Shown here in pieces: positions 1 through 64,000 of a stretch of DNA of 64,000 bases. Below the pieces are notes generated by a model. That model was given only the letters and a program-made list of their open reading frames with translations. It searched no databases and was not told the DNA's origin. This DNA is from Lachnospiraceae bacterium (GTDB lineage Bacteria > Bacillota > Clostridia > Lachnospirales > Lachnospiraceae), in contig JAFUZJ010000053.1 of NCBI GenBank assembly GCA_017476665.1, positions 35,755 to 99,754 on the forward strand, given 5' to 3'. Positions within the stretch are counted from its first letter, which is position 1; every line of letters begins with the position of its first letter. Both the position numbers and the translations under genes were made by a program.

Positions 1-59
1 CGCTCGACTGTGATATACTTGCCTTTGTCACTGTCGGGCACTTTTTTCCCCGGCAAATC

Positions 60-101
60 CGTGTGTTCGAAACCATCCACACGTAAAACAAAACTAAGGA
101 G
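60..101 (+). promoter_or_regulatory. preQ1-I riboswitch in the queT leader
   Basis: A 6-bp stem CGTGTG/CACACG (60-65 with 78-83) encloses the loop TTCGAAACCATC. It is followed by an A-rich tail ending in ACTAAGGAG (93-101), which holds the queT ribosome binding site. This matches the compact preQ1-I class: one hairpin plus a tail that folds back as a pseudoknot. Because the tail contains the Shine-Dalgarno sequence, ligand binding probably blocks translation. The gene downstream is a queuosine-precursor transporter, as expected for this class. Confidence 0.82.
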
Positions 102-108
102 AACAAAA

Positions 109-630
109 ATGAACAAAAAGACTTTATCACTGGTCCATGCAGCAGTCATTGCTGCTCTTTATGTTGTGCTGACACTGTTGGCCAACGCACTCGGTCTGGC
201 AAACTATGCCATCCAGGTCCGCTTCTCGGAAGCGCTGACCATCCTTCCCTATTTTACTCCCGCCGCAATTCCCGGACTTTTCGTTGGATGTGTACTGTCC
301 AATATTCTAACCGGCTGCATGCCTCTGGATGTACTGTTCGGCAGTATTGCCACCCTGTTGGGTGCTTTAGGCACTTATTTTCTCTGCGGCAAGGCAAAGG
401 CAGGCGCACAGACAAGCCTTATAAAGACCTTCCTTGCGCCGATTCCGCCTATCCTTGCCAACACTTTGATCGTGCCCTTTGTGCTGGCATATGTGTATCA
501 GTTTGAGGGCTCTATTCCGTATTTCATGCTAACCGTAGGCGCCGGAGAAGTGATCTCCTGCGGCGTGCTTGGCATCCTGCTGCTAAAGGTATTGCAAAAA
601 TACAGGAAACATATTTTCCCGGAAAACTAA
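109..630 (+). CDS. queT: QueT-type queuosine precursor transporter
   Basis: The product has 173 residues and is very hydrophobic, with about five to six membrane helices. It matches the QueT family (formerly COG4708), predicted to import preQ1 or a related queuosine precursor, probably as the substrate-binding S component of an ECF transporter. The segments VRFSEALTILPYFTP and FVGCVLSNILTG are typical of the family. The ATG at 109 was chosen over the upstream reading frame because AAGGAG lies 7 bases before it and the riboswitch occupies the preceding region. It is regulated translationally by the leader and followed by a strong terminator, so it forms a single-gene unit. Confidence 0.88.
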   Translation: MNKKTLSLVHAAVIAALYVVLTLLANALGLANYAIQVRFSEALTILPYFTPAAIPGLFVGCVLSNILTGCMPLDVLFGSIATLLGALGTYFLCGKAKAGAQTSLIKTFLAPIPPILANTLIVPFVLAYVYQFEGSIPYFMLTVGAGEVISCGVLGILLLKVLQKYRKHIFPEN

Positions 631-669
631 CTTATTTTCGATATAACATAACTCCTTAATTCCTACACG

Positions 670-708
670 AAAACAGTCCTGCAGTACGATACCTGCGGGA
701 CTGTTTTT
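670..708 (+). terminator. Rho-independent terminator after queT
   Basis: A 14-bp stem (671-684 with 693-706, one G-T pair) has a short loop and is followed by a T-rich tract. It ends the queT transcript. Confidence 0.85.
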
Positions 709-759
709 GTTAAAAAGTAAGTCGAAAGTATATAGATTGATGCTCAATGTTTGATAATT

Positions 760-826
760 AAAATGCGAATTTATAAAATGCAAATTTAAAATTAATATTG
801 ACAAACATTGTCGAATATTGTAATAT
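760..826 (+). promoter_or_regulatory. Promoter with upstream direct repeats for the 951 gene
   Basis: TTGACA (798-803), a 17-bp spacer and TAATAT (821-826) form a good vegetative promoter. Two direct copies of AAAATGCRAATTTA lie at 760-773 and 776-789 just upstream of the -35 box and could be a regulator site. The transcript would have a leader of roughly 120 bases. Confidence 0.6.
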
Positions 827-950
827 AACTTTACATTAAGCAAGTGCATATTTAAATTCAACGGCACCTCGCCGAAATTTCCAACCTTACAAATGATGTG
901 GATATAAACAGACTAAAAATTATTGTCTTAGAAAGGAGAAAACAGATTTA

Positions 951-1856
951 TTGGAAACTGATGTGACAAAAAAGATTCAATGGCATCCCGCATTTGTAAC
1001 AGGCATAGATTTGGATTTGAATCAATACCGGAGCGAGATGTCGCATGAAAGAGAATATAACCTCAATACCAAACCCCTGACAATCGATGTGCTGATCAAA
1101 AAACATACCGACATAATCATCGAGGACAATGAAATTGCAAGAATATTCCGAAGATATAATGTTGTGGAATACAAGTCCCCGGCTGCCCACCTGAATATCG
1201 ACACATACTACAAAGCAACTGCCTATGCCTGCCTGTATAAGTCTCAGGGGGAACAAGTTGATTCTATCAAAGCCGAGGAGATAACCATATCTCTGTTTCG
1301 GCATACAAAGCCGGTGGAATTGTTCCGAACTTTTGAAGAACAGGGTCTGTCTATCACTAATCCGTATCCCGGGATCTATTATGTTGAGGGGAAAATATGC
1401 TTTTCCACACAGATTGTTGTGACTCGGGAACTCGATATAGACAAACATATCTGGCTTGTAGCATTGTCAGGAGAACTTACCAAACCGCAGCTAAAAAAGA
1501 TTTTGGACAAAGCAGCTGAAATTACAGACAAACGCGAAAAGCAGTTGGCGGACTCTGTTTTACAGGTCTGCCTCACAGCCAACAAAAACATCGCAGATGA
1601 ATTAAAACAAGAGGAGGGAGCTATTATGTGTCAGGCACTATTAGATCTCATGGAGCCGGAGATCAATCAAATCCGTAACAAAGTTCGCGAGGAAGCCCAT
1701 AAGGAGGGGCTTGAAGAAGGCATTAAAGAAGGCATCAAAATAACCATTAAATCTCTTCGGGATTTCGGTCAGAAAGACGAGGATATTAAAGCAATCATCA
1801 TTAAAAACTTTGAGTTATCTCCGTCTGAATTAGATAGTCTTCTGATTAACCAATAA
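951..1856 (+). CDS. PD-(D/E)XK-type putative nuclease, Rpn/DUF-like
   Basis: The product has 301 residues. The N-terminal third carries a nuclease-like core: IDVLI, a following acidic stretch, then VVEYKSP (E-x-K). This resembles the PD-(D/E)XK fold of Rpn-type recombination-promoting nucleases and of the uncharacterised Lachnospiraceae relatives. The C-terminus has charged EGLEEGIKEGIK repeats, which also occur at the end of Rpn proteins. The start is TTG at 951, preceded by AAGGAG 12 bases upstream; GTG at 963 is the alternative. The gene has its own promoter. It is convergent with the minus-strand island that begins 35 bases downstream, with no clear terminator between them. The substrate and role are unknown. 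Confidence 0.6.
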   Translation: METDVTKKIQWHPAFVTGIDLDLNQYRSEMSHEREYNLNTKPLTIDVLIKKHTDIIIEDNEIARIFRRYNVVEYKSPAAHLNIDTYYKATAYACLYKSQGEQVDSIKAEEITISLFRHTKPVELFRTFEEQGLSITNPYPGIYYVEGKICFSTQIVVTRELDIDKHIWLVALSGELTKPQLKKILDKAAEITDKREKQLADSVLQVCLTANKNIADELKQEEGAIMCQALLDLMEPEINQIRNKVREEAHKEGLEEGIKEGIKITIKSLRDFGQKDEDIKAIIIKNFELSPSELDSLLINQ

Positions 1857-1891
1857 ATGTAAACAACTATTTGTGCACTCAAGGTCGGCTC

Positions 1892-2614
1892 TCACTTCAA
1901 TGCTTTCTTTCTCTGATTCAGTATCTGATTCAGCTCTTTCTTCCTGCCCTGTAACCTCTCGTCCGCGATCTTCCGCAATGCCGACTGATAGAGCTTGATT
2001 GATTTAAACTGCATGGATATAGGCAATGTGCTGACCTTAGCATAAATATCTTTCAAAATCTCATACATTCTGTCATCGCCGATGATATGTTCCAGCATAT
2101 TAACCTGATTCATAGCAGAAATCATCTCCACCACCGCTTGATATAACTCTGCTATATATGCCTTGTCCCCGGCAAACAACTCCTCCTGTTTCGCAAGCCA
2201 GTACGACACCATCTGTGGCTCATTGTGCATCACCGCCATAATTGCCGGATTGTTATAGGGTGACTTACGTTTCTGAATATTCTGTTCCAGATTTCGTTCC
2301 ACCTGCACACCAAGCCCCAGCAGCCACTCCGCATCCTCCGGACTTCTGGCAACATTTAAGGCATTACCTTTTATCAGACTTCCCGGCACTTCCAACTTCA
2401 CATCCGCGCCCAATTCCGCAAGGGCCGCTGCCACTCGCATGCGCCGGTGCATAATAGCCTCCACGAACAGATTAGACCTGGACATTGCACTGACTACGCC
2501 CGCCACCTCCGGTGTCTTGCGCACCAGACCGACTATCACATCTTCCTCTGTATCCGTATCTCTCAACATTTTGCGGATGTCTTCCATATGCTTTCTTAAA
2601 TCTTTGTCATCCAT
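1892..2614 (-). CDS. Ankyrin-like hypothetical protein
   Basis: The product has about 240 residues, is all-helical and soluble, and has no signal peptide. Segments such as AAALAELGADVKLEV and ARSPEDAEWLLGLGVQVE have the spacing of degenerate ankyrin repeats (residues about 60-130). ATG at 2614 is preferred because GGGAG lies 6 bases before it; ATG at 2626 is possible. It overlaps or abuts the end of the upstream 463-residue gene, so the two are probably co-translated. It is the last gene of the minus-strand island. Ankyrin-like proteins are common among toxin immunity proteins, but that role is inferred from context only. Confidence 0.6.
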   Translation of the reverse strand: MDDKDLRKHMEDIRKMLRDTDTEEDVIVGLVRKTPEVAGVVSAMSRSNLFVEAIMHRRMRVAAALAELGADVKLEVPGSLIKGNALNVARSPEDAEWLLGLGVQVERNLEQNIQKRKSPYNNPAIMAVMHNEPQMVSYWLAKQEELFAGDKAYIAELYQAVVEMISAMNQVNMLEHIIGDDRMYEILKDIYAKVSTLPISMQFKSIKLYQSALRKIADERLQGRKKELNQILNQRKKALK

Positions 2615-2627
2615 TTTTTCTCCCATA

Positions 2628-4019
2628 TCACACCCGCACCTCTTTCATCTGCCCCCACAGATCCTCCACACGGTACAGATTATCGCCGCTGCCTAACAAC
2701 ACCGTACCACAAGCCGTTTCATAGATTTGCCTTATAGATTCCTTGCCGAGTGCGCCGTACTTCAACACCCGTTTCTTTCCGGTCTCCAGATCAAAACATT
2801 CCAAAATCGGCGTATTCTTCGTCGGATCACCTACAAAAAGAACACATACCTTCCCTCTCCACTCCTGCACCAGTCCATGTATCGCAGGATATTTTGTCTC
2901 CCAAAAAGTCTTTAAATCGAGCACTGCCAGCTCACTGTCGCTCTCTCCTCCCCAGTGCTCCGGACGTTTCTCGTAAGCAACTCTGCTCGCGCCGATTTTG
3001 GTGAAAGAACTGACCAAAACCTCGCCCAGACTACCTTCTTTTTCAAATACACCCTTTGTTTCAGAATCTGTGTCTTTTTGCACCCAACGGTAAATATCCT
3101 CCGCTACCCGCAGATAAAGCACCTCGTCCGTCACAAACAAATCCGGTGAAGAAGTCCTTGCGTCACCCTTTGGCACCTCCAGCAACTTTTGCGGCTCCCC
3201 GCCGGAATTCTCAACATTCTCCACAAGATATACTGTATAATGCACCCGATTATCCTCTACCAGAAAAAGCTGCCCCGCAAACCAAAACAAATCATACAGA
3301 TCAAACCCACGCCCTCCGCATACCTGTTTCCATTCCCTGACCTGCTGGGACTCCTGTCCCCAGACAACATGATTCTTTTTGTCGATCAGATACCCGTCCC
3401 CACCTATCGCATTGTCGGATACACTCGCAATCTGCCTTCCGTCACCGCAATCCACCAGATCCCGCACCAGAATCCCAAGATCAGCTCCCTGACTGGGCGG
3501 CCAATTGCCAATATCAAGTATCGCTGTATCAAACCTTCTCTTTTCCCCATAAGACCAGTTGCGGAAATCCAACACCAACTGATCTTTCATGCAGGGTATG
3601 GTATTGCGTACACTATATCCCTTCGGCAGAGAAAACTTCTCGCAGACAATTCTCTCGCTCAGATCAATCCTCTTGGCCGCATCCCCCGGTTTCTTCCGCG
3701 GCTGTTTCTTCGCAGTCCCTTTTTTCTTTTCCGCCTTCAACTGCTTCTTAAACGCATCTTCCTCCTCCGCACGAATGACCGTGAGCACATACGAATCGCT
3801 GTCCGACGCAATCTGATAAAGCATCATGCCATACACCGAAAGCTCCTGCCCCAGCGCATTGATAAAATCCTCCGTCTCCTCCGCGGCATAATTCTCCGCA
3901 AGGGCATCAAAATTCTCCCCCGCAAGCTCTGGGAATGCCGTGCCAAATCCCTCCCGCACCGCATATAATACGTCCTCGCTCTCGCTTTTCCAATCGGTCT
4001 CCACTGTGATTATTTCCAT
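2628..4019 (-). CDS. Hypothetical protein with propeller-like C-terminal part
   Basis: The product has 463 residues, is soluble, and has no signal peptide or membrane helix. A lysine-rich linker (about residues 95-113) separates an acidic N-terminal domain from a beta-rich region. In that region short motifs such as LDFRNWSYGEKR, AVLDLKTFW and ECFDLETGKKRVLK recur, as in WD40/beta-propeller or PQQ-like blades. I do not recognise a family. It is the first gene of a two-gene unit with the ankyrin-like protein, whose start overlaps its stop. Membership in the immunity island is the only clue to function. Confidence 0.6.
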   Translation of the reverse strand: MEIITVETDWKSESEDVLYAVREGFGTAFPELAGENFDALAENYAAEETEDFINALGQELSVYGMMLYQIASDSDSYVLTVIRAEEEDAFKKQLKAEKKKGTAKKQPRKKPGDAAKRIDLSERIVCEKFSLPKGYSVRNTIPCMKDQLVLDFRNWSYGEKRRFDTAILDIGNWPPSQGADLGILVRDLVDCGDGRQIASVSDNAIGGDGYLIDKKNHVVWGQESQQVREWKQVCGGRGFDLYDLFWFAGQLFLVEDNRVHYTVYLVENVENSGGEPQKLLEVPKGDARTSSPDLFVTDEVLYLRVAEDIYRWVQKDTDSETKGVFEKEGSLGEVLVSSFTKIGASRVAYEKRPEHWGGESDSELAVLDLKTFWETKYPAIHGLVQEWRGKVCVLFVGDPTKNTPILECFDLETGKKRVLKYGALGKESIRQIYETACGTVLLGSGDNLYRVEDLWGQMKEVRV

Positions 4020-4099
4020 ACTTGTCCTTCGTCCTCCTCGTTTCTCCTACGTGCATATCGCAAACGGTGCCCTATACTCAAGAATAAAATCCTTTTAGC

Positions 4100-4678
4100 T
4101 TAAATACTCAAACAGTCAATCGGTCTCATAATACATTCTCCGCCTTCGATAATAATGAACCCGCCTCCATACTTATACCAATCACACTTACACTCGATCT
4201 CTATGCAATCCATAAAAACGAAAATTTTCAACAACTGCAATGACTCCAACTTTTCCTCGACCGTTTTTGCAGAAAGTAATTTTATTGCCTTTTCTTTACC
4301 AATAAATTTTGACAAACTCCGTTCATCATAATCTTGCAATACCTCTGAAAGCTCCTGCACTGCCGCATTCTCTATGTTTGTTTCAAGTGCTTTGAGATTA
4401 TCAATCACAATATCTTTATATAGTTTTCTCTGCATGTCTTTCTTCTTTAAGACCTCTGCCTCGTTGACTGCATTTGTGTTTAATAATAACGCCGCCACTT
4501 CTTTCTTGGTGATACCCAATTGAATTTTGTCATATGCGGTACTAAAGGATACAATCTCTAATTTCGCCTCCTGCCTTCTCCCCGCTATTGTCATCACCAC
4601 GGGATCAGCCGCTTTCCAGTAGCCCTCTTTATAAGTTATTTTCCCAAACACCTCATCAACAATCGTCTTTTTTGCCAT
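4100..4678 (-). CDS. Hypothetical protein, DUF6985/DUF2262-like N-terminus
   Basis: The product has 192 residues and no signal or membrane segment. The N-terminus (VDEVFGKITYKEGYWKA and the following beta-rich stretch) resembles the small beta domain of DUF6985/DUF2262 proteins found in immunity loci; this assignment is tentative. The middle is helical, and the C-terminus returns to a beta-rich cysteine-containing segment (IEIECKCDWYKYGGG). A GGAGG site precedes the ATG. It lies between the 650- and 463-residue genes with gaps of 24 and 80 bases, consistent with one long transcript. Confidence 0.55.
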   Translation of the reverse strand: MAKKTIVDEVFGKITYKEGYWKAADPVVMTIAGRRQEAKLEIVSFSTAYDKIQLGITKKEVAALLLNTNAVNEAEVLKKKDMQRKLYKDIVIDNLKALETNIENAAVQELSEVLQDYDERSLSKFIGKEKAIKLLSAKTVEEKLESLQLLKIFVFMDCIEIECKCDWYKYGGGFIIIEGGECIMRPIDCLSI

Positions 4679-4702
4679 TATCCCGTCCTCCTGCCTGCAC
4701 TG

Positions 4703-6655
4703 CTATATCTGATACGACACCCTCCCCAGTCCGATGGGCTGAGGATTCAGCAGCACCCACTCCACACAAATCTGACACAATCTGAGGGGCAGATCCGGAT
4801 CGCTCTTGTACGTGATCTTCTTTGCCAGCTTGCATGCCTCAGCGTATTTCTTCGCATCCAGCGCATTCCCCTGGCTGAGCAGTTCCGGGATCAGTTCCAG
4901 CATATCTTTATAATCCCCGATCCACTTCTCGCCGCCGCGTTCTATGAGCCACCGCCTCACCCTGCAACAGATACGCACTACCTCTCCCTGCACCGTTTCG
5001 CAATGGGCAAACGGCGGAACCAGCAACTCCCAAATTTCATTAACCAGATCATCATACTCCTTGGAATGCAGCTCAATCGCCGGTGCTCCTTCCAGCACTT
5101 GATATCTGGGTGCGGAAATCTCTGCGCTAAACATACTCCCCGCCTGCCCGTTCTGCCCATACGCCGCGCCAATCATGTTCGCAGCCTCCACTCCGAACTC
5201 TTGGCGCATTATCTCCATATCCACCGTCTCCCGCAAAATCTCCGCCCGGAAACAATACGCTTTCGCCATCCCTTTCTGTCCCCGATACTCCGCCAATTCC
5301 GCAAAGTCCTTCATCAATCGGCTGCTGTACCGCCCCGCATCTATCGCATAAGCAGCCCGGTATTCCTCCTCTGCCTTTGCCGCATTCCCCTCTCGCAAAT
5401 ACACCTCACCATTCAGGCAATGACATTCCACCGCTTCCTTTGTATCCTTTCCTGCCTCGCCCAATAACGCAAGCAGCTCTTCCACCTTCTTGTGTAGCTC
5501 CACATCTGCCCGGCTTTCCGCATCTGTCTGTCCTTTCAAACCTATCCCGGTTTCCGCATTTGCGTCTCCTCCCAAGCCCGCCAACGCTTCCACCTGTTTC
5601 CATTCCTCCACAAACTTGGCAAGACTCTCGCTTAACTGTTTCTCATACTTCCTGCTTTGCTTTTTGACTTCCTTTTCGTGATTTTCATCAATTTCATCCA
5701 TTTCAGAATCCGTTACGATCAACGCCTCGCCCCGTGCCGCCTTCTCCTGTATGTCTGCATCCCTGTCATACACCCACTGCGGCACATCCAACACCGTCTC
5801 CTTCTCTAACAGCGCCCGATATTTCTCATTCTCTTTTCTCCAACAGGTGTGCGCCGTATTCTCGTCCACCCGCTGAAAACAATTCCTCGCAAACTCCTCA
5901 TACCCCAACTCATATAATACCTTACCCGTAAAAAACAGACTTTCCTCAAAGTGAGTAAAGCTCCGCTTGCCGCAGATCATATGTAGAGGTGAAAGCAACA
6001 GACAAGTCCGATAAGCCTTATGCCGGAAACAGACCTCTGCAATCCTCCTGATCACCTCATAAGCACTGTCGTCCTCCGTCTTGGGCAGCTTAAAATTCCG
6101 CCACTGAACAATCGGCTCTTTTAATTCGTCGATCAATTCCTCAATCGTTTTATCACTCAATCCCTCACCGACACCACCCGAAAGCTCCGCCTTTTCCTGC
6201 AGTTCCTCCAGGATCAGTCCCAAAATATCCGCCACATGCGTATTCTCATTCTCCTTGATCAATGCCACATAATCTTTCCCACTGTTCGACAAATCCGCTT
6301 TACTCGTATGTTTCAAGTCACGAAAAATGATTTCCCGACAAAACTCGGGAAGGTTTCTTTTCATATGACGGAAATAATAATCCATTGCCCTGGTCAAATA
6401 CCATCCCTCTTCCGGATTATCCGATATGGCAACATATAATGCGAACATTGCCAGCTGTGTCTCTTCTTCCGGCTTTTCCAGCAATGTACTATTCAGATCC
6501 ACTGCACGATCCATGCTCTCTTCTTGCTTATACCTTGGCTGCGGAAGTGCGTTCCACTCGCGCACTGCCTCCTCATATTCCTCCGCCAGATTCACAATCG
6601 TAATCTGATACGGCTCCTTGATAACTACCCAATCCCTGTCGTCGAAATCGTTCAT
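4703..6655 (-). CDS. Large helical (TPR-like) hypothetical protein
   Basis: The product has 650 residues, is almost entirely helical and acidic, and lacks a signal peptide. Residues near 400-480 show TPR-like pairs (GEVYLREGNAAKAEEEYRAA). A lysine/glutamate-rich coiled stretch lies around residues 310-350. GGGAGG precedes the start codon closely. The start lies 15 bases after the end of the 371-residue gene, so the two are very likely co-transcribed. No family was recognised. TPR-like scaffolds recur in this island (four other genes), suggesting that its products act through protein-protein contact rather than catalysis. Confidence 0.6.
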   Translation of the reverse strand: MNDFDDRDWVVIKEPYQITIVNLAEEYEEAVREWNALPQPRYKQEESMDRAVDLNSTLLEKPEEETQLAMFALYVAISDNPEEGWYLTRAMDYYFRHMKRNLPEFCREIIFRDLKHTSKADLSNSGKDYVALIKENENTHVADILGLILEELQEKAELSGGVGEGLSDKTIEELIDELKEPIVQWRNFKLPKTEDDSAYEVIRRIAEVCFRHKAYRTCLLLSPLHMICGKRSFTHFEESLFFTGKVLYELGYEEFARNCFQRVDENTAHTCWRKENEKYRALLEKETVLDVPQWVYDRDADIQEKAARGEALIVTDSEMDEIDENHEKEVKKQSRKYEKQLSESLAKFVEEWKQVEALAGLGGDANAETGIGLKGQTDAESRADVELHKKVEELLALLGEAGKDTKEAVECHCLNGEVYLREGNAAKAEEEYRAAYAIDAGRYSSRLMKDFAELAEYRGQKGMAKAYCFRAEILRETVDMEIMRQEFGVEAANMIGAAYGQNGQAGSMFSAEISAPRYQVLEGAPAIELHSKEYDDLVNEIWELLVPPFAHCETVQGEVVRICCRVRRWLIERGGEKWIGDYKDMLELIPELLSQGNALDAKKYAEACKLAKKITYKSDPDLPLRLCQICVEWVLLNPQPIGLGRVSYQI

Positions 6656-6670
6656 ATTCCTTTACCTCCC

Positions 6671-7786
6671 TCACCTCTCATAAAGCGTAACGCCTCCCAC
6701 ATCCTGCCTGAAACTGTGAAACGCCGCCCACGCAATTTCCGTCTTCCCAAAAATCGAAACCGCCGCATCAAGCACCGCTTTCAGATCCCATGCGATAAAA
6801 TCAATATACCCAAAATAAATACCGTTGGCTCCTCCGATAAACGAAAAGGCATCCGCCCCCGCAACATCCTCCAACTGCGCCACGACCCTATCCCGGAAAT
6901 CCAAAATCTTCGCGCCCCTATCCTCTCCGTCAAAGAGATCCAAAGGATAAAACAAATATCCCGCCGCAATACCGTCCGCCTCAAACGTATCCATGATGTA
7001 GCTTTCCGCACTCCAAAATTCATTCAGCAACGGAATAAAACAGGTGGAACCTGCGATCACATCCCCCCGCAGACCATCTGTAGCTTCCTCGTCCGGCTGC
7101 ATATGATACGCGCTGTACAGTTCAATATACCGTTCCGCATCCAACAACTCCTCCCTGGTAAGCGAAAGATGTGTCATAAAATCCTGCAGCAGCTCTCCCA
7201 GCTTCAGTGCCGGTTCTGCCTTGGGCGCATGCAGAATCTCCAAATTCGCAGTATACTTCATTTCCGCCAACTCACCCACTGCCTGATCCAGCAAAATATA
7301 AGTGATACCATAAGCCTGCTCCGCCTTATCCTCCAAAAGCGGAACCAAATTTTCGCAATATACGGAAAGCGCTGCTTTCCCGTCCGCCCACGTGCTCCAT
7401 ACCCGGATATCCTCCGCGCAGACCGAATTCCCCCAAATATCAATTCGGAAATTTTCCACCGCTTTCTCGTTCGACTGCCTTCCCACCAGAATATTCCAAT
7501 GCTCCAAGACCTGTTTCGGCGCATGCCGCTTAAAATATACCAAAGAAAACAGCCTCGACCAGTCCCCCTCCAAGTTCAGGATCAAATCATGCTTCTCCCC
7601 GTTAAACCCAACCTCTGCATACACCGCGTCAAACGCCGGCGACAACAGCTCGTTCAGCTTATCCATGATCACATCGCTCTCCGCCTTCTGATCGATCAGA
7701 CGCCGCAGCTCCTCTTCGCCCTGTAAAAACACTTCCCAACATTGCCAAACCCGCCTTTGAAACGGTTCTTCCGTTAAAAATCCCAT
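6671..7786 (-). CDS. Hypothetical protein, 371 residues
   Basis: This is an acidic soluble protein of mixed alpha/beta character without signal peptide, membrane segment or known catalytic motif. The last 70 residues (around AFSFIGGANGIYFGYIDFIAWD) look like a compact beta-rich domain. It starts 66 bases downstream of the DUF4143 ATPase gene and heads a run of five co-directional genes down to 1892. I do not recognise the family. The context suggests an immunity or accessory function. Confidence 0.55.
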   Translation of the reverse strand: MGFLTEEPFQRRVWQCWEVFLQGEEELRRLIDQKAESDVIMDKLNELLSPAFDAVYAEVGFNGEKHDLILNLEGDWSRLFSLVYFKRHAPKQVLEHWNILVGRQSNEKAVENFRIDIWGNSVCAEDIRVWSTWADGKAALSVYCENLVPLLEDKAEQAYGITYILLDQAVGELAEMKYTANLEILHAPKAEPALKLGELLQDFMTHLSLTREELLDAERYIELYSAYHMQPDEEATDGLRGDVIAGSTCFIPLLNEFWSAESYIMDTFEADGIAAGYLFYPLDLFDGEDRGAKILDFRDRVVAQLEDVAGADAFSFIGGANGIYFGYIDFIAWDLKAVLDAAVSIFGKTEIAWAAFHSFRQDVGGVTLYER

Positions 7787-7852
7787 TTGTTATGCCCTCC
7801 AACTATCCCATCCGCTTGTCTTTTGGTTCCTGAGTTTTGCCCTATATACTTT

Positions 7853-9193
7853 CTATAAAAATTGTGTCATATATACTGGTAAACAAAGAATATCTTTCTC
7901 TTTGGCCACATCCTTTGTATATAGCAAATATTTATTTCCTATTTGTTCTGAAAACTTATTACAAAATGCATCCAATGATTTATGTGTTTTATAGCCGGAA
8001 GATTTTACTTCTATGGGACATATCTTATTCCGTTTTGCAATCAGAAAATCAACCTCATAATTATGAGTGGAATTATCTTTAGGAAATGTATGATAATACA
8101 ATTCATTTCCTGAAGCCTTCAATATCTGTGCTACAATATTTTCGTATAAATACCCTAAATCTACGCTTAACTTATCACTTAACAGCTTTTCATATAAAAT
8201 ATTCTCTGTAAAATCCTTATCTTTAAAAGCTAATGTCGTAAATAACCCTGTATCACATAAAAATAATTTGAACTGACTTAAATTTTTGTGAAATGCAAGA
8301 CCAGCGCTCGGGTTATTCGCATGATAAGATACATACACCGTCATAGAATCCTGCATATCTGCAATGATATTCTGAATTCTCTCCACTCTCTCTCCTTCTA
8401 TCACACCTCCTACCTGATAGCGGGAAGCATTAGAATTCAATTGTGCAGGAATCGCATCAAACATCAACATTGCTCTACCAGAAGAATCGACCTTTCGGAA
8501 ATCCTCCTCATACAATTCTATGATGTTACGTTTGACACGATCGACCATTTCCAGATTATTCGTACGGATATACTCCATTACTGCCTGTGGCATACCGCCC
8601 ACCAGCATATAGAGCCTAAAGTCCCGCATTAGTCTTCTGTTCATTGCATCTCCCAAAGACTGCCCTTCTTCGTAAACCGTTTTCAACATAGGAATCGTTA
8701 CTTCATCCCCCAATGCCCACTTGAATTCTTCATAATCCAATGGATAGAGCTGTACTCTCTGCTCTTCACTGGGTATGACAATATCCTTGACATTCATCCG
8801 AATGGACAAAAGTGATCCCGTTTCAATATAATCGTATCGATGATCTTTTACTAAATGCTTGATCGCCTGTCTAGCCAACGGCGCTTTCTGGACTTCATCA
8901 AAAATTATTACAGATTTTCTCTCTATCAGCCTGACGCGATAAATCATCTGCAGTCTCATAAAAATATAATTTAAATCCGAAATATCACGAAACAGATCCA
9001 AAACCTCAACAGGCGCAACAGAAAAATCAATCAGAATATAACTCTCATATTCGTTTTGTGCAAAATTTTCAGCTAAAGTAGACTTTCCAACACGCCGCGC
9101 TCCCTTGATCAACAAGGCCGAATGGCCCGACGATTCTTCTTTCCACTGTAGCATTTTGTCATATAATTTTCTTCTAAAAATTGAATTTTTCAT
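7853..9193 (-). CDS. AAA ATPase with DUF4143 C-terminal domain
   Basis: The product has 446 residues from the ATG at 9193, chosen over the ATG 15 bases upstream because GGGAGGT sits 6 bases before it. The Walker A motif GARRVGKST is at residues 31-39 and Walker B IIFDEVQ near 96-102. The C-terminal DUF4143 domain ends in a nuclease-like signature, YEVDFLIAKRNKICPIEVKSS, of D-x-E-x-K type. The family is widespread in bacteria and archaea and its function is unresolved. The gene has its own upstream repeat array at 9300-9388, and its first codons contain another copy of the repeat core. A second intact member of equal length lies at 14776-16116. Confidence 0.88.
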   Translation of the reverse strand: MKNSIFRRKLYDKMLQWKEESSGHSALLIKGARRVGKSTLAENFAQNEYESYILIDFSVAPVEVLDLFRDISDLNYIFMRLQMIYRVRLIERKSVIIFDEVQKAPLARQAIKHLVKDHRYDYIETGSLLSIRMNVKDIVIPSEEQRVQLYPLDYEEFKWALGDEVTIPMLKTVYEEGQSLGDAMNRRLMRDFRLYMLVGGMPQAVMEYIRTNNLEMVDRVKRNIIELYEEDFRKVDSSGRAMLMFDAIPAQLNSNASRYQVGGVIEGERVERIQNIIADMQDSMTVYVSYHANNPSAGLAFHKNLSQFKLFLCDTGLFTTLAFKDKDFTENILYEKLLSDKLSVDLGYLYENIVAQILKASGNELYYHTFPKDNSTHNYEVDFLIAKRNKICPIEVKSSGYKTHKSLDAFCNKFSEQIGNKYLLYTKDVAKEKDILCLPVYMTQFL

Positions 9194-9299
9194 CAATCTA
9201 CCTCCCATTTAACAATGCCTAAATTTTTTTCCAAACTCAAATTCGAAAACTGCTCCGCAGTTTCCAGAAAACACTTTGTGTTTCACATTATAGCAGTTT

Positions 9300-9388
9300 T
9301 GTCAAAAAATTCAATTTTTATTCTCTTCTATATGTCAAAAAATTCAATTTTTATTTTGTTCCACATGTCAAAATTTTCAATTTTTATT
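9300..9388. repeat. Three 23-bp repeats, 33-bp period, before an ATPase gene
   Basis: Copies begin at 9300, 9333 and 9366. Each contains the palindrome AAAAATTCAATTTTT (the third is a variant) within a 23-bp conserved unit beginning TGTCAAAA, separated by 10-bp non-conserved spacers. A fourth core lies at 9176-9190 inside the first codons of the ATPase gene. The remainder of the gap (9194-9424) holds only AT-rich sequence. The array looks like a set of binding sites for a dimeric protein. Confidence 0.8.
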
Positions 9389-9424
9389 CATCAACATGTA
9401 CCAGTCAATAAAAGTAGACATCCA

Positions 9425-10759
9425 TCAACGAGACAAATTTAATATCTTTCCATCGCCAACAGAAATTTCATTGCTAATGGGAATCTCAAAATAATGCTCC
9501 CCCACCTCATAATACATATCTTCCCCGTCATAAATATAATCACAGAAATACAGATACAACTCCTCCGCATCCGCAGGCACCAGATACGCCATCTTCCCGC
9601 TCGACACCTGATCTCCCGCTACCGTGAATTCCTCCCCGAACATCCCGTTTGCCTCCAGATCATCACAGCGGAACGAATAGTCCGTATCCCACATCATGAC
9701 AAAATCATCCCCGAACAGATCCACATCCTCATCAGATAGTTCGCGGGTGTCAAAGCTCACATCCAGAATCACATACTTCGCCCCCTCCGGCGCCATCTTC
9801 GGTCCCACCGCATCCATCCATTCCACATGATCGATCCGGAAATCAAAATACACCCCGTTCATCGTTTCATCCCATGCATAAGTATAGACCGGCGTTTCCT
9901 CGTCCTCATCCACCGGCTCCTCCGGGTAAGTGATGTCCGAGATCGTGCCCTTGTCAATCTGCGCCGCAAAGCTCTCTGCCGTATGCCCGTACAGATACCC
10001 ACCGCCACTGGCCATATGAATCGCCACCACCTCGCCATATTTGTCCACGATCGGACCACCGCTGGCACCCGTCGTGCCATACTTGGAATCCATCTTAAAG
10101 GTCAGCACCCCGTTTCGCGAAGAAACCGCCTCCGCCTCATACACACAGTTCTCATGCACATCCTCCGTATCCCACAGACTCGCCAACAGATACAACTTCT
10201 CGCCCTTCTGCACCTTCCTGTTAGAGAGCGGCAGCGTCCGCAAATCCGTCTGTCCCTGCAGCGTAAATGCCGCCACATCCTTTTCGATCTGGGGCACCGC
10301 GTCCGCATCCTTGATCACCAGACAATTCTTCAACCTGGCGCCTGTGTCCTCCCCCGACTTCGCGTAGAAAATCCTGCCGCCCTCGATATACTCCGGCAGC
10401 TCCTCACCCGTAAACGTGTCCGCGTCATCCGGCCACAGAAAATGAAACGCCGTCACCAACAGCTTCTGCCCATGTTTTTCGGAATCCATGACAAAAGCGG
10501 TCCCCGAATCAAACGTCCCGTCCGTCGAATACCAATGCACATGAAAAGAACACTCCTCCGCCAACTCCTCAATCTCCTCGAAGGTAAGCTCCTGCTTGTC
10601 CGACTGCTCCGATCCAGACTGCCCGAACATGCCTCCAAACATCCCGCTGCCTCCGCCGTTGTCGCCGCCTATACTGCCAGACGAACCGCAGCCCGTAAGC
10701 GCTAACGCCGACGCCATTACAATGCCAATTCCACTCAATAACCACTTTGCTTTCTTCAT
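9425..10759 (-). CDS. Trypsin-like serine protease lipoprotein
   Basis: The product has 444 residues. A lipoprotein signal peptide ends in LALTGC (lipid-modified Cys24), followed by a glycine/serine linker. A chymotrypsin-fold protease domain (about 65-260) shows the triad: H106 in TAFHF, D161 in EKDVAAF and S233 in TGASGGP. The C-terminal domain (about 290-444) is beta-rich and resembles the DUF4352-type extracellular Ig-like domain. It would sit on the outer face of the membrane. RBS GGGAGG lies upstream of the start. It lies between the ATPase and small membrane genes of the island, so it may act in export, processing or surface defence; this is inference. Confidence 0.82.
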   Translation of the reverse strand: MKKAKWLLSGIGIVMASALALTGCGSSGSIGGDNGGGSGMFGGMFGQSGSEQSDKQELTFEEIEELAEECSFHVHWYSTDGTFDSGTAFVMDSEKHGQKLLVTAFHFLWPDDADTFTGEELPEYIEGGRIFYAKSGEDTGARLKNCLVIKDADAVPQIEKDVAAFTLQGQTDLRTLPLSNRKVQKGEKLYLLASLWDTEDVHENCVYEAEAVSSRNGVLTFKMDSKYGTTGASGGPIVDKYGEVVAIHMASGGGYLYGHTAESFAAQIDKGTISDITYPEEPVDEDEETPVYTYAWDETMNGVYFDFRIDHVEWMDAVGPKMAPEGAKYVILDVSFDTRELSDEDVDLFGDDFVMMWDTDYSFRCDDLEANGMFGEEFTVAGDQVSSGKMAYLVPADAEELYLYFCDYIYDGEDMYYEVGEHYFEIPISNEISVGDGKILNLSR

Positions 10760-10791
10760 GATTTCCTCCCTTAAAAGCTATAATTAAACTC

Positions 10792-11076
10792 TTAAATTTT
10801 CTTATCTCGCACTTCTTTCCATTTCAAGATCAATCCCCGCAATCCCATGAGGATCCGCGCCACACCACCTAAAATTGCAATCCAAAAACCCACCTTTGTC
10901 AGTTCCTCTCCAATCCCCATATTGACGGCATATTTGATCTGCAATTCCAACGGCGAATCCTGATAGGGGATGCCTGCCTTTATCACCACATAAAATAAGC
11001 CGATAAAAAGCACGATCACTCCTGCCAATGTAATTGCATTGAGAATACTTTTAAAAAAATGTATCACTTGCTCCAT
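10792..11076 (-). CDS. Small membrane protein, 94 residues
   Basis: Two clear hydrophobic helices (about residues 14-34 and 58-78) are separated by a short polar loop. The C-terminus is basic (LILKWKEVRDKK). No family was recognised. GGAGGAGG precedes the start, and the gene ends 33 bases before the protease lipoprotein gene. The 100-base gap upstream (11077-11176) contains no convincing gene. Confidence 0.6.
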   Translation of the reverse strand: MEQVIHFFKSILNAITLAGVIVLFIGLFYVVIKAGIPYQDSPLELQIKYAVNMGIGEELTKVGFWIAILGGVARILMGLRGLILKWKEVRDKKI

Positions 11077-11176
11077 AGTCCTCCTCCACCAAGATCAATC
11101 CCAAACAATTTCCATACATGTATATCCTTCGGGAACATCCGGCACTTCAAAAAAAATGTTAGCCAACCGCATAAAA

Positions 11177-11632
11177 TCAATGCCCCCTTAAATCAAATTC
11201 ACTAAAAAAAACAAAATCATTATGTCCCCATGAATACACTATATAGTAACCATTCCCCATCACATTCGTATCAAGTGATAGATTGCCATGCTCTATCAAT
11301 TGAATACTTGTACCTGCCTGCTTTTCAACAATACATTCCCACTCCTCATTTGCATATTGTGCATAATAGGTTCGCAGCTCATCTATTGATAATTCACTTT
11401 TAATCAGAATGCCTCCAAGGTACTGCATTCCATTACCATTTCCCACCAGTTTCCCCGCTTTCCAAAAACTTTCCATGTATTCTGTATGTTCAGGCAATTC
11501 TATTTTCTCAATCACCTTCGCTGTGTTTTTAGCAGTATGATCATTAACGAACGGAATGGATATCATAATCCCCAATAAGAAAAGAATAAAAAAAGCCATT
11601 ACTATTCCAATCATTTTTCCAACATTCTTCAT
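11177..11632 (-). CDS. Small anchored hypothetical protein
   Basis: The product has 151 residues. It has an N-terminal membrane anchor or uncleaved signal (IGIVMAFFILFLLGIMISI) and an outside domain of about 115 residues. Its ribosome binding site lies immediately after the original stop codon of the frameshifted gene upstream, so the two are probably translationally coupled. No family was recognised. Confidence 0.6.
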   Translation of the reverse strand: MKNVGKMIGIVMAFFILFLLGIMISIPFVNDHTAKNTAKVIEKIELPEHTEYMESFWKAGKLVGNGNGMQYLGGILIKSELSIDELRTYYAQYANEEWECIVEKQAGTSIQLIEHGNLSLDTNVMGNGYYIVYSWGHNDFVFFSEFDLRGH

Positions 11633-11653
11633 ATTCTTTATTTCCCCCGATTA

Positions 11654-12161
11654 TTATTCATTAAACAACAGCGGCACGCCCCGCCAAGCCAGCTCCGGCA
11701 TGACATCCAATCGATTCAGATACACATATATGATCTGGTCATCGCCCCAAATTCCCGAATCCGGCCTTTTCGTGCACAGTGTAATATGGTAGTACCCCGG
11801 CTTTATGGACAGGATCTGTTCCGGCAGCCCCCCCGCTCCACTCCGACAGCCAAAACAAATCTATCCTACACAGCTTGTCGTCCTGCAGATCAATCCCTAA
11901 CCGAATCGCAACATCCTGTTCCTCCAGCAGTTCATCCGTCGGATAACCCTCTCGGAATTTCAGGATAAAATCTCCTCCCGTTCCCGTACAGAAACCTACC
12001 ACATCCCCTTTTTTAATATGCCTCGCCACATCCTCCGGCGCAGAATATTCCTCATCTAAAAAGTTCATTCCCTCCGGAATATCCTTGTTCGTCTCCGGTG
12101 AAAAAAATACAATTCCCATACCGTCTATGGATAATGCAATGTCCCTTTCTTCAAAATTCAT
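11654..12161 (-). pseudogene. Frameshifted hypothetical (immunity-like) gene at a G7 run
   Basis: As read, the frame gives 140 residues ending at 11739. The run of seven G (7 C on the plus strand, 11828-11834) breaks a longer frame. Removing one base joins LSEWSGG to a convincing continuation (ILSIKPGYYHITLCTKRPD, then a stretch rich in aromatic residues) that stops at 11654, giving 168 residues. The restored end sits right at the next gene's ribosome binding site, as in the rest of the island. The break could be a true mutation, slipped-strand phase variation or a sequencing error in the homopolymer. The function is unknown. Confidence 0.75.
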
Positions 12162-12183
12162 ACAGACTCGAGCCTTCCCTTAA

Positions 12184-12912
12184 CTAATTCTGCTGATTTC
12201 CTTTCGCTCCCGCAATTTTCCCGTATCTCTCATAAAAATCTTCCAGCATATACCCTACCACATATTCTTCCATTCTCTTCGGATCAGTTACTTCATTGGT
12301 CACTCCATACCAACCGCTGGCACCTGCCGCATCCCATTTGCACAGGAAACTCAGATCCATGCTGTCGATCAGCTTCCCCCTGTCCGGTCCTTCCGGCTCT
12401 CCGGACTTTCGTGGCTCTTCCATGTCTTCCGGCTCTCCGGACTTTCCCGAGGTTTCCGGCTCTTCCGCCTCCTCATATCCTGGAAAATCTGCTATGACCT
12501 GACCGTCTCTCTGCAAACGGAATTCCATGGACGCGCCGAGAATATTTTCCACAATCCGCACATCAATATCATACTCCTGTCCGAAATGCGCTTTGACAAA
12601 CCCGCTTGCCAAAGTCTCTGCAAGCGACTTTGCCGCGGCAATCATGCGGTTTGTCTCCGTACTGTCATAGGTAACACCACCCTCCGAAGCATCTTCAAAG
12701 GAAACCGGATAGTTTTCAAGGAGCGCCTTCAATTCCGGGTGCCGGAGCGCCTGAACCGTCTCCCCTTTCGCCGTAACCTCCCCGCCGTCTTTCAGTACGA
12801 TCACCGTGCCGGTTTCCGACGTATGTATGCTGCGTATGTCCCGGTACGCTATTTGTTTTATTGAAAACAGCGACTTGATGATCAACTGATCTGCTCCCAT
12901 AACTAAACGCAT
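12184..12912 (-). CDS. Hypothetical protein with PH-like start and SGEPE repeats
   Basis: The product has 242 residues. The first 60 (LIIKSLFSIKQIAYRDIRSI...) look like a small PH-like beta domain. A linker around residues 150-180 contains two copies of a SGEPE unit, encoded by near-identical DNA repeats (about 12390-12460). The C-terminal part is acidic and aromatic. No signal peptide was seen. GAGGGAAG precedes the start. No family was recognised; the position in the island suggests an accessory or immunity role. Confidence 0.6.
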   Translation of the reverse strand: MRLVMGADQLIIKSLFSIKQIAYRDIRSIHTSETGTVIVLKDGGEVTAKGETVQALRHPELKALLENYPVSFEDASEGGVTYDSTETNRMIAAAKSLAETLASGFVKAHFGQEYDIDVRIVENILGASMEFRLQRDGQVIADFPGYEEAEEPETSGKSGEPEDMEEPRKSGEPEGPDRGKLIDSMDLSFLCKWDAAGASGWYGVTNEVTDPKRMEEYVVGYMLEDFYERYGKIAGAKGNQQN

Positions 12913-13010
12913 ACTTCCCTCTGCTAACAGCTTGCATCTTCAATCCAGCTATACACGGGACTCCGCTCACCCGTTTCAAGAAAATACCTAATAATAGCTT
13001 TGACGTCTCT

Positions 13011-13523
13011 TCAACTTTTGAATGCCACTTTCATTTTTTCCATTTGCTCATAGGGATAATCCATCCAATGCCCTTGATACTCTTCTATATCACACTTACG
13101 GAATTCCTCATAAACATTTTTCACAAAATGCTCCAGATCTAAATTTTCAACAACCAATAAATCCTGCAAGTCATCAAAGAAACCGCGAATCTCTTCATAG
13201 GACAGATCGCCTTCAATCGACTGAAAATATCTGCCAAGCATATCCTCCGCATCCTCCGAATAAGAAACGATTAACCTTACCCGGTTCTCAAACCGATCCA
13301 TACAGATAAAATACTCTCCCGGTTCCTCATCCCAGATAACACATCTGTGCTCTGCGCTTTCAGCATACATGTCATAGAGGACTTCTAAGAACTTTCCGGG
13401 CGAATCGTTTCCCCATGCATCCGAGGCGGAAATCGTCAGCTTTTCTGTGCCTTCTCTAAATGAAACATCAAACCACCCCGCATAGATTTGCTTTATTTCA
13501 AAATTAACAATGTCCATAACCAT
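13011..13523 (-). CDS. Small acidic hypothetical protein (immunity-like)
   Basis: The product has 170 residues, is very acidic, soluble and without signal peptide. The N-terminal half is beta-rich (IVNFEIKQIYAGWFDVSF) and the C-terminal half helical. This size, acidity and fold pattern are typical of toxin immunity proteins, but I cannot name a family. It lies between the SUFU gene and the PH-like gene on the same strand. Confidence 0.55.
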   Translation of the reverse strand: MVMDIVNFEIKQIYAGWFDVSFREGTEKLTISASDAWGNDSPGKFLEVLYDMYAESAEHRCVIWDEEPGEYFICMDRFENRVRLIVSYSEDAEDMLGRYFQSIEGDLSYEEIRGFFDDLQDLLVVENLDLEHFVKNVYEEFRKCDIEEYQGHWMDYPYEQMEKMKVAFKS

Positions 13524-13594
13524 TCTATTCCTCTGTTTGTTCCAGTTATATGCCCCATGCTCTTTCCAAAAATCATGTCAATGCCAGCAATACG

Positions 13595-14290
13595 CTATAT
13601 GACAGATTCTCTATGATAATCCGTTACATCCGACTTCAGTTTCCCGTAAATATTTTCCACAGACGTTCTATCTGATAAGCTCTTTAGTTCCGCATCCGTC
13701 ATTCCGATTAACTCCAGAAACTCAACCCGGCCATTTGGCGTAGAAATTGTTTCCACGGATGGGTCTTTTATGGTGATAAATCCTGTAAGATTTGATTTCT
13801 GATTTGCATCAATCCCGGTGGTCTGTCCGGTATAAATGAATTCATTCGGTCGGAATACCTCCCCTGCCGTAAAAGTAATTCTGGCGACTGTTTGCAGAAT
13901 TCCACAAATATTCTTGATCTCTGCTTCCTCATTTTCATATTCATCTTTTTTTAACTTAAATGTAAGCTCATAACCGTAACCGCTTATGTCAAGGTTCTCG
14001 CTTTCTTTTCCGTATATTTCGGTTAAGCCAAAAGAAACAAAATGCCAATAGTCGCCGCCATCGTAAACACTGATCCCATCCAGAGGATCATTTCCCCCAA
14101 AGATCCACTTGAGCAATGTCCCATAGTGTTTCGGATTATCCTGATCCGGGTAAACTCGCAGAAATTCCTTCTCAATTGCTTCCCAGCCTACAGCCTCTAC
14201 ATTCTCGTCATCAGGCGCACTAATTACTATCTTCTCTTCTTTCTGTTCTTTCTGCTCTTTCTCTTTCTTAAACTTATCAAATAATCCCAT
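13595..14290 (-). CDS. SUFU-domain (suppressor of fused) protein
   Basis: The product has 231 residues. After MGLFDKFKK and a K/E/Q-rich linker (to residue about 20), a SUFU-like domain covers about 35-220. Hallmarks are YGTLLKWIFGGNDPLDGISVYD, HFVSFGLTEIY and SGYGYELTFKL. In bacteria SUFU domains are a well-known immunity type of polymorphic toxin systems. No cognate toxin is visible. The N-terminal tag is shared with the DUF4241-DUF2185 protein at 16297-18648. GGAGGAG precedes the start. Confidence 0.82.
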   Translation of the reverse strand: MGLFDKFKKEKEQKEQKEEKIVISAPDDENVEAVGWEAIEKEFLRVYPDQDNPKHYGTLLKWIFGGNDPLDGISVYDGGDYWHFVSFGLTEIYGKESENLDISGYGYELTFKLKKDEYENEEAEIKNICGILQTVARITFTAGEVFRPNEFIYTGQTTGIDANQKSNLTGFITIKDPSVETISTPNGRVEFLELIGMTDAELKSLSDRTSVENIYGKLKSDVTDYHRESVI

Positions 14291-14343
14291 TTTCTTTCTC
14301 CTCCGTGATCACTTTCGGCTCAGCTAATTCCGTAGCCTTTTCT

Positions 14344-14772
14344 TTACTCAATATGCTCCACATGCGCTTTCAAAAACTCAAAATATTTCATCCCGTCATC
14401 ATTCCCGTCCTCGTCGGGTTCAAATATCTCTCTCCCCTCCAGCATATATGCCCTGAGCAGATATTCAATGGCATTCTTCTCGTCGCCGATCTCCAGACAA
14501 CATTCTCCCAGCCGCAGCATGACAAAGGGATTGGCATACCCCATTTCAATGCACCAATTCCCCCGCGCCTTGTCAAAACATGCATGTGCCTGCGGATACA
14601 TTCCCTGCTGAAAATAGACATCTCCGATCGCCGTCAAAAACCAACTTGTCTCGCTATAACACTGCTACGGCTCCGGTATCAGGTCAAGGGCTTTCTTCCA
14701 CGCAGAAACCGCCTCGTCATACCGCTCGTCCTCTTCCAACTGATTTCCTCTCTCTGCCAGTTCGTCCAACAT
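14344..14772 (-). pseudogene. TPR protein interrupted by an in-frame TAG
   Basis: The frame starts at the ATG at 14772 and reads MLDELAERGNQLEEDERYDE, then AVSAWKKALDLIPEP. It hits TAG at codon 36 (14665-14667) and continues in the same frame to 14344 with further TPR-like sequence (AIGDVYFQQGMYPQAHACFDKA). The stop is probably a C-to-T change from CAG, which would give a 142-residue protein. An internal ATG at 14637 could give a 97-residue fragment. It starts 3 bases after the end of the ATPase gene. Confidence 0.7.
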
Positions 14773-14775
14773 TTT

Positions 14776-16116
14776 TCATTTCCACCCCATCTCATACGCA
14801 ATATAATCCTTGATCCGGAACAATGTGTACAACGGAATGCACCAGACATGGGTTTTTCCATCCATATTATCCCCCACATTCTTTAGCGACGTTTTGACCG
14901 CCATTTTAGGCTCATATTTATTGCAAAACAAATGCAGGCTCTTGGCTTTGGTATTATCTGCGGCTTTCACTTCGATAGGGATCAGAACCCCTTCATGATC
15001 TGTGATAAAATCAAGTTCCGCATTGGCTTTTGTACGCCAAAAATAACAATCCATCTCCATACACCGTAGCTGTGTCATGACATAATTTTCCGTCAATGCT
15101 CCCTTAAAATGAATATACGACGCATCACCTTCTATAATTGTCCTGTAATTTACTTTGGATTTTCTTCTTAGCAATCCTACATCAGACAGATATACCTTGA
15201 AATAGGAATGAGCCGCCATCCCTGACAACGGAAGTTCCGGCGTTGATACCAAATTCAATTTATAAGCGATTCCTGCATTTACAAGCCATTCCAACGCGTC
15301 CTCCAGATCTTTCGCTCTGGCTCCCTGCTTTACATGGGAAAAGATAAATTTATTATTATCTCTTGCTATCTGGGAAGGAATCGCATCCCAGATTAGTCTT
15401 ATCTTTGTCGCCGTATCCGGTGATGTGTGCTTACCAAAATCGTCCGCATAATCCCTTAGAATCCTGTCCTGCACCTCCTCAACCTGCCTGTAATCATGTG
15501 TGTCAATCCATGTCTGTACGGCTTCCGGCATTCCTCCAATGATGTAATAATTCTTCAAATATTTTTCCAAAGGTACAGTATATAGTTCGGACAGGCTGCG
15601 CTCAAACGGCAATTCCCGGACACCGTTAAGATATTTTTCTCCACCGTCAGCAATCACAAATTCTTCAAAGCTCATTGGATACATTTCCAGACGGTCAACC
15701 TTTCCTACAGGGAAAGAAATTCCTTCTTCCCGAAGTGCCACGCCAAGCAACGAACCTGCGGCAATGATGTGAAGTTCCGGCATATTCTCCGCAAAATACT
15801 TAAGCGCACTGATCGCCCGCGGACAATCCTGAATCTCATCCAAGATAACCAATGTCCTGCCCGGAATAATCTCCTTGCCATATAGAATGCTGCCAAGCTC
15901 TTTGATGATCCGCTGGGTATCAAAATCAAATTCAAAAATCGCTTGCAGCCCCGTGTTCCCGTCGAAATTGAAATACGCCATTTCTTCAAATTCGCTTTCC
16001 CCAAACTGCCGTATCAAATATGTCTTACCACACTGACGGACACCCGTGATCAACAATGGTTTTCTATTCTTCTTGTTTTTCCATTTCAGCAACTGCTCTC
16101 TCGTTTTTCGTTCCAT
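14776..16116 (-). CDS. AAA ATPase with DUF4143 C-terminal domain (second copy)
   Basis: The product has 446 residues from the ATG at 16116, which has AAGGAG 9 bases upstream; the ATG 18 bases earlier lacks a site. Walker A GVRQCGKT is at about residues 25-32 and Walker B VILDEIQD near 95-102. The C-terminal DUF4143 part contains AELDFITDHEGVLIPIEVKA, the nuclease-like D-E-K signature. It is only distantly similar to the copy at 7853-9193 despite equal length. It has its own three-copy repeat array upstream at 16171-16254. The molecular function of this family is not established. Confidence 0.88.
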   Translation of the reverse strand: MERKTREQLLKWKNKKNRKPLLITGVRQCGKTYLIRQFGESEFEEMAYFNFDGNTGLQAIFEFDFDTQRIIKELGSILYGKEIIPGRTLVILDEIQDCPRAISALKYFAENMPELHIIAAGSLLGVALREEGISFPVGKVDRLEMYPMSFEEFVIADGGEKYLNGVRELPFERSLSELYTVPLEKYLKNYYIIGGMPEAVQTWIDTHDYRQVEEVQDRILRDYADDFGKHTSPDTATKIRLIWDAIPSQIARDNNKFIFSHVKQGARAKDLEDALEWLVNAGIAYKLNLVSTPELPLSGMAAHSYFKVYLSDVGLLRRKSKVNYRTIIEGDASYIHFKGALTENYVMTQLRCMEMDCYFWRTKANAELDFITDHEGVLIPIEVKAADNTKAKSLHLFCNKYEPKMAVKTSLKNVGDNMDGKTHVWCIPLYTLFRIKDYIAYEMGWK

Positions 16117-16170
16117 ACTATCACACTCCTTCAATGAATTCTTAATTGAATTTGCTTAATTAAAATTTTA

Positions 16171-16254
16171 GCATTTTTCAATTGAATAATCAATTGATTA
16201 GTGCGTTTTTCGATCGAATAAGTTGATATATATTGCGTTTTTCGATGGAATAAT
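16171..16254. repeat. Three 20-bp repeats, 32-bp period, before an ATPase gene
   Basis: Copies at 16171, 16203 and 16235 follow the pattern GCRTTTTTCRATNGAATAA with palindromic cores TTCAATTGAA, TTCGATCGAA and TTCGATGGAA, separated by 12-bp spacers. The shared 9-mer CGTTTTTCG occurs again at the start of the ATPase gene (about 16101-16110). The layout parallels the array at 9300-9388, although the sequence differs. The 160-base gap holds nothing else but the AT-rich promoter region. Confidence 0.8.
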
Positions 16255-16296
16255 TTTTACATTTTGCGTTCTGCCTGTCTCTCCCCTTTATTTTTC

Positions 16297-18648
16297 TCAA
16301 TCCACCTTATCCAGCCACACAAGCCCCGGATAGGTATGTTCCGCAACCGTTCCCACGGCCGACGCGAACTTCGCCGCCTCGCGGATATTGTAGTCCGTCT
16401 CCTTTATGAAATAGCTGTAGAAACCGCCCAGGATCAGCGACTGTGCATACTCCTCCCAGGAAGAAAATGCCTCCTTGCACCAATCAAACGCAAATACATA
16501 CGTCTCAAACAATTCTGTATTGGTGAGCAGGTCTGCAGCATACATCATTCGCGCCATTCCCACCACCTCATTCAGATCCCAAGCAAGCAGCCCTGCCTTC
16601 GGAAACAGTTCTATCACTTCACTGACATAACGCACATTCATATCCCAATAATTTCTCGTCCCTGCATCCAATTCATCCGGTTTGACATCGCTCTTGCCGT
16701 CCAAATATCTTATAGCCGCCTCCGCCACACGTGCGATCTGTGTCTGACCAAAATGATTTTGCAGGCTCTTCAGATCCGTGATTCCGTATATGTCCGCAAA
16801 ATATTTTCTGACCGCTTCCTTCTCTTCTTCCTTTTCCAATCTGTATGCGCTGACATCAGGATCAAGCTCCTGACGAAAAGGACCGTTCTGCAAAATCGTC
16901 CTCATGACGCCCATTCTGGTATATGCCTGTAATTCACTTATCTTCACCTGTTGTGCACCGGCACATGCCTGATGAAGCTTCTCAATCTGGTCTGCCAACA
17001 TTTTACGGGCAGCAGCCATGTCCTTTGCCACATACCCCATACTGTCCTCGATCATTTGTGGCAGATCAAATTTGGACACGCTCTCCGGCCAGACTTCCAT
17101 AGCCTGCCTAAAACACTCCACCGCCTTGCCTTCGCAATGGGTATTGTCAAAAATATATCCCAGCATATAGAACCATCGCGCCCTGTCCTCCGGACTCTTG
17201 CAGCGGGCATTTAACGCGCCCAGCTCTCTTCTTGCGTCGTTATAGCGTGACAGATTATTCAGCGCACTGATCTTGCGAAAATATATTTTATTACTCCTGC
17301 GCTCCGGGGGTATCTCCGCAATCTTGTCAAGGATTTTGTCATACTCATCGTTTTCATGCCACTGATCTAACAGTTCATAGATTTCGTCATCATCCTTGAT
17401 CCAATTTTCCTCCTGAGCTACTTCTGCTGCCAAGCCTTCTGTTGTCAAGCCTTCTGTCGACACGCTTTCTGCCCCTGTATTCTGTGGCATGCCGCCTGCC
17501 GTCTCATCCTCCTCCGGCTGCTGCAGCTCTTCATATTCATACTCTCCGGCATCATTCAGAAAATAAGAGTGCCCCACCGGCTTGTCCAGTATCGTGATCA
17601 ACTTCGGACAAATCTGACAAATGTACGCCAGATCCTCCACGCAGCAATTGTCAGGATCGCTGGTGTACGCCTCGTCCTCCGAACCGTCAAACAAAATCCA
17701 CCCGCTGTCCGTAGGTCCATGCTCCGGCTTGATCCGGTAGAGATACCCTACCCTGCGCGTCTCAAATATTTTCCGAGAGGCAATACAATGTCTTGCCTTC
17801 GGCAGCCCGGTCATCATCCTGTCAAAATCCGCATCTGCCTTCTCCAGATCATCCGCATCCGCAAAGGGCACGATCAATTCACAGATCTCGCCCACCTCGT
17901 CATACCCCCAGAACATACTATAAAAGCCATCTCCGAAACCCGTGGAGAAAAAGGGCATCTGATAATCCGTCCCCGGCACAGTCCACGCCAGAAAATCTCC
18001 GCCCTCCCGCTGCCACTCGGGAAGTTTCTCATAGCTTGCGGCATACAACGCCTGAAAATAATCGTCATAATGATTGCCATCAGGATTTTCGGCGTGCCAC
18101 TTGTCGATAAATTGCTGATACGCTTTCAGCACCACCTCATCTGCAAACGCCGCCGTCCCGGTATCCACCGGCACCCCCACGAGCTTGCGATGTGCAGCCT
18201 TCACCAGCTCATACCGCACCGGCTCTTTGTCCGTAATCTTCAACTGCGCGGTACAGATCCTGGAACCAAAATAGTTACTCCTATAGATTGATACATTGAC
18301 CGGATATTCCCCCGGCGCCACGGTATCGGCAAGCACATCCTGCGCCGCTTCGTCCCGCCACAAATACGCCAACGGGTCACCCACGACCAGCCGCCCTGAC
18401 GGGCAGGACGCCTTTCCCACAGTGACTACAAAGCGGTTGCCCTCTTTCACGAACTGCCTGCGGATCTTCGCAGGATCGACCTTGTCCTGACAGATGTATT
18501 TCCTGTTGTCCGCGAAGATCTCCTTCAAGCTCCTGGGAATGAAAACTGCGCCTCCCGGTTGCTGTTCTTTCTTTTCTGTTCCCTTTTCTGTTTCCTGTTT
18601 TGTCTCCTGCGCTTTAGTCTGTTTTTTCAATTTGTCTAATAACCCCAT
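16297..18648 (-). CDS. DUF4241-DUF2185-TPR multidomain immunity-type protein
   Basis: The product has 783 residues. Order of domains: MGLLDKLKK tag and charged linker (1-35); DUF4241-like domain (about 76-262: SGRLVVGDPLAYL, PGEYPVNVSIYR, DGFYSMFWGYD); DUF2185 domain (about 289-364: RRVGYLYR, DSGWILFDGSEDEAY, DPDNCCVEDL, KPVGHSYF); then helical TPR repeats to the end. DUF4241 and DUF2185 are both known as immunity domains of polymorphic toxin systems, so this looks like a fused multi-specific immunity protein. No membrane segment was seen. GGGAGG precedes the start. Confidence 0.8.
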   Translation of the reverse strand: MGLLDKLKKQTKAQETKQETEKGTEKKEQQPGGAVFIPRSLKEIFADNRKYICQDKVDPAKIRRQFVKEGNRFVVTVGKASCPSGRLVVGDPLAYLWRDEAAQDVLADTVAPGEYPVNVSIYRSNYFGSRICTAQLKITDKEPVRYELVKAAHRKLVGVPVDTGTAAFADEVVLKAYQQFIDKWHAENPDGNHYDDYFQALYAASYEKLPEWQREGGDFLAWTVPGTDYQMPFFSTGFGDGFYSMFWGYDEVGEICELIVPFADADDLEKADADFDRMMTGLPKARHCIASRKIFETRRVGYLYRIKPEHGPTDSGWILFDGSEDEAYTSDPDNCCVEDLAYICQICPKLITILDKPVGHSYFLNDAGEYEYEELQQPEEDETAGGMPQNTGAESVSTEGLTTEGLAAEVAQEENWIKDDDEIYELLDQWHENDEYDKILDKIAEIPPERRSNKIYFRKISALNNLSRYNDARRELGALNARCKSPEDRARWFYMLGYIFDNTHCEGKAVECFRQAMEVWPESVSKFDLPQMIEDSMGYVAKDMAAARKMLADQIEKLHQACAGAQQVKISELQAYTRMGVMRTILQNGPFRQELDPDVSAYRLEKEEEKEAVRKYFADIYGITDLKSLQNHFGQTQIARVAEAAIRYLDGKSDVKPDELDAGTRNYWDMNVRYVSEVIELFPKAGLLAWDLNEVVGMARMMYAADLLTNTELFETYVFAFDWCKEAFSSWEEYAQSLILGGFYSYFIKETDYNIREAAKFASAVGTVAEHTYPGLVWLDKVD

Positions 18649-18670
18649 GTGTGCCCTCCCTGCGTAACTT

Positions 18671-19177
18671 TTACAAATTTTTCAGCATCTCATAAATTGA
18701 AATAAGATCCGAATCCGCCGCCCCTTGCAGCCGTCTTCCGACACGGTTATACAAAAAGGCGTTTGTTCCTTTGACATTGACACCATATCCCAGATTGGAG
18801 CTGATAAATCCGCCGCCTATGTTCTTCCAGATCACAACACTCAAAAAACCTGTCGCTTTCTTCACTATATCATTGAAAAAATCCTCCGAAACCGGCTGTT
18901 GTTGAAAATGCTTCGCCAGACTGATCAGAAGATTGTCCAGCGTCGGGATTACCCCCTCGTCAAAGTCAATCGTGACATGGGCAATCTGCTGAATCAGGCC
19001 AATAAAATCAATGGCGTATCCCAACATCATAAATTCACCGTTTAAAAACGATTTATCGCCTTCAGAAATCTTTTGTGCCTGCTCGTCGTAGAAAGCAACC
19101 AAATCTTCTACTGTTTTGGAGTAGTCAATTTTACATTCCTCCACATCACTGACTTTGATTTCAAAATTTTCTCCCAT
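18671..19177 (-). CDS. Hypothetical protein, 168 residues
   Basis: The start at 19177 is favoured because GGAGG lies 8 bases before it; the ATG 15 bases upstream overlaps that site. The protein is helical in the first 90 residues. It ends with a short glycine-rich stretch (KNIGGGFISSNLGYGVNVKG) and a C-terminal helix. No signal or motif was recognised. It lies directly upstream of the DUF4241 gene (22-base gap), so it is probably part of the same transcript. Confidence 0.55.
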   Translation of the reverse strand: MGENFEIKVSDVEECKIDYSKTVEDLVAFYDEQAQKISEGDKSFLNGEFMMLGYAIDFIGLIQQIAHVTIDFDEGVIPTLDNLLISLAKHFQQQPVSEDFFNDIVKKATGFLSVVIWKNIGGGFISSNLGYGVNVKGTNAFLYNRVGRRLQGAADSDLISIYEMLKNL

Positions 19178-19205
19178 TTGAGTTACCTCCATAATTCTTA
19201 CATTA

Positions 19206-20320
19206 TTACGTCAACGCCAACTGCTTTCTATGCAACAGAAAATCCACAATGTTCATATGCACTATCCCGTTATGGCTTAAGTCGATGCGATCCAACGACA
19301 GCACGTATTTCGGCGATGCGTCCGTGATAGGGGAGAACGCTCCGAATTCACGGTCGATGGTGCTTTGTGACGCTAACAGGTACGCCACCTGGATAAAGCA
19401 TTTTTTCCCGTCTTTGATTGCCACGAAATCCACCTCCGACTTATAGGTTTTTCCCGTGAACACAGTGAAACCCTGCACCAGGAGCTCATTGTAGATCATG
19501 TTCTCCAGAAAAAAGGTGTCCTCGTAGTTGATGGTGTTAGTATTGATCGTGCGCAGCCCCATATCCGTGGCGTAATATTTCTCCCTGTTTCCCAGAGATG
19601 CCTTGCCAACCAGATTATACCGGGTCACTCCATGCAGCAGGTATGCCTTCTTCATTTTGTCAAGGTAATTGTAGATCGTCCTCGAAGAAATCTCTTTTCC
19701 TGCATTTTGACTGTAGTATTCCGCAATATTGTCGGCAGAAAATTCTTTTCCCGAATTGGCAAGGATATAGAGCGAAATGTCCTTAAACACTTTCTTGTCA
19801 ATCCTGGTATTTTTCTTGATAATATCGCGGTTGATAATGCCTTCATACAAATTGGAAATATATCGTTTGACAGATGCCTCGTCAGAAAAATCAAATCGCA
19901 GCGGAAACCCGCCCCATTTCAGATAATCGTAGATCAAATCCTCGGAAAATGGTCTGTTGTTCAATTCGTAAAATTCTTTCATCTCACAAAAGGAAAAAGG
20001 TAAAATCTCAAATTCCACTGTCCGTCCGGTCAAAAGCGTCGCAAGCTCACTCGACAGCAAAGTGGAATTGCTTTGTCCCGAATCCGACCCTTGATGTCTT
20101 CGTTCAGATCATCTGCTGTCTCAATGTAATCGTAGTCCATATCCTCCAGATTCAGATAGATCACATGATCTTCTCTCACGCTGTTTTCCACCAGTTCATC
20201 TCTAATTGTTTCCAACAAAATAGACTTACCGGCACGGCGCACACCGGTGATCATCTTGATCAGATCCACCTCATAATAAGGCCTGATCTGCTGTAAATAA
20301 GTTTCTCTTTTTAATCTCAT
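19206..20320 (-). pseudogene. AAA/DUF4143 ATPase with internal deletion of Walker B
   Basis: The N-terminal part starts at the ATG at 20320 (GGAGG upstream) and has Walker A GVRRAGKS. It runs to GRIRDKA near 20070, then leaves the frame. Immediately after, the -1 frame continues with NSTLLSSELATLLTGRTVEF (normally preceded by LTGS), the DUF4143 part, to 19206. About 35-40 codons expected between these points, including the Walker B LDEIQ segment, are missing and the frames do not match. The gene is therefore inactive as an ATPase. No repeat array precedes this copy. The 3' part alone would encode 284 residues from 20060. Confidence 0.85.
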
Positions 20321-20386
20321 GATGCCACCTCCACATTTCATAAATTAACATATTTTTTGTGTTTGTGCAACATGACCTTTCGCATT

Positions 20387-21088
20387 TTAAAAATTATGCC
20401 ATTCCATCGGTCTCAGATCCGGTGTGAAATTCTCATAGTCGCTGCAGAAAAATTCATAGTCTCCATCCCAGTCATCCGAAAACTGCACTTCCATGCACGC
20501 CCCCTCAAAGCACATCCCCTCACTGCGAATGGCAGCAAACAGCTTTTCCAGGTCAAACATCGGCAAATGTGCCTTGAAAAAAGCGGTCATATCCACATTC
20601 AGATCAGCCATGCTTTGACTCTTGTTTTTATCATGTATGGCGTAGACCAGATCACTGATTTCATGATAGAATGCATCTGTCCACTCGCCATCATATACAG
20701 ACGCATCTGCTTCATCGTACCCCTCGGTCAGAACATTCCCCCGTTCCCAGAACGGATACTCCGTGTCCACCAGATTTTCCATCAGCATGTACAAAAAATA
20801 GTTTTTGAGCTGCTCATGATGTGCTATGACTGTTTGCTCCAGACCGTTGTAGTAGTCTGTCAGAATCGCTGCCGCCGCATCCCCGCCAAATTCTTTTCCC
20901 GCAAACAAACTCCGCAGCGGTTGGAGCCAATGGTAATCAAACGCTTTCTCGCCCTGCAGATCTTCCAACTCCAAATTGATCTCGATCGCTCCCACACCGA
21001 ACTCTTTGTTTTCATATACGCCGATCACGCCCCAGTCAAAAGTACCTTTTGCCTCAAATCTTCCGCCCCTGTACCTTACTTCGATCAT
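20387..21088 (-). CDS. Hypothetical protein, 233 residues
   Basis: This is an acidic soluble protein. It has a beta-rich first 45 residues (YRGGRFEAKGTFDWGVIGVYE), a helical middle and an acidic beta C-terminus (MEVQFSDDWDGDYEFFCSDYE). The outline resembles DUF2262/DUF2004-like immunity proteins, but no family can be assigned. GGAGG lies 6 bases before the ATG. It follows the Sel1 gene with a 27-base gap. Confidence 0.55.
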   Translation of the reverse strand: MIEVRYRGGRFEAKGTFDWGVIGVYENKEFGVGAIEINLELEDLQGEKAFDYHWLQPLRSLFAGKEFGGDAAAAILTDYYNGLEQTVIAHHEQLKNYFLYMLMENLVDTEYPFWERGNVLTEGYDEADASVYDGEWTDAFYHEISDLVYAIHDKNKSQSMADLNVDMTAFFKAHLPMFDLEKLFAAIRSEGMCFEGACMEVQFSDDWDGDYEFFCSDYENFTPDLRPMEWHNF

Positions 21089-21115
21089 GGCAGCCCTCCA
21101 TCACTTGCAATTCAC

Positions 21116-22363
21116 TTATACGCGGGTCCACTTGCCGAACAGAGGCTTCTTATATTTTGCAAGCTCCGCCTTCGCCTCCGGAAGATTGTCCGCATCTTTT
21201 AAAAACCGGACTCCCTTTCCGATATCTTCCGCAACGCCCAGACCCTGTGCATAAATGACACCTAACATATAATTGGCTTCCGCATCGCGGTTTGTTTCCT
21301 GTTCAAAGCATTCGCGAGCCTTGCCATAGTCCTGCGGGGTTCCCCATCCACGGAAATAACATTTTCCCAGCCAGCCGATCCGATTGGTGTTTTTATGTTC
21401 CTCTGCAGCTTTCAGCAAGGGAAATGCTTTTTCTCCATCCCGCTGTCTGTTGCCCAGGCCATCGCAATAAATATAGCCAAGCTGGGATTTTGCCCTATAT
21501 TTAAAGCTCGTGTCCTCCACCTGTTGTACCGCTTTTTCATACCACTCCACAGCACGATCGATATCCTTGGAGACCTCCTTGCCATTCAGATACGCATAGC
21601 CCATGATCGCGCAGCACTCAAACTGCCCTCCCAGTGCCGCCTGCTCATACCAGTGATATGCTTCCTTCATGTTTCCGGCATTTTCCACAATATTGCCATA
21701 GCCCCACTGTGCGTCGGGATGACCATGCTCCGCCGCATACTGAATAACCTTCGGTACCCGTTCCGGCTGCGGTTCAACCCAACCATCGTTGCCTGTTTTA
21801 TAAAAATTACACAAATTTCTGTATGCACTTAAATATCCGCCTGCCATGGATTTCAGAAACCAATCCTCGCATTTCCACACATTTTCATGCAGATAGGTTG
21901 CAAAAGCCCTCTCGTCAGGAAAGTTTGCCACTGTCACCCCGTCAATCTCCGGAAAATCCATCCAGAAATAGACATTCCCTATCGTATACTGACAATAGGG
22001 CTCCCCGGCCTCAGCCTTCTGCAGTATGATCCGAAAAGCTTCCTGAAAATTCACTTCCGGCATCGTTTTCCACAGCTCCTTCGTGAGACACCGCTTTGCC
22101 ACCAACGTCCCCAGGGCACTCCCCTGCTCCAATGACTTGCGCATAGCCGCCACCATGGCGCTGTAATTTTCTTCAAAGTTATGACCGGTCCACATAAACT
22201 CATGACCGCCATAGCATCTGCCCAAAAGACAGCTGGCATCGCCGTCTCCTTCCTCCGACGCTTTTTTCAGTATCTCCATCGCTTCCGCGCCTTTCCCTGC
22301 GCGGAGATCATAGTACAGATACTGAAGTGCTGTCTCTGCTGCGTCGCTGAAAAATCTACCCAT
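21116..22363 (-). CDS. Sel1-like repeat protein
   Basis: The product has 415 residues with at least seven Sel1/TPR-like repeats of about 36 residues, each with A-x-x-x-L-G-x-x-Y or related cores. Examples are ASCLLGRCYGG, AQWGYGNIVENAG, CAIMGYAYLNGKEVSKD and AKSQLGYIYCDGLG. No signal peptide was seen, so it is likely cytoplasmic. Sel1 proteins mediate protein contacts; in toxin islands they often appear as immunity or accessory proteins. GGGAGG precedes the ATG, and it starts 14 bases after the membrane-protein gene. Confidence 0.8.
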   Translation of the reverse strand: MGRFFSDAAETALQYLYYDLRAGKGAEAMEILKKASEEGDGDASCLLGRCYGGHEFMWTGHNFEENYSAMVAAMRKSLEQGSALGTLVAKRCLTKELWKTMPEVNFQEAFRIILQKAEAGEPYCQYTIGNVYFWMDFPEIDGVTVANFPDERAFATYLHENVWKCEDWFLKSMAGGYLSAYRNLCNFYKTGNDGWVEPQPERVPKVIQYAAEHGHPDAQWGYGNIVENAGNMKEAYHWYEQAALGGQFECCAIMGYAYLNGKEVSKDIDRAVEWYEKAVQQVEDTSFKYRAKSQLGYIYCDGLGNRQRDGEKAFPLLKAAEEHKNTNRIGWLGKCYFRGWGTPQDYGKARECFEQETNRDAEANYMLGVIYAQGLGVAEDIGKGVRFLKDADNLPEAKAELAKYKKPLFGKWTRV

Positions 22364-22377
22364 AATATTTTCCTCCC

Positions 22378-23067
22378 TTATAAATACTGTTTTTCATTTG
22401 CCATTTTCTCTAATATCCTGCGCTGGTCGCCGGTCTGAAATAGAATATCCACCGCCTTGATCAACTGCTCATGCGTGATCAGATCCTGCGGGCGCGGTGT
22501 AAAGTTTCCGTAGGGGGTATAAAAAGAAATACGCGTCTCAGATTTGTCCACATTCGAATTGATCAGCTGATAGTACTCCCGCGCTGCGGCCTGGTTGTCC
22601 TGCGTAAACCAGACCTCCGCAACAAATTGTCCTTGGTAGCCATAGAATTGAAAGAAACCATCCTTGGTGTTCAGGATCAGATGTTGTTCTCCGCCGTTAT
22701 CAATGGCGGTAATGATATTTTTTACTTCCGTTGAAGAAGGGTTTTCCTTAGTCATACCCGATGCGGTTTCCATATTGATCACCGCGCCTGGCACATCGCC
22801 TTTTTTGATTTTAACCGTATAAAAGGTACCGATCACGCCCGCAAGCAGTCCCACCCCCATCAGCACATAGAAGATTCCCGTCCACAGCATGCCTGTGCTC
22901 CCATCCGCTTCCGTAAAATACCCTTTGACCAAGCAGCATCCCATAAAAAGGAAAAAGCAGCTTACAGGAAAGCCCATGCCCCAGAACATGCCCCAGCTTC
23001 GACGTTTCTGTGGCACCAGCCCCCACAAAAGCTGCATCCTGTCCTCTGTGAATATTTCGTTTGCCAT
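22378..23067 (-). CDS. Membrane protein, first gene of the island
   Basis: The product has 229 residues. Two membrane helices lie close to the N-terminus (about 28-48 and 60-85), followed by a cytosolic domain of about 140 residues. I recognise no family. It is the first gene behind a promoter (23101-23164) that has the same paired ATTCAGT sites and spacing as the promoter of the LytTR regulator. This suggests that the LytTR system drives this gene and possibly the island genes behind it. Confidence 0.6.
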   Translation of the reverse strand: MANEIFTEDRMQLLWGLVPQKRRSWGMFWGMGFPVSCFFLFMGCCLVKGYFTEADGSTGMLWTGIFYVLMGVGLLAGVIGTFYTVKIKKGDVPGAVINMETASGMTKENPSSTEVKNIITAIDNGGEQHLILNTKDGFFQFYGYQGQFVAEVWFTQDNQAAAREYYQLINSNVDKSETRISFYTPYGNFTPRPQDLITHEQLIKAVDILFQTGDQRRILEKMANEKQYL

Positions 23068-23100
23068 TTCACATTCCCCCTAAAAAACTACTTTCATAGA

Positions 23101-23164
23101 AGTATACCAGAAACAGATTTAGTATACATTTTTTTAACTGAATCGCATGATTTTTTTACTGAAT
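23101..23164 (-). promoter_or_regulatory. LytTR-type regulated promoter before the 229-residue membrane gene
   Basis: On the minus strand two direct copies of ATTCAGTwAAAAAA (centred at 23161 and 23140, 21 bp apart) precede the -10 box TATACT (23106-23101). The distance from the near copy to the -10 is 31 bp. The far copy contains the stop codon of the kinase gene. The same arrangement is found at 26042-26105. Confidence 0.65.
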
Positions 23165-25264
23165 TTCAGACAGGATATTTTGATCGATCTCCTCAGTCCA
23201 ATCCACAACAGAATCTCCCTCTTTGCGCAGCGCAGGGTAACCTTTGTCAAAGGAGAACGTCCATGCCAGTCTGCCCGAAGCATCCTCCATGGCGATCTCC
23301 GTCACAAAATAACGATCCTCCAGCCATTTCAGTCCTGTTTTCTCATAGGTATAGTATTCCTCATGGCTGTCAGAGAAGTATAAGCATCCTCCCTCTGGTG
23401 TATCCAGAGAAAATTCTCCCAAATAGGCATCATCAATGACATATACATAGGTCGCTGAAAGCCGCCCTGCTGAATCATATTGATATACATACAGCCCGCC
23501 GTCGCCCTCCTGTGCATCAATATTCAGCATATATGCCGGAGAGTCCTCCGCCGTGTTGTAAAAATAAAATTGATACCTGTTTTCCGACTGTCGCGGACGC
23601 AGTGGCTGCGTGAGCGCCTCGTCATAGAAATTTTCCCGATACTTATCTGCCAGACGTTCTTTGATCAGGCGCGGCGTATTGTCATCGATCTCCTTGACAC
23701 GCCCTTTGTCATCGAAATACGCCTGATAGATCAACTGTGCCACGTTATCCTGTATGGAATATCCTCTGGTTTTGCGCCCCTGCGCATCATAGTCGTAAAT
23801 AAATTGGTGTTCTTCACCATAATAGTCTGTCTCCGTGATATGGGCACGCCTGAGCTCTGCGTCCCAATCACACGTCATGTCCTCATTTTTCTGCGCGGCA
23901 AGCACCTCCTGCGGTATGCCGTCCGCATTGCCTGTGTTGTCCGCCTGCGGCTCATAATCTATTTCTTCATACAACTGGGGCTCCAGATCGGCCCCGTATT
24001 GCTTGTAGGACCGGTAAGACACTGCCTGCCCGGTTTCATTATAAGTCCAATATTCCTGTAAACGTCTGCGATATCCATCAAAGTTCCAATATTCTTTTCC
24101 CAGCTTCACCAGAACTCCCCTGTCCGTACTGCTGTCGTTCCAGCGAGGGATGTAAGTATCGCGGGCAATATGATTTCCCTGTGCATCATAGGTTTCATAT
24201 TGAATCTTTGCCAGTGCTACGGATGTCGGGAAAAAACTGCACGGATGCCAGAAGCTTTCATCCGGCCGCTCAAGCTCCTGTTCCCCTTCCGGTGCTTCGC
24301 CCACATCATACAGGGTAAAAGGTCTGGATACGGACACCTGTGTCCCAGCCTGCATATCACTCGCCTGCGCATCGTTCGCAGGTATATCGCTCACCTCTGC
24401 AATATATGTTTCGTCCTGCGGTAAATCCTGAGACAATCCCTGATCTTTCGACGGTACAATAACGAAAATAAGCAGGCTCATAGCCACCGCAATACCTGCT
24501 ATGCCTGCATACATTCCAAATCCTATCAATCTCTCCGTCTTCTCAAGTGAATATTCTTCACCTATATCCTGCCGCACTGACTCCCCGGCAGACTCTGTTT
24601 CCTCCGGCGGTTTCAGATACAGCATGAAGAACACTTCATTGTCCCCGTCCGTCTCCTGGTTGCCGTAGGCGATATCCGCCCTGCCGTCCGCGCAGATCTC
24701 CCGGGCATGTGCGAGTCCCAATCCTCTGCCCATACCCTTGCTGGTATGTCCTGCACGAAACCAGCTATGCATGGTCTCATAGGGTACATAAGGAAAACGA
24801 TTGGCCACGGTGATCCGGTACTGTCCGTCCTCCCTATCCACCAGGATGCGTATGTTCCGCTCATCCCCCGGCCTGGACAATTCCGCATCAATGGCATTGT
24901 CCAGCAGACCGCCTACTATGGCGATCAAGTCATGCTGTGGAAGCGCATAGGCCTCAAGCCTTGCAGATATATGGCTCTCCACACGGATTCCCTGAGCCTC
25001 AGCCTCCTTACATTTCTGATAAAGCAGTCCCGCAAGCAACGGATCCCCGCACAATAAGAGTACATTGTAACGCTGATCTCGGTTTAACTCCTCCAGATAC
25101 TGCGATGCCTCCCCGGAAGAAAGCGTTTTCGCCGCGCTTAGTTGATTTCCCAATTCGTGCTGACGCATGCGCACTTCCCGCACCAACTGCTCATATTGTT
25201 CCTTTGCCTCCTGCGTCAATCTGTCGGATTGCGGATTGGCATCTGCCTGTCGCTGTTTACTCAT
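23156..25264 (-). CDS. GHKL histidine kinase with C-terminal extracellular YD-repeat-like domain
   Basis: The product has 702 residues. The start at 25264 overlaps the regulator stop (ATGAGTAA). A cytosolic GHKL kinase comes first: H-box QHELGNQ with H36, N-box GGLLDNAIDA with N123, G-box GMGRGLGL (177-184). One membrane helix follows (about 249-270), then about 430 residues outside. The outside part is low in cysteine and carries YD/RHS-like units such as YETYDAQGNHIARD, YDYDAQGRKTRGYS and YDSAGRLSATYVYV. AgrC/CitA-type kinases normally have the sensor first; here the order is reversed. It is paired with the LytTR regulator. Confidence 0.82.
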   Translation of the reverse strand: MSKQRQADANPQSDRLTQEAKEQYEQLVREVRMRQHELGNQLSAAKTLSSGEASQYLEELNRDQRYNVLLLCGDPLLAGLLYQKCKEAEAQGIRVESHISARLEAYALPQHDLIAIVGGLLDNAIDAELSRPGDERNIRILVDREDGQYRITVANRFPYVPYETMHSWFRAGHTSKGMGRGLGLAHAREICADGRADIAYGNQETDGDNEVFFMLYLKPPEETESAGESVRQDIGEEYSLEKTERLIGFGMYAGIAGIAVAMSLLIFVIVPSKDQGLSQDLPQDETYIAEVSDIPANDAQASDMQAGTQVSVSRPFTLYDVGEAPEGEQELERPDESFWHPCSFFPTSVALAKIQYETYDAQGNHIARDTYIPRWNDSSTDRGVLVKLGKEYWNFDGYRRRLQEYWTYNETGQAVSYRSYKQYGADLEPQLYEEIDYEPQADNTGNADGIPQEVLAAQKNEDMTCDWDAELRRAHITETDYYGEEHQFIYDYDAQGRKTRGYSIQDNVAQLIYQAYFDDKGRVKEIDDNTPRLIKERLADKYRENFYDEALTQPLRPRQSENRYQFYFYNTAEDSPAYMLNIDAQEGDGGLYVYQYDSAGRLSATYVYVIDDAYLGEFSLDTPEGGCLYFSDSHEEYYTYEKTGLKWLEDRYFVTEIAMEDASGRLAWTFSFDKGYPALRKEGDSVVDWTEEIDQNILSEIQ

Positions 25265-25994
25265 TTTCTCTGCTCCCGAACGTTTCCCTGATCGCCGACA
25301 CATAGGTTCCGCCTATCTCCACAGGATTCTCCTCCCCCTGTAAGCAGACTCTTCTTCGCGGAAGATCAAGGGAAACCACAAATTTCCGGTTGATGACCGT
25401 ATTGCGGCTGCATTGAATAAAATCATGACTGTCCGCATCCATAAGAAATTGTTTCACCGTCAGATACGGAATTGCAATATTGTCCTTTTTACGTGTAAAA
25501 ATATGAAGTGCATGCCGTATACTCTTGGCATAAACCACATCCTCGCGCTGCACCACAACGATCGCGCCATCTTTCCGATAGTAGAGTGTACGCTCCCGCT
25601 CCGGCAGTCTGGGCGAGCGAAGACACTCCACGATCGTCTTGCGCAGATGTTCCGCCACGAACGGCTTTTCAATGTATGCATAGCAATGAAGCTTTTCATA
25701 GCTGTATGACTTCAGATCCTCCAGACAGGTAAGGATAATCACCGGTGTAAATTCATATCGTGTGACGCCCCTGATACTCTCCACAAACTTCAGCCCCGAT
25801 GTGTCCTCCTGCTGATCCGGTTTTAAGATCACATCAATAATGAAAAGGTCAATATTCCCCTCCAATGCGCATACATAGGCCTCTTTGGTGTCCGCACATC
25901 GGATCACTTCTGTAGGGCTCTCGATCGTATTGATGAGAGTCGCAATTTCCTCCCGCTCCTCCGGGCGATCCTCCAATATCAGTATTTTTCGCAT
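25257..25994 (-). CDS. LytTR-family response regulator
   Basis: The product has 245 residues. The receiver domain is at 1-125: acidic pocket LEDRPEE, phospho-acceptor Asp in LFIIDVIL (about D54), conserved Thr in ILTCLED, Lys in IEKPF. The LytTR DNA-binding domain is at about 140-240 (FIQCSRNTVINRKFVVSLD is the typical core). It acts as a transcription regulator binding pairs of direct repeats about two helical turns apart. It overlaps the kinase gene by 8 bases. Its own promoter at 26042-26105 has such repeats, indicating autoregulation. Confidence 0.93.
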   Translation of the reverse strand: MRKILILEDRPEEREEIATLINTIESPTEVIRCADTKEAYVCALEGNIDLFIIDVILKPDQQEDTSGLKFVESIRGVTRYEFTPVIILTCLEDLKSYSYEKLHCYAYIEKPFVAEHLRKTIVECLRSPRLPERERTLYYRKDGAIVVVQREDVVYAKSIRHALHIFTRKKDNIAIPYLTVKQFLMDADSHDFIQCSRNTVINRKFVVSLDLPRRRVCLQGEENPVEIGGTYVSAIRETFGSRENE

Positions 25995-26041
25995 CGTCTT
26001 TCCTCCTGCTGTTATGCCATGACAAACATAGTCATATCAGA

Positions 26042-26105
26042 AGTATATCAGAACTAATTTGGAAAATCGGATTTTTTACTGAATGATATTATTTTTTTAC
26101 TGAAT
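26042..26105 (-). promoter_or_regulatory. LytTR-type regulated promoter of the regulator-kinase operon
   Basis: Two direct copies of ATTCAGTAAAAAA on the minus strand, 21 bp apart, lie 31 bp upstream of the -10 box TATACT (26047-26042). Geometry is identical to the promoter at 23101-23164. The far copy contains the stop codon of the BlaR1-type gene. Confidence 0.65.
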
Positions 26106-27332
26106 TTGCCCTTTGAATTTTACGCCTTCCTCTATCAATGCCTCGGCCACCTCATCACGGATCTGCTTTGTGTTCCCATAGGTTTCCAAAAAATAGGTTC
26201 CGTCTTCCACCTGGTAAATACAGGTATCCGGTGCCATAATATAGACCTCATCCATGTCGAAGACATCTCCGGGACCAGTTCCTATATTCAGATCATCCAG
26301 GTCAGGCAGAAAATAGGGCGCTATGACCAGGCTGTTAGCGATAAGTACCATCATGAACGCAAATCCTGCCACCACAAGCCGCACTCCCCATGTGTATGTC
26401 TTCTGTCCCGGATCATTTTCCAACATGGCAAAACGACGCTTTAACTCTGAACGCAGCCCGTTTCCTGTTCCCAACAGACCCAGCCCGCGCCAGACGCCGC
26501 TTCTGTTGCGGCCGCGAAAAATAGTGAGGAGCGTTGTCATATAATCCGCGACCTCGTCTCTCTCCATACCGCGGATTACCTCACTGTCACAACGCATCTC
26601 CATGCTCTGTTCCACTTCTTTTTTCAAAAGGTAGATACAGGGATTCCACCAGTAGATCACACAGAGTAGGTCTGTCAAAAGGGCAAGATAATGATCTCCT
26701 TTTTCCAGATGGATCCTCTCATGCAGAATGATATACTTCAGCTCCTGTGCTGTATAAGGCTGATCCGGAATCAGGATTCGTTTACGTAACACACCAAAGC
26801 TGAACGGCACGGTAATTCCGGTACATCGATAAATCGTAATCTGCGAAGGCACCTCTATCCCCATCTGCTCCGACAATTCCTTGCGTGGGATCTGTCTGTG
26901 CGGAAGCTGTTTCAGCACTTGATCATTTCTCGCATATCCCACAGAAAGACAGATAAATTTCATCGCAATCCCTGCCAGCCAGATGAACAGCAGCATTTGT
27001 CCGATAGAAATCTCTGCAGAATCATAGGCAATGATTGTACGATGAAATACCCGAAATATCTGATTCAGCGCATAAGGTATCACAATATGCTTCTGCCATG
27101 TGGCGCTGACCGGTATGAGCAACTGAATGATGCATAGATAATACAAAACAAGCATTCCTCTCACACCTACAACTTCTTTAAATTTTTTACTCCGCCACAG
27201 GAGGGAATAGAACAAAATCAGAAGACTGCCCCAAAATAAGCAGGAAATGATCGACCATACGCTGACGTGCGAGTTTCCACTCATAAGCCTGATGAAAAAC
27301 ATAAAAATGCCATAGCAATTTTCCTGGGGCAT
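26097..27332 (-). CDS. BlaR1/MecR1-type M56 membrane metalloprotease
   Basis: The product has 411 residues. Four N-terminal membrane helices surround a cytosolic zinc protease domain with HERIHLEKGD (HExxH) at about residues 206-215. A fifth helix lies at about 315-337, and a short outside domain of about 75 residues follows. Compared with BlaR1 of beta-lactam sensing, the outside penicillin-binding sensor domain is missing, so the signal must differ. It forms a two-gene operon with the BlaI-type repressor 5 bases upstream and presumably cleaves it upon activation. Confidence 0.85.
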   Translation of the reverse strand: MPQENCYGIFMFFIRLMSGNSHVSVWSIISCLFWGSLLILFYSLLWRSKKFKEVVGVRGMLVLYYLCIIQLLIPVSATWQKHIVIPYALNQIFRVFHRTIIAYDSAEISIGQMLLFIWLAGIAMKFICLSVGYARNDQVLKQLPHRQIPRKELSEQMGIEVPSQITIYRCTGITVPFSFGVLRKRILIPDQPYTAQELKYIILHERIHLEKGDHYLALLTDLLCVIYWWNPCIYLLKKEVEQSMEMRCDSEVIRGMERDEVADYMTTLLTIFRGRNRSGVWRGLGLLGTGNGLRSELKRRFAMLENDPGQKTYTWGVRLVVAGFAFMMVLIANSLVIAPYFLPDLDDLNIGTGPGDVFDMDEVYIMAPDTCIYQVEDGTYFLETYGNTKQIRDEVAEALIEEGVKFKGQIQ

Positions 27333-27337
27333 ATCGC

Positions 27338-27757
27338 TTATACCTCTCTGTTTCTAATGCGCTCAATCACCTTTTCCAGTTCTGCGATCAACTCCTCGTC
27401 CTTAGTTTCATTTGGCATGTCATCTCTATCATTGCCGATCATAGCAAGTACAAGACTTCCCAGAGATGATGTGCGGATTCCGCCGTTCGCCAGTACAATG
27501 GCCGCATACTGCTCTCTGGTGATCTGTGCCTCATATTTGCGCGCATAAACCGTCCCCGACAGTTCCAGTCCTTCCACACCGATATAACCTTTCTGCAACA
27601 GAGACTGTACCGCTTTGAAGATTGACACCTTACTCATCTTTTCACCGGCAAATAACTCCTCCAGCTCTGTAACGCTTACGGAGTTCTTCACGTCCGTCTG
27701 CTCCCAGATTTTATCCATGATGCGCTGCTCGCGCTTGTCCATGATCTGCTTTTCCAT
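27338..27757 (-). CDS. BlaI/MecI-type winged-helix repressor
   Basis: The product has 139 residues. The winged helix is at about 8-75 (IMDKIWEQ, SVTELEELF, SIFKAVQSLLQKGYI), followed by a dimerisation helix at the C-terminus. AAGGAG lies 10 bases before the start. It is the partner of the M56 protease gene directly downstream. It probably represses its own operon through an inverted site overlapping the promoter at 27798-27837. Confidence 0.85.
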   Translation of the reverse strand: MEKQIMDKREQRIMDKIWEQTDVKNSVSVTELEELFAGEKMSKVSIFKAVQSLLQKGYIGVEGLELSGTVYARKYEAQITREQYAAIVLANGGIRTSSLGSLVLAMIGNDRDDMPNETKDEELIAELEKVIERIRNREV

Positions 27758-27797
27758 TCTGTATCTTCTCCTTTATTGATTTGTTCTAATTTGATTC

Positions 27798-27837
27798 TGT
27801 CTATTTATAGAATACTATATGTCAAATATATTTTCAA
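27798..27837 (-). promoter_or_regulatory. Promoter and likely operator of the BlaI/BlaR1 pair
   Basis: On the minus strand TTGAAA (27837-27832), a 17-bp spacer and TATTCT (27814-27809) form a promoter. An imperfect inverted repeat with TGTC ends (27798-27801 and 27821-27824) covers the -10 region and would suit a BlaI-type dimer. Confidence 0.5.
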
Positions 27838-27860
27838 TGTTTAAGTTATGTTTGGAAAGC

Positions 27861-27914
27861 AAAATCCTCCGGACAAAAGGATTTTAATGTACTCCTCTTG
27901 TCCGAAGGATTTTT
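27861..27914 (-). terminator. Terminator between the DUF6773 gene and the blaI-like gene
   Basis: A 16-bp stem with one mismatch (27861-27876 with 27899-27914) has its core GGACAA/TTGTCC. T-runs occur on both sides, so it could act in either direction. Confidence 0.65.
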
Positions 27915-27940
27915 GTTATTTCAAGGCTTTTTTACTGATC

Positions 27941-28438
27941 TTACCGGTTTTGATCTTCCGCATCCGCTTCGGCATCCATCGGCTCGGCATCCAGCTCCTT
28001 CTGCCTTTTGGTGACGATCTTCGCCAGGATGCTCAACGACACAAACTGGAGCACAAACAGAAATCCCGCAGTATACACTCCTGCCGCTATACTGCCCATG
28101 ACATACTCCGGATTCATATGAAATATGGTAGCAAACATAACTGCACCAAACAGAATTGACACGCCTGCGGAAAAGAGCAGGTTGGTCTTAATATCCGGTT
28201 TCAGCCGCCTGTCCCAAATTCCTCTTTTGGCACAGGCAATAACAAGATACCCCGCCAGTATCATAAATACAATCCACTCCCCTGCCATTTGGGCAGCCTC
28301 TGCCCCCATGATCTGCTGTACCATCAATGCAATTAATAACCCCCAAAATGCCAGCCAGCAGCCCCGGTGCTCCACCTCAAGCAGCTGCAGCTCCTGTCTC
28401 TCATCCAGATTATTTTTTCTCTTTTCATTCTGTTTCAT
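27941..28438 (-). CDS. DUF6773-like membrane protein
   Basis: The product has 165 residues from the ATG at 28438, which overlaps the stop of the XRE gene (ATGA). Four membrane helices follow a charged N-terminus with NLDERQE. The pair small XRE repressor plus DLDERQ-type membrane protein is a common Firmicutes arrangement (DUF6773/DUF2178 group), whose function is unknown. Translational coupling to the regulator is evident. Confidence 0.7.
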   Translation of the reverse strand: MKQNEKRKNNLDERQELQLLEVEHRGCWLAFWGLLIALMVQQIMGAEAAQMAGEWIVFMILAGYLVIACAKRGIWDRRLKPDIKTNLLFSAGVSILFGAVMFATIFHMNPEYVMGSIAAGVYTAGFLFVLQFVSLSILAKIVTKRQKELDAEPMDAEADAEDQNR

Positions 28439-28647
28439 GATTTCTGTTCCTCCTCTTCCTCCCAAAAGATATCATCCAGTGTAACGCCCAGAGCTCTGCA
28501 TATGGCGATACACAGTTTCAGTGACGGGTTAAACTCTCCCGCTTCGATCAGACCGATGGTCTGTCTGGTCACGCCGGCTTTCTCCGCCAACTCCGTCTGC
28601 GACATGTTTAATTCAATCCGCTTGAATTTCAGTTTCAGATTTCTCAT
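28435..28647 (-). CDS. Small XRE-family repressor
   Basis: The product has 70 residues from the ATG at 28647 (AAGGAGG 7 bases upstream). It is a single helix-turn-helix: MSQTELAEKAGVTRQTIGLIEAG, of the Cro/YozG class, with the typical acidic tail (LDDIFWEEEEEQ). It forms a coupled pair with the membrane protein. The promoter is flanked by an inverted TGCAAAATATA repeat, consistent with autorepression. Confidence 0.9.
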   Translation of the reverse strand: MRNLKLKFKRIELNMSQTELAEKAGVTRQTIGLIEAGEFNPSLKLCIAICRALGVTLDDIFWEEEEEQKS

Positions 28648-28660
28648 AATGCTTCCTCCT

Positions 28661-28711
28661 TGCAAAATATATATTACATCTTCATTTTGCTTTTGTCAAC
28701 TATATTTTGCA
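28661..28711 (-). promoter_or_regulatory. XRE promoter enclosed by an inverted repeat
   Basis: TTGACA (28699-28694), a 17-bp spacer and TAATAT (28676-28671) on the minus strand. Perfect 11-bp arms TGCAAAATATA (28661-28671) and TATATTTTGCA (28701-28711) enclose the promoter, with an extra half-site GCAAAATG between them. This is a likely autoregulatory operator. Confidence 0.65.
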
Positions 28712-28750
28712 TTTAATTTTTATAGATTACTTTTGTAACATTCGGTGCTT

Positions 28751-28799
28751 GGACACGCAGACCACACGCAGACCCACGCAAACCCACGCAAACGTGTCC
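28751..28799. repeat. Four ACGCARACC tandem units inside a GGACACG/CGTGTCC palindrome
   Basis: ACGCA recurs at 28755, 28766, 28776 and 28786 (10-11 bp period). It is bracketed by GGACACG (28751-28757) and its exact complement CGTGTCC (28793-28799). It lies between the XRE promoter and the terminator of the peptide operon. The function is unknown. Confidence 0.6.
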
Positions 28800-28816
28800 G
28801 CCCGCCTCATTGTTCA

Positions 28817-28858
28817 TAAAAAAAAGAAAACCCAAATGCATTGCACATCCGGGTTTCC
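28817..28858 (-). terminator. Terminator of the peptide/methyltransferase operon
   Basis: On the minus strand GGAAACCC pairs with GGGTTTTC and is followed by a run of T. It lies 41 bases after the last gene of the operon. Confidence 0.75.
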
Positions 28859-28899
28859 CTATAATTCCCTATAGTCTTCTGCCCATTCCGGCAGATAGG

Positions 28900-29151
28900 T
28901 TACAGCAGTTTCTTGATCGCTCCCGCCACATCGCCGATCACGCCGGAAGCTTTGTCCGCCGTCAGCTTTGCCTTGACGCCGTCGATAATCTTGTTCACCA
29001 CGTCATCAGGAAGGTCTACGCCTACCACTTTCTCCACAACTTTCACCGGCTCCTTCTGAAACTGCTCCAGCAGCGTTTTATCCGCAGAAACCTTTGCCAC
29101 TACCTCCTGGATCTTCTCGGGGAGATTGTTCTTGATCTGATTGATGTCCAT
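28900..29151 (-). CDS. Small helical peptide with NHLP-leader-like sequence
   Basis: The product has 83 residues from the ATG at 29151. The middle (KTLLEQFQKEPVKVVEKVVG, then VDLPDDVVNKIIDGVK) resembles the nitrile-hydratase-type leader (NHLP) of some RiPP precursors: a F-x-x-x-P-x-x-x-x-E element followed by G-x-x-L-P-D/E-x-V. The last 20 residues (DKASGVIGDVAGAIKKLL) are glycine-rich and amphipathic, but contain no cysteine. Alternatively it is a small structural or secreted helical protein. It lies 28 bases after a large protein with a C39-like domain, in the same operon. Confidence 0.6.
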   Translation of the reverse strand: MDINQIKNNLPEKIQEVVAKVSADKTLLEQFQKEPVKVVEKVVGVDLPDDVVNKIIDGVKAKLTADKASGVIGDVAGAIKKLL

Positions 29152-29179
29152 GTCTCTTTTCCTCTCTTTCTGTTTCAAA

Positions 29180-31708
29180 TTATTCTGTGCGGATATATGT
29201 CACAAAATTGTTCCCGTTCTTTTTCAGCCAATCCGTGGCATCGTTCATGCCCATCTTGGCCAAGGTTCCTTTCTTCGGATCCATGACCACCACATTGTAC
29301 TCATTAAATCCGGTGATCAGAACTGCCTCACCATCTGACAAAAGCGCTAACACCGGCAGATCCTGATTTACATAATAGAGCATGGCATCCAATTCACAGC
29401 CCGCCAGATCCAGCACCTGCACGTTCTCCAGATTCGCCTGCAGAATATCCTGCACCGTCTGTCCCTGCTCCAGCAGAGCCTGTGTGTTCCGCACAACTCC
29501 CTCATATTTTAACACAGTATCAAGGCAGACTGCAAGACTACTTTTTTCCTCTGTCACCTTATCTTCATGAATCGCCATAATCTGGTTGCGTGCCACACGA
29601 TTTCCCTTCCGCCAGATGCAGTGGCCGTTCTGATCCACCACCACCCCGGACACTTCGTTCGCCAGCAACACCGCCTTCGCCGGAGAACTGAACAGGTTCT
29701 CCACACCGTAGGCGCCATAAACATAGTATCTGGTGGCATCACTTTCCGCCTCCAGCACAAGCTCCCGTCCGCCCTCGAACACCACCTCTTTCGGAGTCAG
29801 GATCTGGATCGTCTTACTGTCAATATTATGTCTGGTCTGGATCTGCACATAGCGCTCATAAATGTCGATCCCGGGAGCCACGATCACAAACTTCCCGGTC
29901 TCCTCTTTCGTACTGTTCATGATCTGATCCGCCGTGGTCTCGGCATAACTGCCGTTTGCCTGCTTTTTCACGCGGGAAAGCGTGATCTGATTGCTCTCTA
30001 TGCTGCACTCCGTGACATATATTCCCTCCGGCTGATATTCCTTCAGCAGGTTCCCCTGGGCGTCACAGATGCAGACTTTGTACATGGGGAAAAGGATCCG
30101 TCCGGAACTCTCCCTGTAAATATCTTCCTCTCTTGCAACGCCGTAAATAATATCCTCCCCCATAAATCCCAGAGGCTTCACCGCTTCGTCTGCACTCACA
30201 CGAATCTCCTGCTGGACGTCATTATTCAGATTTCGGATATTCAGCCTGCGGCTGTGATAGATATCCTCTCCCTCCTGCCAGACGACGATCCAGTTACTTT
30301 CGGAAATCTGGACAGTGTCCATCTGGGTGATCGTGGCCAGCGGATAGTAGGTCTTTTCTTCCAAATTGATGGAATAGATCACATCCTCCAGCATCAAATA
30401 GAGCACCTGATCCCGGTTCAGATACAAAAGCCGCTCCATCTGCGGCTTTAGCAGGGCATACTCTTTGTGATAAGGGATATAAACATTTTCCTCTATCGTG
30501 TTCAGGGTACTGTTGTAAGTATAAACCTGGATCCCGACTTCCCCTTCATGCCGCCCTCTGTTCATATAACCGTAGACCGCGAAACTGATATTACCGCCCT
30601 CATCCACATTCAGGATCTTGATCCCGTGCCGGTCATACATGGCTCGGCTGTCCGTGTAGGTCTGGTCATAAAAACTGAATACCACCGCCAGCTTATTGCT
30701 CACCGAGTTGTAGCTGTACAGGGACCCGTCCACTTCAAAGGCCACAGTACTGCCGTCCTCGCTTTCTGCCAGCGGAATATTGCTGTCCGTGATCCCCAGC
30801 AGGATCTTATCATTGGCATACATCTTCTCCACATCCGGGATCTGCGTCATGGTACGCTCATAATTCAAAAGATAGATCCGGTCCGAGGTATACCGGATCC
30901 GGTAATGCTCCACCACCCGATAATAGGTCCTGGTCTGGGCGGCCTCTGTGGAAACCAGAAAATTCACCAGAAAGGAAGCTGTCTGCTCCCCGATCTCCGT
31001 CATTAGAATCACGGGCTCCGTTTCTTCCTTCACCCCCAGATCTCCCCAGGTAATCTGCTTAAAACTGCTGTGAATGTTAACCTTGTGAAAGGAGGTATTA
31101 TCCTCCAGCTGGGCGTTGGTTTCCAGATATCTTGTCAGTTCTCTCGCCGCTTCTTTATCATACAGCCTCTCGTGAAAATCCCTGACAAAATCAAGTTTTT
31201 CCTCAATATGCAGCGACTCGCTCCATATGGCGCGGGTGTAATAGGAAACCTGCCTGTCATCATCCAGTGTCAGCGTCAGCTTCACAGCATATTCCCGGTC
31301 TTTCTCGATCAGGTCTTTTAAGCTCACAACCACGGAAAACTCTTTCTTTCCCGTCTGCAGTCCTGTAACCGGTGTATTCTCGATCAGACGGGTTCCGTCA
31401 ATACTGCGCACTTCCAATGACATTCCCGTCACATTCCTGCCGTAGGTATCGATCTGCACGGAAAATTCCCGATTTTCTCCCAGCACGGTCACCACATCCC
31501 GCATGGACGCTACGTCCATGGGCACAACATAACCATGCAATTCATTGTAGGCCACGCCGTCGCGCTCCACATGCATGACAGGCAGCGTAGCGGCAGCCAT
31601 CTCCATCGTCATATTGTCATGCCCCTGGTTCATCACTTTGCCGGCAACGATTAACGCCACCACAAAAGTCACCAGAAAGACAATGAGCTTTATCAAAACT
31701 TTTTTCAT
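29180..31708 (-). CDS. Large anchored protein with C-terminal C39-like pseudopeptidase domain
   Basis: The product has 842 residues. An N-terminal membrane anchor (KLIVFLVTFVVALIVAG) is followed by a large extracellular region rich in beta strands, with repeated propeller-like units in the middle. The final 120 residues look like a C39 peptidase fold: SLAVCLDTVLKYEG matches the helix after the active cysteine, and GEAVLITGFNEYNVVVMDP matches the H-x(n)-D region. The catalytic Cys position is Ser and the His position is Glu, so it is probably inactive. It lies between the methyltransferase and the NHLP-like peptide, all in one operon. Confidence 0.6.
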   Translation of the reverse strand: MKKVLIKLIVFLVTFVVALIVAGKVMNQGHDNMTMEMAAATLPVMHVERDGVAYNELHGYVVPMDVASMRDVVTVLGENREFSVQIDTYGRNVTGMSLEVRSIDGTRLIENTPVTGLQTGKKEFSVVVSLKDLIEKDREYAVKLTLTLDDDRQVSYYTRAIWSESLHIEEKLDFVRDFHERLYDKEAARELTRYLETNAQLEDNTSFHKVNIHSSFKQITWGDLGVKEETEPVILMTEIGEQTASFLVNFLVSTEAAQTRTYYRVVEHYRIRYTSDRIYLLNYERTMTQIPDVEKMYANDKILLGITDSNIPLAESEDGSTVAFEVDGSLYSYNSVSNKLAVVFSFYDQTYTDSRAMYDRHGIKILNVDEGGNISFAVYGYMNRGRHEGEVGIQVYTYNSTLNTIEENVYIPYHKEYALLKPQMERLLYLNRDQVLYLMLEDVIYSINLEEKTYYPLATITQMDTVQISESNWIVVWQEGEDIYHSRRLNIRNLNNDVQQEIRVSADEAVKPLGFMGEDIIYGVAREEDIYRESSGRILFPMYKVCICDAQGNLLKEYQPEGIYVTECSIESNQITLSRVKKQANGSYAETTADQIMNSTKEETGKFVIVAPGIDIYERYVQIQTRHNIDSKTIQILTPKEVVFEGGRELVLEAESDATRYYVYGAYGVENLFSSPAKAVLLANEVSGVVVDQNGHCIWRKGNRVARNQIMAIHEDKVTEEKSSLAVCLDTVLKYEGVVRNTQALLEQGQTVQDILQANLENVQVLDLAGCELDAMLYYVNQDLPVLALLSDGEAVLITGFNEYNVVVMDPKKGTLAKMGMNDATDWLKKNGNNFVTYIRTE

Positions 31709-31727
31709 TGAAAAATTACTCCAGCCG

Positions 31728-32906
31728 TTATTGCAACAATTGCTCCAATGTGGGATTCACATGTAAAAATTCCGCAACACCACGGATGTCGGAATTCTCC
31801 GACCTGCGTTTCATATTCTTTGCACCGGTCTGATCCGTCCGCTTCACCGCCCGGATCAGCAGATTCTTCGGCGTGTGCTCTATGTCGATAAATTCCAATA
31901 TCTGCGTTTCATATCCCTGCTGCTCCAGCAGATCCGCCCGCAGAGCATCCGTCAGCAATGCCGCCATGCGCTCCTTGATGATCCCGTACTTTAACACCGG
32001 CTGCAGCGTTTCACAGCGCATCTGCCCGTTCAGCTCATGCTGGCAGCACGGCACCGCAAGGATCACCCTCGCATTCCATTTTACCGCTTTCTCCAGAGCG
32101 AAATCTGTCGCTTTGTCGCAGGCATGCAGACTGACCACCATGTCCACCCGGTCCGCGCCGGTATAAGTGCTGATGTCGCCCCGCTCAAAATGCAGATTTG
32201 TATAATGCAGCTTGTCCGCCAGTTCATTGCAGTGACGGATCACATCTTCTTTCAGATCCAGCCCCGTCACCTGAATGTCCCGTCCCTGCAATTCATGCAG
32301 ATAATAATACATGGCAAACGTAAGATAAGACTTTCCGCAGCCGAAATCAATAATGCGAAGCGTCCTGTCCTTCGGCAGCGCCTCCAGCACATCTTCAATG
32401 AACTCCAGATATCGGTTGATCTGACGGAATTTATCGTACTTTGTCTTAGTCACTTTGCCGTCCTGCGTCTGCACCCCCAGTCCGATCAGAAAATCAACCG
32501 GCGTGCCGTCCATCAAAATGTATTGCTTGGTGCGGTTATGGGACAGATCCCTCTGCGTGAATGCCTCCTGCTGCCTGCGCACCTTCACCGTCTTTTTTCC
32601 CTTTTTGCTGACCAGCACCGTGGCCTCCATTCGCTGTCCGCCTGCATCTGCCCCGGTAAAACTCCCCTGCTTGAACAGCTCGTCCAGATAGCCGGCAATG
32701 CGCTCCTTCATCTCGTCCTTTTTCAAATTCTCATGGAACACCTGCGTCCCTTTGTGCAACGTCTCCTGAAAATACAATTCCCCCGCCAACAGCACAGGGC
32801 GCACCTTCACCTTGGTGCCCTGCGCCGCGTCACGGGTGTTGCTCAGCACGATCTGCTGCAGATCTCTGTTCAATATTTCCTCTAACAGTTTTCCTAATTC
32901 ATCCAA
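31728..32906 (-). CDS. Class I SAM-dependent methyltransferase (METTL25/Methyltransf_32-like)
   Basis: The product has 392 residues. The N-terminal about 170 residues are an accessory region. The methyltransferase core begins with motif I IIDFGCGKSYLTFA, followed by GLDLKEDVI, LHACDKATDFAL and VPCCQHEL. The LHACD and PCCQH motifs are typical of the METTL25/RRNAD1-like (Methyltransf_32) family. The substrate in bacteria is not established. It overlaps the upstream small gene by 13 bases. Confidence 0.8.
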   Translation of the reverse strand: MDELGKLLEEILNRDLQQIVLSNTRDAAQGTKVKVRPVLLAGELYFQETLHKGTQVFHENLKKDEMKERIAGYLDELFKQGSFTGADAGGQRMEATVLVSKKGKKTVKVRRQQEAFTQRDLSHNRTKQYILMDGTPVDFLIGLGVQTQDGKVTKTKYDKFRQINRYLEFIEDVLEALPKDRTLRIIDFGCGKSYLTFAMYYYLHELQGRDIQVTGLDLKEDVIRHCNELADKLHYTNLHFERGDISTYTGADRVDMVVSLHACDKATDFALEKAVKWNARVILAVPCCQHELNGQMRCETLQPVLKYGIIKERMAALLTDALRADLLEQQGYETQILEFIDIEHTPKNLLIRAVKRTDQTGAKNMKRRSENSDIRGVAEFLHVNPTLEQLLQ

Positions 32907-33319
32907 AAATAGCTTCCTCTCCTGCCGCCGTGCCGCCTCTTGTATATTTCATCACACAACAGCACCTGGACCATATCCCTGATCCAGCACCATTTCTCCT
33001 CGGGCACGCGTTCTTCTTCGGGGCAGTCCCTGTCCTCGTTCTGCATGACTTTCACCATACTGTCCGCCATATCCCGCAGACTGATAAAGTCCGGATACTC
33101 ATCGTAGATCATGCTGCCCTCATAATCCATTTTATCCAGGATCTGCGCAATCCGCCGCTGGTATTTCTTCACCTCGCCGGGATAGGCCTGCTGCAGATAT
33201 TCCATATCCTTCAGTATCTCCTGCTCCTTTTTCGCCCCCTGATAACCGGGGTAATCCATATAATATGGCAACGGAATATGGCTTGGAAACGTGTGCAATA
33301 ATTTCAAACCGGAATCCAT
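32894..33319 (-). CDS. Hypothetical protein coupled to the methyltransferase
   Basis: The product has about 141 residues and is helical and acidic. The start at 33319 is favoured by AAGG about 9 bases upstream; ATG at 33325 is an alternative. No membrane segment or known motif was seen. Its end overlaps the methyltransferase start, so the two are co-translated and probably act together. The 220-base gap upstream contains the terminator at 33437 and otherwise only the presumed promoter region. Confidence 0.65.
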   Translation of the reverse strand: MDSGLKLLHTFPSHIPLPYYMDYPGYQGAKKEQEILKDMEYLQQAYPGEVKKYQRRIAQILDKMDYEGSMIYDEYPDFISLRDMADSMVKVMQNEDRDCPEEERVPEEKWCWIRDMVQVLLCDEIYKRRHGGRRGSYFWMN

Positions 33320-33436
33320 ACACATATGCCTTATCGTCTTTTTTATAACGTATGCGGGAGCAGTAATTTTGGTGATACTGCCATTTTAGCAGATATGAAC
33401 GCGCGTTTCAATGATTCAGTTATGTATTCTACAGAA

Positions 33437-33478
33437 AAAAGACTCCTGCGCAACCACCTTGTCGTGCAGGAGTCTTTT
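33437..33478 (-). terminator. Terminator, copy 1 of a duplicated hairpin
   Basis: A long stem AAAAGACTCCTGC/GCAGGAGTCTTTT is followed on the minus strand by a T-run. The 45-bp sequence recurs almost unchanged at 37659-37699. It terminates the 279-residue membrane-protein gene. Confidence 0.85.
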
Positions 33479-33538
33479 GAACCCAATATTCTAATTGTAC
33501 TATAATATATCCTTCCGTTCTCGAATTTTCCTGCCGGT

Positions 33539-34378
33539 TTAGTAATAGTATATAGGCCATTTTTCTATGATCTCCAACGCTTCATCATAGGTCATACCGG
33601 TAATTTTGCTCAATTCAATCACTGCTGCCGCTCTTTTGTCATTCCGCAGCAACTGATCCACATTATCAAAATCGTGAATCGGATATTCTTTCCCCTTTAA
33701 AGTCATACTGGTCATTTTCAGTTTTCGGGGTGCAATCTTATCCTTTACCAGCGCTATGATAAAGAAAAGCCCTATGGCAAACATCACCAGTGAAATAAAC
33801 GGAATTACATGCAGGGCAGCCAAATCTGCCTTGGTCGTATTGACACAATAAGGCAGGACATATTTCTCGATTTCTGCGTTGGTACTGTAATACCCCGTAT
33901 CCTTAAACCATTGTTTTGCATATCCATAAATCTCTGACGAAGCATTATCTAACAGACCGCTAAAATAAATTGGATCACAATTGATATCCTCCGCCTCTCC
34001 CAGGATATAACTCTGCGTTGCTTGGATAAGACTGTCGTAGTCACTTTCCTTATCCGCTTCCACTTGAAGTAAAATATAGTATTCTTCCTCATCTGCTTTA
34101 TAGACAGGAATCAGACAATATACAGCATCCGACACAGACGCTACTCTTACCCCCATGTTCGTGTTGTATTTTTCCGCACAATACCCCAGCACAGCGAACG
34201 CCTCTCCATGGACATGGCTATGTATAGGAATCTCCTCAAAATTGGTTTCATACAGATCCACACCTTTTTGATGATAAGGAATTAATGTGGCAATTGACCA
34301 GACCAAGCCTATCAGTCCTGCAATAACAAATAAAATACAGATAAACCAGACCTGCCCCAAACCATCTTTCTTTTTCAT
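33539..34378 (-). CDS. Membrane protein with L7/L12-like C-terminal tail
   Basis: The product has 279 residues. One helix at the N-terminus (about 8-32), an outside domain of about 150 residues, a second helix (about 195-215), then a cytosolic tail of 60 residues. The tail contains KMTSMTLKGKEYPIHDFD and AAAVIELSKITGMTYDEALE. It is closely related to the tail of the protein at 34822-35460. The last part resembles the C-terminal domain of ribosomal protein L7/L12. The function is unknown. Confidence 0.65.
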   Translation of the reverse strand: MKKKDGLGQVWFICILFVIAGLIGLVWSIATLIPYHQKGVDLYETNFEEIPIHSHVHGEAFAVLGYCAEKYNTNMGVRVASVSDAVYCLIPVYKADEEEYYILLQVEADKESDYDSLIQATQSYILGEAEDINCDPIYFSGLLDNASSEIYGYAKQWFKDTGYYSTNAEIEKYVLPYCVNTTKADLAALHVIPFISLVMFAIGLFFIIALVKDKIAPRKLKMTSMTLKGKEYPIHDFDNVDQLLRNDKRAAAVIELSKITGMTYDEALEIIEKWPIYYY

Positions 34379-34448
34379 CCGATTTCTCTCCTTGTTTAAA
34401 TTTTAGATATTTATACTCCACACCATATCTTATTTGCTGTTTACCCCG

Positions 34449-34793
34449 TTATCCAAAAAACATACGTAATATGATACCTAGCGCCCTGCCAATACCTCTT
34501 TGCATCTGCCGTTGATTTATCCCGTCAATTTCACGCAGCAGTCGCTGTCTCTCTTCCTGTTCCATTTCAGCAGCTTTCTTTGCTTTTTCCTGCGATTCCT
34601 TTACTGTAGCATCCAGCGTTTTCATCAGCTTCAACGCTTCCTCGCAGGCTGTATCATCAACCTGCAATGCCGCGTATTTGTATCCGCCAACTGACTGCTC
34701 ATAAACAATGTTACTATCTATACAGTTCTGATCCAGATACTGCTTTGCATATTCCAGTTCCACTGCTTCTTTTGCCTGTCTGATCGTTTTCAT
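34449..34793 (-). CDS. Small DUF2007-like protein
   Basis: The product has 114 residues. The N-terminal 60 (AVELEYAKQYLDQNCIDSNI and YKYAALQVDDTACEEALKLM) look like a DUF2007-type signal-transducing domain. This is followed by a charged helical stretch and a short hydrophobic C-terminus. It lies between two membrane-protein genes that share the L7/L12-like tail, and it is co-directional with small gaps. Confidence 0.5.
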   Translation of the reverse strand: MKTIRQAKEAVELEYAKQYLDQNCIDSNIVYEQSVGGYKYAALQVDDTACEEALKLMKTLDATVKESQEKAKKAAEMEQEERQRLLREIDGINQRQMQRGIGRALGIILRMFFG

Positions 34794-34821
34794 ATCATAT
34801 GCTCCCTTCCTTTCGTCCGCC

Positions 34822-35460
34822 TCAATAATAATATAAGTACCATTTATCTAAAATTTCTACCGATTCTTCATAGGTCATCCCTGTGATCTTGCTCAGTTCC
34901 ACTACCGCTGCCGCTTTTTTGTCGCTGCGCATCAGCTTATTGATATGGTCAAAGTTATGGATTGGGTACTCCTGCCCTTTCAGGGTGATAGTAGTCATTC
35001 GCAATTTCTTTGGTGCTGATAATTCAAACGTTGAACTCCCCAGCCCCAGGATCATATAGAATAGCGGAGGACAAATACACAGTCCCAACGTAAAAGGGAT
35101 TCCATGCCCGAATGCCCTCGACAATTTGTAATGCAGCATCAGCGTAATGACAGCATCCACTGCAATTCCTATGATCCCGATCAATGTCTTATATGGAATA
35201 TCCGATGCAGGCAGCAAATTCACCATGATACCGATGGAAAGCTGAAACCAAAAGACACTGCCCTTCCAAATGATCTTAAACACAATCCAGGTACTATAAA
35301 TCGGAATCAGACATTTCCAACCTGCCATACCCATTTTTTTAAACATATGCCACAGGCCCCAATAGGACAGGATAAGTATAATAAGCCCAATACTAACAAG
35401 CGCCACCGCGATATGATCCATATCCAAACTTTTCACAAACGCATTGATATCAAACTCCAT
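34822..35460 (-). CDS. DUF5684-like membrane protein with L7/L12-like tail
   Basis: The product has 212 residues. Four membrane helices; MFKKMGMAGWKCLIPIYSTW is the hallmark of DUF5684-type proteins. The last about 60 residues form a cytosolic tail (RMTTITLKGQEYPIHNFDHI, then AAAVVELSKITGMTYEESVE) nearly identical in pattern to that of the 279-residue protein. It is transcribed from the promoter at 35501-35529, which is duplicated at 37617-37645. Confidence 0.7.
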   Translation of the reverse strand: MEFDINAFVKSLDMDHIAVALVSIGLIILILSYWGLWHMFKKMGMAGWKCLIPIYSTWIVFKIIWKGSVFWFQLSIGIMVNLLPASDIPYKTLIGIIGIAVDAVITLMLHYKLSRAFGHGIPFTLGLCICPPLFYMILGLGSSTFELSAPKKLRMTTITLKGQEYPIHNFDHINKLMRSDKKAAAVVELSKITGMTYEESVEILDKWYLYYY

Positions 35461-35500
35461 AAAAGCACTCCTCTGTATAATTTATAGCTTTTATGTTTTC

Positions 35501-35529
35501 AATATACTCTGTTTCGTATTATTAATCAA
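35501..35529 (-). promoter_or_regulatory. Promoter, copy 1 of a duplicated 40-bp element
   Basis: On the minus strand TTGATT (35529-35524), a 17-bp spacer and TATATT (35506-35501). Together with the flanking A-rich stretch it matches the promoter at 37617-37645 over about 40 bp. Confidence 0.7.
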
Positions 35530-35558
35530 TTCTTTTTTATACAAACGGCAGATACAAA

Positions 35559-35587
35559 AATAGCCGTGACAACTTATCACGACTATT
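35559..35587 (-). terminator. Terminator of the Rpn-type gene
   Basis: An 11-bp stem with one mismatch (35559-35569 with 35577-35587) is followed on the minus strand by TTTTT. It lies 10 bases after the stop of the gene at 35597. Confidence 0.8.
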
Positions 35588-35596
35588 CCTTACAAC

Positions 35597-36544
35597 CTAT
35601 TGTTTTATGTTGTCTACAATCTTTTGAGCTTTCTCATATTCCTCCGCAGTTATATCAAGCACCTCACATGCAGCCTTCAGATCAACACCCAGATTTTTTC
35701 TGATGTTCGCAATATCTTCTATCAACTTACGGCTTGCACCATACCGATCACCTTCGCCATAACCTTCGCCATAACCTTCGCCGTACCCCTCATCAAATCC
35801 CTCGTCATGACTGATCTGCTTAATCTCCCAACTCTGCATATACCTCACCCCAATCTCCGAATTCTCTTTGATCTTCTCCACCATTTTCTGAATCGTTTGG
35901 AGATTAGAATTCGTCACATTCCGTTGTCTGCTGTCCGCCATATAACGCAACAGTTCCACGAGTTCTTTGTTCTCTGCGCCTTTCTTGCCGTAGGTATACA
36001 AAAATATCGTTCTGACGCCGTCATCATACTCCAGTTCCGGTTCTTCCTCACAGGTATTCCGAAACGTATACATCATCCGATCCCGACCAAAAGGGTCATA
36101 GTTCGAGATCATAATCAGTGTCACATTTTTCATATCCTTATACTTCACACCTGCTGCAAGCAATTTCGAGTCGATCAGCGCGCGGTAATATCGCATGCGC
36201 CTCTCTTCACTGTCCGAATGATAGGTATTTGGCTCAATGTCAAATACCTCCGGCTTGATAGGGACGATCATCATCTCCGTATCTTCTCCTTCACCCACAC
36301 AAGCCTCCACATAACTGTCCATCTGAACCCCATGCTGTCCGGGATTCCTTCCCTGCTCTGCAAACTGTGAAAAAAGTCGGATCTTCGTAACTTTCTTCTG
36401 TAAGATCGTTTCTAAAAGGATTCTCACAAATTCCTTCGCAAGATCTGTATCCTCCTGCATCTCTAACTCATTAAACAAAAAGTTATCGATCACGTTCAGA
36501 TCCTCAAATTTCTTTTGTACACTGCCTAATTCTGTCTTCGCCAT
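35597..36544 (-). CDS. Rpn-family recombination-promoting nuclease / PD-(D/E)XK transposase-like protein
   Basis: The product has 315 residues and is typical of Rpn/PDDEXK_2 proteins. The opening contains NVIDNFLFNELEMQED, followed by a nuclease core (VQMDSYVEACVGEGEDTEMM), the segment MYTFRNTCEEEPELEYDDG, and a YGEG tandem repeat (12-bp DNA repeat, about 35756-35787) before the C-terminal helical tail. The strong D-E-x-K set is only partly clear, so activity is uncertain. Rpn proteins nick DNA and promote recombination. A promoter lies 220 bases upstream. Confidence 0.8.
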   Translation of the reverse strand: MAKTELGSVQKKFEDLNVIDNFLFNELEMQEDTDLAKEFVRILLETILQKKVTKIRLFSQFAEQGRNPGQHGVQMDSYVEACVGEGEDTEMMIVPIKPEVFDIEPNTYHSDSEERRMRYYRALIDSKLLAAGVKYKDMKNVTLIMISNYDPFGRDRMMYTFRNTCEEEPELEYDDGVRTIFLYTYGKKGAENKELVELLRYMADSRQRNVTNSNLQTIQKMVEKIKENSEIGVRYMQSWEIKQISHDEGFDEGYGEGYGEGYGEGDRYGASRKLIEDIANIRKNLGVDLKAACEVLDITAEEYEKAQKIVDNIKQ

Positions 36545-36762
36545 ATGCTACCTCCATTATAATCGTATTGCCTCGAATGCGCAAGCCTGAACATGATTTG
36601 ATATATTGTTGATTTATGATGATTTGATATCTCCGCTTGTTCTTAAAAATATTACATGTCTTATTGTTGCTTTAAAATTTTCATAAATTTTTACAATGAA
36701 AAAGTGACCGAATCGGCCTATCATCGACGTTCAGACATATTCACATAGAGTTATGATTTCGA

Positions 36763-36791
36763 ATTGTAGCATTTATTATTTTCATTGTCAA
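36763..36791 (-). promoter_or_regulatory. Promoter of the Rpn-type gene with long leader
   Basis: On the minus strand TTGACA (36791-36786), a 17-bp spacer and TACAAT (36768-36763). It leaves a leader of about 210 bases containing two copies of ATGATTTGATAT (about 36590-36630). The rest of the 350-base gap shows no gene. Confidence 0.6.
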
Positions 36792-36896
36792 TACATTATT
36801 TTGTTTTGCCTCTCCGTATTCGCTTGATCTGCATTATCAGAAGAATAGGTCAAATGATAGTAACTATCGTATTGCACAACGCGAATCCAGCCCATC

Positions 36897-37556
36897 CTAT
36901 AGACATTTTTTGAGAAATTCTGCTCTCCTGTTTTCCACTTCCTTTGAAAACTCCGGAAACCGATAATGATAAGCCTCTAACAACTGGTCACTATATCCAA
37001 AGATCGCATAGGGAACTTTATCGTGGATCAGCTCCAGTAATTCCTGACTCGTCTTTTCACCCCAGGTGTCTACATTCATTCTCCCATGCTCTCTGTCAAC
37101 CAAAGTTATTTTATAGTGATTTGTCGTATACAGGGGAACCACCCCGTACAGCTTGTGATTAATCTGCAAGAGCCCCGGGAAAACCCAGATCAGCCTGTCC
37201 AGGATGACCAGCTGCGGCTTCTTGTCATACACAATGGCGTATTTATTTCCTATCTCAATCTTGGCACTGGAACTGCTGTATGCCGGTTTCGCCAGATCCT
37301 CCAACAGATCCTCCGATGTAATCTTAAACTCCCTCATGGTCTGTGCCACATCCATATGGCTTGTCACACACTGGACAATAAGCAACACGCCTAAAACACC
37401 GGCAATCAAAAAGATGACAAAGAAAAAGCCAAAGCCTCCTCCGCTGCCGACTCTGAACGCAAAACTTAGGGACATCAAGGCAAACCCGGTTAACACTACA
37501 CCTGCTATCAATGCAGGTAATTCTCTTTTCCATATTTTCCAAATATATTTTTCCAT
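36897..37556 (-). CDS. DUF6709-like membrane protein
   Basis: The product has 219 residues. Two N-terminal membrane helices (about 13-33 and 42-65) are followed by a cytosolic domain that is beta-rich in the middle (KYAIVYDKKPQLVILDRLIW, GRMNVDTWGEKTSQELL). The outline fits DUF6709, a conserved Firmicutes protein of unknown role. It is transcribed from a promoter that duplicates that of the DUF5684-like gene, so both are probably controlled together. Confidence 0.65.
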   Translation of the reverse strand: MEKYIWKIWKRELPALIAGVVLTGFALMSLSFAFRVGSGGGFGFFFVIFLIAGVLGVLLIVQCVTSHMDVAQTMREFKITSEDLLEDLAKPAYSSSSAKIEIGNKYAIVYDKKPQLVILDRLIWVFPGLLQINHKLYGVVPLYTTNHYKITLVDREHGRMNVDTWGEKTSQELLELIHDKVPYAIFGYSDQLLEAYHYRFPEFSKEVENRRAEFLKKCL

Positions 37557-37616
37557 ATGTCATATTCCTATCTTCCGTTTTGACAAACATATTCAATCTA
37601 CAATTTGTATATTTTG

Positions 37617-37645
37617 AATATATCCTATTTCCTATTATTAATCAA
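37617..37645 (-). promoter_or_regulatory. Promoter, copy 2 of a duplicated 40-bp element
   Basis: On the minus strand TTGATT (37645-37640), a 17-bp spacer and TATATT (37622-37617). The upstream stretch is identical with that at 35501-35540 for 23 bp. Confidence 0.7.
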
Positions 37646-37658
37646 TTCTTTTTTACAG

Positions 37659-37699
37659 AAAAAGACTCCTGCGCAACCACCTTGTCGTGCAGGAGTCTT
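37659..37699 (-). terminator. Terminator, copy 2 of a duplicated hairpin
   Basis: The same hairpin as at 33437-33478 except for one A and the last loop-side base. Here it terminates the LRR surface-protein gene. Confidence 0.85.
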
Positions 37700-37716
37700 C
37701 TGAACTTCTATAATTT

Positions 37717-39204
37717 TTATTTGACGGATTGTCTGTTTCTGATCACGACAACCCCTGCCGCACCGGCAAGCAGGATTGCCGTCCAAATTGCCACCCCGCT
37801 GTCCTCTCCGGTCTTCGGGGACTTTGCTGCAACCGTATTGTCGACAACTGCGGGAACTGTTTCCGATACCGGTTCGTCATCATCATCGTCATCGACATCA
37901 TCAGCAGCAGGGGATGCAGGCTTGTCTTTCCACTGTGCCGTCACAACGGTGTCTGCCGTCACTGTGATCGCATCTCCGGCACTTCCCAGATCCCACTGAT
38001 CAAACTCCTTACCCTCCGGCGCGGTAAACGCATTGTCCGGTAAAGTGTATGTACTTCCGGCCTCAACCGTCGCAGAACTCATTGCGCCTGTTCCGCCGTT
38101 TGCCGCAAAGGAAACCGTATAGTTTACCACCGGTATGTCCTTCCACTGTGCCGTCACAACGGTATCTGCCATCACTGTGATCGCATCACCGACGTTTCCC
38201 AGATCCCACTGATCAAACTCCTTGCCTTCCGGCGCGGTAAACCCATTGTCCGGCAAAGTATAATCTTTGGTCGTTGTAACCGTGACAGGATCCATTGCGC
38301 CTGTTCCGCCGTTTGCATCAAAAGAAACCGTACTGCTTTCCGTATAGATCGTGACATCGGAATCAATATCCAGGCGGTTTTCATAATCTGAACCATCAAT
38401 GTACCGCTGAGGCTCGTTTCCCCGGTAAACACTGACACCGCTGCTTGTACTCAGCGTTCCGTTTACTACCGCATCAAGCAGATAGGGGTTATTCCAGATC
38501 TCCAGTTCTGTAAGATCATTGTCATAGCATCTCAACATAAACATTTGGGGATTATTCAAAACATTCAGTGAAGAAATCTGGTTTGCTCTGCAATTTAACG
38601 CATACAGATCGGGATTTTGCGAGATATCCAGTGCCGTAAGCTGGTTTCCCTGACACCACAGCCGCTGCAGTTTCGTATTGTTGCTGATATCAATACTGCT
38701 CAGCTGATTGCTGAAACACGATAATGCCTTTAGTTGCAGATTATTGCTGGTATTCAGGCTTGTCAGCTGATTGCTGTGTATATTCAAAATCTGTATTTTC
38801 GGATTATTGCTAAAATCCAGACTGGAAATCTGGTTATAATAGCAATGCACTTGTATCAGTGCGGTATTGTGGCTCAGATCCAGTTCTGTGAGATTGTTAC
38901 TCGTACAACGCAGCGTCTGAAGTGCCGTAAAATATCCTATGCCTGTCATATCCGATATTTTTACGCCCGTCGCCTCCCAGGAACAATCCAAATAAGTAAC
39001 TGCATTCAGCTCATCATCGCTCAACGTGCCGTCCGAATCAGTATCATAAATCATTACATGTGTCCTGAAATTTTCATCTGGAAAATTAGTGTCATTGATT
39101 TCCACTGCAGCTTCCGCACAAATTCCCGTCAATGCAAAAAGCCCCAGAGAAAATATGCTGCCCAACGCTGCCGTCCACGTTTTGAAACGCTTCACACTTT
39201 TCAT
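37717..39204 (-). CDS. LRR surface protein with Flg_new repeats and SPKTG anchor
   Basis: The product has 495 residues from the ATG at 39204 (GGGAGG 11-12 bases upstream). Signal peptide to about residue 34, an EF-hand-like loop DTDSDGTLSDDE, eight leucine-rich repeats of about 21 residues (N-x-L-T-x-L-D-x-S-x-N-x-x-L pattern), then two InlB-B/Flg_new beta repeats (SFDANGGTGAM, SFAANGGTGAM). After an Asp-rich linker come SPKTGE, a membrane helix and RNRQ, a sortase signal variant. It is exported and wall-anchored, probably binding host or cell surfaces. It is divergent from a XRE regulator with shared operators. Confidence 0.85.
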   Translation of the reverse strand: MKSVKRFKTWTAALGSIFSLGLFALTGICAEAAVEINDTNFPDENFRTHVMIYDTDSDGTLSDDELNAVTYLDCSWEATGVKISDMTGIGYFTALQTLRCTSNNLTELDLSHNTALIQVHCYYNQISSLDFSNNPKIQILNIHSNQLTSLNTSNNLQLKALSCFSNQLSSIDISNNTKLQRLWCQGNQLTALDISQNPDLYALNCRANQISSLNVLNNPQMFMLRCYDNDLTELEIWNNPYLLDAVVNGTLSTSSGVSVYRGNEPQRYIDGSDYENRLDIDSDVTIYTESSTVSFDANGGTGAMDPVTVTTTKDYTLPDNGFTAPEGKEFDQWDLGNVGDAITVMADTVVTAQWKDIPVVNYTVSFAANGGTGAMSSATVEAGSTYTLPDNAFTAPEGKEFDQWDLGSAGDAITVTADTVVTAQWKDKPASPAADDVDDDDDDEPVSETVPAVVDNTVAAKSPKTGEDSGVAIWTAILLAGAAGVVVIRNRQSVK

Positions 39205-39278
39205 TTTTTGATAGTCCTCCCTTGTGGTATTCCCGATTGTATACATTTTGTATAGTTGCCTTAACGGTATTATTTTAT

Positions 39279-39372
39279 TTCCATTATGGTATATTGTCAA
39301 GTAGGAAATACCATTTTGGGAATTTTAAATGCCGCAACGGAAATATTAATTATACCAAAATGGTACTATAAT
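39279..39372. promoter_or_regulatory. Divergent promoter region with three TACCAnnnTGGTA operators
   Basis: Three related inverted repeats lie at 39279-39291 (TTCCATTATGGTA), 39309-39321 (TACCATTTTGGGA) and 39353-39365 (TACCAAAATGGTA). The third overlaps the -10 box TATAAT (39367-39372) of the XRE gene. The same sites lie upstream of the LRR gene, so one regulator probably controls both directions. Confidence 0.65.
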
Positions 39373-39394
39373 GATTCCTAGGAGGTGATTGTGC

Positions 39395-39694
39395 ATGAAA
39401 TTAAAAGAGCTTCGACTGGAACGGGGCTTATCCCAAAAACAGATTGCCGATTATCTGGAAGTGACTCCCAACATCTATTCCCGTTACGAAACCGGAGCCA
39501 GACAGCCTTCCATAGAAACACTTATTAAACTTTCAGCTTTTTTCGGAAAATCCATTGACTTTATTGTCGGCAATCATACAGAAGCCGATTACTCTCTATC
39601 GGATTATGAGTTGGAACTGCTCACCGCAGCGCGGGAGGCAGACAGCCGCGCCAAGGAAGATGCACTGAGCCTTCTGAAAATACATCACACATAA
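39395..39694 (+). CDS. XRE-family transcriptional regulator
   Basis: The product has 99 residues. A Cro/CI helix-turn-helix is at about 2-58 (LRLERGLSQKQIADYLEVTP, NIYSRYETGARQPS), followed by a helical tail. The start at 39395 has AGGAGGTGA 6 bases upstream. It is divergent from the LRR surface-protein gene and very probably binds the TACCA repeats between them, including one over its own promoter. It is followed by a strong terminator. Confidence 0.9.
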   Translation: MKLKELRLERGLSQKQIADYLEVTPNIYSRYETGARQPSIETLIKLSAFFGKSIDFIVGNHTEADYSLSDYELELLTAAREADSRAKEDALSLLKIHHT

Positions 39695-39734
39695 AAAAGT
39701 GATACGCGTCCAAACAATGCGTATCACTTTTTTT
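39693..39734 (+). terminator. Terminator after the XRE gene
   Basis: A perfect 15-bp stem (AAAAAAGTGATACGC and its complement) with an 11-base loop is followed by T7. Confidence 0.9.
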
Positions 39735-39790
39735 GCAAAATTGACCAAAACACAGTCCTCATCGTGTATTAAGTGAAAGGGGGCGAGAGA

Positions 39791-39961
39791 ATGAACAAAC
39801 CTTCAGTACTGCAGGCTGATAGGATAGAGACTTTGGTACAAGCTTACGGAAATATGCTGTTTCGCCTATGCCTCATCACACTCGGGAACGCCAGTGATGC
39901 GGAAGATGTGGTAATTGTTATAAGGAAATGGAGGATACTACGATGGGAAAAACTGTATTGA
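39791..39961 (+). pseudogene. Remnant of an ECF-type sigma-70 factor
   Basis: The first 40 residues (IETLVQAYGNMLFRLCLITL, GNASDAEDVV) are region 2.1 of an extracytoplasmic-function sigma factor. After DAEDVV the family continues with Q-x-x-F; here the sequence leaves the family near 39911 and ends after 17 unrelated residues. The rest of the sigma gene and probably the start of an anti-sigma gene are deleted. GGGGGCGAGAG lies upstream. Confidence 0.75.
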
Positions 39962-40491
39962 AAAGAAATAAAACATTATTTATGAGACCGATGGCTGTCG
40001 CAGCCGCATTGATTTTGTGTTTCTGCCTGGCAGGCGTGACCGGTCTGGCGGCATCCGGAAAACTACAGGGATTTTTCAGGGATATTGTCAGATGGGACGG
40101 TGCAGTAACCGGAACAACTTATGAACAGGCAACGGATGAAATACACATGCAGATCACAGACATCACGGACACGCTGACCGTTAAATTCACAGTCCTCGAC
40201 CCGACTGTTGCACCGTATGCCATGTTTGACACATTCGGTATCAAAGAATACACGATCGTGAATACTGACGGAAAGGTGGCAGCAGGAAGTAATGCATCTC
40301 ACGGCAAAGCAGTCAAAGACCAGAAACTTGATATGGCAAAGCTGTCAAACGGCAATGCAGTCGTAACGATTCCGTTATCATCCGTTCCGGCCGGTAAGTA
40401 TACCTTGATCGTCACTAAATTGGTCGGCAGTGCAAAAGCCGACCAACCGCTCGAAATCAGCGGAGTCTGGGAATGTACATTTATAAGATAG
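39943..40491 (+). CDS. Anchored protein of the anti-sigma/DUF4179-like type
   Basis: The product has 182 residues from the ATG at 39943 (GGAGG 8 bases upstream). A membrane helix at about 12-32 is followed by an extracellular beta-rich domain (VKFTVLDPTVAPYAMFDTFG, VVTIPLSSVPAGKYTLIVTK). Such proteins usually follow ECF sigma genes as membrane anti-sigma or DUF4179 proteins. A deletion has fused the control region of a sigma gene to it, so its N-terminal cytosolic anti-sigma part may be lost. A terminator follows. Confidence 0.55.
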   Translation: MGKTVLKRNKTLFMRPMAVAAALILCFCLAGVTGLAASGKLQGFFRDIVRWDGAVTGTTYEQATDEIHMQITDITDTLTVKFTVLDPTVAPYAMFDTFGIKEYTIVNTDGKVAAGSNASHGKAVKDQKLDMAKLSNGNAVVTIPLSSVPAGKYTLIVTKLVGSAKADQPLEISGVWECTFIR

Positions 40492-40510
40492 ACATCCTCT
40501 GCTAAAATTC

Positions 40511-40548
40511 GAAAAGCTCTCAGGTGTGTGATCCGCCTGAGAGCTTCC
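40511..40548. terminator. Bidirectional terminator between 39943 gene and atpC
   Basis: A stem with core AGCTCTCAGG/CCTGAGAGCT and an 11-base loop has A/T-rich flanks on both sides. It lies between convergent genes, so it serves the ATP synthase operon and the plus-strand gene. Confidence 0.8.
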
Positions 40549-40571
40549 TTATTAACTATTGATTATTAACA

Positions 40572-40976
40572 CTATTTCAAAACCTCAATTCTCGCCATTG
40601 CACGCAGAAGCGCTGTCTCAGCTCTGGCAATATCGGTCTCCGGTGTCTTGCTGGCGAGACGCTCTTTCGCACGGTTCATAGCCTCCTCCGCGCGGTGTCC
40701 GTCAATCTCCTCCGGCCACTCGATGATCTCCGCAAGAATCGTGATCCCCTCCGGCAGGATTTCCGCAAAGCCGGCATGAAGCGCCGCCTCTTTCTGGTCG
40801 TCCTTCTCCGTGATGACCAGAATGCCCGGTTTCACGATAACCGTCAGAGGAATATGACCCGGCAGAACGCCTATTTCGCCCTCTGTGGTATTAAATTCCA
40901 CCATATCCACATCGCCCTCATAAAACATTCTGTCCGGTGTGATGATACGCAGATGAAAATTCTGATTGTCTGCCAT
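40572..40976 (-). CDS. atpC: ATP synthase F1 subunit epsilon
   Basis: The product has 134 residues, the normal length. The N-terminal beta sandwich (FHLRIITPDRMFYEGDVDMV, GEIGVLPGHIPLTVIVKPG) is followed by a two-helix C-terminal domain. It belongs to the central stalk, couples rotation and can inhibit hydrolysis. It is the last gene of the operon, 21 bases after atpD. Confidence 0.97.
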   Translation of the reverse strand: MADNQNFHLRIITPDRMFYEGDVDMVEFNTTEGEIGVLPGHIPLTVIVKPGILVITEKDDQKEAALHAGFAEILPEGITILAEIIEWPEEIDGHRAEEAMNRAKERLASKTPETDIARAETALLRAMARIEVLK

Positions 40977-40997
40977 TTGTCTGATCCTCTCTGTTAC

Positions 40998-43281
<2,284 letters not shown>

Positions 43282-43318
43282 AAACTACTCCTATCTGCCG
43301 CAGCTTACGCGGCACGGA

Positions 43319-44854
<1,536 letters not shown>

Positions 44855-45403
44855 TCAGCCAAGCTGGATCTGTAATAATTGTCTCTTCAGATCATTTAAT
44901 TTCGTGCGGACACTGCTGTCCACCACTCTGTCGTTGATACGGATGACCATGCCGCCGATCAGCGCCTCGTCCGTCTGAAAATCAGCTTCGATGCTCTGAT
45001 AGGAGGTCGTCTCCAAAAGCCTTGCCACACAGGCCTTCTTCTGCGCTTCCGTAAGTGCCGCTGCTGTGGTGATATGCGCCACGCCGATTCCTTTTTCCTC
45101 TTTCATCTTATCGACGAAATAAGTAAAAATATTCTGCAGCTCACCGTAACGCTCCTTCTGGATCACGATCTCCAAAAGGCCCGTGAGTTCATCGCTCACT
45201 CTGCCCTTGAACACAGCCTCCATGGCCTGCAGCTTCTCCTGCTTCGGGATTCCCGGATGCAGCATCATTTTGTCAAATTCCGGATTTGCTTTCAGGATAT
45301 CGCATAACTGCTGCACCTCCGCAAGCAGTTCCTCGGTCTTGCCGGATTCCATGGCTATCTCGTATAACGCTTCTCCATATGTTTTCGAAACTAACTTAGC
45401 CAT
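44855..45403 (-). CDS. atpH: ATP synthase F1 subunit delta
   Basis: The product has 182 residues. N-terminal helical bundle (SKTYGEALYEIAMESGK) and C-terminal GGMVIRINDRVVDSSVRTKL signature. It links F1 to the peripheral stalk b subunits. It overlaps atpF by 13 bases, showing translational coupling. Confidence 0.96.
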   Translation of the reverse strand: MAKLVSKTYGEALYEIAMESGKTEELLAEVQQLCDILKANPEFDKMMLHPGIPKQEKLQAMEAVFKGRVSDELTGLLEIVIQKERYGELQNIFTYFVDKMKEEKGIGVAHITTAAALTEAQKKACVARLLETTSYQSIEADFQTDEALIGGMVIRINDRVVDSSVRTKLNDLKRQLLQIQLG

Positions 45404-45933
45404 GTCTCCTTACCCATCTCCTTCAGCGTTTCGTCAACAAGCTGATCCTGAACCTTGGTATCGATTGAAGCGGACACCACTTTGCCTGCCATCAGGGACG
45501 CGATGGAGATAATCTCCGTCTTCACCTCGTCGGACACCTTCTGCTTCTCCAGCTCAGCCTCCTTGCGGGCTCTCTCCATGATGCGTGCAGCCTCTTCCTT
45601 CGCCTGGGCGACAATCTGGTTCTCATTCGCCAGCGCGCGTTTTCTCGCATCGCTTAAGATCTCTTCCGCCTCTTTGTCGATGTTCCGAAGCTTCGCCTCG
45701 TATTCCTCGCGCAGGCTTCTGGCCTCCTCCATATTGGTTCTCGCCTCATCCAGCTCGCCCTTGATCTTCGCCTGACGATCAGACAACATCTTGCGCGCGG
45801 GATTGAACAGGAAATAGCTCATTACGCCAAACAGTACAAAGACAGCTATGAGAGTCAGCGTGGAATCTGCCAGCATCTGCCAGTCCAATCCAAACATTCT
45901 CTCGTAGGTCTCTCCTGCGGTTAATAGTATCAT
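45391..45933 (-). CDS. atpF: ATP synthase Fo subunit b
   Basis: The product has 180 residues. One N-terminal membrane helix (LTLIAVFVLFGVMSYFLF) is followed by a long charged coiled coil (KIKGELDEARTNMEEARSLR onward). It dimerises to form the peripheral stalk. The N-terminal 20 residues precede the membrane helix, as in related clostridia. Confidence 0.96.
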   Translation of the reverse strand: MILLTAGETYERMFGLDWQMLADSTLTLIAVFVLFGVMSYFLFNPARKMLSDRQAKIKGELDEARTNMEEARSLREEYEAKLRNIDKEAEEILSDARKRALANENQIVAQAKEEAARIMERARKEAELEKQKVSDEVKTEIISIASLMAGKVVSASIDTKVQDQLVDETLKEMGKETWLS

Positions 45934-45966
45934 TTCTGCCTCCTTTCCGGTAATTTTTACCGTGTC

Positions 45967-46257
<291 letters not shown>

Positions 46258-46297
46258 TCATGTCTAAAGCATTTTATCTCATGTCTTTCGTGCCTCA

Positions 46298-47032
46298 TCA
46301 CACCGCGTCACCGATCGCGTTCTTGATGTAGGTCATCGTCAACATACAGAATACATAAGTCTGAATTGCTCCTGAGAACAAATCAAAATACACATGCAAT
46401 GCTGCGGGCCACGCCGTCGCGATCACTCCTAACAGCCCATAGATCAGCGCCATCATGATCGTGCCCGACAAAATGTTGGCAAACAAACGCAGCGACAACG
46501 AAATCGGGACTGCGATCTCACTGATCACATTGATTGGGAACCAGATCGGCAGCCATGGCGGCAGCGGGGAACACATATCCGTCCAGATATCTTTGGGTTT
46601 CTGATACTTAAACTGATTGAAGTGAATCAGGATAAAGGTCAGAACACCCAGTGGAAATGTGACTCCGTAATCCGCTGTGGGGGGACGCAGTCCCAAAAGT
46701 CCCGAAATGTTACTGAACAGGATGAAGATAAAGATTGTCCCGATATAGTTGTAAAACCTCGGTGCACTGTTGCTCATGGTGGAATCCACCATACCGCACA
46801 GCTTCTCCACGATCAGCTCCACCACGTTCTGGAAATTGCCCGGAACTTCCGTTCCTTTCTTCATCGCCCGTCCCGCCGCTATGGAAAAGCCGCACAGGAT
46901 GAGCACCACCAGAAGCAGACTGACATGTGTCGTTGTTAACCAGACCTCATGGCCGAAAAAATGATATTTCAGCAGTCCGTGGACCATCACGTCCACATCC
47001 GAGGAACCGGATAACAAGATGCCATAAGTCAT
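46298..47032 (-). CDS. atpB: ATP synthase Fo subunit a
   Basis: The product has 244 residues and five to six membrane helices. The essential stator Arg lies in ISLSLRLFANILSGT, and the last helix is FSGAIQTYVFCMLTMTYIK. GGGAGG precedes the ATG. The ribosome binding site stands 20-25 bases after the point at which an insertion sequence entered the operon. Confidence 0.96.
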   Translation of the reverse strand: MTYGILLSGSSDVDVMVHGLLKYHFFGHEVWLTTTHVSLLLVVLILCGFSIAAGRAMKKGTEVPGNFQNVVELIVEKLCGMVDSTMSNSAPRFYNYIGTIFIFILFSNISGLLGLRPPTADYGVTFPLGVLTFILIHFNQFKYQKPKDIWTDMCSPLPPWLPIWFPINVISEIAVPISLSLRLFANILSGTIMMALIYGLLGVIATAWPAALHVYFDLFSGAIQTYVFCMLTMTYIKNAIGDAV

Positions 47033-47053
47033 ATTTTCACCTCCCTCTCTCTT

Positions 47054-47066
47054 ATTTTGTAGCCCC
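47054..47066. repeat. Left 13-bp direct repeat flanking the insertion sequence
   Basis: ATTTTGTAGCCCC is identical with the repeat at 48836-48848 and is the presumed target-site duplication. In the native sequence it encoded the last residues (GATK) of the atpI-like gene. Confidence 0.8.
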
Positions 47067-48835
47067 TAGGCGTTTGCGAAACGCCACGATCCGCATAATT
47101 ACAGCATTTTTTGTTGCTAAAAATCAAATAACTCCTCACCGGATATGGTATAATAGAGTTGACAAAAAACCATTAACCACACATCCAAGAAAGGAGTTAT
47201 TCTGATACCTATGATACCATATAAACAGCTTTCTGTGGAAGATATTTTTCAGGATTGCCAGGATAAATTTGAAAATGACAAACCTGCGTTTCTCTCTCTA
47301 TTAGAACAACATATCGATTTGGATGAAATGATCCCTGCTTCTTTCCAGAATCATTTCTATGCATCAACGGGACGAACCCGTAAATACCCTCTGCAAGCTC
47401 TCCTGTGGGCTTTAATTATCCAGCGCATTTTTTCCATCCCTACTGACCAGCTCCTCCTGACTTTTTTAGCTTACTCCAAGCCTCTCCGTGACTTCTGCGG
47501 TTTCACCAAAGTTCCTGATGCTTCTAAGATCACCCGCTTTAAACAGGACTTTTTAGATGATCTGCAGCTCGTATTTGACAACCTCGTTGATGTTACCGAG
47601 CCTATCTGTCAGGCTATTGATTCTGCCAAAGCTGATATGACTATCTTTGATTCCTCCGGTATTGAGGCTTTCGTTACGGAAAACAATCCGAAATACGCCA
47701 ACCGGATCATCCGACAACTAAAGGCTTACGCCAAGGCTATGGGATTTGATAAATCCTATGATCCCTATAAGGCAGCCTATGGTACCATGCCATCCCATGC
47801 TTCCGCCAACCCGGAAATCAAACAGCTGTACATCAATGGGCATTTCTGCTATGTCTTTAAATTTGGCATTGTCACCAATGGTCTGGGCATTGTCCGTCAT
47901 ATCGCTTTTTACAACAAGGATTTTATGTCGGCTCACCCTGACATTGTCGTTGGCAAAAAGTCTGATTCCCCGGACGAAGATAAATGCGTTCATGATGCCA
48001 AGCTTTTGATCCCGACTCTCGTCGATTTCTTTGCCAAACATCCGCTCATCAATCCCAAGACTTTCCTTGGTGATGCAGCTTTCGATTCCGCTGGGATATA
48101 TAAAAGCCTTCTGACCGGTGACACCTTTGGGGATCGCAGGCATTTTTCAAAAGCATACATTCCCCTGAATGCAAGAGCCGGTCTGGAAGATCCCGACTAC
48201 TCCATCAATGCAGACGGTGTTCCATGTTGTCCCATTGACCCTTCTTTGCCAATGAGATACGAGGGAACTTCCAAACTTCGCAGCGGTGTGACCAGATATA
48301 AATTTGTGTGCCCTAAAATGCAGTGGATTTATGACAAGTCAACCCAGAAATGTCATCGGGAATGCTGTTGTAACAATCCCTGTACTTCATCCATGTGCGG
48401 GCGTATGGTCTATGTCTACCCTGAAAAAGACCTTCGTGCATATCCCGGAACGATCCGTGGAACAGCGGAATGGGATAACACCTACAAGACCAGGACTGTT
48501 GTCGAAAGGGACATCAATCACATCAAAGATAATCTCTGTCTTGCAGGTCGCCGAACCCAAAATGAGAAGACCTTGCATGCCGATCTCATTCTCGCCGGTA
48601 TCACACAACTTATAACCGTTGTGCTAGCAGACAAGATACACCACCATGAATATATCCGAAGCCTGAAGCCTCTTATCGCATAGGACTTACCAACTTCATA
48701 AACCGCTGAGCTTATTAAAGTGCGCCTAAAATGACCAGTTAGCAGCATCTTATTATAGAATTCGTGCTCTGCACGAATTCATCCTTGTTTTAGTTCAGAA
48801 CTGCGAACGAGCTTAGCGAGTTTCGCAATTACCTA
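47067..48835 (+). mobile_element. Insertion sequence (about 1.77 kb) in the ATP synthase operon
   Basis: It is bounded by 13-bp direct repeats ATTTTGTAGCCCC. The ends carry imperfect inverted repeats: left TAGGCGTTTGCGAAAC, right (complement) TAGGTAATTGCGAAAC. One DDE transposase is encoded on the plus strand, opposite to the atp genes. The element is intact in appearance. Its insertion point coincides with the stop codon of the atpI-like gene, between atpI and atpB. Confidence 0.88.
47211..48683 (+). CDS. DDE transposase (IS1182/IS4-like superfamily)
   Basis: The product has 490 residues. The N-terminal helical region with RKYPLQALLWALIIQRIFSI is typical of IS4/IS5/IS1182 (DUF772) transposases. 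Catalytic residues are likely in TIFDSSGIE (D), FLGDAAFDS (D) and RTVVERDINHIK (E). A cysteine cluster (CHRECCCNNPCTSSMC) before the last catalytic residue suggests a zinc-binding insertion. The gene is complete. AAGGAG lies 14 bases before the ATG, rather far; an extended -10 box TGGTATAAT is at 47146-47154. Confidence 0.9.
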   Translation: MIPYKQLSVEDIFQDCQDKFENDKPAFLSLLEQHIDLDEMIPASFQNHFYASTGRTRKYPLQALLWALIIQRIFSIPTDQLLLTFLAYSKPLRDFCGFTKVPDASKITRFKQDFLDDLQLVFDNLVDVTEPICQAIDSAKADMTIFDSSGIEAFVTENNPKYANRIIRQLKAYAKAMGFDKSYDPYKAAYGTMPSHASANPEIKQLYINGHFCYVFKFGIVTNGLGIVRHIAFYNKDFMSAHPDIVVGKKSDSPDEDKCVHDAKLLIPTLVDFFAKHPLINPKTFLGDAAFDSAGIYKSLLTGDTFGDRRHFSKAYIPLNARAGLEDPDYSINADGVPCCPIDPSLPMRYEGTSKLRSGVTRYKFVCPKMQWIYDKSTQKCHRECCCNNPCTSSMCGRMVYVYPEKDLRAYPGTIRGTAEWDNTYKTRTVVERDINHIKDNLCLAGRRTQNEKTLHADLILAGITQLITVVLADKIHHHEYIRSLKPLIA

Positions 48836-49334
48836 ATTTTGTAGCCCCATTTTCCTCTTCCACCAGAGGTTCCGGCACAGGATCCTCCTCATGAAAGATA
48901 AAATTATAAAATTTATGAGTATACGGCTGCATATACGCCGCTACTTTCATAAAAAACAGATATCCCAGGCACAGGATCAACGGATTGAGCCAGCCCGTCA
49001 CTGCTGCCAGGACCAGGATCACGGCAATCGCCACATATCGGATCAAATATCCTCTGAAGATCAGCTTCTGCGCATTTCCCTCGTCATAGTCAAGCGCCCG
49101 GTCCAGACTTTTGTACATATGCAGATAGGAAAGCACGGTCAGCACCGCCGCTGCCCACACGGCCGCCTCAAAACCGCCGCGCTGCACCTTCCACGCCGTG
49201 CCGCCGCTCTGATAGGGCAAAAGCAATCCGACCACCGCCGCAAGCACCGCCAACACCAGTATGCCCGTATAGACCTCCAACAGCGTACGGTTTTTACTTT
49301 TCAATGTCTGTATGAGTCGGTTTTGCGTCTTCAT
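48813..49334 (-). CDS. atpI: ATP synthase subunit I-like membrane protein, altered C-terminus
   Basis: The product has 173 residues and four membrane helices, with charged ends, as in AtpI-type proteins that help c-ring assembly. The last residues after ENGATK (LGNCETR and stop) are encoded by the inserted element. Without it the frame ended in GATK followed directly by TAA. The protein is therefore only changed by a seven-residue extension. It overlaps the atpZ-like gene by 41 bases. Confidence 0.8.
   Translation of the reverse strand: MKTQNRLIQTLKSKNRTLLEVYTGILVLAVLAAVVGLLLPYQSGGTAWKVQRGGFEAAVWAAAVLTVLSYLHMYKSLDRALDYDEGNAQKLIFRGYLIRYVAIAVILVLAAVTGWLNPLILCLGYLFFMKVAAYMQPYTHKFYNFIFHEEDPVPEPLVEEENGATKLGNCETR
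48836..48848. repeat. Right 13-bp direct repeat flanking the insertion sequence
   Basis: ATTTTGTAGCCCC, second copy of the presumed target duplication, inside the 3' end of the atpI-like gene. Confidence 0.8.
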
Positions 49335-49590
49335 GGGCTATATCCCGCTCCTGTTTCCCATCCGGTGCATAAACAGCCTTTGCCATGCGATACACATTCT
49401 GACCGCCCGCCACGGCTCCAACGAAAAAGAGGAGCACCGTCCAATAGGACGTATCAAATTTTCCATCCAGCCAGATCCCCAACGCTGTCAACATGCCGAT
49501 TGGAACCAACATATTGATCCCGAACTGCGTGATCAGTGCCAAAGACCGATATACACTTTTATCGTATTTCTTTTTTCGCCCGCGGCTCAT
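49294..49590 (-). CDS. atpZ: AtpZ/AtpI-family small membrane protein
   Basis: The product has 98 residues. Two membrane helices (ALITQFGINMLVPIGMLTAL and YWTVLLFFVGAVAGG), basic N-terminus RGRKKKYDK. AtpZ proteins accompany ATP synthase operons and are thought to help Fo assembly or divalent cation supply. It is the first gene of the operon, behind the promoter at 49642-49670. Confidence 0.85.
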   Translation of the reverse strand: MSRGRKKKYDKSVYRSLALITQFGINMLVPIGMLTALGIWLDGKFDTSYWTVLLFFVGAVAGGQNVYRMAKAVYAPDGKQERDIAHEDAKPTHTDIEK

Positions 49591-49641
49591 TTTTTACCCG
49601 TCATTCACCAATTCGTTATCCCATTGATTCTCATAGATACA

Positions 49642-49670
49642 ATTATAACTTTTTTAACAGAAAATGTCTA
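49642..49670 (-). promoter_or_regulatory. Promoter of the ATP synthase operon
   Basis: On the minus strand TAGACA (49670-49665), a 17-bp spacer and TATAAT (49647-49642). It would transcribe atpZ, atpI and, without the inserted element, all atp genes. The leader is about 45 bases. Confidence 0.75.
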
Positions 49671-49767
49671 CTAAAATCATTCTCTTGACTTGTGATTTGA
49701 GGTGGGTTAGTATTTTACCAACAGGATAGGAAACGGCAAATGATAAGCCCCAAAAGGAGACAAAAGC

Positions 49768-50280
49768 ATGGAGAAAAATACAGACAGTTCCTTTGACAAT
49801 TCTTTCGATCTGAAACTATACAGAAAACGTTTCATCCCGGCAGGATGCATTCCTCTGAAAGACGATGTGATCATAGAGCAGACCGACGACTACATTCTGA
49901 CCACCTGGCGCACCATCAATCCCAAGACCACTTTCGACCATGGCAGTTCCTGCTATCTGTTGAAAGACGGCGTGAAGATCAGCAAGTTCTACAAACCGGA
50001 CGGGGATCTTCTGTACTGGTACTGTGATATTGTGGAATATGAATTCAACAAGACCAGGGACACGCTGATCGTGAGCGATCTGCTGGCGGATGTGATCATT
50101 TATCCGGACGGGCGGACCAAGGTGGTGGATCTGGACGAGCTGGCGGATGCACTGGATCAACAGCTGATCACGCAGGAGCAGGCCACTGCCAGCCTGCGGC
50201 AGCTGAACAACCTGCTCTCTCTGCTTTACAGAGACAAATTTGACCGTTTTCAGGCAATCTTAAATCAAAAAGGACTGTAG
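49768..50280 (+). CDS. DUF402-domain protein
   Basis: The product has 170 residues. The DUF402 domain (about 30-150) shows YILTTWRTINPKTTFDHGSS, FYKPDGDLLYWYCDIVEYEF and DLLADVIIYPDG, followed by the VVDLDELADAL tail. Members such as nucleoside di- and triphosphatases of Gram-positive bacteria use this fold. The conserved acidic residues are present, so a phosphatase activity is possible but not proven. It is divergent from the atp operon. Confidence 0.82.
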   Translation: MEKNTDSSFDNSFDLKLYRKRFIPAGCIPLKDDVIIEQTDDYILTTWRTINPKTTFDHGSSCYLLKDGVKISKFYKPDGDLLYWYCDIVEYEFNKTRDTLIVSDLLADVIIYPDGRTKVVDLDELADALDQQLITQEQATASLRQLNNLLSLLYRDKFDRFQAILNQKGL

Positions 50281-50302
50281 CATGCGCTGCAGCCCTTTTT
50301 AC
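50265..50302 (+). terminator. Terminator overlapping the end of the DUF402 gene
   Basis: The stem AAAAAGG..CTGTAGC pairs with GCTGCAG..CCTTTTT, with one wobble pair and one mismatch. The stop codon lies inside the stem. Confidence 0.75.
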
Positions 50303-50323
50303 ATTCAATCCGCAATCTTTTTT

Positions 50324-51511
50324 CTAATAGAAAATGTGCCCGCCGATGCTGATGCCGGTCAATCCCTCAATGGGTGTCCTGAAATACACACAGTTGCCCA
50401 CATTGGACACGCCGGACATTGCCTCGTCCGCTGCCTGATAGCAACTCTGGGTCGCACGGTTTGCGGCGAGCGCCAGCTCCAGCCGTCCGCTGGCCACCGG
50501 TGAAAACTGTTTATTCTGATAGATCACGCCTACCACGGAATCCGGATAGGAGCCGGACAGCACACGGTTGATCACCACACTGCCCACCGCCAACTGACCC
50601 GCGTAAGGCTCTGCACCCGCCTCACAGTAGATCAGGTTCGCCAACAGATACCTGTCTCCCTCCGCAAATGTCACTTCCGAGATATCCCGCCACTCACCCT
50701 TTGCCGCGGCCTGGGAAAGCGCGATCTCCTTTCGCAGCTGTTCCCACAGCGCCTCCAGATCAGCCTCTTTCTGTTTGATCTGTGCCTCGTAGGCCTCTGC
50801 CTCCTGCTGCGCCTGGGAAATTTCCCCCGCATACGCGGAAATGGAGCCGGAAGTCTGCCCGATCAGACCGGAGATCTTATTTTTCTCCGTCTCCGCTTTC
50901 AGATGCAGATTGTCAAGCTCCGTCTTCTCCTGCTGCAGCAGGGCTTCATGTTCTTCGATCAGCCGACGGTTCTCCTTGAACTCTGCCAGCTTTCTCTTGT
51001 CATAAGCGGCAATCTTCTCAAAGCCGTCTGCTGTATAGAGGGCATCTGCAAAACTACCCGCATCCATGACGGAATCCATCACCATGTTGACGTAGCTGGT
51101 ATCGTTTTTCTCATACATTTTGCGCACCCGCGTGATCATATCCGCATATTGATCCGCTTCCACGATCTTCGCCTCCTCCAGTGCAGCCTGCGTATCCGTG
51201 ATCTCCTGTTCTTTCCTGTCGATCTGATCCTCCAGATCTTCCAGATTGCCCGCAACCTCCGTCAACTGCGCATTCAGATTATTCAGTTTTCCTTTGAGCG
51301 TATTCTGCTCGCCCTTCAAGCGGTCGATATCCTGTTTGGTCTCATTGTGTCTGTTTTCCAGCTCCTGCTTTTCCCGCTCCGCCTGATCGATCCTCTCCCG
51401 GGTGCTCGTCGCCATGACAATCTTTCCCTCCGGCACAGCATATTCCGAAACAAACACCAGACCGAGCACCATGACCATCAAAAACGCCGCTGCCCTTATT
51501 CCGGATCTCAT
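50324..51511 (-). CDS. SleB/CwlJ-type cell-wall hydrolase with N-terminal coiled coil
   Basis: The product has 395 residues from the ATG at 51511 (GGGAGGG 6 bases upstream). Signal sequence, then about 230 residues of coiled coil as in PcsB/CcmA-like hydrolases. A C-terminal Hydrolase_2 domain contains LANLIYCEAGAEPYAGQLAV (catalytic Glu) and VVGVIYQNKQFSPV. It would cleave peptidoglycan outside the membrane, with the coiled coil keeping it under control of a partner such as FtsEX; the partner is inferred from similar proteins. Confidence 0.88.
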   Translation of the reverse strand: MRSGIRAAAFLMVMVLGLVFVSEYAVPEGKIVMATSTRERIDQAEREKQELENRHNETKQDIDRLKGEQNTLKGKLNNLNAQLTEVAGNLEDLEDQIDRKEQEITDTQAALEEAKIVEADQYADMITRVRKMYEKNDTSYVNMVMDSVMDAGSFADALYTADGFEKIAAYDKRKLAEFKENRRLIEEHEALLQQEKTELDNLHLKAETEKNKISGLIGQTSGSISAYAGEISQAQQEAEAYEAQIKQKEADLEALWEQLRKEIALSQAAAKGEWRDISEVTFAEGDRYLLANLIYCEAGAEPYAGQLAVGSVVINRVLSGSYPDSVVGVIYQNKQFSPVASGRLELALAANRATQSCYQAADEAMSGVSNVGNCVYFRTPIEGLTGISIGGHIFY

Positions 51512-51559
51512 TCCAACCCTCCCTGCCACATCCTGCATTCCGTGCATTTCATCTTTATT

Positions 51560-52072
51560 CTATAACGCGATTTCTACCCTGCGCCCCGTTCTCTGATAAG
51601 CGATGCATTCCACCCCCGCCGCCTCAAACATCCGCTTGGACGCAATGATGGCCGGGGTTCCGCTATATTTGTCACTGTCATACACCACCGTGCGGATTCC
51701 GGCCTGAATGATGGCCTTGGCGCACTCATTACAGGGGAAAAGCGATACATACAACTTCGTTCCCTCCAGCGAACCGCCCCTGTAATTCAGAATTGCATTC
51801 AACTCGCTGTGCGTCACATAGGCATACTTGGTCTCCAGGGTCTCCCCTTCACGCGCCCATGGGAATTCATCGTCCGAACACCCGCTGGGAAACCCGTTGT
51901 AGCCCATGGAAAGAATCTTGTTGTTACCACTCACAATACAGGCCCCCACCTGCGTATTGGGATCCTTCGAACGCATGCCCGAGAGGTACGCCACCCCCAT
52001 AAAATACTCGTCCCAACTGATATAATCCGTACGTTTTGCGCCCGCGGGCTGCATTTTCACATGTTCCGCCAT
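51560..52072 (-). CDS. dCMP deaminase family protein (ComEB-like)
   Basis: The product has 170 residues. Zinc site: H-S-E in VTHSELNAIL and PCNEC (C-x-x-C). VAYLSGMRSKDPNTQVGACI and GYNGFPSGC are typical of the ComEB/dCMP deaminase group, which makes dUMP from dCMP for thymidylate synthesis. It is followed by the hydrolase gene and preceded by rpiB on the same strand. Confidence 0.92.
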   Translation of the reverse strand: MAEHVKMQPAGAKRTDYISWDEYFMGVAYLSGMRSKDPNTQVGACIVSGNNKILSMGYNGFPSGCSDDEFPWAREGETLETKYAYVTHSELNAILNYRGGSLEGTKLYVSLFPCNECAKAIIQAGIRTVVYDSDKYSGTPAIIASKRMFEAAGVECIAYQRTGRRVEIAL

Positions 52073-52094
52073 ATCCCTTCCGTACCTCTTCTCC

Positions 52095-52526
52095 TCAATC
52101 CTGTTCGATCAGCGCGATCCGTCTCTTGTGCCGCTCCTCATCAGAGAAATCTGTTTCTAAAAAGGTATCCACAATCTCCATGGCCAGATTCTCGCCCACG
52201 ATCCCGGCTCCCATGGCAAGCATATTGGCATCGTTGTGCAGCCTGGTCATCTTGGCGGAAAGTACATCGCCACAGAGCGCACAGCGGACACCTTTTACTT
52301 TGTTGGCGCTGATGCTGATCCCGATTCCCGTGGTGCAGATCACGATTCCCTTCTCGCATTCCCCCGAGGCCACAGCCTCCGCCGCAGCCCGTCCGAAGAC
52401 CGGATAATCGCAGCTGGACTTATCAGGGCAGCCGAAATCCCTACAGGCAATGCCCTTTTCCTCCAGATGCTTTTTTACTTTCTCCTTCAATTCAAATCCG
52501 CCGTGATCACTGCCAAGTGCTATCAT
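52095..52526 (-). CDS. rpiB: Ribose-5-phosphate isomerase B
   Basis: The product has 143 residues. The family signature IALGSDHGGFELKEKVKKHL at the start is followed by CTTGIGISISANKVKGVRCA (active Cys region) and HNDANMLAMGA. It interconverts ribose-5-phosphate and ribulose-5-phosphate in the pentose phosphate pathway. It lies between tsaC and the dCMP deaminase gene, 22-30 bases from each. Confidence 0.96.
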   Translation of the reverse strand: MIALGSDHGGFELKEKVKKHLEEKGIACRDFGCPDKSSCDYPVFGRAAAEAVASGECEKGIVICTTGIGISISANKVKGVRCALCGDVLSAKMTRLHNDANMLAMGAGIVGENLAMEIVDTFLETDFSDEERHKRRIALIEQD

Positions 52527-52556
52527 TTTTCTTTTCCTCCCTGTTATCTGATCTCT

Positions 52557-53660
52557 TCACACATCTACCACATGATGCCCTGCCGCCTTCAGCAGGCGAT
52601 TCATGATGGCCTGTCCCAACCCTTCCGTCGCAAAAGACTCCGAATAGATCCTGGTCACCTGTTCCTCATCAAACTCCCTGAGAATTCCATAAAGCCTATG
52701 GGCAATGGTAGCCTCATCCGTCCTGCTGCCTGCGCTCTTCACCACATCTGCCTCGTACCGCGCAAGAAGTTCTTCCGTGCCAATGACACCTACCTTCTCG
52801 CCTGCCCCGCGGCCGACTCTTGCCTGTGCATTAATATAGTCAGCCACCGCCTGTTCCTCGCCTCTGACAATCGTCAACTGCCCTTTCGGCGCATAGTGTC
52901 TGTATTTCATGCCCGGCGCCCTGGGAGCCTGACTGCATTCTTCCCCGGAGGCCAACGCCAAGACTGTGGCGTCCACCGCCACCTTGCCCAGCACTTCCTC
53001 TAACATAGTTTTTGTGATATATCCGGGCCTCAGAATCTGGGGCGGTTCCACCGTCAGGTCCACGATTGTGGATTCCAGTCCGATCCCTACCTCGCCGCCG
53101 TCCAGGATCATATCGATCTTGCCATTCAGATCCTCCGCTACAAAGGAAGCCTTGGTGGGACTGGGTCTGCCGGAAGTGTTGGCACTGGGCGCCGCCACGT
53201 ACCCACCTGCCGCCCGGATCAGTGCCAGTGCCACGCCGTGGGACGGCATCCGAACAGCCACCGTGTCCAGGCCCCCTGTGGTCTCCTTCGGCACCGCATC
53301 GGATTTCGGCAGGATCATAGTCAACGGTCCCGGCCAGAATGCATCCGCCAGCCTCCACGCCGTCTGCGGAATTTGGGAGACAATCTTCTGAAGCGCATCT
53401 AATTCTGCAATATGTACGATCAACGGATTGTCCGAGGGTCGCCCCTTCGCCGCGTAAATTTTCCGGGAAGAATCCGGGTTGAGGGCATCTCCGCCCAATC
53501 CGTACACGGTCTCCGTGGGAAACGCCACCAGCCCGCCCTTTTGCAGGATTTCCCCCGCTCTGCGGATTCCATCCATATCCTGATCAGCACAGTTTTCTCC
53601 CTGCATGTGCATCACAAGAAATTCAGTTTTTATTTCGGTTTTTTCATCTTTTTTGTCCAT
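52557..53660 (-). CDS. tsaC: Threonylcarbamoyl-AMP synthase (Sua5/YwlC type)
   Basis: The product has about 367 residues from the ATG at 53660. The TsaC core has GGLVAFPTETVYGLGGDALN, AKGRPSDNPLIVHI and SANTSGRPSPT. A C-terminal Sua5 domain follows (from about residue 240), which is normal for the long form. It makes threonylcarbamoyl-AMP for the t6A tRNA modification. No Shine-Dalgarno precedes the ATG; a TATAAT box ends only 10 bases upstream, suggesting an almost leaderless mRNA. An internal ATG near residue 18 is the alternative. Confidence 0.92.
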   Translation of the reverse strand: MDKKDEKTEIKTEFLVMHMQGENCADQDMDGIRRAGEILQKGGLVAFPTETVYGLGGDALNPDSSRKIYAAKGRPSDNPLIVHIAELDALQKIVSQIPQTAWRLADAFWPGPLTMILPKSDAVPKETTGGLDTVAVRMPSHGVALALIRAAGGYVAAPSANTSGRPSPTKASFVAEDLNGKIDMILDGGEVGIGLESTIVDLTVEPPQILRPGYITKTMLEEVLGKVAVDATVLALASGEECSQAPRAPGMKYRHYAPKGQLTIVRGEEQAVADYINAQARVGRGAGEKVGVIGTEELLARYEADVVKSAGSRTDEATIAHRLYGILREFDEEQVTRIYSESFATEGLGQAIMNRLLKAAGHHVVDV

Positions 53661-53686
53661 AATTATTAAAATTATAACACATCTCA

Positions 53687-54427
53687 TCAAAAAGGGAAAG
53701 TACGTACATGATTTAAATATTGCAGGATCCCCATATGGATCGCCCATGCAACTCTCTCCTGATACTCCGGGTCGCAGAGTTTTTCAGCCTCATCACTGTT
53801 GGAGAGGAAACCGCACTCCACAATAACGATCGGTACCGATGCCTTCTTCAGCATATAGTAACTGTCATTGGGCTTGATCTGCCTGCGATTATCCGGCTCC
53901 ACACGCTGCACAAGACTGTCCTGCACCAGTTGTGCCAGTTTCTGTCCCTCCACACTGTTTGTATAATAAAAAACCTGCGCCCCTTTCACATATTCCTCCG
54001 GATAGCTGTTTTGATGGATGCTGACCGCGATCGCAGGTGCAGCCTCCTCAATTTTCTCAATCCTTCGTTTCATATCCTGCACTTTTTTATTTGACGCATC
54101 CGCATCATACAAACCCTCCTCCGATTCTCTGGTCAGGATCACCTCGACGTCCTGTGCCTCCAGATAACGTTTTACCAGCAGGGTAATCTGGAGATTCACA
54201 TCCTTTTCCAGCGCGCCGTTGATCCCGATCTTGCCTGGATCTGCGCCTCCGTGCCCGGCATCCAACACCACTTTCTTTTTTTCCTCTTTTCCCGATCCAT
54301 ATCCGCCCACGGCTACACTCGCCGAGGTGCTGCTCACACGCTCGGCCTCCCCCCTGCCAATCGTAAAAAGTACGGAAAGCAACAACACAGTTATCAGGAA
54401 TGTCAGGACTCCCTCACATTTTTTCAT
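53687..54427 (-). CDS. N-acetylmuramoyl-L-alanine amidase (CwlD-like, Amidase_3)
   Basis: The product has 246 residues from the ATG at 54427 (GAGG 10 bases upstream). Signal sequence or anchor, then the zinc amidase domain: VVLDAGHGGADPGKIG (His), the Glu of ALEKDVNLQI, IAVSIHQNSYPE (His) and VIVECGFLSN (catalytic Glu). It cleaves the amide bond between MurNAc and the peptide. It lies head to head with the sortase B gene. Confidence 0.92.
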   Translation of the reverse strand: MKKCEGVLTFLITVLLLSVLFTIGRGEAERVSSTSASVAVGGYGSGKEEKKKVVLDAGHGGADPGKIGINGALEKDVNLQITLLVKRYLEAQDVEVILTRESEEGLYDADASNKKVQDMKRRIEKIEEAAPAIAVSIHQNSYPEEYVKGAQVFYYTNSVEGQKLAQLVQDSLVQRVEPDNRRQIKPNDSYYMLKKASVPIVIVECGFLSNSDEAEKLCDPEYQERVAWAIHMGILQYLNHVRTFPF

Positions 54428-54495
54428 AGAACAGAAACCTCTTATCACATTTCTTCTCTACTATAACTATTCTGTCTGAATTATTTCTAAAACTA

Positions 54496-54525
54496 TTGCA
54501 ATCTACCTTTTCTTTGACGTATAAT
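54496..54525 (+). promoter_or_regulatory. Promoter of the sortase gene, predicted leaderless
   Basis: TTGCAA (54496-54501), an 18-bp spacer and TATAAT (54520-54525). The start codon begins 7 bases after the -10 box, where transcription is expected to begin, and no Shine-Dalgarno sequence is present. Confidence 0.7.
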
Positions 54526-54531
54526 AAAAAA

Positions 54532-55437
54532 ATGGATGATAAAAAAAATAACATGTCTGTGCGCCTGGGAATTTTATCTGTACTTTTCCTGGCCGCAGCA
54601 ATTTCTTTATTGATATTTCAGCATAATATGAGCGAACGCTCCGAAGAAAACCTGGCGCAGATGCGTGAGAATGCAGCAGACGTATCAGCTTCCTCCCCAG
54701 CGGAATCCACGATCGCCGATAATCCCATGAAAGAAACGGAATCATCGGAATATCCGAGTTCTCTCCCTGAGGAATCTGTGATGGAGTCCACTGCCCCCGT
54801 GACTCCCATAGAACGCACAGAGAACCCTTACCGAGACAGTTTCCTCGCAAACGAGGACATGGGAGCCTGGCTGAAAATAGAAGGAACCGTCATTGACTAT
54901 CCGGTGATGTGGACTCCCAGAGAGGAGACCTATTACATCGAGCGTAATTTTGAAGGAAAACCCGACAAAAACGGATGTCTTCTGCTGGATACGGACAGCT
55001 GCCTGGATCCGTTAACCACCAATTTGATCATTCATGGGCATAATATGCGTTCCGGCGCCATGTTTGGCTCTTTGATGAAGTACAGCGAGGAGGCCTATTG
55101 CAAAGAGCACAGCCGGATCACATTGTATACGGAAGATTGCGAACGCCGCTATGAAGTGATTGCTGCATTCCGTTCCCAGGTATACAAAAAAACAGACCAG
55201 GTATTTAAATTTTATAAATTTTTTCAGGCAGATACCCAAGAAGAATTTGATGATTTTTATCAAAATATAAAAGCACTATCCCTGTACGACACCGGAGTAA
55301 CCGCCGAATTCGGCGACCACTTCATTACGCTGTCCACCTGTGCCTATCATGTGGAAAACGGTCGTTTTGTGGTAGTCGCAAAGGAAGTCGAAACCGGCGA
55401 TTACTATTATCCATTCCGGGAGAATCAGGGCGATTAA
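54532..55437 (+). CDS. srtB: Class B sortase
   Basis: The product has 301 residues from the ATG at 54532. N-terminal membrane anchor (about 11-30), a Ser/Glu-rich spacer to about 95, then the sortase domain. Catalytic residues: H170 in LIIHGHNMRSG, C270 in ITLSTCAYH and R278 in ENGRFVVVA. WLKIEGTVIDYPVMWT is typical of class B. It is adjacent to a secreted protein with a VPKTG signal, the obvious substrate. Confidence 0.92.
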   Translation: MDDKKNNMSVRLGILSVLFLAAAISLLIFQHNMSERSEENLAQMRENAADVSASSPAESTIADNPMKETESSEYPSSLPEESVMESTAPVTPIERTENPYRDSFLANEDMGAWLKIEGTVIDYPVMWTPREETYYIERNFEGKPDKNGCLLLDTDSCLDPLTTNLIIHGHNMRSGAMFGSLMKYSEEAYCKEHSRITLYTEDCERRYEVIAAFRSQVYKKTDQVFKFYKFFQADTQEEFDDFYQNIKALSLYDTGVTAEFGDHFITLSTCAYHVENGRFVVVAKEVETGDYYYPFRENQGD

Positions 55438-55459
55438 ATCATTTTAGGAGGAAATTATT

Positions 55460-56317
55460 ATGAAATGCTTCAAAAAACTTGTTTCTTTTGTAGCGGCGGC
55501 GGCTTTATGTACCACATTACCGCTTCTCCCTTCCCTGAAGGCTGACGCTGCAACGCCTGCAACTTTTTATGTCAAATATGACATAGATATGAATCAATGG
55601 CGGATGCAGACCGGCGTCGATGGATGGAATGATGAATATGAAGGCCGGGAACTCTATTATCTAAACAACGGCGATGACAGGGTAAAAGACGGCGATATCG
55701 TAGTTGTGCTCGCCAATGAAACCGGAGAAACGGGGAATACCGAGATCAAGATCAACTCCCATTTGAGCAATCTGACCATTAACCGGGCAGTTGCTGTTGT
55801 TCATGCCGGCGGCATTGACAATTGCTATGTCCTTGGCGAAAGCTACGCCGCGATCAATGGTGATGTAACCAATGCTTATGTATATGATGATGCATCCTGT
55901 ACTTTCAACAGCAATGTAACAAACTTAAACCTGATATCAAGCCAAAATGACACCGTGGATTCTAACGTATCGGTAGGCGGCACCGTGGCATACGCTTCTC
56001 TGCAAAATCCCGGCGGTATCATAAAGGAGTATTATAATTTTGCTGCAGGCAGTTTTGATTACAGCAACACCGGCGGACTGATGACGGATGATTCTGATTT
56101 CAGTAAAACAGGATCCGGTCCGGCCGCTACAACTGCAGCAACCACAACCACTACAACGGCCGCTGCAACAACTACAACAACAGCAGCTTCCACTTCCGGA
56201 GCTTATGACGATGTACCAAAGACTGGTGAGAACCACCTGGCAGCATGGCTGTTTACTCTTTCCGCTTTGAGCTTTGCCGGTTGTCTGGCTCTCAGAAAAA
56301 AGACTGTAACGGATTAA
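55460..56317 (+). CDS. Secreted surface protein with VPKTG sorting signal
   Basis: The product has 285 residues. Signal peptide to about residue 30 (KADAA), a folded domain of about 180 residues (beta-rich; YVKYDIDMNQWRMQTGVDGW), a Thr/Ala-rich linker (about 223-250) and DVPKTGENHL, then a hydrophobic helix and RKK tail. It is probably anchored to peptidoglycan by the sortase encoded 22 bases upstream. The domain is not recognised. The Thr tract is encoded by low-complexity DNA. Confidence 0.82.
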   Translation: MKCFKKLVSFVAAAALCTTLPLLPSLKADAATPATFYVKYDIDMNQWRMQTGVDGWNDEYEGRELYYLNNGDDRVKDGDIVVVLANETGETGNTEIKINSHLSNLTINRAVAVVHAGGIDNCYVLGESYAAINGDVTNAYVYDDASCTFNSNVTNLNLISSQNDTVDSNVSVGGTVAYASLQNPGGIIKEYYNFAAGSFDYSNTGGLMTDDSDFSKTGSGPAATTAATTTTTTAAATTTTTAASTSGAYDDVPKTGENHLAAWLFTLSALSFAGCLALRKKTVTD

Positions 56318-56343
56318 AAATCAATTTTGTGTTTTTTCAATGT

Positions 56344-56379
56344 AAAAGACAGCATCGGGATTCCCGGTGCTGTCTTTTT
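56344..56379 (+). terminator. Terminator after the sortase operon
   Basis: The stem AAAAGACAGCATCGGGA pairs with its complement (one T-G pair) around a short loop, followed by T5. Confidence 0.9.
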
Positions 56380-56423
56380 ATCTTGTCATTCTTTCACTCA
56401 TTGTTCTCGTGTTGACGCTTCCG

Positions 56424-58130
56424 TCAAAATTCAACATATGCACGGATCAGTTCCCAAACAGCATCTGTACCGTATCCCAATCTCCACACGGCCACACCGC
56501 CGATCTCATTTGCGCTCATCACATTCAGCTTCACACGGATGGAATCCGCATCCTCCAGCCACACCTGCTTGAAGCCGCTCGCGCTGTTCCATTCCAGATA
56601 ATTCTGACAGGTCGTTTCATCCCACTCGGGCTTCGTGCTGAACTGCTTCAGAAAATCCGGTGTATTGTTCATGGTCAGATATTCATCTGTCACCTTCGCA
56701 CCGTTGGTCGTCCATACGATCGTGTAAAACGGCAGTGCGTTGATCACTTTCTTTGCAGGTACTTCAGAGATCGTTTTCTCGATTCCGTTGGTTACATAGC
56801 TGATGCTGGAGACGCTGCCGGGATCTCCGCTGCCATGCCAGTGTTCATCGTACCCCATGATGATCACATAGTCTGCAACCTGCCCCTGAATATCCAGTCT
56901 GTAATGCTCGTTAAAGTGAAAGGGTACATAATCATCCACGGAAAGCACCAGATCATTCTGTCTGCAGGCCACCGACAATTCCCTCAAAAACTGTACATAA
57001 TGAATCCCTGTATCGGAAGCGATCTGCTCAAAATCTATATTGATACCGTCCAAACCGAGGTTTATGGCCGCATTCACAATCCCGTTTACCAGTTTCTGAC
57101 GTTTGGAGGTAACGGAAAGCACCTCATATTCCTTCACGGACTCTTTGGTTTCATTTCTGTAGTTAAAATTGTCCAGCACGCCCCAGACCTGCAGTCCCGC
57201 CTTATGCGCCTTCTCCACATAAGATGCCTCTCCGAAACTTCTGAAATTTCCCAGTTCATCACAAAGGCTGAACCAGGTAGGCGCAATAACATTCATGCCT
57301 TTTGCCGAGGAAGCCCTCTCATAAAACGTGGTATTTCCGATGGTTGCTCCAATGGAATGAAAGCCCAGACACACCTTGCCTTCCATCTCATACCCCGCAT
57401 ACTCCGGTGCCACATAATCTGCCACCGGCGTCTCCCGGATCGTCTCGATCTCATCCATGCGCTTATTTTCCACATAACCGATGATCGCATCCGAGGTCTT
57501 AACCTTGCTCCACTCGTCCATCTGTTCCAGGATTTCCACAGTCTCATTCGCTGACAGTTCCCTTAAAACAGGACTCTTGATGCCACCCTTCAGACGTACC
57601 GCGGTGTCCTTTTGTATCTTTGCAGTCTGCGCTTCTCCCCACGCGGTATATACCTGTACCTGGCGTTCAAATACCTCATAGGAATAATTGGTGAACATTC
57701 TCACATAATCCGCAGCCAGCCAGATCACATCATCTTCCACAAAACAGACCGGGTGTCCCAGATCCTGTGTACCATCCCTGTCGATATACTCACCGGTATT
57801 TCCCTCCAGCCCGGCACTGACGGTCCCCAGTGCATCCGTATACAGGAGCAGGCCTTCTCCCCTGTCCGCATAGAAAACTTCATTCATATAGGCATGGACC
57901 GTATCCAGATCAAAATAGCAAACGCCATTCCGCAGAAGTGCCTGCTCTTCTATCCGGGCATCCTGCAGTATGATGGCAAGCCGATCTCCCGACACATGAA
58001 AATATTCATCCAGATCAGCCTGTTCCGTGCTGTAAGAATATTTATCCAACAATGTTTTTCCGAATGCAGCCCCCGCAATGATCAGGATCAGCAGTACCGC
58101 TACAAACGGCACGATCAATTTTTTCTTCAT
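56424..58130 (-). CDS. Anchored GH18 glycoside hydrolase with SH3-like domain
   Basis: The product has 568 residues. Membrane anchor (5-25), a copper-amine-oxidase-like N-terminal region (about 40-165), a SH3b-like domain (about 170-225) and a GH18 domain (about 250-565). The catalytic motif is DGINIDFE (361-368) with Glu368 as acid. The outline fits YvbX/SleL-like peptidoglycan-active GH18 proteins associated with spores or the envelope. It is convergent with the sortase operon. Confidence 0.87.
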   Translation of the reverse strand: MKKKLIVPFVAVLLILIIAGAAFGKTLLDKYSYSTEQADLDEYFHVSGDRLAIILQDARIEEQALLRNGVCYFDLDTVHAYMNEVFYADRGEGLLLYTDALGTVSAGLEGNTGEYIDRDGTQDLGHPVCFVEDDVIWLAADYVRMFTNYSYEVFERQVQVYTAWGEAQTAKIQKDTAVRLKGGIKSPVLRELSANETVEILEQMDEWSKVKTSDAIIGYVENKRMDEIETIRETPVADYVAPEYAGYEMEGKVCLGFHSIGATIGNTTFYERASSAKGMNVIAPTWFSLCDELGNFRSFGEASYVEKAHKAGLQVWGVLDNFNYRNETKESVKEYEVLSVTSKRQKLVNGIVNAAINLGLDGINIDFEQIASDTGIHYVQFLRELSVACRQNDLVLSVDDYVPFHFNEHYRLDIQGQVADYVIIMGYDEHWHGSGDPGSVSSISYVTNGIEKTISEVPAKKVINALPFYTIVWTTNGAKVTDEYLTMNNTPDFLKQFSTKPEWDETTCQNYLEWNSASGFKQVWLEDADSIRVKLNVMSANEIGGVAVWRLGYGTDAVWELIRAYVEF

Positions 58131-58789
58131 AATCAGTACTTCGCTCTCTTTCCTTTTTTCCTATGATCCACGTTGCGGCGCATTCCCGTGGGAACGCAAC
58201 TGTACGCAGTCAGGCAGTTACATTCTATCACAGGAATGCGTCCCCGTCATTACCAATTTTGACAAATTAAGATTTTTCCGAAGGTAATCGATGTCAGCAA
58301 TTTTTCCAAAGGCAAAATCCCATATTTGACCAAAAGAAGCTGTGAATTTTCAGATAAAATTTGTGATATACTGATTGCAGATGCTTCGACCGTGCTTTTC
58401 ACCATAAAATGGCAACATAAAAAAATTAAAAAAGCACAAAAATGTTTAAAATGAATTATATCTGTGAAAATAATAGTTGATATACTATAGAATCTCCTGA
58501 TCAGGCACTATGCACCTGTAAGACATCACACCTGTGGCAAAAGTGCTTCAAAAATACTTCCAAAGTTCAAAATACCTCTTGGAAAATAATGAAAAAAGTA
58601 CACATTTACCGCAGCCTGTGATATAATAAATATAGAGATAATAAGTCAACTAATCCTGTAGTACCTCCATCAGCCTCCTCTCCGCACGAAACTGTCAGAG
58701 GCATCTGCAAATATGATTTTACACGATTATCTCATGAATTGCAAGTAATTTTTGATTCTTAAATTTTTTTAAACAACTGTTTCTTTCTA
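58131..58789. other. Intergenic region between the GH18 gene and mecA
   Basis: I see no gene in these about 660 bases. The GH18 promoter is likely near 58225 (a TAGAAT -10 on the minus strand). On the plus strand three extended -10-like TGATATAmT motifs lie at about 58366, 58474 and 58617, the last two with AT-rich flanks. They may be weak upstream promoters or part of a long leader for mecA. Confidence 0.4.
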
Positions 58790-58818
58790 TTGACGAAAGA
58801 TACTGAAATGGATAGAAT
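58790..58818 (+). promoter_or_regulatory. Promoter of mecA
   Basis: TTGACG (58790-58795), a 17-bp spacer and TAGAAT (58813-58818). The expected start of the mRNA lies shortly before the AAAGGAGG ribosome binding site. Confidence 0.72.
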
Positions 58819-58839
58819 TCACAGAAAGGAGGAGTCGTT

Positions 58840-59571
58840 ATGAAGATTGAGAAAGTGAATGAAAATCAGATTCGCTGCACATTGACCCGAGAAGATCTGG
58901 CCAGCCGCGAGATCAAGATCAGCGAACTTGCCTACGGCACCGAGAAAGCCAAAAATCTTTTCCGCGACATGATGCGTCAGGCTAATTATGAGTTTGGCTT
59001 TGAAGCAGATGACATCCCCCTGATGATCGAAGCAATCCCGCTTAATGCGGAATGTATTGTATTGATTGTGACGAAGGTTGAGGACCCCGAGGAACTGGAT
59101 ACCCGGTTTTCCCGTTTTGCACCTTCCTCTGACGATGATGATTATGACGATGACGAAGATTATAATGACGACACCGATCACCAGGAGATGCTTGATCTGT
59201 TCCACAAATTGCAGGAAAAAAGAACCGGCACGGCTGCGTCGGATATGGCTCCTGTTGCCGAGACACAGGAAGAAAAGCTCCGCACCCGCATTTTTGTCAT
59301 GGATTCCCTACAGCAGGTAATGTCCGTGGCAGGGCTCATTTCCCCGGATTTTGCCGCGAAGAGTGCGCTTTACAAAGATGAGCAGAGGCAGAACTATTTG
59401 CTGGTTCTGACGCAGGATGAAGCTTCCAGGGAAGATTTTGACCGTGTAAGCAATATCCTGTCCGAATACGGAACCCTGCAGCGCAGTATGTCCGGCAGTC
59501 GGATCTTTCTGGAGGAACATTGCGATGCGCTGATTCCCGAGCATGCGCTGAAATTGCTTGCACTGCGTTAA
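58840..59571 (+). CDS. mecA: MecA adaptor protein for the ClpC protease
   Basis: The product has 243 residues. N-terminal substrate-binding domain (MKIEKVNENQIRCTLTREDL, FGFEADDIPLMIEA), an Asp/Glu-rich linker (about 98-115, DDDDYDDDEDYNDD) and a C-terminal ClpC-binding domain (FVMDSLQQVMSVAGL onward). MecA targets proteins to ClpCP. AAAGGAGG precedes the start. Two lipoprotein genes follow. Confidence 0.9.
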   Translation: MKIEKVNENQIRCTLTREDLASREIKISELAYGTEKAKNLFRDMMRQANYEFGFEADDIPLMIEAIPLNAECIVLIVTKVEDPEELDTRFSRFAPSSDDDDYDDDEDYNDDTDHQEMLDLFHKLQEKRTGTAASDMAPVAETQEEKLRTRIFVMDSLQQVMSVAGLISPDFAAKSALYKDEQRQNYLLVLTQDEASREDFDRVSNILSEYGTLQRSMSGSRIFLEEHCDALIPEHALKLLALR

Positions 59572-59589
59572 AGCATGGGAGGCTCATAA

Positions 59590-60033
59590 ATGAATCAGAA
59601 GAATCCGTCTTCAGGCCGTTTTGCATTTGTTTTACTCATTGCCGTATGTCTGTTTCTGGTCGGCTGTGGCAGGAAATATGCAAATCTGGAGGAATATATT
59701 CAGTCCAGCCCTATGCCGGACGACTTTACAAATATGTCTGTCTCCAACGAGGTCATTCCTGTTTCAATGGATCTGAGTGTTTCCGAAAACACGGTCATCA
59801 TGAAGATGCAGGCTGACCGGATCATCTTTGGAAAAGACGAAAGCGTCAATTCCAAGATCAGAGCAGGCATAGATCAGTATTTTGCCACGGAGGATGTCAC
59901 AGCTTCCCTGAATTCCGGCATCGATCAGCTGGCAGAAACAAGCGGGATTGACGCATCGCTGATCGCCGTGCGATATGAAATGTACAACCTCGGGGAATCC
60001 ACACCGGCATATGTCTTTACCTACACAAAATAA
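59590..60033 (+). CDS. DUF4854-like lipoprotein, copy 1
   Basis: The product has 147 residues. Signal peptide with lipobox LFLVGC, then a domain starting YANLEEYIQSSP and ending ASLIAVRYEMYNLGESTPAY. Its pattern matches the paralogue at 60164. It is probably attached to the outer face of the membrane; the role is unknown. It starts 18 bases after mecA, so the two are likely co-transcribed. Confidence 0.75.
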   Translation: MNQKNPSSGRFAFVLLIAVCLFLVGCGRKYANLEEYIQSSPMPDDFTNMSVSNEVIPVSMDLSVSENTVIMKMQADRIIFGKDESVNSKIRAGIDQYFATEDVTASLNSGIDQLAETSGIDASLIAVRYEMYNLGESTPAYVFTYTK

Positions 60034-60048
60034 CCACAAAATCATATA

Positions 60049-60083
60049 GAGACAGCTTCCGTTCAAAATACGGCAGCTGTCTC
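60049..60083 (+). terminator. Hairpin between the lipoprotein genes
   Basis: The stem GAGACAGCT.CCGT pairs with ACGG.AGCTGTCTC around an 8-base loop. The T-run is weak, so it may only attenuate transcription. Confidence 0.6.
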
Positions 60084-60163
60084 TTGCATTATAAGAATTT
60101 ATATGGTATACTCACGTGGCAACTTACTATCTTATTTTTATACTTTATGAGGAGGAACAACAA

Positions 60164-60601
60164 ATGTTCAAAAGAATCTGCAGATCAAATGCACTGAAAC
60201 TATTGCTGCTCATGATGATATCCGTGTTTATCATCGGCTGTGGTTCCAAAAAATATGCGTCCCTGGAAGAATATGTCAAGTCAAATCCTTCCGTGCAGGC
60301 TGAATTGGACAAAACGCTGTCCAGCAGCGACGGAACCGGAAAGTCGGAAATATCCGGCAACACGATCATCATGAAGATGTATTATAAGGAACAGGCATGG
60401 GGACTGGATGCTTCTATCGACTCCCAGTTGAAATCCCTGATGGATCAATACTTTGATAAAGCATCCGCTACGTTGGATCAGTCTATCTCCCAGATTGCCC
60501 AGGAAAGCGGAGTCGACGCTTCCCTGATCTCTTTCCGCTATGAATATTACAATCCAAATGCGGAATCACCGTCCTACACATACACTTATCCTAAGAAATA
60601 A
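60164..60601 (+). CDS. DUF4854-like lipoprotein, copy 2
   Basis: The product has 145 residues from the ATG at 60164 (GGAGG 9 bases upstream). Lipobox VFIIGC, then YASLEEYVKSNPSVQAEL and GVDASLISFRYEYYNPNAES. It is clearly a duplicate of the preceding gene (similar opening and ending, different middle). A strong terminator follows. Confidence 0.78.
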   Translation: MFKRICRSNALKLLLLMMISVFIIGCGSKKYASLEEYVKSNPSVQAELDKTLSSSDGTGKSEISGNTIIMKMYYKEQAWGLDASIDSQLKSLMDQYFDKASATLDQSISQIAQESGVDASLISFRYEYYNPNAESPSYTYTYPKK

Positions 60602-60607
60602 CAAATG

Positions 60608-60653
60608 AAAAACGGGTATTCCTCCTGTCATCCGGGAGGTATACCCGTTTTTA
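60608..60653 (+). terminator. Terminator after the lipoprotein pair
   Basis: The stem AAAAACGGGTAT.CCTCC pairs with GGAGG.ATACCCGTTTTT and is followed by TTATT. Confidence 0.88.
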
Positions 60654-60683
60654 TTACATGATCTTCTTTCCTGTATATTTCTT

Positions 60684-60875
60684 TTATATCGCCTCTATTG
60701 CTTCCATCAGATCATCAATATCAATCCCGTGTACCATCGCAGCCTCCTCCAGAGACTCTCCCTGGGAAGCCGGACAGCCCAGACAATGCATACCTGCCTC
60801 CAGCAGCACCGGTGCCACCTCCGGATTGGAACGCAGGATCTCCCCGATCGTCATTTCTCTCGTGATTCCGCTCAT
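60684..60875 (-). CDS. DUF1858 (ScdA-N-like) small protein
   Basis: The product has 63 residues from the ATG at 60875 (AAGGAG 9 bases upstream). Family signature: [30 protein letters not shown] (C-x-x-C). DUF1858 domains often accompany iron-sulphur or hybrid-cluster metabolism and can act as redox modules. It is convergent with the lipoproteins and divergent from the pfl locus. Confidence 0.85.
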
Positions 60876-61072
60876 GTATATTTTCTCCTTTCGACCTGCA
60901 ATTTTTCGGATCATCCATAATTATTTTGCAACCTGTTTTTGCAAATAATGTCTAAAAAATTATAATACTTTTTCCAAATTCAGACAAGTAATTTGGCACC
61001 GATTTAATAATAATTTTATTGATTCTTCAACACTTTATTTTATTGAAAAAATGTATCGAAAAAAGTGCATGA

Positions 61073-61130
61073 TTTGTACCCCCAAAAGTACACAAACCGC
61101 CTTGACTGCGGGATTTCTTTTTTTTATAAT
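61073..61130 (+). promoter_or_regulatory. Promoter of the split pfl operon with upstream inverted repeat
   Basis: TTGACT (61102-61107), a 17-bp spacer and TATAAT (61125-61130). Upstream, TTTGTAC (61073-61079) and GTACACAAA (61088-61096) form an inverted repeat around CCCCAAAA. The leader (about 60 bases) holds the small hairpin GTAACGCAAGTTAC before AGGAGG. Confidence 0.75.
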
Positions 61131-61197
61131 TGTTGTAGAGTTAAGGTAACGCAAGTTACTTCGAACCAAATAAAATTTTATAGGAGGCATTTCTACA

Positions 61198-63237
61198 ATG
61201 AGACCAGAATGGACAGATTTTGTAACTGGCAAATGGGATAAGGAAGTCAACGTTCGTGACTTCATCCAGAGAAACTATCATCCTTATGATGGTGATGAGA
61301 GCTTCTTAGCAGGACCTACCCAGAACACGAAGGATCTTTGGGCACAGGTTCTTGACCTTCAGAAGAAGGAAAGAGAAGCAGGCGGGGTTCTCGATATGGA
61401 TACCAAGGTTGTATCCACCATCACTTCTCATGGTCCCGGATATCTTGACAAGTCCAAGGAGACCATCGTTGGTTTCCAGACTGACAAGCCTTTCAAGAGA
61501 TCTCTGCAGCCTTACGGCGGTATCCGTATGGCAGAGAAGGCTTGCGCTGACAACGGCTACGAGGTAGATCCTGAGATTTCCGAGTTTTTCTCCACTCACA
61601 GAAAGACACATAACGCAGGTTGTTTCGACGCTTACAATCCTGAGATGAGAGCTTGCCGTTCCTCTCACATCATTACCGGTCTTCCTGATGCTTACGGTCG
61701 CGGACGTATCATTGGCGACTACAGACGTGTAGCTCTGTACGGTATCGACAGACTGATTGAGGACAAGGAAGCACAGAAGGCATCTACCGGTCGTGTTATG
61801 ACTGATGATGTGATCCGTCTTCGCGAAGAGCTGTCCGAGCAGATGACCGCTCTGAAGATGATGAAGGAGATGGCTGCTTCTTACGGCTGCGATATTTCCA
61901 AGCCCGCTAAGAACGTACAGGAAGCTATCCAGTGGACCTACTTTGGTTATCTGTGTTCCGTAAAGGAGCAGAACGGTGCCGCTATGTCCCTTGGACGTAC
62001 TTCCACCTTCCTTGACTGCTACGCAGAGAGAGATCTGAAAAACGGTACCTTTACCGAGGAGCAGATTCAGGAGTTCGTTGATCACTTTATCATGAAGCTT
62101 CGCTGCGTGAAGTTCGCTCGTACTCCCGAGTACAATCAGATCTTCGCAGGCGATCCCGTATGGGTTACAGAGTCCCTCGGCGGTGTTGGTGTTGACGGCA
62201 GACCTATGGTTACCAAGATGAGCTTCCGTTATCTGAACACACTGACCAACCTTGGACCTTCTCCCGAGCCCAACCTGACTGTTCTTTGGTCCACCAGACT
62301 TCCTGAGGGCTGGAAGAGATACTGTGCAAAGATGTCCATCGAGACTTCTTCCATCCAGTACGAGAACGATGATCTGATGAGAGTAACTCACGGCGATGAC
62401 TACGGTATCGCTTGCTGCGTATCCTCCATGAGAATCGGTAAAGAAATGCAGTTCTTCGGCGCTCGTGCAAACCTGGCTAAGTGCCTGCTGTACGCTTTGA
62501 ACGGTGGTGTCGATGAGGTTACCAAGAAGCAGGTTGGTCCTAAGTATCGTCCTGTTTCCGGCGATGTTCTGGAGTATGATGATGTAATGAGCAAGTTCAT
62601 GGATATGATGGAGTGGCAGGCAGATGTTTATGTAAACACCCTGAACATCATCCACTACATGCATGACAAGTACTGCTATGAGAGAGCAGAAATGGCTCTT
62701 CATGACAGAGACGTAAGAAGATACTTTGCTACCGGTATTGCAGGTCTGTCCATCGTGGCTGACTCTCTCTCCGCGATCAAGTATGCTAAGGTTGAAGTGA
62801 TCCGTGACGAGGACGGCATCATTGTTGACTTCAAGACCACCGGTGACTTCCCTAAATACGGTAACGATGATGATCGTGTAGACGATATCGCTCAGGAGAT
62901 CGTTCACAAATTCATGACCGCTGTAAGAAGACATCACACCTACAGAGATGGCTTCCCTACCACTTCCATTCTGACCATTACCTCTAACGTTACCTATGGT
63001 AAAGCTACCGGTAATACACCTGATGGACGTAGAAAAGGTCAGCCTTTCGCTCCTGGTGCTAACCCGATGCACGGCCGTGACAGCCACGGCGCAGTTGCTT
63101 CCCTGTCTTCCGTATCCAAGCTGCCTTTCAATGATGCACAGGATGGTATTTCCAATACCTTCACCATCATCCCCGGCGCACTTGGTAAAGAGGATCAGGT
63201 ATTTGCCGGTGATATTGAACTCGATCTCAATAAGTAA
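61198..63237 (+). CDS. pflB: Pyruvate formate-lyase catalytic core lacking the glycyl-radical domain
   Basis: The product has 679 residues. It is formate C-acetyltransferase in sequence: thiyl-radical cysteines C406 and C407 in [10 protein letters not shown], plus [20 protein letters not shown] at the start and [20 protein letters not shown] near the end. It stops after [18 protein letters not shown] normal PflB is about 760 residues and continues for about 75 more, with the glycyl radical loop RVSGYAV. The missing part is encoded as a free 79-residue protein at 63638-63877. There is no sign of frameshift: both genes have their own AGGAGG sites and a third gene lies between them. Codon use is that of a strongly expressed gene. 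Confidence 0.95.
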
Positions 63238-63246
63238 TCCGGTAAC

Positions 63247-63344
63247 ATCCGGCTCAATATCACCGTGAGATACTCGAGCCGGATCTGAACAGGTAATTTA
63301 ATTGCATTTAAACCGGTCCGGGTGTCTCCCGCAGGCACCCGACC
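63247..63344 (+). other. Two hairpins between pflB and the small gene
   Basis: ATCCGGCTC/GAGCCGGAT (63247-63284) and GGTCCGGGTG/CACCCGACC (63315-63344, one bulge). Neither has a T-run, so they look like RNA processing or stability elements that could allow different amounts of the large and small proteins. Confidence 0.6.
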
Positions 63345-63365
63345 AAACCAATAAGGAGGCACACA

Positions 63366-63566
63366 ATGGACGAGAAGCAGATGGTTGACGATCTTGTGAA
63401 AATGTTGGATGCCGGTATGACGCAGGGTGTCGGTCACGTGAATGTGGATACCGCTGCGGAAGAGGCAACCAAAAACGTTCAGACAATGGGCTGCACGGAT
63501 TGTTCCAGAACGCCGTTGGCCTGCAGTGTACCGACACTTGAACAGGGTCTGGACGATTATCACTAG
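63366..63566 (+). CDS. Small cysteine-containing paralogue of the radical-domain helix
   Basis: The product has 66 residues, with AAGGAGG before the ATG. The N-terminal half (VDDLVKMLDAGMTQGVGHVNV) aligns with the start of the free glycyl-radical protein ([21 protein letters not shown]). The part that should hold the RVSGYAV loop is missing; instead there is C-x-x-C-x6-C (C43, C46, C53) and an acidic end. It may bind the core in place of the radical subunit, protect it, or take part in redox sensing. This is inference; I know no described family. Confidence 0.8.
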   Translation: MDEKQMVDDLVKMLDAGMTQGVGHVNVDTAAEEATKNVQTMGCTDCSRTPLACSVPTLEQGLDDYH

Positions 63567-63637
63567 GCGATTGTTTATAAAATTGTTTTCGTAACCGTCA
63601 ACCCCGCATATATAAAAATTATAAGGAGGATATTACA

Positions 63638-63877
63638 ATGGCAAATACTGCACAGGTTGATAATCTTGTAAACTTACTGGATGGCTATGCTACCAAGGGT
63701 GGACATCATCTGAACGTTAACGTTCTGAACAGAGATACTCTTCTGGACGCTCAGAAGCATCCTGAGAACTATCCCCAGCTGACGATCCGCGTATCCGGAT
63801 ATGCAGTTAACTTCATCAAGTTGACTCCCGAGCAGCAGGCAGATGTTATTTCCCGTACTTTCCATGAGGCTATCTAA
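63638..63877 (+). CDS. Free glycyl-radical subunit of the split pyruvate formate-lyase
   Basis: The product has 79 residues, with AAGGAGG before the ATG. It matches the C-terminal 75 residues of Pfl[35 protein letters not shown] (radical Gly54), [17 protein letters not shown]. The E. coli spare-part protein GrcA (YfiD) has the same domain but is an extra copy beside a full PflB; here it is the only radical domain in the locus. It must assemble with the 679-residue core and be activated by a PflA-type enzyme, not visible in this window. Confidence 0.93.
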
Positions 63878-63898
63878 TCGAAAGATACCGGAATATTA

Positions 63899-63933
63899 TA
63901 ATGGGGCAAGCATTTTTGCTTGCCCCATTTTTT
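63899..63933 (+). terminator. Terminator of the split pfl operon
   Basis: A perfect 13-bp stem AATGGGGCAAGCA with its complement around a short T loop, followed by T6. Confidence 0.92.
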
Positions 63934-63945
63934 ATGAAACATCAC

Positions 63946-64000
63946 TCATCGCTTTTTCTCTTCTTTCACATATTCTGCCAGCAACGGCATCAGATCGTAC
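63946..64000 (-). CDS. Partial gene at the window edge (C-terminus only)
   Basis: The frame encodes the last 18 residues YDLMPLLAEYVKEEKKR and a TGA stop, and continues outside the window. The frame is open and charged like a real protein end, but the family cannot be told. Confidence 0.35.
   Translation of the reverse strand, partial: YDLMPLLAEYVKEEKKR

Follow-up and report, generated by a model that had tools for sequence, protein, structure and literature searches.

In many gut Clostridia pyruvate formate-lyase (PFL), an enzyme destroyed by oxygen, is a main route from pyruvate. PFL catalysis is not known to need a reductant. In class I ribonucleotide reductase (RNR) the C-terminal dithiol arm of NrdA re-reduces the active-site cysteines, and small cysteine-bearing subunits that hold Fe-S clusters (BssB/BssC, HpdC) accompany other glycyl radical enzymes. 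In the one-chain PflB (TIGR01255; E. coli 1h16) the radical glycine resides in the same chain as the catalytic Cys-Cys pair. E. coli, which retains an intact PflB, also has GrcA/YfiD (6owr, TIGR04365), a stand-alone radical domain that, according to the available part of PMC8683613, rescues the cleaved enzyme, with PFL residues 696-733 being required for YfiD binding and activation. In the same part of that paper binding of YfiD to a truncated PFL (1-695) was below detection and the radical yield was 32-fold lower than with the oxygen-cleaved PFL, but once activated the truncated enzyme matched the wild-type activity (PMC8683613).

In the available parts of the open-licence literature searched, including PMC8683613, PMC13252398, PMC11528403, PMC12338860 and PMC6325248, we found no description of a natural split PFL, of the third gene described below or of its complementarity with a cysteine tail on the core; nor did the term "GrcA3" appear in the open-licence literature searched. 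What is already known is the family name GrcA3 in NCBIfam (NF038360, an "exception" model that names a cofactor) and, in the PDB, two chains that look like split cores.

The window, a stretch of 64,000 nucleotides from a Lachnospiraceae bacterium whose draft genome (72 contigs) is 97.3% complete, ends with its contig 123 nt past the gene grcA3. The PFL locus at this end comprises the following features:

61198..63237, + strand: 679-aa catalytic core of PFL, lacking the radical domain (TIGR01255, alignment to E. coli PFL, upstream GGAGG site)
62413..62418, + strand: codons of the catalytic Cys406-Cys407 (sequence; role by homology to E. coli C418/C419)
63366..63566, + strand: MID, the third gene, 66 aa, with a GrcA-like first half and a cysteine tail (conservation, dN/dS, profile-profile matches)
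63366..63446, + strand: MID residues 1-27, the docking-like half, ending in GHVNV (hhalign against GrcA3; AlphaFold2 helix 3-19, low confidence)
63492..63563, + strand: cysteine tail of MID with Cys43, Cys46 and Cys53, then SVPTLEQGLDDYH (hhalign against core tails)
63638..63877, + strand: GrcA3, the 79-aa radical subunit (NF038360; E. coli PFL 683-758; YfiD 6owr)
63797..63799, + strand: codon of the presumed radical residue Gly54 (RVSGYAV in the sequence)
63900..63929, + strand: terminator-like hairpin 3' of grcA3 (13-pair stem, then a T run)

Core, MID and GrcA3 each have their own GGAGG site. The hairpin is weak evidence by itself, a scan having given 3 terminator-like sites versus 2.5 in shuffled sequences. 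The spacer between core and MID (63235-63365) folds better than shuffles (z −2.87) and contains two strong hairpins, one of them shortly ahead of the MID ribosome site; perhaps this fold sets the subunit ratio.

The 679-residue protein scores 1095.5 bits with TIGR01255 (cut-off 994.2) and covers profile positions 2-665 of 744, and the 79-residue protein scores 161.6 bits with NF038360 (cut-off 158), of which family it is a member. The Pfam Gly_radical domain is severed at about position 51, the core holding positions 1-51 and the small protein 51-106, so that the chain break lies inside this domain, about 50 residues N-terminal of the radical glycine. A sequence-only reading of this DNA had described a core with Cys406-Cys407, a separate RVSGYAV gene with Gly54 and a summed length (679+79) close to that of one PflB; the open reading frames and residues proved correct, and in the alignment the two chains do tile E. 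coli PflB from residue 10 to 758 (core 10-681, GrcA3 683-758). That reading took the locus to be in two parts, of which core and GrcA3 are real, and missed the gene for MID between them (63366-63566). Both Cys406 and Cys407 are invariant in an alignment of 30 cores, as is Gly54 in one of 11 GrcA3 sequences. Selection is strongly purifying on the core (median dN/dS 0.046; 52 of 54 comparisons usable) and the median is 0.020 for GrcA3 (54 of 60 usable); the sets contained 54 cores, 60 of 79 GrcA3 and 60 of 78 MID, with no usable dS in 2, 6 and 20 comparisons, respectively. The locus thus shares with the one-chain PflB the core family, the Cys-Cys pair, the RVSGYAV loop and, in most relatives, an adjoining pflA, and differs from it in that the radical glycine is on another gene and in having an extra cysteine element. 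With GrcA/YfiD it shares a stand-alone radical domain belonging to PFL; GrcA3 (79 aa versus 127 in YfiD) is without the disordered N-terminal 60 residues of YfiD. PFL is here very probably a two-chain enzyme.

The solved chains nearest to the core are 38la_A and 38lb_A, both labelled "Formate acetyltransferase". They are absent from the PDB matches of GrcA3 at E ≤ 0.001, and 38lb has a tail starting GECDMCEMK, which appears to be of the core-tail rather than of the MID type. Since both chains are core-like and the tail of 38lb bears cysteines, split-type cores seem to be already under study by others. A Foldseek search with a poor core model returned PFLs first, and 38la and 38lb were not among the 50 matches listed (library to 8 April 2026).

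The split form is common in the family. Among 200 sampled genomes 171 contained a GrcA3-like sequence, partly within full-length enzymes. With TIGR01255 the matches listed gave 75 genomes with a full-length PFL, 70 with core-only PFLs and 3 in both groups (148 genomes scored above the cut-off, 6 of which lie outside these matches); the core-only proteins stop at profile position 663-704, and 67 of the 70 core-only genomes are without a full-length PFL among the matches listed. A set of 101 loci, assembled from 89 stand-alone GrcA3 (picked from listed rows), 11 fused enzymes and the window, consisted of 51 with core, MID and GrcA3, 29 with core and GrcA3, 11 fused and 10 with GrcA3 alone. In named organisms, including Acetatifactor muris DSM 23669, Kineothrix alysoides and Parablautia intestinalis, 350 stretches with MID were confirmed, with titles mostly of Lachnospiraceae, and we inspected the best 80 of them: GrcA3 was downstream in 80/80 and the core upstream in 76/80, the contig of the remaining four beginning 64-111 bases ahead of the MID frame. 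The idea of the sequence-only reading, a constitutive two-chain enzyme, is supported in so far as this is a standing two-gene PFL with no intact PflB found beside it; a conserved cysteine part had been overlooked. In 40 of the 51 loci with MID, and in 25 of the 29 of the tail type, a pflA gene follows GrcA3 at a distance of no more than 700 bases; no PFLA above the cut-off was found in the window's draft genome, perhaps because the contig stops 123 bases past grcA3.

When 295 genomes of the order were searched, all 43 full MID matches shared a contig with a GrcA3-like match (count from the table). A search of 398 genomes of the phylum gave full MID in two genomes only, both of the window's family, which suggested that MID is confined to one order; this was overturned by three MID loci from further orders within the class, where 16 stand-alone loci comprised nine with tails, three with MID and four with neither within the stretch examined. 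In one locus of another order (L282:1882-2085) MID is downstream of GrcA3 and not between core and GrcA3.

Profile comparisons show that MID is made up of two parts. The first half matches GrcA3 residues 2-34 (hhalign 96.0%, E 4.7e-9), and the second half, which is without the radical loop, matches the cysteine tails of those cores that are accompanied by GrcA3 only (95.3%, E 2.3e-8). The NCBIfam GrcA3 model touches 12 of 21 MIDs at E ≤ 0.01 (best 8.6e-7), far under its cut-off; no Pfam model matches any of the 21 at E ≤ 0.01, the window's MID has no match in PHROG, and we found no model specific for MID in Pfam, NCBIfam or PHROG. Both MID and the core cysteine tail lie outside NF038360. Matches of the MID profile in the PDB were at chance level, and the AlphaFold2 models of MID (55.9) and core (42.1) are poor. 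A chance open reading frame is ruled out by the conservation of MID and its median dN/dS of 0.067 (40 of 60 comparisons usable, with dS near saturation).

The cysteines of MID and those of the core end complement each other. At least two Cys follow the last core motif in 27 of 29 cores with GrcA3 only, and none of the 51 cores accompanied by MID carries any, all 51 MIDs having at least two themselves (the linkers of L134 and L138 were not parsed in this analysis). Fisher's test gives p 2.6e-19 with kinship ignored; with kinship considered there are only four independent, well-supported MID/tail contrasts, none going the same way and two to three the opposite way, in favour of complementarity (p 0.25, not significant). 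The helix-strand half is missing where the tail is covalent, and the cysteine pair is kept in nearly all loci. Past the strand 50 of 51 MIDs have two or three Cys only; the spacing is six residues in 45 of the 51, whereas among the 27 core tails it is four in ten and zero in seven. In L047 and L072 MID stops after CxxC and so lacks the second half of the motif. MID is not strictly universal in split PFLs: tails replace it, and neither element is present in phage-assigned cores and in 6 of 96 cellular loci with core and GrcA3 (L062 and L089 of 80; L286, L295, L296 and L302 of 16 in other orders). The cysteine tail tracks the split state, since cores of MID loci are without it, nearly all cores with GrcA3 only have it, and five of six enzymes that seem re-fused lack it. 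At the level of the genes, the comparisons thus show the split, its conservation and the complementary distribution of the two cysteine elements.

The trees (quick searches with SH-aLRT support only, from which 4 short cores had been removed beforehand) place the split cores of the family in one clade (SH-aLRT 99, 82 rows), in which tail and MID types are intermixed and at the base of which 38lb branches. Nested in it are six fused PFLs, of which L129-L133 are without linker Cys and L128 has them. L128 is a 774-aa fused PFL in which a cysteine linker (VTCGCEEVTCAV) joins core and radical domain; it is likely a re-fusion. The corresponding linker in 20 further full-length PFLs of the family contains no Cys. 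One split followed by two re-fusions would be the simplest reading of the tree. A second split lineage (support 100), without the Cys element, contains two phage-assigned cores and L302.

What could the cysteine element be for? Trans transfer of the radical in E. coli is possible but poor, so an enzyme that is split by nature has to be more effective, and the 32-fold lower radical content of the truncated enzyme indicates that a core with nothing but a radical domain may not be enough; the split-associated cysteine element is the obvious candidate for the improvement. Since the docking half is found only where the tail is not covalent, one would expect the cysteine tail to be what does the work in both types, on the core or close to it. 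MID or the tail probably acts on the core.

Giving it slightly better than an even chance, we propose as the best explanation that the locus encodes one PFL in pieces, with an exchangeable radical subunit and a dithiol tail, tethered to the core, whose task would be to maintain or guard the vacant site or to help in its assembly. The core would house the active site with Cys406-Cys407; GrcA3 would use its helix and its GHHLNV strand to dock where residues 683-758 sit in one-chain PflB, and hand its glycyl radical to the active-site cysteine. An O2 cut at Gly54 would then cost only a 79-aa chain, which we infer to be exchanged. MID would dock on the core by its GrcA3-like half and deliver a flexible C-terminal dithiol, and in tail-type species the same dithiol would be the core's own C-terminus, the docking half being unnecessary because the dithiol is already part of the core. 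At the gap left by the absent radical subunit the dithiol might hold Cys406-Cys407 reduced and shielded by disulfide exchange, as the RNR tail does, and yield to fresh GrcA3.

The reason for favouring thiol maintenance or protection, with help in assembly as the main rival, is the NrdA-like appearance of the tails together with a DUF1858 gene nearby. E. coli NrdA ends in GCESGACKI, with two C-terminal cysteines in a C-x3-A-C arrangement like that of the core tails DCSNGAC and DCASGAC, and a cysteine pair near the C-terminus occurs in 27 of 29 tails and 51 of 51 MIDs. The likeness is one of a short motif only: the spacing in MID is six, and the core-tail profile did not find RNR at E ≤ 1. BssB/BssC and HpdC resemble MID as small cysteine-bearing partners of glycyl radical enzymes, the difference being that MIDs mostly have two or three Cys. 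The DUF1858 gene (hybrid-cluster-associated redox disulfide; 60684-60914, − strand, HCLGC) is divergent to the split pfl genes of the window. DUF1858 (PF08984, TIGR03980) recurs near 47 of the 50 close-relative loci with enough upstream sequence, but beside only 27/51 diverse MID, 6/29 tail and 2/11 fused loci, for which the median upstream sequence was 1.6-2.0 kb. That the element maintains or protects thiols, and does not just serve for docking, we give a little less than an even chance.

If the proposal is true for about half of the PFL-bearing genera of the family (70 of 142 genomes, among the matches listed), the textbook picture of a one-chain enzyme irreversibly lost to O2 fails there. 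Nature would here provide a system in which to study radical transfer in trans as well as assembly and repair; MID, an overlooked third gene, would gain a concrete, testable role, and the annotations "repair cofactor" for GrcA3 and "plain PFL" for the core would need revision. A wider generalization, which we put forward as a speculation that may well be wrong, is that splitting a glycyl radical enzyme creates the need for a guardian of the empty site, for which Clostridia would use an RNR-like dithiol tail (on MID or at the core end), perhaps recharged by DUF1858, and that the radical subunit is a traded part, with extra copies in cells and carried by phages.

Among the other explanations, the one that fares best is that MID and the core tails serve in assembly and not in thiol catalysis, replacing E. 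coli residues 696-733, by which YfiD recognizes a damaged core, in GrcA3 docking and PflA activation, with the Cys binding metal or stabilizing the fold. The need for these residues in E. coli (in the available part of PMC8683613) speaks for this, and the first half of MID matches a stretch of GrcA3 equivalent to some of them; but precisely this helix-strand half is missing where the tail is covalent, the near-constant feature being the cysteine pair. We regard an assembly function as rather unlikely. More doubtful still is a decoy or off-switch: MID, a radical-domain copy that lacks RVSGYAV and resembles GrcA3 at the expected docking part, would occupy the GrcA3 site and store the core inactive, or quench the radical. 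The core tails, however, have the cysteines without a docking half, which makes competition for the site improbable as the shared function.

Much less probable is that GrcA3 serves for repair only, with a full-length PflB elsewhere as the real enzyme and the core as a relic. E. coli GrcA/YfiD works in this way (PMC8683613, available part), and NCBIfam named the family rad_fix_GrcA3; but no intact second PFL was found in the draft genome, where a PF02901 profile search gave only this core and one broken glycyl radical enzyme of another kind, and where the TIGR01255 match ends at position 665. The repair reading is also opposed by the 67 of 70 core-only genomes and by the purifying selection on the core, and is thus largely refuted. 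An assembly or sequencing error by which frameshifts broke a one-chain pflB has next to no probability despite the draft state of the genome and the close contig end, because each part has a Shine-Dalgarno site of its own, a complete additional gene stands between core and GrcA3, and the layout recurs in 50 other loci of the 101-locus set and in the loci from named organisms.

No second full-length PFL was found in the window's genome. Its other glycyl radical genes were read from their sequences, with no family search: L002 and L005 as class III RNR-like, and L007/L008 (G000 contig 7) as two frames, with a slight overlap, of an enzyme with RVWGFSAYF that stands beside an activase-like gene and is perhaps frameshifted or decayed.

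Lone GrcA3 copies were found in nine of ten cases in genomes with the module elsewhere; the tenth (L101), from the genome that has L079 as its module, is found where a contig breaks off. In IMG/VR, on whose assignment the viral status of the contigs rests, all 12 GrcA3 matches are stand-alone open reading frames, and MID was not found in its viral contigs. In PHROG the window's GrcA3 (63638-63877) belongs with phrog_1209 (E 7.9e-33). This phage family, listed there as of unknown function, therefore probably contains phage-borne radical subunits. The spare copies in nine genomes and those on phage-assigned contigs fit a subunit that, by its gene distribution, would be exchangeable. In L274 a 680-aa core stands directly ahead of GrcA3, and in L272 and L280 (equal match scores) the core follows GrcA3; the Cys element is absent from two distinct phage-assigned split cores. 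The PFL core of L272 (5234-7270) has TGA at three tryptophan places, which suggests recoding of TGA to Trp. Two large phage-assigned contigs (L273:2806-5799 and L276:2236-5231) carry an nrdD-like gene, an nrdG-like gene and a stand-alone GrcA3 side by side, and their NrdD-like proteins (genes read with no family search) retain their own RTCGY loop.
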